From NCBI GenBank assembly GCA_017435025.1, contig JAFSFU010000212.1, positions 1 to 15,311 of the forward strand: a stretch of DNA of 15,311 bases, written 5' to 3'. This DNA is from Lachnospiraceae bacterium (GTDB taxonomy: Bacteria > Bacillota_A > Clostridia > Lachnospirales > Lachnospiraceae). Below the pieces are notes generated by a model. That model searched no databases and was not told the origin of the DNA. It worked only from the letters and a program-made list of their open reading frames with translations. Of this stretch, positions 1-15,311 are shown piece after piece (the stretch's first letter is position 1; every line of letters begins with the position of its first letter). The translations under genes were made by a program, and so were the position numbers.

Positions 1-1414
1 GGTTGTTGAAGGTGCCGAGGTATCTCTTTGTATACGGATACAGACCGCCGTCCAGAAGCTTTGTGATAACTTCACGCTTGATCTTTAAAGAGCGGGCAGA
101 AATATCCATCATCTTGTCCAGTCTGCTGTAGAAATCCTGCTCATCCTTTGCAAGGTAAGCGATTCTCGGGATATTGATCGTTACAACACCTACGGAACCT
201 GTGCTCTCGCCGGAACCGAAGAAACCGCCGGTTTTCTTTCTCAGTTCACGAAGATCGAGACGCAGACGGCAGCACATACTGCGGACATCGCTCGGCTGCA
301 TATCACTGTTGATATAGTTGGAGAAATACGGAGTACCGTATTTGGATGTCATTTCAAATAAGAGACGGTTGTTCTCGGTATCGGACCAGTCGAAGTCTCT
401 TGTAATGGAGTAAGTCGGGATCGGATACTGGAATCCACGTCCGTTGGCATCACCTTCAACCATTGTCTCGATGAACGCCTTGTTGATCATATCCATTTCC
501 TTCTTACAGTCACCGTAAGTGAAGTCCATATTCTTTCCACCTACGATTGCCGGCATATTAGCCATATCATCCGGAACGGTCCAGTCCAGAGTGATATTGG
601 AGAACGGAGCCTGTGTACCCCAGCGGCTCGGTGTATTGACACCATAGATAAATGCCTCGATACACTTCTTAACTGCCGGATAATCCAGGTTGTCTACCTT
701 AACAAACGGAGCCAGATATGTATCAAAGGAAGAGAACGCCTGCGCGCCTGCCCACTCATTCTGCATAATACCAAGGAAGTTTACCATCTGGTTGCAGAGT
801 ACGGAAAGGTGCTTCGCCGGGGAAGAAGTGATCTTGCCCGGAATACCGCCGAGACCGTCCTGGATCAGCTGTTTTAAGGACCATCCTGCACAGTAACCTG
901 TTAACATGGACAGGTCATGCAGATGGATCGCAGCGCTTCTGTGCGCTTCTGCGACCTCAGTGTCATAGATCTCAGACAGCCAGTAGTTGGCAGTGATCGC
1001 ACCGGAGTTGCTTAAGATAAGACCGCCGACGGAATAAGTAACCGTGGAGTTCTCTTTTACACGCCAGTCCTCTACTTTAACATAGCTGTTTACAACGTCC
1101 TTGTAGTCAAGGATCGTATTTTTCATATTACGGATTCTCTCACGCTGCTTTCTATACAAGATATAGGCCTTTGCAACGTCGGTATATCCGGTTTCCTCCA
1201 GAACGTGCTCTGCACTGTCCTGAATCTCCTCTACAGAAATCTTACCGTCCTTCATCTTTGCCTGGAAATCTGCGGTAACACGCAGGGAAAGAAGCTGAAG
1301 GATCTCCTCTGTATAATCTTTATTGGTTGCTCTGAAAGCTTTTTTGATCGCCTCTGTGATCTTGCTTAAATTAAATTCCGCAATCTCACCATCACGTTTA
1401 ATAACCTGAATCAT
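1..1414 (-). CDS. nrdD: Anaerobic (class III) ribonucleoside-triphosphate reductase, 3' end beyond the window
   Basis: Translating the minus strand from the ATG at 1414-1412 gives 471 codons with no stop up to the left edge, so the gene is cut off. The enzyme reduces ribonucleoside triphosphates to deoxynucleotides under anaerobic conditions using a glycyl radical. The N-terminus (MIQVIKRDGEIAEFN, then a helical stretch) is an ATP-cone allosteric domain. Further along are family-typical stretches: AIHLHDLSMLTGYCAGWSL, NTPSRWGTQAPFSN, a CCRLRLDLREL segment with adjacent cysteines likely near the active site, and GGFFGSGESTGSVGVVTIN. The C-terminal glycyl-radical loop and zinc-site cysteines would lie outside the window. 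A GAGGGG ribosome binding site sits 7 nt before the ATG. Upstream are a promoter and two NrdR-like boxes, which fits control by the NrdR repressor. The nrdG activase gene would be expected further left, but this is not visible. Confidence 0.95.
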   Translation of the reverse strand, partial: MIQVIKRDGEIAEFNLSKITEAIKKAFRATNKDYTEEILQLLSLRVTADFQAKMKDGKISVEEIQDSAEHVLEETGYTDVAKAYILYRKQRERIRNMKNTILDYKDVVNSYVKVEDWRVKENSTVTYSVGGLILSNSGAITANYWLSEIYDTEVAEAHRSAAIHLHDLSMLTGYCAGWSLKQLIQDGLGGIPGKITSSPAKHLSVLCNQMVNFLGIMQNEWAGAQAFSSFDTYLAPFVKVDNLDYPAVKKCIEAFIYGVNTPSRWGTQAPFSNITLDWTVPDDMANMPAIVGGKNMDFTYGDCKKEMDMINKAFIETMVEGDANGRGFQYPIPTYSITRDFDWSDTENNRLLFEMTSKYGTPYFSNYINSDMQPSDVRSMCCRLRLDLRELRKKTGGFFGSGESTGSVGVVTINIPRIAYLAKDEQDFYSRLDKMMDISARSLKIKREVITKLLDGGLYPYTKRYLGTFNN

Positions 1415-1457
1415 GCTGTACCCCTCTTTCTGGACCACACAAGCCGTGGTAGAGCCT

Positions 1458-1486
1458 ATTATAGCAAAGGACAGCAAAAAACACAA
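1458..1486 (-). promoter_or_regulatory. Predicted sigma-A promoter of nrdD
   Basis: On the minus strand a TATAAT (1463-1458) lies 17 nt downstream of TTGTGT (1486-1481). The -10 matches the consensus perfectly and the -35 matches at TTG. The distance to the nrdD ATG leaves a leader of about 40 nt. The -35 lies inside the proximal NrdR-like box, which is the expected layout for a repressor-controlled promoter. Confidence 0.7.
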
Positions 1487-1496
1487 TATCTAGTTT
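1481..1496 (-). promoter_or_regulatory. NrdR-like box, proximal
   Basis: The sequence ACACAATATCTAGTTT contains the core CAATATCTAG. This fits the known NrdR palindrome acaCwAtATaTwGtgt at nearly every core position. It covers the -35 of the predicted nrdD promoter. NrdR is an ATP/dATP-sensing zinc-finger/ATP-cone repressor of ribonucleotide reductase genes in most bacteria; the nrdR gene itself is not in this window. Confidence 0.65.
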
Positions 1497-1524
1497 CGTC
1501 CTTTTTCAAGAACTAGATATTGTG
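1482..1524 (-). terminator. Inverted repeat, possible bidirectional terminator after the nitroreductase gene
   Basis: Positions 1482-1495 and 1511-1524 form a perfect 14-bp inverted repeat around a 15-nt loop. An A-run lies on one side and a T-run on the other (on the minus strand six Ts follow the stem). The minus-strand nitroreductase gene ends at 1570, so this could stop its transcript. The same DNA is the facing pair of NrdR-like boxes, so the repeat may exist for protein binding rather than RNA folding. The stem is AT-rich, which weakens the terminator reading. Confidence 0.4.
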
Positions 1525-1525
1525 C
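1510..1525 (-). promoter_or_regulatory. NrdR-like box, distal
   Basis: The core CTAGATATTG (1513-1522) is the reverse complement of the proximal core, so the two boxes face each other. They are 29 nt apart from core start to core start, about three helical turns, close to the paired spacing usual for NrdR operators. Confidence 0.6.
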
Positions 1526-1569
1526 TTTTTTACCCTTGTTTTCTAAATATTCAAATAATATACAAGTAT

Positions 1570-2418
1570 TTACAGATTATCACGTTTTACGAACGCGTAG
1601 AAGTCCTGTTCTGCCTGAACATTCGCTACAGAGACAGTTCCAACGGATGCTGCATAAAATGCAAACTCCTCCACACCGTCCAGCTCAAACACACGGTCAA
1701 CCAGAGAGGATGCCAGCGCACCGATCGCACATGTTCCAAGATTTGCTGCGGTACATGCAAGATACAGGTTCTCTGTGATGTGTCCGGCGTCGATCAGGGC
1801 CACGCGGTGTGCATGGATACCATAGCGCCATTCTGCACGGTATGCAACCATACTGTAATAGAATACAACATTGGCCTTGGATGCCCATTTCTGACCGTTG
1901 AGTGTTTCGTTGATGATCTCACGGTATTCCTTGCCCTCAGCTGCTTCGATCTCCGCTTTTGTATGGAGCATCTCGATGCGGTGCTCCATCGGGAGGTAGT
2001 GGTAAGAACCGTCCTCTAAACCTTCCACGTTCTGGATCAGCATATAGCACTCAAATTCATGGCGGGCACCGCCGCACGGTACCGTACGAAGTGTCGCATA
2101 CTTTCTGCCTCGGATATCCTTAACGCCCTGTGTTGCCCACAGTAAGAAGGACAGCTCAAGAAGGCTCATCTTCTCCTGGGTATAAACACGCTGGCTCTTA
2201 CGATTGCCGATCACAGCCAGAATATCATTTGTCAGTTTCAGATCCTCAAAATTCTTCGGGAGTTCGATGCTCTCTTCGCGCATCGGCTCTTTTACCAGCG
2301 GCGGCTGCGGCAGCTTCTTCTGCTGGTCGGATACAAAATCCTCCTCACCCGGCTGCTGCCAGCGTGCAACAAAGTGACGTCCTGCTTCAATCCTCGCTTT
2401 AATTGCTTCTTCTGTCAT
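1570..2418 (-). CDS. SagB-type nitroreductase / FMN-dependent dehydrogenase-like protein
   Basis: This 282-residue protein belongs by eye to the nitroreductase fold, SagB/ThcOx-like branch: a flavin-dependent oxidoreductase. Typical marks are RKSQRVY (residues 73-79, FMN-phosphate contact), the helix with LLELSFLLWATQG (86-98), TVPCGGARHEFECY (112-125, normally PSaGa..p.E.Y), GSYHYLP (137-143), and the flavin-contacting helix AGHITENLYLACTAANLGTCAIGA (211-234). The start was set at the ATG at 2418 because AGGAAAGGAAG lies just upstream; an in-frame start at 2451 has no such site and would add 11 residues. No thiazole/oxazole peptide precursor, cyclodehydratase or radical enzyme lies nearby, so a role in peptide modification is not supported. 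The substrate is unknown. The residue replacing the usual serine in the PSaG motif is a cysteine. Confidence 0.85.
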   Translation of the reverse strand: MTEEAIKARIEAGRHFVARWQQPGEEDFVSDQQKKLPQPPLVKEPMREESIELPKNFEDLKLTNDILAVIGNRKSQRVYTQEKMSLLELSFLLWATQGVKDIRGRKYATLRTVPCGGARHEFECYMLIQNVEGLEDGSYHYLPMEHRIEMLHTKAEIEAAEGKEYREIINETLNGQKWASKANVVFYYSMVAYRAEWRYGIHAHRVALIDAGHITENLYLACTAANLGTCAIGALASSLVDRVFELDGVEEFAFYAASVGTVSVANVQAEQDFYAFVKRDNL

Positions 2419-2457
2419 GATCAATACTTCCTTTCCTGCCGTCCCCGGCACTTATGC

Positions 2458-2485
2458 ATCAGATGGGACAATGTCTCCATCTGAT
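2458..2485. repeat. Hairpin-forming inverted repeat upstream of the nitroreductase gene
   Basis: ATCAGATGG (2458-2466) and CCATCTGAT (2477-2485) are perfect 9-bp arms around a 10-nt loop. The inner bases GAC and GTC can extend the stem past a bulge. It lies about 40 nt before the nitroreductase ATG, so on the minus strand it would be in that gene's leader or in the hflX 3' region. There is no T-run, so it is not a standard terminator. Confidence 0.55.
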
Positions 2486-2489
2486 ATAC

Positions 2490-2577
2490 GCTCCGCGAGG
2501 ATGCGCAGAAATTCGGTTTGGAAAAATGTCAGCTAATGCTGACCCGAATTTCGCGCCAAGACTCGCGAGCGAGTCTT
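2490..2577. repeat. Nested inverted repeats, REP/MITE-like structured element
   Basis: The stretch folds into nested arms. Outer arms are GCTCCGCGAG (2490-2499) and, reversed, 2562-2570. Middle arms are 2503-2516 and 2544-2556, 13 pairs with one bulged A at 2507. The apical hairpin GTCAGC/GCTGAC (2528-2533 / 2538-2543) has a TAAT loop. Overlapping the outer arm is another perfect 8-bp hairpin, AAGACTCG/CGAGTCTT (2558-2565 / 2570-2577). It occupies most of the gap between hflX and the nitroreductase gene. No coding frame is supported here. Whether it is repeated elsewhere in the genome cannot be seen. Confidence 0.6.
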
Positions 2578-2589
2578 ATATTTTATTAC

Positions 2590-3840
2590 TTACCGGTAAA
2601 ACTCCTCAAACAGTTCTGCCGGCACATAAGCCTTAACCAGAATGCCTTCGTCCGTATACTCTTCTGAAAGCAGCTGACCGTTCTTGCGGATCTTCTGGAT
2701 CTTTCCTGCCTCGCTGTAGGCAAAGATCTTTTCCAGATAAATACGACGGCTTCTTAAGATCGTTTCCAGTGTCTCGAGCAGGGAATCCAGACCTTCGCCC
2801 GTCTTCGCGGAAATCTTCACACGATAATCCGCATGGGGATCTCTGCACATCGAATCCGCCGTCTCCTTATCAATCTTATTAAATACCGTAACGATCTCTT
2901 TTCCCTTTACTTCCAGCTGGCGCAGAGTCTCATACACCACATACATCTGCATATCCATCTGCGGGTTGGAGCAGTCCACCACATGAAGGATCACATCACT
3001 GTACTTGGCCTCCTCCAGAGTACTCTTGAATGCCTCGATCAGGTGATGCGGAAGTTTTCGGATAAAGCCAACCGTATCGGTCAGAAGCACTTTCTCGCCG
3101 CCCGGCAGAGTCAGTGCCCTTGTGGTCGGGTCCAGTGTCGCAAACAGTTTATCTTCCGCCAGAATTCCTGCCTGTGTCAGCTTATTTAAAAGGGTGGACT
3201 TTCCTGCGTTGGTATAGCCAACGATCGCCACGGACATGGTACCGCCCTTCTCACGCTGCTTTCTCTGCACTTCGCGGTGGCGCTTCACATCCTCCAGTTC
3301 CGCCTTCAGAACACTGATGCGGTCGTGGATCAAACGACGGTCGATCTCCAGCTTCTTCTCACCCGGACCTCGGGTGCCGATACCGCCGCCCAGTCGGGAC
3401 AAGGAGTTACGCATACCCACAAGGCGAACTGCACGATACTTTAACTGGGCCAGCTCAACCTGGATCTTGCCCTCTCTTGTGCGGGCTCTTCCTGCGAAAA
3501 TATCCAGGATGACCATTGTACGGTCCATCACCTTTATCTGGAGCGCATCCTCCAGATTTTTAAGCTGCGCCGGGGAAAGCTCATCGTCGCACACAACGCC
3601 GGTCGCCTCACGCTCCCAGATCATCTCGCGAATCTCTTCAATCTTACCTTTTCCAACATAGGTTCCCGGGTGGATCTTTTCACGGTTCTGGATCACCGTA
3701 CCCACGGTAACCGCACCGGCTGTCGCCACCAGTTCCTCCAGTTCTTCCACAGAATGGATCGTATCATCGTTATCATCAGTGCTCACTGCCACCAGAATGA
3801 CACGTTCCTCCTGCTCTTTTAACTCAATCATTTCTGCCAT
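2590..3840 (-). CDS. hflX: Ribosome-associated GTPase HflX
   Basis: This 416-residue protein has full HflX architecture, close to the family's usual length. The N-terminal HflX domain includes the glycine-rich YVGKGKIEEI (61-70). The middle contains the conserved GGGIGTRGPGEKKLE (151-165) and a coiled linker. The GTPase domain carries the P-loop GYTNAGKST (208-216), the switch I region around LFATLDPTTR (232-241), DTVGF (255-259), NKID (321-324) and SAK (344-346). HflX splits stalled or heat-damaged 70S ribosomes and binds the 50S subunit. The ATG at 3840 is preceded by GAGGAA at rather long spacing; an internal ATG three codons later has no better site. It follows the TPR lipoprotein gene by 28 nt, so the two are probably co-transcribed. 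Confidence 0.95.
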   Translation of the reverse strand: MAEMIELKEQEERVILVAVSTDDNDDTIHSVEELEELVATAGAVTVGTVIQNREKIHPGTYVGKGKIEEIREMIWEREATGVVCDDELSPAQLKNLEDALQIKVMDRTMVILDIFAGRARTREGKIQVELAQLKYRAVRLVGMRNSLSRLGGGIGTRGPGEKKLEIDRRLIHDRISVLKAELEDVKRHREVQRKQREKGGTMSVAIVGYTNAGKSTLLNKLTQAGILAEDKLFATLDPTTRALTLPGGEKVLLTDTVGFIRKLPHHLIEAFKSTLEEAKYSDVILHVVDCSNPQMDMQMYVVYETLRQLEVKGKEIVTVFNKIDKETADSMCRDPHADYRVKISAKTGEGLDSLLETLETILRSRRIYLEKIFAYSEAGKIQKIRKNGQLLSEEYTDEGILVKAYVPAELFEEFYR

Positions 3841-3868
3841 AAACTACAAATTCCTCAATGTTTTCTAT

Positions 3869-4660
3869 TTATCTTGTCCGCAGGAACGCAATTTCATGCT
3901 CCGCCTTCGCATCGCTGCCGTACTCTGCCACATATGCCTCAAACATAGACAGCGCCTTCTGCCAGTTGCCCAGATATTCATAGCAGACTGCCTCGTTGAA
4001 CTTCAACTGTTTCTCTGCCAGTCCGTCCTCCAGCTGAAGCCCCTTTTCCGCCAGCCCAAGGGCAGTCTCATAATCGCCGTCTCCCATTGCATCCATCATC
4101 AGACGATTGTAAATATCCGTGGTCGCACATCCTGCCGCGATCAGTTCATCGTAAAGCACGTTGGCTCCGGTCTTGTCGCCGGCATCGTACATCGCATTTC
4201 CGATGGCCATCACAGCTTCCACATAGCCCACAGACATGGTTTCTGCATCCGTCTCCATATCCAGAGCCTTTCCCTCTTCCAAAAGCTCCTGCGCCTCCGT
4301 CAGGCTTCCTGCCTTTGCAAGGGACATGGCGCCAAAATAGCAGTACTCGGTGCGCGCTTCATCCACCTGATTTAAAATATCGTATGTATACGCCGCTGCC
4401 GCGTAATCGCCCAGCTTGTACTCAGCCTCCGCACGGTATTTGAGAATATCCAGCTCAAATTCCGTCACCGATTTGGCCTCTGCTACAAGCCCGTTGAACG
4501 CTGCAACTGCACCTTCGTAATCACCGTTCTCCATCATGGCAATGGCCGCCTCCCGGTCAGCCAGCATCTCTTCTGTCACACCGCCGCATGCGGTCAGCAG
4601 AACTGCGGAAAGACAAAGTATTGCTGCCTTACTTTTAAAACCATTCTTTAAACGCTTCAT
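3869..4660 (-). CDS. TPR-containing lipoprotein
   Basis: The protein (263 residues with the chosen start) begins with a lipoprotein signal peptide: basic MKRLKNGFKSK, a hydrophobic core, and the lipobox LTAC with lipidated Cys at residue 25. It should be anchored on the outer face of the membrane. The rest is helical repeats of TPR type, with recurring patterns such as AAIAMMENGDYEGAVAAFNGL and YKLGDYAAAAYTYDIL, spaced about 34 residues apart. No catalytic domain is present; TPR repeats usually mediate protein contacts. The start at 4660 gives a standard signal peptide and has GTGGG 5 nt before it. Longer in-frame starts at 4690, 4696 and 4732 are possible. It lies 28 nt upstream of hflX and probably shares its transcript, but no functional link to HflX is evident. 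Confidence 0.85.
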   Translation of the reverse strand: MKRLKNGFKSKAAILCLSAVLLTACGGVTEEMLADREAAIAMMENGDYEGAVAAFNGLVAEAKSVTEFELDILKYRAEAEYKLGDYAAAAYTYDILNQVDEARTEYCYFGAMSLAKAGSLTEAQELLEEGKALDMETDAETMSVGYVEAVMAIGNAMYDAGDKTGANVLYDELIAAGCATTDIYNRLMMDAMGDGDYETALGLAEKGLQLEDGLAEKQLKFNEAVCYEYLGNWQKALSMFEAYVAEYGSDAKAEHEIAFLRTR

Positions 4661-4753
4661 GTTTCCCACTTTCATAATCTTATCAGACATTTTCATCTCT
4701 TTCACATCACGTATGCCTCTAAAGTCTAACATATTTTTCTTTATTCTTCCACT

Positions 4754-4781
4754 AAAAAAGGAACCTTTCGGTCCCTTTTTT
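4754..4781 (-). terminator. Rho-independent terminator of the permease gene
   Basis: On the minus strand AAAAAAGGGACC, loop GAAA, GGTTCCTTTTTT forms a 12-bp stem with a GNRA tetraloop and ends in a T-run. One pair is G-U on the minus strand but A-C on the plus strand, so the fold favours minus-strand RNA. It lies a few bases after the permease stop codon. Confidence 0.85.
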
Positions 4782-4788
4782 CATTCTG

Positions 4789-6177
4789 CTAATTATTTTT
4801 TGCTTTATTCACCGCACCGCCGATCGCCATGATCACAGCAAATACGATCAGATACCATACACAGCTGAAACGGTGGCTGATGACAGATGCCAGTACCATA
4901 AATGCACTTCCGGTGATTGCAAGGATCGGGAATACGAAACGGCGAACCGTGCTTTCACTCTTCTCTTTGCGCATCCACTGTACAAAGATCGGAATGTACA
5001 TCGCGTAAACCGTGATGATCGGAAGTTCTGTCGGGTCAAATACGAACGGGCCGCTCCATGTACCTGCCAGATTGGACAGATAGAAGTACAGGAACCATGC
5101 AGCACTGACAAGCAGCGCAAACACTGCGGAGTTACCCGGCATATTTGTTTTCTTATCGACCTGACCGTACATTTCCGGATTCGGGCCTTCGCCGCGGGCC
5201 GCAATGGAGTACATGCATCGGCTGCATCCCATCATAAGACCATTAGCTGTACCGAGACAGGAAATTGCGATAAACAGGTTCAGAACATTACCCAACACGT
5301 TGCCAAAAATCTTTGTAAATGCGATCGTCGCACCCTTATCGATCAGCTCCTGGTTTGTTACGCCGCCGGCAACACCGATATAGTAGAAAATATACGTAGC
5401 AATGATAATGAAACCGCCGATCACCAGTGCCTTCGGCAGATTCTTCTTGGAATCTTTGATCTCAGAGTTGATGGAAGTTGCAATGATCCATCCTTCGTAT
5501 GCAAACGCAGTCGCACATACAGACGCGAACAGCGGATTTGCAGAAACATCTGCCACCTGTGCAGTTGTTGTCATATTGGTCTGTAACATACCGGTTGCAA
5601 GACCGTAAACGATACCAACCACAGCCATCAGGCCAAGCGGGATCATCTTGATAACGGTAGTGGAAGTCTGCAGTTTACCTGCAAGCTTCGGGGAAAGTAC
5701 GTTCATCGCATACACACCGCACATTACAAACAGTGTCAATGCCAGACATTCCGGACCAAATACACAGCCGCCTTCTGCCGCCGGAATCAGCATATGGAAG
5801 TTCGGGTTTACGGAAACGATGAATTCCAGCGTATATCTTGCGGTCAGCCAGCAAAGTGCAGCCGTCATACTCGGGAAATAGATGGTGCCTACAAACCATC
5901 CCATATAGTAGCCGTAGCTCGGACCAACCATCGCCTCTGCATAGTCTACCATACCATTTACACGCTCAATCTTCTGACTCATGAAAGAAAATGTAATCAG
6001 ACATGCCAGCATGATCGCGCCGCCGATCAGCCATGCCATGATCGCAAGCGGCATATCACCGCCGGTTTTCTGTAGGATCGCCTGCGCCTTAAAGAATACA
6101 CCGGAACCGATTACAATTCCGACTACCATACATATCGCTGTAAATAGACCATATTTTCGTTCTAGTTTGTTTTCCAT
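4789..6177 (-). CDS. APC-superfamily amino acid permease
   Basis: This 462-residue protein has about 12 hydrophobic segments. Helix 1 carries the unwound substrate-binding motif GIVIGSGVF (20-28), and the helix 6 region carries AFAYEGW (224-230). The following amphipathic loop EIKDSKKNLPKAL (239-251) matches the E..nP.rn.PkA signature of the APC (LeuT-fold) family. Such proteins move amino acids across the cytoplasmic membrane by proton coupling or exchange. The pattern resembles serine/threonine exchangers of Firmicutes, but the substrate cannot be read from sequence. AGAGAG stands 7 nt before the ATG. The gene starts 51 nt after the dUTPase stop with no terminator between, so read-through from the dut promoter is likely; it ends at its own terminator. 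Confidence 0.9.
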   Translation of the reverse strand: MENKLERKYGLFTAICMVVGIVIGSGVFFKAQAILQKTGGDMPLAIMAWLIGGAIMLACLITFSFMSQKIERVNGMVDYAEAMVGPSYGYYMGWFVGTIYFPSMTAALCWLTARYTLEFIVSVNPNFHMLIPAAEGGCVFGPECLALTLFVMCGVYAMNVLSPKLAGKLQTSTTVIKMIPLGLMAVVGIVYGLATGMLQTNMTTTAQVADVSANPLFASVCATAFAYEGWIIATSINSEIKDSKKNLPKALVIGGFIIIATYIFYYIGVAGGVTNQELIDKGATIAFTKIFGNVLGNVLNLFIAISCLGTANGLMMGCSRCMYSIAARGEGPNPEMYGQVDKKTNMPGNSAVFALLVSAAWFLYFYLSNLAGTWSGPFVFDPTELPIITVYAMYIPIFVQWMRKEKSESTVRRFVFPILAITGSAFMVLASVISHRFSCVWYLIVFAVIMAIGGAVNKAKNN

Positions 6178-6228
6178 AATCTTACTCTCTTTTCGCGTTT
6201 TTTATTTTTAAAGAATTAAGGCAAAAAA

Positions 6229-6663
6229 CTACTTAACTCCCGTGGAGCCGAAACCTCCGCGTGCTTTATCACCCAGATGCTCCGTCTCCTCAAATACCAG
6301 CTTCGGCTGGTTCTCCATAATACGGAACTGGCAGACACGGTCGTTCACATGCACCACCGTGTCCCTTGTGGCATACACCGGCCAGCGCCAGATATCTTCA
6401 TCCCCGCAGTAGGTATTGTCCACAACACCGACGGAATTCACTTGAAGAAGTCCATAGTTCTTGAACGTTGAACTTCTCGGTGCGATATGCGCCTCATAGC
6501 CCTCCGGCAGTTTCATCGACACGCCGAGATTCACCATTTTGAACTCGCCGGCCTTAAACTCCACCTCTTCGGCTGCTCTCAGATCGATCCAGTCGGATTT
6601 TCCGTCAATATAGGTCAGTTTATCAATTTTATCGCTATGATACTTGATCTTGATCGTCTCCAT
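6229..6663 (-). CDS. dut: dUTP diphosphatase (trimeric dUTPase family)
   Basis: The protein has 144 residues, the normal length for trimeric dUTPase, with all five motifs in order: DLRA (27-30), APRSST (61-66), GVVDNTYCGD (79-88, catalytic Asp82 and base-stacking Tyr85), NDRVCQFRI (107-115) and the C-terminal arm RGGFGSTG (135-142). It hydrolyses dUTP to dUMP and pyrophosphate, keeping uracil out of DNA and feeding dTMP synthesis. An inserted-looking stretch between motifs 3 and 4 (DIWRWPVYA) is compatible with phage-like or clostridial variants. The start is the ATG at 6663, preceded by AAGGGG at good spacing; a longer frame to 6786 runs back through the promoter and lacks a site. Confidence 0.92.
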   Translation of the reverse strand: METIKIKYHSDKIDKLTYIDGKSDWIDLRAAEEVEFKAGEFKMVNLGVSMKLPEGYEAHIAPRSSTFKNYGLLQVNSVGVVDNTYCGDEDIWRWPVYATRDTVVHVNDRVCQFRIMENQPKLVFEETEHLGDKARGGFGSTGVK

Positions 6664-6735
6664 TTGATCCCCCTTTTCATTTCGAAGACAAATCATTGTT
6701 TGACAATTTGCCCCGTTTTCTTCTATATTTTCGTC

Positions 6736-6764
6736 ATCATAACACAATATGAAAGATCTTTCAA
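6736..6764 (-). promoter_or_regulatory. Predicted sigma-A promoter of dut
   Basis: On the minus strand TTGAAA (6764-6759) and TATGAT (6741-6736) are separated by exactly 17 nt. The transcript would have a leader of roughly 65 nt before the dut ATG. The -35 overlaps the 12-bp palindrome at 6751-6762. Confidence 0.7.
6751..6762. promoter_or_regulatory. Palindrome GAAAGATCTTTC overlapping the dut -35 region, possible operator
   Basis: This is a perfect 12-bp palindrome covering the spacer and part of the -35 of the predicted dut promoter. The half-site CTTTC/GAAAG appears again at 6776-6780, so 6758-6780 also contains CTTTCAA...TTGAAAG arms. The placement suits a repressor site, but no regulator is identified and an AT-rich chance palindrome is possible. 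Confidence 0.35.
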
Positions 6765-6809
6765 CTTTATTTCTTGAAAGTAACACTCCGTCTTCATCCA
6801 GTTCAGACC

Positions 6810-7229
6810 CTAATATAGTTCGCGAGTCAATTCATATGCCAGTTCCGGGTCATGCTGGCGAGCCCACTCATATAATTGAAGGCGACTGCTGTACCAATAA
6901 AAATCACTCTTTATAGAATGATAGTCAGACAGATCCTTTGGCAAACTCGGGTATTTTTGCAAAATCGGATGTTTTCGCAAAAACTCCATTTCAATTTCAC
7001 CAAGTCGTCTTACAGGTTCTTCCCCCAAAAGATCATCTAGGAATGCTTCAAACCTCTCATCTGAATCCAATAATTTTTGCAAAATTTCATCTGGCAGATC
7101 TTTATAATATCTTCGATATTGATTACAAAGCCCCACCATTTCTTCAAAACACTTCTTCAATTGTTTTTCCAAAAATTGTATAGTTTCATCATACTGATCC
7201 TTTTTTATTACTTTCTTTCGGAACTCCAC
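6810..7229 (-). CDS. Small helical protein of unknown function, linked to the TIR-NACHT gene
   Basis: I do not recognise this 139-residue protein. It is charged and helical, with an N-terminal run likely to form a coiled coil (residues 8-35), an acidic middle (DSDERFEAFLDDLLGEE) and an aromatic C-terminal half (SDFYWYSSRLQLYEWARQ). It has no signal peptide, membrane helix, metal-binding cluster or HTH that I can see. The start was chosen as the GTG at 7229 because AAGGAGG lies 7 nt before it; the GTG two codons upstream at 7235 is only 1 nt from that site. It begins 15 nt after the stop of the TIR-NACHT gene, so the two are almost certainly co-expressed. Its AT content is high (two 60-nt lines counted at 32% and 37% GC), unlike hflX. 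A role as partner, inhibitor or sensor of the TIR-NACHT protein is inference only. Confidence 0.75.
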   Translation of the reverse strand: MEFRKKVIKKDQYDETIQFLEKQLKKCFEEMVGLCNQYRRYYKDLPDEILQKLLDSDERFEAFLDDLLGEEPVRRLGEIEMEFLRKHPILQKYPSLPKDLSDYHSIKSDFYWYSSRLQLYEWARQHDPELAYELTRELY

Positions 7230-7236
7230 GATCACA

Positions 7237-7243
7237 CCTCCTT
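7237..7243 (-). promoter_or_regulatory. Strong ribosome binding site deciding the start of the small gene
   Basis: AAGGAGG on the minus strand is a near-perfect anti-16S match. Its spacing is 7 nt to the GTG at 7229 and 1 nt to the in-frame GTG at 7235, so the former is favoured. It begins 1 nt after the TGA stop of the TIR-NACHT gene. Confidence 0.7.
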
Positions 7244-7244
7244 A

Positions 7245-10200
7245 TCAAACCCGATTCTTTTTCTTACCAATTTTCATAAAAAGAATCCACAATAAAATCG
7301 ATGATTCATCTCCTAAAAAGATAATCTTTACGTTTGTGCTGGTGAACATAAATAATTCTGCTGCTGCACCCAAAACTGTTTGGAAAATAAAGGAAAATAA
7401 AATCAGCTTCTGAACGGTAACAACAAATTCGCTCTCAATATCTTCCTGAATGTAGCGTTTCATCATAACCAATAAAACAATGATCATAATCAAAAATGCT
7501 GCTAAAACAAGAATTCCATAATGGTGATGAATCCAGGACATCGGTAATTGCTGAGAAATAAAGTAATCGGAATTCAATGCCGAATAATCACCGTTTAGAC
7601 TCTGAGATATCGCCTGCATCCGGTGAGAAATCCAGCCAAGGTTCCCCCATCCCTGATATCCCATAATCTCATAATAGATGCTGCGCACAATTTCCCGTAC
7701 ACGGCTGCTCGTTGCAAATAACAGAACAACCGCTGCAATATTTGCCAAAACAGTTGCCACAATACGATATGGCATCTTTTTTTGTCTCTTCCTTTGAATA
7801 TCCTGAGAGTTGATTCCTTCCTCCTGCTCCAGATCAAACATAGATCTTCGATTCAGGTTTTTACTGAAGCGGATCAGCTCCGATGTTCGAGGTTTTGCGA
7901 ATAACAGATATGCCGTATCTGCAATCAAAAGCATATAGAACCAGCAAATATGATCTGTAAAGTCCACATATCGATTCGAATAATAGGTGCAACCCATCAG
8001 CAACGCAATGGCTAATCCGTAATAACGGGCAGACCAGAGAAATGGATGCGCTGGCTTTTTACGAAGTTCATACGTCTCCTCCCGATATAACATAAACGTT
8101 GCAAGAGCCATGATCAAAAACGGCCAAAGTTCCTCCATAAAGAATCGAACATAACTTACTGTCGCTCCCTGTACTGCGAGAAACAGCCCCAGAATGCAGC
8201 CACACCAGTATTCTTTCCAGTAATGTGCCGGTTCCAATTCAAAATACGGTGTTTTCCCGTGCAAGTATTTTTCCCAGTTTTTATCACGTTTTTCAGAATC
8301 CTTCAGCCAAATATAAAACGGACACAAAATCATGTATGCAACAAACCATAAGAACGAATCTGTCATACGCAAAACAAAATAAGAAACTGTCGCTGCTGCC
8401 ATGCCGAAAGCCAAACGTTTGAGACTTTTTTCCCTTTTTTTCCCTTTTGCTTCCAAGTCTGTTTTGAAATATGCGATCAGTCCCAAAAGAATTCCGCAAC
8501 GGATTCCAAGATTCACGATAATCCGAAGCAGCGATTCCTTCACATCGTACAAATACGGCAATTCTGCTCCCGGCTGCGTTCCGTCTGCATAGAAAAAGTA
8601 AAAATTTGCTGCCATTAAAATAAACACGACAATGGTCATCGGAATCGTTAAGATCGGACCGCGGAAGGACCTTTTGTCTTTCTCCTGAACAGTTAACTCA
8701 CGAATTCCGCTTTTAACCTTATTGCGGGCATCTTCAAATGAATGAAATAAAATACTGTCAGCAATCTTATCAATCAGACTATGCTCATCGAACCGACGGC
8801 TTTCTTTCTCCTGTTCTACACCTGCATGCAGTGAATTGCGCACCATTTCTACGGCTGCTGCGGTATATCCTTCTTCCATCAGCTGTGACAATTTTTTGTT
8901 CTTTGCCGAATCATCCGTGTATGCATGCAATTCATTCAAAATGTCCTGTCGTTTCCGGACACCGCTTTCCATGTCCCGGATTCGGTGTTTTGATTTTCCT
9001 GATTGATTTTCATAATCATGATTTCGATAACCGATAAACCATTGGTTCAGAATATCATAGCACATCCGTGCACAATAGATTTCTTCCGTCTGTACAAAAT
9101 CATCTCCGACTGCAATTGCCTTTTCCAGATAACCCCGGGTTTTCGATACCTTCACCTGAAATTCTTCTTTTAACTGTTCCGCATAACTCAACAGTGTGAA
9201 GGTTTCCCATACCGTCATTTGTTTTGGATCATTCTCAAATTTTTTCTGCAGATATTCCACCAATCCCTTATGTCCAGCTTCTGCAGAACAATAAAACCGT
9301 CCTGCCTCCTCACCCCGGATCCATTCTCCGATATACTGATGGGAGAATTTCCATGTTTTCTCCCCGAGCCAGTTAGTATTGTTGGCCAAAAGAATCTGCA
9401 TCTTCAGAAGAATATCATGTTCCCGGTTCTCATCCACGCCCAACAAGGAAGTCACCATGTTTGTCGGAATACCCTCCGGAATTGCCAGCATGGTGCTGAT
9501 GAAACGACGGTATTTCTGCTCATATTCCTCATGTTTCGGAAAGCTTCCTTCAAACCACTGGTAGAACATGGCTGACAGACCTTCCGGGAAATGTTCCAAA
9601 TCTGTAATGGACTGATTGCCGTTATGGATACTGTTAGCCATCAATTCTGCATATAAAAACACGCCCTTGCTGGCCTCAGTCAGTCGATCCAACACTTTAT
9701 TGCGCTCTGATTCTGATGGAATCTGCTGCAACTCGGTCTCAAGACAGGACTCATAATAAGTCCGAATATCGACCATATTTCTCTCCATGGAACCCTGCAG
9801 TTTCATGGAATTCATATTTCCGAAAATGGAAGTTACCGATGCCAGCTCTCTTGTGGTCACCAGAAATCTAAGCCAATTCGGAAGCCGGTCGGCATACTGC
9901 TTTAATGTTCTTGCAAGATCATTGTCCTTTTCATCACCGCACTCGTCGAGACCGTCGATGATGAAGCAAAGGTTTTCATGACCGCCGTCAATGTATAAGT
10001 GTTGAAGCGGCTCCGAAAGAAGCATATCAAACAATTCAGAAACCGTTTTATCTTTTAAATTATCTCCATTTCCAAAAATCTGAATTAATGCTTTTCGATA
10101 TGCCGGCAAGCGACAGGCCAGCTGGTAGGAAATGGAACGGATAATGTTTTCCGGATCATTGAAATGTACATGATTCCGTTCGCAGAAAATACCGCCCACA

Positions 10201-10874
10201 ACCTTTTCATGATAATGCATATAGTTGGCTGCAAAGGCACTTTTACCGATACCGGGTTCTCCGTACAGAACCAACATACGGTCGGCATCGTTATCACGCA
10301 GCCATTTTTCCACCTCATCTGCCAGCCATGCACGGCCCCAGAACGCCTTCGCCAGTAATGCACTCTGACGTGACCGGCTGATCAGTGGGTTCAGGATTTT
10401 TCGGACAGACTCGATTTCTCCCGCAAACTCGCCGTCTCGTTTTAACATCTCGACTAGCGTCTTCATTTTGGAAGAAAACCAATCTTCAAAAGCTTCATTG
10501 CCGCGAGACTCCCATTCCTTCCAGTCATGCATGTCCAGCCACTGGGAATGGCAAAGCTCTGCCGGCGGCACGACTTCCTCTTCATTTTCCAAGAGAATCG
10601 TCTTAATATTGCCGCCTTTTACTCCCACGGCAATGCTAAGTTCATTGAGACAGACACCCGGTTTCCTGCAAGAATGCCTGGAAAGACAGGCGAGGACACC
10701 ATTGCTCTCGCTGATGCCCTCAAAAATCTTACGTCTCCAATCGTTACCCTCTTTAATATCATCCAGATCCATCCACACATCAAAGCCGTTGGCTCTGAGA
10801 TGATCACAGATTTTCTGGCAGATGCTCGCCTCCGGATGACCGTAACTTAAAAATAGTTTTTTATTCATACTCAT
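7245..10874 (-). CDS. TIR-NACHT STAND NTPase with polytopic C-terminal membrane domain, candidate antiphage NLR-like protein
   Basis: This 1209-residue protein has three parts. Residues 4-118 form a TIR domain: KLFLSYGHPE at strand A, GFDVWMDLDDIKEG, and CLNELSIAV with Glu78 at the position of the TIR NADase catalytic glutamate. Residues 180-520 are a NACHT/STAND NTPase: WGRAWLADEVEKWL, Walker A GEPGIGKS (205-212), Walker B FIIDGLDE (304-311), the sensor-like LVTTRE (338-343) and a KGVFLYAELM/PEGL helical part. A helical linker follows (520-735). From about 738 there are roughly 12 hydrophobic segments (near 738-762, 782-803, 819-835, 838-857, 890-908, 912-930, 947-965, 974-993, 1034-1057, 1117-1137, 1152-1176, 1183-1202). 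TIR domains joined to STAND NTPases act in bacterial abortive defence by consuming NAD or making signals. Using membrane helices instead of TPR or WD repeats is unusual. The ATG at 10874 directly abuts the MATE stop; another ATG at 10868 is possible. Confidence 0.92.
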   Translation of the reverse strand: MSMNKKLFLSYGHPEASICQKICDHLRANGFDVWMDLDDIKEGNDWRRKIFEGISESNGVLACLSRHSCRKPGVCLNELSIAVGVKGGNIKTILLENEEEVVPPAELCHSQWLDMHDWKEWESRGNEAFEDWFSSKMKTLVEMLKRDGEFAGEIESVRKILNPLISRSRQSALLAKAFWGRAWLADEVEKWLRDNDADRMLVLYGEPGIGKSAFAANYMHYHEKVVGGIFCERNHVHFNDPENIIRSISYQLACRLPAYRKALIQIFGNGDNLKDKTVSELFDMLLSEPLQHLYIDGGHENLCFIIDGLDECGDEKDNDLARTLKQYADRLPNWLRFLVTTRELASVTSIFGNMNSMKLQGSMERNMVDIRTYYESCLETELQQIPSESERNKVLDRLTEASKGVFLYAELMANSIHNGNQSITDLEHFPEGLSAMFYQWFEGSFPKHEEYEQKYRRFISTMLAIPEGIPTNMVTSLLGVDENREHDILLKMQILLANNTNWLGEKTWKFSHQYIGEWIRGEEAGRFYCSAEAGHKGLVEYLQKKFENDPKQMTVWETFTLLSYAEQLKEEFQVKVSKTRGYLEKAIAVGDDFVQTEEIYCARMCYDILNQWFIGYRNHDYENQSGKSKHRIRDMESGVRKRQDILNELHAYTDDSAKNKKLSQLMEEGYTAAAVEMVRNSLHAGVEQEKESRRFDEHSLIDKIADSILFHSFEDARNKVKSGIRELTVQEKDKRSFRGPILTIPMTIVVFILMAANFYFFYADGTQPGAELPYLYDVKESLLRIIVNLGIRCGILLGLIAYFKTDLEAKGKKREKSLKRLAFGMAAATVSYFVLRMTDSFLWFVAYMILCPFYIWLKDSEKRDKNWEKYLHGKTPYFELEPAHYWKEYWCGCILGLFLAVQGATVSYVRFFMEELWPFLIMALATFMLYREETYELRKKPAHPFLWSARYYGLAIALLMGCTYYSNRYVDFTDHICWFYMLLIADTAYLLFAKPRTSELIRFSKNLNRRSMFDLEQEEGINSQDIQRKRQKKMPYRIVATVLANIAAVVLLFATSSRVREIVRSIYYEIMGYQGWGNLGWISHRMQAISQSLNGDYSALNSDYFISQQLPMSWIHHHYGILVLAAFLIMIIVLLVMMKRYIQEDIESEFVVTVQKLILFSFIFQTVLGAAAELFMFTSTNVKIIFLGDESSILLWILFMKIGKKKNRV

Positions 10875-12233
10875 CTATCCTTTATTTGGAACAATCAGAA
10901 CTCTATGTACACTCCTGTAATATTTTATGATCATATAACCGGCACCGCCGCACCACGCAGCCACCTCCGCTATAAAGATTCCGTTGGCATAACCGGTCAT
11001 GCCGACGATCAAGGCGATACCAACGCGGAGTACCAGCTGGATCATGCCGGAAACCACCGATACCATCGTATTTCCCGTGCCGTTTAACGCTGCCTGATAT
11101 ACATAAAGCAAATATAAGATCGGCAAAAAGACCGCCATGTATACAAGATACAGATATGCCGTATCTCCGGCCGCTTTCATCATCGCCGCTGAATCAGCAG
11201 AAATAAACAGCATGGTCATCGACCGGCCAAACAGGATCAGTAACGCTGTGATCACCAATGATGTGGCGATGGACAGCAGCGTTGCCGCTTTCATACCGTC
11301 CTTGATGCGATCGTATTTTTCCGCACCATAATTCTGGCCCACATAAGTTGCCACGGCAAAACTGTAAGACAGCGCAGCAATCTCGAACAAACCATATAAT
11401 TTGTTTGCTGCCGTAAATCCGGCAATAAAACTCATGCCAAAACCATTTACAATTGTCTGGATCGCCATTCCGCCAATGGAAACAATCGTGTTTTTCGCTG
11501 CGATCGGGGCTCCTAAACCGCCCAAAAGTTTACACGTAAATGGATTGACCTTCATGTCTTTTCGACCAAAACGCAGCACTTCCGTCTGTCGTATCTTTAT
11601 AAAACAGATGGTGCCGGATACACTTTGAGAAAAAACTGTGGCAGCCGCTGCACCGGCAATTCCCCATCCCAGTCCAAATACCGCAACACAATCCAGTACG
11701 ATGTTGGTGATCGAAGCAATGATCATCGCCTTCAGCGGTGTTTTACTGTCACCCACCGCGCGAAGAACAGACGCGCCAAAGTTATAAAACATCACCAACG
11801 GGAAACCGCCCAGCATGATGCGCATATACATCTCTGCCATTCCCATGATCTCGTCCGGAATGCGAAGACAATATAAGAAAAACGGCAGTATAAATTGCAT
11901 GGTCACTGCCACAAAAACGGCAGTCGCCGCAGAGAGAAATGCCGACTGACCGATCACATGGCACAGACCGTCCCTGTCACCTTCACCGTACTTTTGTGAG
12001 ATCCGCACAGAAAAGCCCTGGGTAAAACCAGTGGCAATTCCAAGGAACATCCAGTTCAGCCAGTCAATGGTACCAAGCGCTGCCAGTGCGTCCAAACCAA
12101 CACCACGGCCAACAATCGCCGTATCCACCACCGTATACATCTGCTGGAATAAATTGCCTAGCATCAGCGGCAATGCGAAAGAAAGCAATAACTTCGCAGG
12201 TCTTCCCTGCGTCATAACTACCGATTTACTCAT
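10875..12233 (-). CDS. MATE-family multidrug/Na+ (or H+) efflux transporter
   Basis: The protein has 452 residues, the standard MATE length, with about 12 membrane segments arranged as two related halves. The N-terminus PAKLLLSFALPLMLGNLFQQMYTVVDTAIVGR is the classic MATE start, and the second half opens with the matching LLGGLGAPIAAKNTIVSIGGMAIQTIVN. Other family signs are ASVLRAVGDSKTPLKAMI and YQAALNGTGNTMVSVVSG. MATE proteins export cationic drugs and metabolites against ion gradients across the cytoplasmic membrane. AAAGGGG precedes the ATG at 12233 by 9 nt. It begins 48 nt after the helical protein gene and its TAG stop touches the ATG of the TIR-NACHT gene, so transcript and probably translation are coupled. 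MATE genes are common chromosomal genes, so this may simply be the upstream neighbour into which the defence genes inserted. Confidence 0.93.
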   Translation of the reverse strand: MSKSVVMTQGRPAKLLLSFALPLMLGNLFQQMYTVVDTAIVGRGVGLDALAALGTIDWLNWMFLGIATGFTQGFSVRISQKYGEGDRDGLCHVIGQSAFLSAATAVFVAVTMQFILPFFLYCLRIPDEIMGMAEMYMRIMLGGFPLVMFYNFGASVLRAVGDSKTPLKAMIIASITNIVLDCVAVFGLGWGIAGAAAATVFSQSVSGTICFIKIRQTEVLRFGRKDMKVNPFTCKLLGGLGAPIAAKNTIVSIGGMAIQTIVNGFGMSFIAGFTAANKLYGLFEIAALSYSFAVATYVGQNYGAEKYDRIKDGMKAATLLSIATSLVITALLILFGRSMTMLFISADSAAMMKAAGDTAYLYLVYMAVFLPILYLLYVYQAALNGTGNTMVSVVSGMIQLVLRVGIALIVGMTGYANGIFIAEVAAWCGGAGYMIIKYYRSVHRVLIVPNKG

Positions 12234-12281
12234 TTCCGTAATCCCCTTTCGGCATCTTTTCCGTTTTCGATACCGGCGGTC

Positions 12282-12644
12282 TTAAATGCTGCATAAATCG
12301 TTCAGCAGGTCGATCACATCATCCGTGCCGTACCCTATCTCCACCAGTTCCACTTCATCGTTTTCGCGAACTTCCGCGAGAAGCTCGTCCATATAATCCA
12401 GAGTGTCCTCCAACAATGCGATACATTCCTCCGCGATCTCACCGGCAGTGCTGCACTGCTGCTTTTCAGACATCTTTTCGTATGCCTCCTGCTCTTCATC
12501 ATGGATTTTTTCGATGGTCTTTTTGCTCTTTGCCAGAGCGACCTCCAATTCCTCCAAAGTCGGCGGATTGGATCTTAAAGACCGTTTTATGGCACGGAGA
12601 CCATCCAGTTCCAGTTTTAAAGCGGTTTTTCTCTGTTTATTCAT
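12282..12644 (-). CDS. Small helical (coiled-coil) protein of unknown function
   Basis: I do not recognise this 120-residue protein. It is rich in Glu, Lys and Leu. A likely coiled coil spans residues 27-63 (LEELEVALAKSKKTIEKIHDEEQEAYEKM), followed by a helix EIAEECIALLEDTLDYMDELLAEV and a short acidic tail. No signal peptide, membrane segment or known catalytic motif is visible. The start is the ATG at 12644, which overlaps the stop of the upstream gene (ATGA) and has CAGGAGG 10 nt before it; a longer frame to 12680 would run through that site. The overlap indicates translational coupling with the phosphatase-like gene. It lies 48 nt before the MATE gene on the same strand. Confidence 0.8.
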   Translation of the reverse strand: MNKQRKTALKLELDGLRAIKRSLRSNPPTLEELEVALAKSKKTIEKIHDEEQEAYEKMSEKQQCSTAGEIAEECIALLEDTLDYMDELLAEVRENDEVELVEIGYGTDDVIDLLNDLCSI

Positions 12645-12997
12645 ACTTTCAAATCCTCCTGTAAACACTTTCTTACCCACACTCGCTCCAGCACATCGTA
12701 CACATACTGATTTGGACTTCCGTTGGTAAAATACTTGGTATTATCCGCTCCAAGCATCTTTACAACAAACGCACCTTCCACTTCTTTCACAATATCGTCA
12801 AAATACAGTGTCAGTACACCTTTGCAAAACTGATTCTCTGCAAACTGCACACCGAAACCGCCTGTATGGGCATCCTGAATGGAAATAATGGCGTAAGTGT
12901 CCTTTCGCTCTACCATCTCCTCCAATCCGGCCGGATAGTAATGCTGCATCACATAATCAAATGTATCATGAACGGATCGAACCCAAACACGTTTCAT
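12641..12997 (-). CDS. Protein phosphatase-like protein that appears to lack its active-site segment
   Basis: The 118-residue product reads like the two ends of a dual-specificity / tyrosine phosphatase-like family known to me from Lachnospiraceae. The N-terminal half has TYAIISIQDAHTGGFGVQF and CKGVLTLYFDDI; the C-terminal half has FVVKMLGADNTKYFTNGSPNQYVYDVLERVW. In full-length relatives, as I recall them, about 40 residues including the HCxxGxSRS phosphate-binding loop lie between these. Here KEVEGA runs straight into FVVKMLG, so no Cys-x5-Arg loop exists and catalysis is unlikely. The frame is open throughout, suggesting an in-frame deletion or a natural non-catalytic variant. The ATG at 12997 is chosen because AGGAGG lies 5 nt before it; the ATG at 13000 is only 2 nt away. 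The stop overlaps the next gene's start. Family assignment is from memory and is the least certain part. Confidence 0.65.
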   Translation of the reverse strand: MKRVWVRSVHDTFDYVMQHYYPAGLEEMVERKDTYAIISIQDAHTGGFGVQFAENQFCKGVLTLYFDDIVKEVEGAFVVKMLGADNTKYFTNGSPNQYVYDVLERVWVRKCLQEDLKV

Positions 12998-13084
12998 CAT
13001 TCCCTCCTTCTCTCTTCTATGGTCTTCCTATGGTTTCTCACGACCATACTATCAAGAGAAAAAATTAATTTTCTTAATCTATTT

Positions 13085-13113
13085 ATTATAGCTCAGAGCG
13101 GACGGAACTACAA
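13085..13113 (-). promoter_or_regulatory. Predicted promoter of the minus-strand cluster
   Basis: On the minus strand TATAAT (13090-13085) lies 17 nt after TTGTAG (13113-13108). The -10 is perfect and the -35 keeps TTG. It would start a leader of about 80 nt before the gene at 12997. This leader contains hairpin arms TATGGTC (13018-13024) and GACCATA (13042-13048), with an alternative inner arm TATGGT at 13029-13034. If no other promoter exists, the whole cluster down to the TIR-NACHT and small genes could be read from here. Confidence 0.5.
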
Positions 13114-13135
13114 TCGTTTATTCCTATAAGAAACT

Positions 13136-13163
13136 TTGAGATATAGGAAAATTATGTTATACT
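13136..13163 (+). promoter_or_regulatory. Predicted promoter of the plus-strand alpha/beta hydrolase gene
   Basis: TTGAGA (13136-13141, five of six matches) and TATACT (13158-13163) are separated by 16 nt. The start codon at 13188 follows 25 nt later with AAGGAG 8 nt before it. This promoter and the one at 13085-13113 diverge with their -35 ends about 22 nt apart. Confidence 0.6.
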
Positions 13164-13187
13164 ATTTGGAAAGAAAGGAGATCTGCC

Positions 13188-14150
13188 ATGAAGAAAAACG
13201 GGAAAACACTCATCGGAATCGGCCTGTTCATCGGACTCGTAATCCTTTGCCTGCCGGCCGCAATTTTGTACTTACTGTATTACGGTTACAAACTGGCCTT
13301 CTACTACAAAGATCCGAAGGCAAGTCCATACGATTACGAGGACAACGAACAGAGTCGCTCCTGCAAAAAAGTCTGGGATGCGGCCATCACTAAATTCCGT
13401 TCCGTCCCGTCCGAGCGCGTGTCCATCACCTCCGATGACGGCCTCAAGCTGACCGGACATTACTACCATGTAAAAGACGGTGCTCCATTGGAGATTCAGT
13501 GCCATGGCTACAAAGGGAACGCCATCCGCGACTTCTGCGGCAACTGGAAGATCGCAGCCGACTCCGGACGCAACGTGCTCCTCATCGATGAGCGCGCCCA
13601 CGGTGACAGCGAAGGCCATACCATCACCTTTGGCATCTTAGAGCGCACCGATGTCCCGAACTGGGTCAAATTCGCCGGCGAACGGTTCGGCAATGTGCCG
13701 ATCCTCTTAAGCGGTGTCTCCATGGGTGCCGCAACGGTCCTCATGACTGCCTCCATGGACCTGCCGGAGAACGTCAAAGGCATCATCGCCGACTGCCCGT
13801 ATGACGCTCCGTCCAACATCATCAAAAAAGTCCTCGGCACCGACATGGGTATGCCGGTGAAATTCGTTTATCCTCTGATCCGCCTCGGCGGCATGCTCTA
13901 CGGCAAGTTTAATCTGGATGCCGCAAGTCCGGTGGAAGCCGTGAAAGAAACAAAAGTTCCGATCCTCCTGATCCACGGCGACGATGACCGCTTCGTTCCG
14001 TACAACATGAGCTGCAGCATCCATGCGGCCAATCCGGATATGATCGAATTCCATACTATCCATGGCGCCGGACATGCGATGAACTATGCATCTGCTCCGG
14101 ATGAGTATATGCAGATCGTGAAAACGTTTACAGAGAGGGTGCTTGGATAA
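13188..14150 (+). CDS. Membrane-anchored alpha/beta hydrolase
   Basis: The protein has 320 residues. An uncleaved signal-anchor helix (residues 8-33, IGIGLFIGLVILCLPAAIL) places the enzyme on the outer side of the membrane. The hydrolase core shows the oxyanion strand EIQCHGYKGN (102-111), the nucleophile elbow GVSMG with Ser178 (176-180), the acid HGDDDRFVP with Asp267 likely (263-271) and the histidine loop HGAGHAMNY with His296 (292-300). The complete triad suggests an active serine hydrolase (esterase or peptidase-like). It resembles the bacterial Bem46-type/DUF-annotated alpha/beta hydrolases, but the substrate is unknown. A good promoter and ribosome binding site precede it and a terminator follows, so it is a single-gene unit. 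Confidence 0.9.
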   Translation: MKKNGKTLIGIGLFIGLVILCLPAAILYLLYYGYKLAFYYKDPKASPYDYEDNEQSRSCKKVWDAAITKFRSVPSERVSITSDDGLKLTGHYYHVKDGAPLEIQCHGYKGNAIRDFCGNWKIAADSGRNVLLIDERAHGDSEGHTITFGILERTDVPNWVKFAGERFGNVPILLSGVSMGAATVLMTASMDLPENVKGIIADCPYDAPSNIIKKVLGTDMGMPVKFVYPLIRLGGMLYGKFNLDAASPVEAVKETKVPILLIHGDDDRFVPYNMSCSIHAANPDMIEFHTIHGAGHAMNYASAPDEYMQIVKTFTERVLG

Positions 14151-14170
14151 GATTGCATATGAAAATACAT

Positions 14171-14213
14171 AACAGGTGGTGCATACCGAAAGTTTCGATG
14201 TGCGCCACCTGTT
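14171..14213 (+). terminator. Rho-independent terminator of the plus-strand hydrolase gene
   Basis: AACAGGTGGTGCATACCGAAA pairs with TTTCGATGTGCGCCACCTGTT as a long stem (nine outer pairs AACAGGTGG/CCACCTGTT, then G-U pairs and one mismatch, then CGA/TCG) and is followed by GTTTTT. It begins 20 nt after the stop codon. The minus-strand hydrolase gene ends 32 nt to the right, so it could also slow transcription arriving from that side, although the T-run on that side is poor. Confidence 0.8.
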
Positions 14214-14245
14214 TTTGATTTCTTTTCACTTTCATTTGACCGGGC

Positions 14246-14995
14246 TTATTCATTATCAATCATCATTTCAGCAATCGCATCCACAGTCAGAGCAATCTGC
14301 TCATCATTGGTGATCTCCGGTCTACCGTCGCCCTCCTGTGCTCCGTACATGCCAAAATACGCATGGCATCCGCCGTCAATGACCATCTCCTGGAAATCCT
14401 TCGAAAGATTCCCCTTGTTCGCCTCATACTTTTCTTTGTTTAACACCATATCCTCACTGCCATACACAGAGAGCACAGATAATTCCTCATCCGACAGATC
14501 CGCGGTCGAATACGAACCAAGTAAAATCAGTCCGTTGAAATCATCCTCATTTTCCTCCAGATAGGCGGCTGCCATCGATCCGCCAAGAGAATGACCGCCG
14601 ATGTACCAGTTCTCAATCTGCGGATACTGCTCCTGAATTCCGTCCGCCGCATCCACATCAAACACCGCCAAATGAAATGGCATTTCCACCAGCACGCCGA
14701 AAATACCCTCGGACGCCAATGCCTTCATTAACGGAATATATGCCGTATATTCCACCTTACCGCCCGGATAAAAGATCAGTCCCGCGTTCGGGTTTTCCGG
14801 CTCAAATACCAGATTTCCCTCTGCATCGCTCCGCATTTCCACCGGATTCTCCGTCACAAATGCATTCACGGCCTCCATATCCGCACGATAATAATCACTC
14901 AGATAGATTCCGCACGCAGCAAAAGCAAGGATCACAACGGTCAGAATCGGTAAAATAACTTTCCGTCGTCTGTTCTTTCGATTATTTTGCTCCAT
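14246..14995 (-). CDS. Membrane-anchored alpha/beta hydrolase, second type
   Basis: This 249-residue protein starts with a basic stretch (NNRKNRRRK) and a hydrophobic anchor (residues 13-31), so it probably faces outward. The catalytic residues appear to be Ser136 in GGHSLGGS (133-140), Asp182 in YGSEDMVLN (178-186) and His211 in DGGCHAYFGMYG (207-218). The tail GAQEGDGRPEITNDEQ is a recurring signature of a clostridial alpha/beta hydrolase family; its substrate is unknown. The start is the ATG at 14995, which has GGGAGG about 10 nt before it and overlaps the end of the macrodomain gene by 14 nt; a longer frame to 15055 lies wholly within that gene. The overlap indicates translational coupling with the macrodomain gene. 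It is unlike the plus-strand hydrolase in motif detail, so they are not recent duplicates. Confidence 0.88.
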   Translation of the reverse strand: MEQNNRKNRRRKVILPILTVVILAFAACGIYLSDYYRADMEAVNAFVTENPVEMRSDAEGNLVFEPENPNAGLIFYPGGKVEYTAYIPLMKALASEGIFGVLVEMPFHLAVFDVDAADGIQEQYPQIENWYIGGHSLGGSMAAAYLEENEDDFNGLILLGSYSTADLSDEELSVLSVYGSEDMVLNKEKYEANKGNLSKDFQEMVIDGGCHAYFGMYGAQEGDGRPEITNDEQIALTVDAIAEMMIDNE

Positions 14996-15311
14996 TAGAT
15001 TTTTCCTCCCACAGCATCTCATACAATGCCGTCGTTCTCTTATCAAAGCATGCATATGTCACTGCGATCTCATAATCCGCGTTGGTCCTCAGCCACTCCG
15101 CCACCGTCTTCAGCGCGATCTTCGTTGCCTCCTCCAACGGATATCCATAAACGCCCGTGGAAATCGCAGGAAATGCAATCGAATGAATTTCATTTTCCCG
15201 CGCCAGTTCCAAAGAGTTCCAATAACAATTGCAAAGCATCTCCGCATCCCTCGAAGAACCGGAATAAATCGGTCCAACCGTATGAATCACGTATTTCGCC
15301 TTCAAATTGTA
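14982..15311 (-). CDS. Macrodomain protein, ADP-ribose / O-acetyl-ADP-ribose hydrolase-like, N-terminus beyond the window
   Basis: The frame is open to the right edge, so the start is missing; in-frame codons before the TTG at 15305 read YN, giving YNLKAKYVIHTVGP, which matches the conserved core of macrodomains. The visible 109 or so residues include AFPAISTGVYGYPLEEAT, the phosphate-binding loop with GVYG. The missing part (about 60-70 residues) should hold the NAAN...GGGVAGAI loop. Such proteins hydrolyse O-acetyl-ADP-ribose or remove ADP-ribose from protein targets in the cytoplasm. The stop at 14984-14982 lies inside the next gene's start region, so it is probably coupled to the membrane-anchored hydrolase. 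Confidence 0.9.
   Translation of the reverse strand, partial: YNLKAKYVIHTVGPIYSGSSRDAEMLCNCYWNSLELARENEIHSIAFPAISTGVYGYPLEEATKIALKTVAEWLRTNADYEIAVTYACFDKRTTALYEMLWEEKSNGAK

Follow-up and report, generated by a model that had tools for sequence, protein, structure and literature searches.

The window, a 15,311-nucleotide stretch of DNA from a gut-type Lachnospiraceae bacterium (contig JAFSFU010000212.1), encodes a protein that joins a TIR domain, a NACHT-type STAND NTPase and a polytopic membrane tail in one chain, with a 139-residue ORF directly downstream. We lean towards reading the large protein as an NLR-like (STAND) abortive-infection receptor in the cell membrane, whose membrane half would sense envelope attack and fire the TIR NADase. 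The grounds for this reading are the domains and their motifs, the effector-NACHT-sensor order, the other tails that relatives carry, the swapping of the tail, the empty insertion site, the lower GC content of the inserted DNA, the patchy occurrence and the SEDS likeness of the tail.

Domain architecture and relatives

The large ORF (7245-10874, on the reverse strand, as are all genes and domains given with coordinates here) is open throughout and 1,209 aa long, the numbering used below. Met3 at 10868 is the better start, giving a likely protein of 1,207 aa (7245..10868), because the database copy P0002 has this length, the equivalent start is used in three of five relatives (P0003, P0004, and P0006), and an AAAGGA motif lies 9 nt upstream. 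The domain matches of the protein are of a strength far beyond chance.

The TIR domain (residues 8-122, 10509..10853) is recognized by PF13676 with an E value of 3.6e-20 and 73.1 bits against a cut-off of 28, and also by TIR structures in the PDB. Glu78 (codon 10641..10643) occupies the position that is catalytic in TIR NADases; it lines up with the corresponding Glu in Cat1, a TIR protein (9mud), and is kept in all 42 collected relatives. The NACHT/NPHP3_N STAND NTPase domain follows at residues 186-342 (9849..10319), where PF24883 (NPHP3_N) matches at an E value of 3.8e-24 with 86.2 bits (cut-off 24.8), and the NACHT model PF05729 reaches 26.5 bits, just below its cut-off of 26.7. The Walker A motif GEPGIGKS (residues 205-212, 10239..10262) has its K211 in 39/39 relatives that align there. 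The Walker B motif FIIDGLDE (residues 304-311, 9942..9965) has D310/E311 in 38/38, a count that is partly due to selection, since one of the two patterns by which the relatives were collected contains this motif. The remaining STAND core, a lid and winged-helix region (residues 343-530, 9285..9848), is indicated by TANC1-lid matches below the cut-off in P0006 and P0007 and a TANC1-HTH match below the cut-off in P0006. Residue 530 or so is the end of the segment common to near-identical relatives and to relatives with other tails.

The TIR-NACHT half is present at 42 loci in several phyla, with best segments 25-56% identical. None of the 24 complete ORFs among these homologues (at least 650 aa) is polytopic: each has 0-3 weak hydrophobic segments, compared with 9-11 in the family of the window protein under identical settings. 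The other 18 of the 42 ORFs are short or truncated where their contigs end. The scan of 10 of their tails yields six with TPR repeats over the cut-off, one with WD40 repeats, one second DUF4062/STAND module (L016), one TPR match under the cut-off and one without a match. Antiviral STAND proteins sense through their C-terminal domains, for example, TPR repeats that bind phage proteins, as described in PMC10907252.

The domain order of the window protein matches that of bacterial NACHT proteins, which runs from effector through NACHT to a C-terminal sensor in PMC12169576; the sensor role would carry over to the window protein by this likeness. Proteins of clades 6 and 14 in that paper carry a nuclease with NCH1, or SNaCT domains, in contrast to the TIR domain and polytopic C-terminus found here (PMC12169576). 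A TIR-like NADase beside a NACHT switch also occurs in TEP1, and the bacterial DUF4062 form, Swarozyc, is anti-phage, according to PMC13174449. The window protein differs from both in having a TIR_2 domain and a membrane tail instead of WD40 repeats, and DUF4062 is not among its 12 Pfam matches at an E value of ≤1. The Thoeris ThsB model matches at 3.1e-5 over the TIR domain only, the scan of five window proteins gave no match to a ThsA-type partner, and Avs (AVAST) models are absent from the nine PADLOC families listed at an E value of ≤1.

The earlier note on this DNA, made from the sequence alone, had described a single chain of 1,209 residues with an intact TIR domain and Glu78, an intact NACHT NTPase and about 12 membrane helices, and a 139-residue ORF 15 nt downstream. 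The profile matches, the Cat1 alignment, both Walker motifs (with the acidic DE of Walker B), the helix scan and the downstream GTG start agree with this description, the chain being 1,209 or 1,207 aa depending on the start and the helices numbering about 10-12. The note's view that TIR and STAND parts are fused to a polytopic C-terminus, in a combination for which it knew no named system, is likewise supported, and neither PADLOC nor NCBIfam has a model that matches the large protein over its full length.

The inserted cassette and the 139-residue ORF

In a congener (G412), the MATE transporter and the dUTPase-family gene that flank the pair adjoin without it, and we therefore describe the gene pair as a cassette, about 4.1 kb long, that has been inserted here (6783..10893, approximate ends of the flank homology). 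The MATE gene (10875..12233) is 84% identical over 316 residues on contig L059, and the dUTPase-family gene (6229..6663, start ATG 6663) is 95% identical there. The GC content is 0.37-0.46 in the cassette versus 0.48-0.54 in five flanking genes. The large protein is found in none of three genomes of the genus. It has no phage record and three plasmid matches, all weak. The empty congener site, the patchy occurrence and the module exchange described below support mobile behavior. An 8-bp repeat, AAATAAAG, at both cassette ends was considered as a transposition signature and discarded, being too short and A+T-rich.

The 139-residue ORF (6810..7229) starts with GTG at 7229, 15 nt past the stop of the large ORF, behind a strong ribosome-binding site, AAGGAGGTG (7235..7243). 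Its database cluster, P0001, is equally 139 aa long and has two member sequences. The ribosome-binding site and this cluster suggest that the ORF is a real gene, and its spacing makes co-expression with the large gene plausible. No Pfam, PADLOC or NCBIfam model matches the protein at an E value of ≤1; there is one PHROG match at 0.37, and a similarity to A-kinase anchor protein 13 in the PDB, with an E value of 0.0095, was taken as a helical coincidence. The protein was found in no viral contig, plasmid or any of 397 genomes of the family, and tblastn (E value up to 1) found no relative at loci L001-L047.

A defence island at the window was rejected on the PADLOC scan of five window proteins, which found no defence gene near the pair besides the TIR match. 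At 15 loci of relatives, 38 PADLOC families match at an E value of ≤1e-10 among 87 of 105 neighboring proteins, the 18 shorter ones (up to 253 aa) being left out. Among the 25 of these 38 families that were listed, with one member each, 15 are PD-T4-6 models, which are kinase-like. The gene names HflX, NrdD, nitroreductase, TPR lipoprotein and macrodomain were assigned by eye and are presumptive. The reading as a defence module offered in the earlier note is partly supported, in its architecture, in the absence of a full-length system match and in the mobile behavior; the two further signs that it looked to, recurrence of the gene pair and proximity to other defence genes, did not emerge, the small protein occurring only in its own cluster and in 0/397 family genomes, the window scan giving no further defence gene and the neighbors of the 15 relatives giving single-member PADLOC matches. 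Homologues of the large gene may well occur alone, without the small partner.

The membrane tail and its likeness to SEDS polymerases

The C-terminal half consists of a variable linker (residues 531-735, 8670..9284), 36-40% identical to five relatives, and a polytopic membrane module (residues 736-1209, 7248..8669) with about 10-12 helices that is possibly SEDS-like. A Kyte-Doolittle scan gives 10 helices in the large protein and 9-11 in the five relatives, one of the 11 in P0007 falling before the tail. An AlphaFold2 model of residues 11-1209 has 11 tail helices of at least 19 residues; this model (pLDDT 40.3, pTM 0.26) and one of the tail alone (pLDDT 41.9, pTM 0.31) are of very low confidence, each being based on a six-sequence alignment. 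A Foldseek search of the PDB with the tail model was uninformative (22 matches at an E value of ≤10, none at ≤0.001).

The same tail is found in five other proteins in a search of 5.8 billion proteins and is therefore rare. The window protein and P0003 are 99-100% identical over residues 1-530 and 36-65% thereafter, and a like step is seen with P0004 and P0005, so that identity to the three relatives falls from 88-100% to 36-66% at about residue 530. This indicates that near-identical TIR-NACHT halves exchange the membrane tail as one module, with the break where the STAND core ends. No Pfam model matches the tail over its cut-off, no PDB entry matches at an E value of ≤10, and a protein search with A4 revealed no stand-alone homologue at an E value of ≤1. 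There is no tail match in viral contigs, also with the full alignment A1, or in the 397 family genomes examined. Among 392 genomes of the order, we found one stand-alone relative of 450 aa (L137), which as a query gives a good match only to its own genome (150 genomes searched) and no match in plasmids.

The likeness of the tail to SEDS (FtsW/RodA) polymerases is suggestive, if unproven, and comes from profile comparisons. A long loop (residues 1057-1119, 7518..7706) precedes the last three predicted membrane helices at the position of SEDS extracellular loop 4, and the likeness extends to the C-terminal alignment and to Asp1103 (7566..7568), which aligns with a conserved Asp of a divergent SEDS profile. 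The catalytic-position Asp of loop 4 is kept in part of the family, this position holding D in 2/6 proteins (the window protein and P0007), Q in three and P in one. The tail further differs from SEDS proteins in lacking a Pfam match and in being fused to TIR-NACHT, and its similarity to them is weaker in most other profile settings.

Whether the tail is instead unrelated to SEDS proteins, with the likeness a coincidence between membrane proteins, we regard as an evenly balanced question. In favor of coincidence, PF01098 does not match at an E value of ≤10, and the canonical SEDS profile alone gives 0.8-4.7%. The full tail scores 27.4 against 35 pooled SEDS proteins, under its shuffles (29.4), and 30.70 against 31 divergent ones (whose prefix we take to be HAAS/DUF1700), level with shuffles (30.72). 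Likewise, hmmsearch with 30- and 61-sequence SEDS profiles found no significant member of the tail family, P0003-P0006 never being significant, and in reverse searches the AUC versus background was 0.26 for the tail and 0.50 for its last part with the divergent set, and 0.21 and 0.22 with the canonical one. L137 alone reaches 2% for SEDS and 12% for Wzy. Against coincidence, the last part of the tail alone matches 61 SEDS proteins at 54% without L137, and the full tail with L137 reaches 55% over 350 columns, scoring 42.1 where the best of 60 shuffles scored 31.3. Adding L137 brings the SEDS probability up to 55-66%; these best numbers are somewhat chosen, since profile sets were varied along the way. 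Other membrane families remain low (MATE, <0.2%; amino-acid permease, <0.7%), and Wzy/O-antigen polymerase was rejected as the family of the tail at 5.6% and 1.8%, with a set of putative Wzy ORFs from 28/30 loci picked by helix count. The positive control, Wzy versus SEDS, gives 95.9%.

Candidate functions

As an abortive-infection receptor, the protein would use its membrane half as a sensor, which would detect at the membrane either a phage protein or some disturbance of the envelope or cell wall. This half might act as a decoy, SEDS-like but degenerate. Sensing would lead the NACHT domain to bind ATP and oligomerize, and the clustered TIR domains would then hydrolyze NAD+ and stop the growth of the infected cell. 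The 139-residue protein would be co-translated and most likely act as a regulator or co-sensor. The missing defence island, the orphan partner, the lack of a phage record with three weak plasmid matches, the lack of a tail Pfam match over the cut-off, the very low confidence of the models and the mixed SEDS tests stand against the receptor reading, and the membrane half might just as well serve as an anchor.

Three other functions have to be weighed. It is unlikely, in our estimate, that the membrane half is itself the effector or an anchor (a pore, depolarizer or scaffold), with the TIR domain serving signaling or assembly and sensing left to the NACHT/lid region or the small protein. The tail is polytopic, and its last 180 or so residues are its best-conserved part (54-91% across 15 pairs), which is unusual for a ligand-facing sensor, whereas variation is high in the linker and the first membrane helices, TPR or WD40 repeats take the tail position elsewhere, and the invariant TIR Glu is what is expected of an enzyme effector. 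Similarly doubtful is a regulator outside defence, a STAND switch that monitors the state of the envelope or cell wall and, in stress or development, uses nucleotides made by its TIR domain as the signal. The scanned neighbors are ordinary genes, few defence models lie near the 15 relatives, and the tail has a possible link to cell-wall polymerases; however, the gene is absent from the congeners examined, inserted as a cassette, rare and mosaic, and hence follows the pattern of a conflict gene rather than of core regulation. We give still less credence to an addiction-type pair, with the TIR-NACHT protein as toxin and the 139-residue protein as its inhibitor. The tight spacing, the strong ribosome-binding site on the small gene and the joint insertion would suit such a pair, but the small protein is an orphan for which no recurring pairing was found and which has no relative by tblastn at loci L001-L047.

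Within the receptor reading, a more specific version seems improbable to us, if less so than these three alternatives. Plants have integrated-decoy NLRs, and phages attack cell-wall synthesis. In a counterpart set in the membrane instead, an attack on cell-wall synthesis by a phage or toxin would strike or mislocalize a catalytically degenerate SEDS-like (FtsW/RodA-type) module on TIR-NACHT, which would then fire the TIR NADase, with the 139-residue protein as co-regulator. Should the tail be a cell-wall polymerase in degenerate form, there would be an immune sensor to match the attack of phages on wall synthesis. More generally, if the tail is a sensor, NLR-type immunity would reach the envelope through a polytopic module that is swapped whole, and with such a receptor one could test directly what can be guarded at this site. 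The window protein and P0003, with the same effector and switch and different tails, form a natural chimera for mapping specificity.

A TIR-NACHT protein with a membrane tail

The large open reading frame (ORF) on the minus strand (10874-7245) is open over 1,209 residues. Translation more probably begins at Met3 (10868), giving 1,207 residues, because the database copy of the protein (P0002, representing five member sequences) has that length, three of five relatives begin there, and AAAGGA lies 9 nt upstream. Pfam places TIR_2 at residues 8-122 (E = 3.6e-20) and NPHP3_N/NACHT at residues 186-342 (E = 3.8e-24), and a hydropathy scan finds 10 membrane segments, all from residue 741 onward. In the alignment, the Cat1 glutamate pairs with Glu78. 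Among the proteins from 42 loci of TIR-NACHT relatives, E78 is present in 42/42, K211 in all 39 that align at that position, and D310 and E311 in all 38 aligning there, the latter count being affected by one of the two patterns used to gather the relatives, which included the Walker B motif. The 139-aa ORF begins at GTG 7229, 15 nt past the stop of the large gene, with AAGGAGGTG ahead of the start; no relatives were found beyond its own cluster (two member sequences, nine contigs), and a role in the proposed receptor system would be a guess. The coordinates and numbers that the earlier note gave were right, and its TIR domain with a catalytic-position glutamate and intact NACHT NTPase are borne out.

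Bacterial NACHT proteins are described as having an N-terminal effector, a NACHT oligomerisation module, and a C-terminal sensor (PMC12169576), an order like that of the window protein, whose C-terminus, however, is a polytopic membrane region. TIR-like DUF4062 NADases serve as anti-phage defences, and in human TEP1 such a domain sits next to NACHT (PMC13174449). By analogy with both, the window protein may be a membrane-tethered receptor, in which the tail would act as the sensor, NACHT as the assembly module, and TIR as the effector hydrolysing NAD+.

Neither PADLOC nor NCBIfam yields a full-length match to the large protein, in agreement with the earlier note, which knew of no matching named system. 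In the literature passages covered, including those on defence and conflict systems, no polytopic C-terminus is described for a TIR-NACHT protein; PMC10907252 mentions a partly periplasmic NACHT protein and sensor targets that have multiple membrane regions.

A cassette in a variable slot

HflX from the window shares 93% identity with its counterpart in genome G063, whose genus is therefore taken as the window's, and three congeners (G063, G412, and G377) were compared. The gene order in G412 is MATE, dUTPase, amino-acid permease, TPR lipoprotein, HflX, and NrdD (the last three named by eye), with identities to the window of 84% for MATE (316 residues present on the contig), 95% for dUTPase, and 86% for the permease. 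The MATE-dUTPase gap is 88 nt in G412 but 4.2 kb in the window, where the gene pair sits between, and the flanking homology reaches about 10893 on one side and about 6783 on the other. Relative to the G412 MATE-dUTPase junction, the pair is an inserted cassette. The large protein is absent from all three congener genomes. The GC content is 0.46 and 0.41 in the halves of the large gene, 0.37 in the small ORF, and 0.48 to 0.54 in five flanking genes. Both cassette ends (10880-10887 and 6765-6772) carry the identical 8-base sequence AAATAAAG (minus strand), possibly by chance.

In G063 and G377, a homologue of the window's 132-aa protein adjoins dUTPase, and neither MATE nor permease separates it from the lipoprotein gene, so the whole slot is variable. 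Besides the cassette, this slot around dUTPase (window 4789-12680; congener loci L048, L059, and L064) varies across the three congeners in whether it contains MATE and amino-acid permease. The 132-aa protein (12282-12680) matches phrog_4068 (2.2e-8), of unknown function.

The earlier note had suggested looking for defence genes nearby; proximity to such genes is not supported. Apart from the TIR-NACHT protein, none of the nine window proteins scanned has a defence function, and at 15 loci of relatives (87 of 105 neighbour proteins scanned) 38 PADLOC families match at E ≤ 1e-10, with one member each in the 25 listed, so a defence-island argument is unavailable. An edge-cut gene at 14982-15311 is macrodomain-like by eye; the TIR gene is roughly 4 kb away, with no sign of linkage.

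Recombination of the two halves

Searching about 5.8 billion proteins with the large protein gives 11 matches. Besides its own copy (P0002), five (P0003-P0007) have the whole architecture in common with it, four (P0008-P0011) share the TIR-NACHT or NACHT part but have different tails, and P0012 is a distant NACHT protein. TPR repeats are found in P0008 and P0009, and an extra RyR domain with weak TPRs in P0010. The RyR domain (PF02026) is N-terminal in P0010 and C-terminal in the relative at L002.

An identity step near residue 530 shows that the TIR-NACHT half and the tail have been recombined close to where the STAND core ends. The identity to P0003 is 99, 100, and 99% over residues 1-150, 151-350, and 351-530, and 36, 41, and 65% over residues 531-735, 736-1030, and 1031-1209; against P0004 and P0005 it is 88-97% before the step and 38-66% after. 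Against P0006 and P0007, the two parts differ less in identity (61-78% and 36-63%). A single chimeric assembly could produce such a step but is unlikely, since three separate clusters show it.

The TIR-NACHT half occurs at 42 genome loci from several phyla. The 24 complete ORFs of at least 650 aa have 0-3 hydrophobic segments (the other 18, short or cut by contig ends, lie outside this count), compared with 9-11 in the window's family at the same setting; a stricter setting gives 0-1 versus 6-8. Among 10 tails scanned, TPR models exceed the cut-off in six (L002, L004, L005, L006, L010, and L011) and fall under it in L007, L014 has WD40, and L034 has no domain match. The L016 tail carries DUF4062 and a second AAA_16/nSTAND1 module, so that this chain (L016:7899-11684) apparently has two NADase-plus-switch modules. 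At L006:7866-13344, two TIR-STAND receptors lie in tandem, a TIR-NACHT-TPR gene and, 10 nt after it, a TIR-NB-ARC-TPR gene. One contig (G304:C3) has a pair of TIR-NACHT genes (L131 and L150) separated by about 32 kb.

Searches for the tail in 15 genomes carrying TIR-NACHT relatives and in 397 genomes of the family found nothing, although such an empty answer shows little when there is no positive control. The full profile matches in 19 of 392 genomes of the order: strongly over the TIR-NACHT half in two (G304 twice and G643), over a short TIR region in 16, and in G359 over the tail only (positions 1016-1184, E = 7.5e-7), in a stand-alone 450-aa membrane protein (L137). The L137 gene and a 167-aa gene, which has no Pfam match at E ≤ 10, sit between a MarR-type regulator and a RecN-type gene (both named by eye). 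This arrangement (L137:703-2055 and 2089-2592) parallels the window pair without TIR-NACHT. A search of phage records gives no match, and a plasmid search gives three weak matches.

Possible origin of the tail

No Pfam model exceeds its cut-off in the tail. By eye, its end resembles SEDS proteins (FtsW/RodA-type peptidoglycan polymerases), with a long loop, NSDY, YGIL, three helices, and FLGDESSILL ahead of the last. Compared as profiles with five divergent SEDS proteins, the tail reaches a probability of 45% and its last 180 residues 65%, and in the same round canonical SEDS gives <1%, MATE 0.1%, and permease 0.2-0.5%; the SEDS sets varied during the analysis, and the best values are somewhat chosen. 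The five-sequence profile, whose Asp aligns with D1103, retrieves P0007 (1.9e-5) and the window protein (3.2e-5) by hmmsearch among 112 ORFs, the next non-SEDS membrane ORF being at 0.1. Against 61 SEDS proteins the last part reaches 54%; with L137 added, the full tail reaches 55% (score 42.1, the highest of 60 shuffles being 31.3) and the last part 65.5% (39.5 versus 33.6). The tail gives 5.6% and 1.8% against Wzy, the O-antigen polymerase. Scored singly, both the 31 divergent SEDS proteins (Mann-Whitney p 2e-5) and the 30 canonical ones (2.5e-5) exceed 46 other membrane proteins, values overstated because the rows are related and the query is enriched with L137.

Other comparisons are mixed or negative. 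With canonical SEDS added to the pool (35 proteins in all), the full tail falls under its shuffles (27.4 versus 29.4) and the last part passes them (28.3 versus 24.7). Against 31 divergent SEDS the probabilities are 8% for the full tail, level with 80 shuffles (30.70 versus 30.72), and 24% for the last part, which is higher (31.7 versus 26.3). The corresponding hmmsearch profile gives 0.015 for P0007 and 4.4 for the window, the 61- and 30-sequence profiles retrieve no significant member of the window's family, and P0003-P0006 are significant with none of the profiles. The reverse search, in which 46 ORFs remained once SEDS were removed, shows no enrichment of SEDS: the AUC against divergent and canonical SEDS is 0.26 and 0.21 with the tail and 0.50 and 0.22 with its last part, although divergent SEDS take the top seven places for the last part. 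L137 alone gives 2%. We consider the chances of an origin in the SEDS superfamily to be about even.

If derived from SEDS, the tail module is not a conserved enzyme, since position 1103, which corresponds to the putative catalytic Asp of FtsW, is D in two of six sequences, Q in three, and P in one. FtsW with this Asp replaced (D297A) is reported to be non-functional (PMC8765783). Lmo0421 is an example of a non-canonical SEDS protein that has neither FtsW nor RodA function (PMC6624303). A divergent SEDS subfamily (L096-L100 and L101-L130), whose members have an N-terminal prefix and are about 410-500 aa long, accompanies the usual SEDS genes in 34 genomes out of 250 sampled from the family (E ≤ 2e-24).
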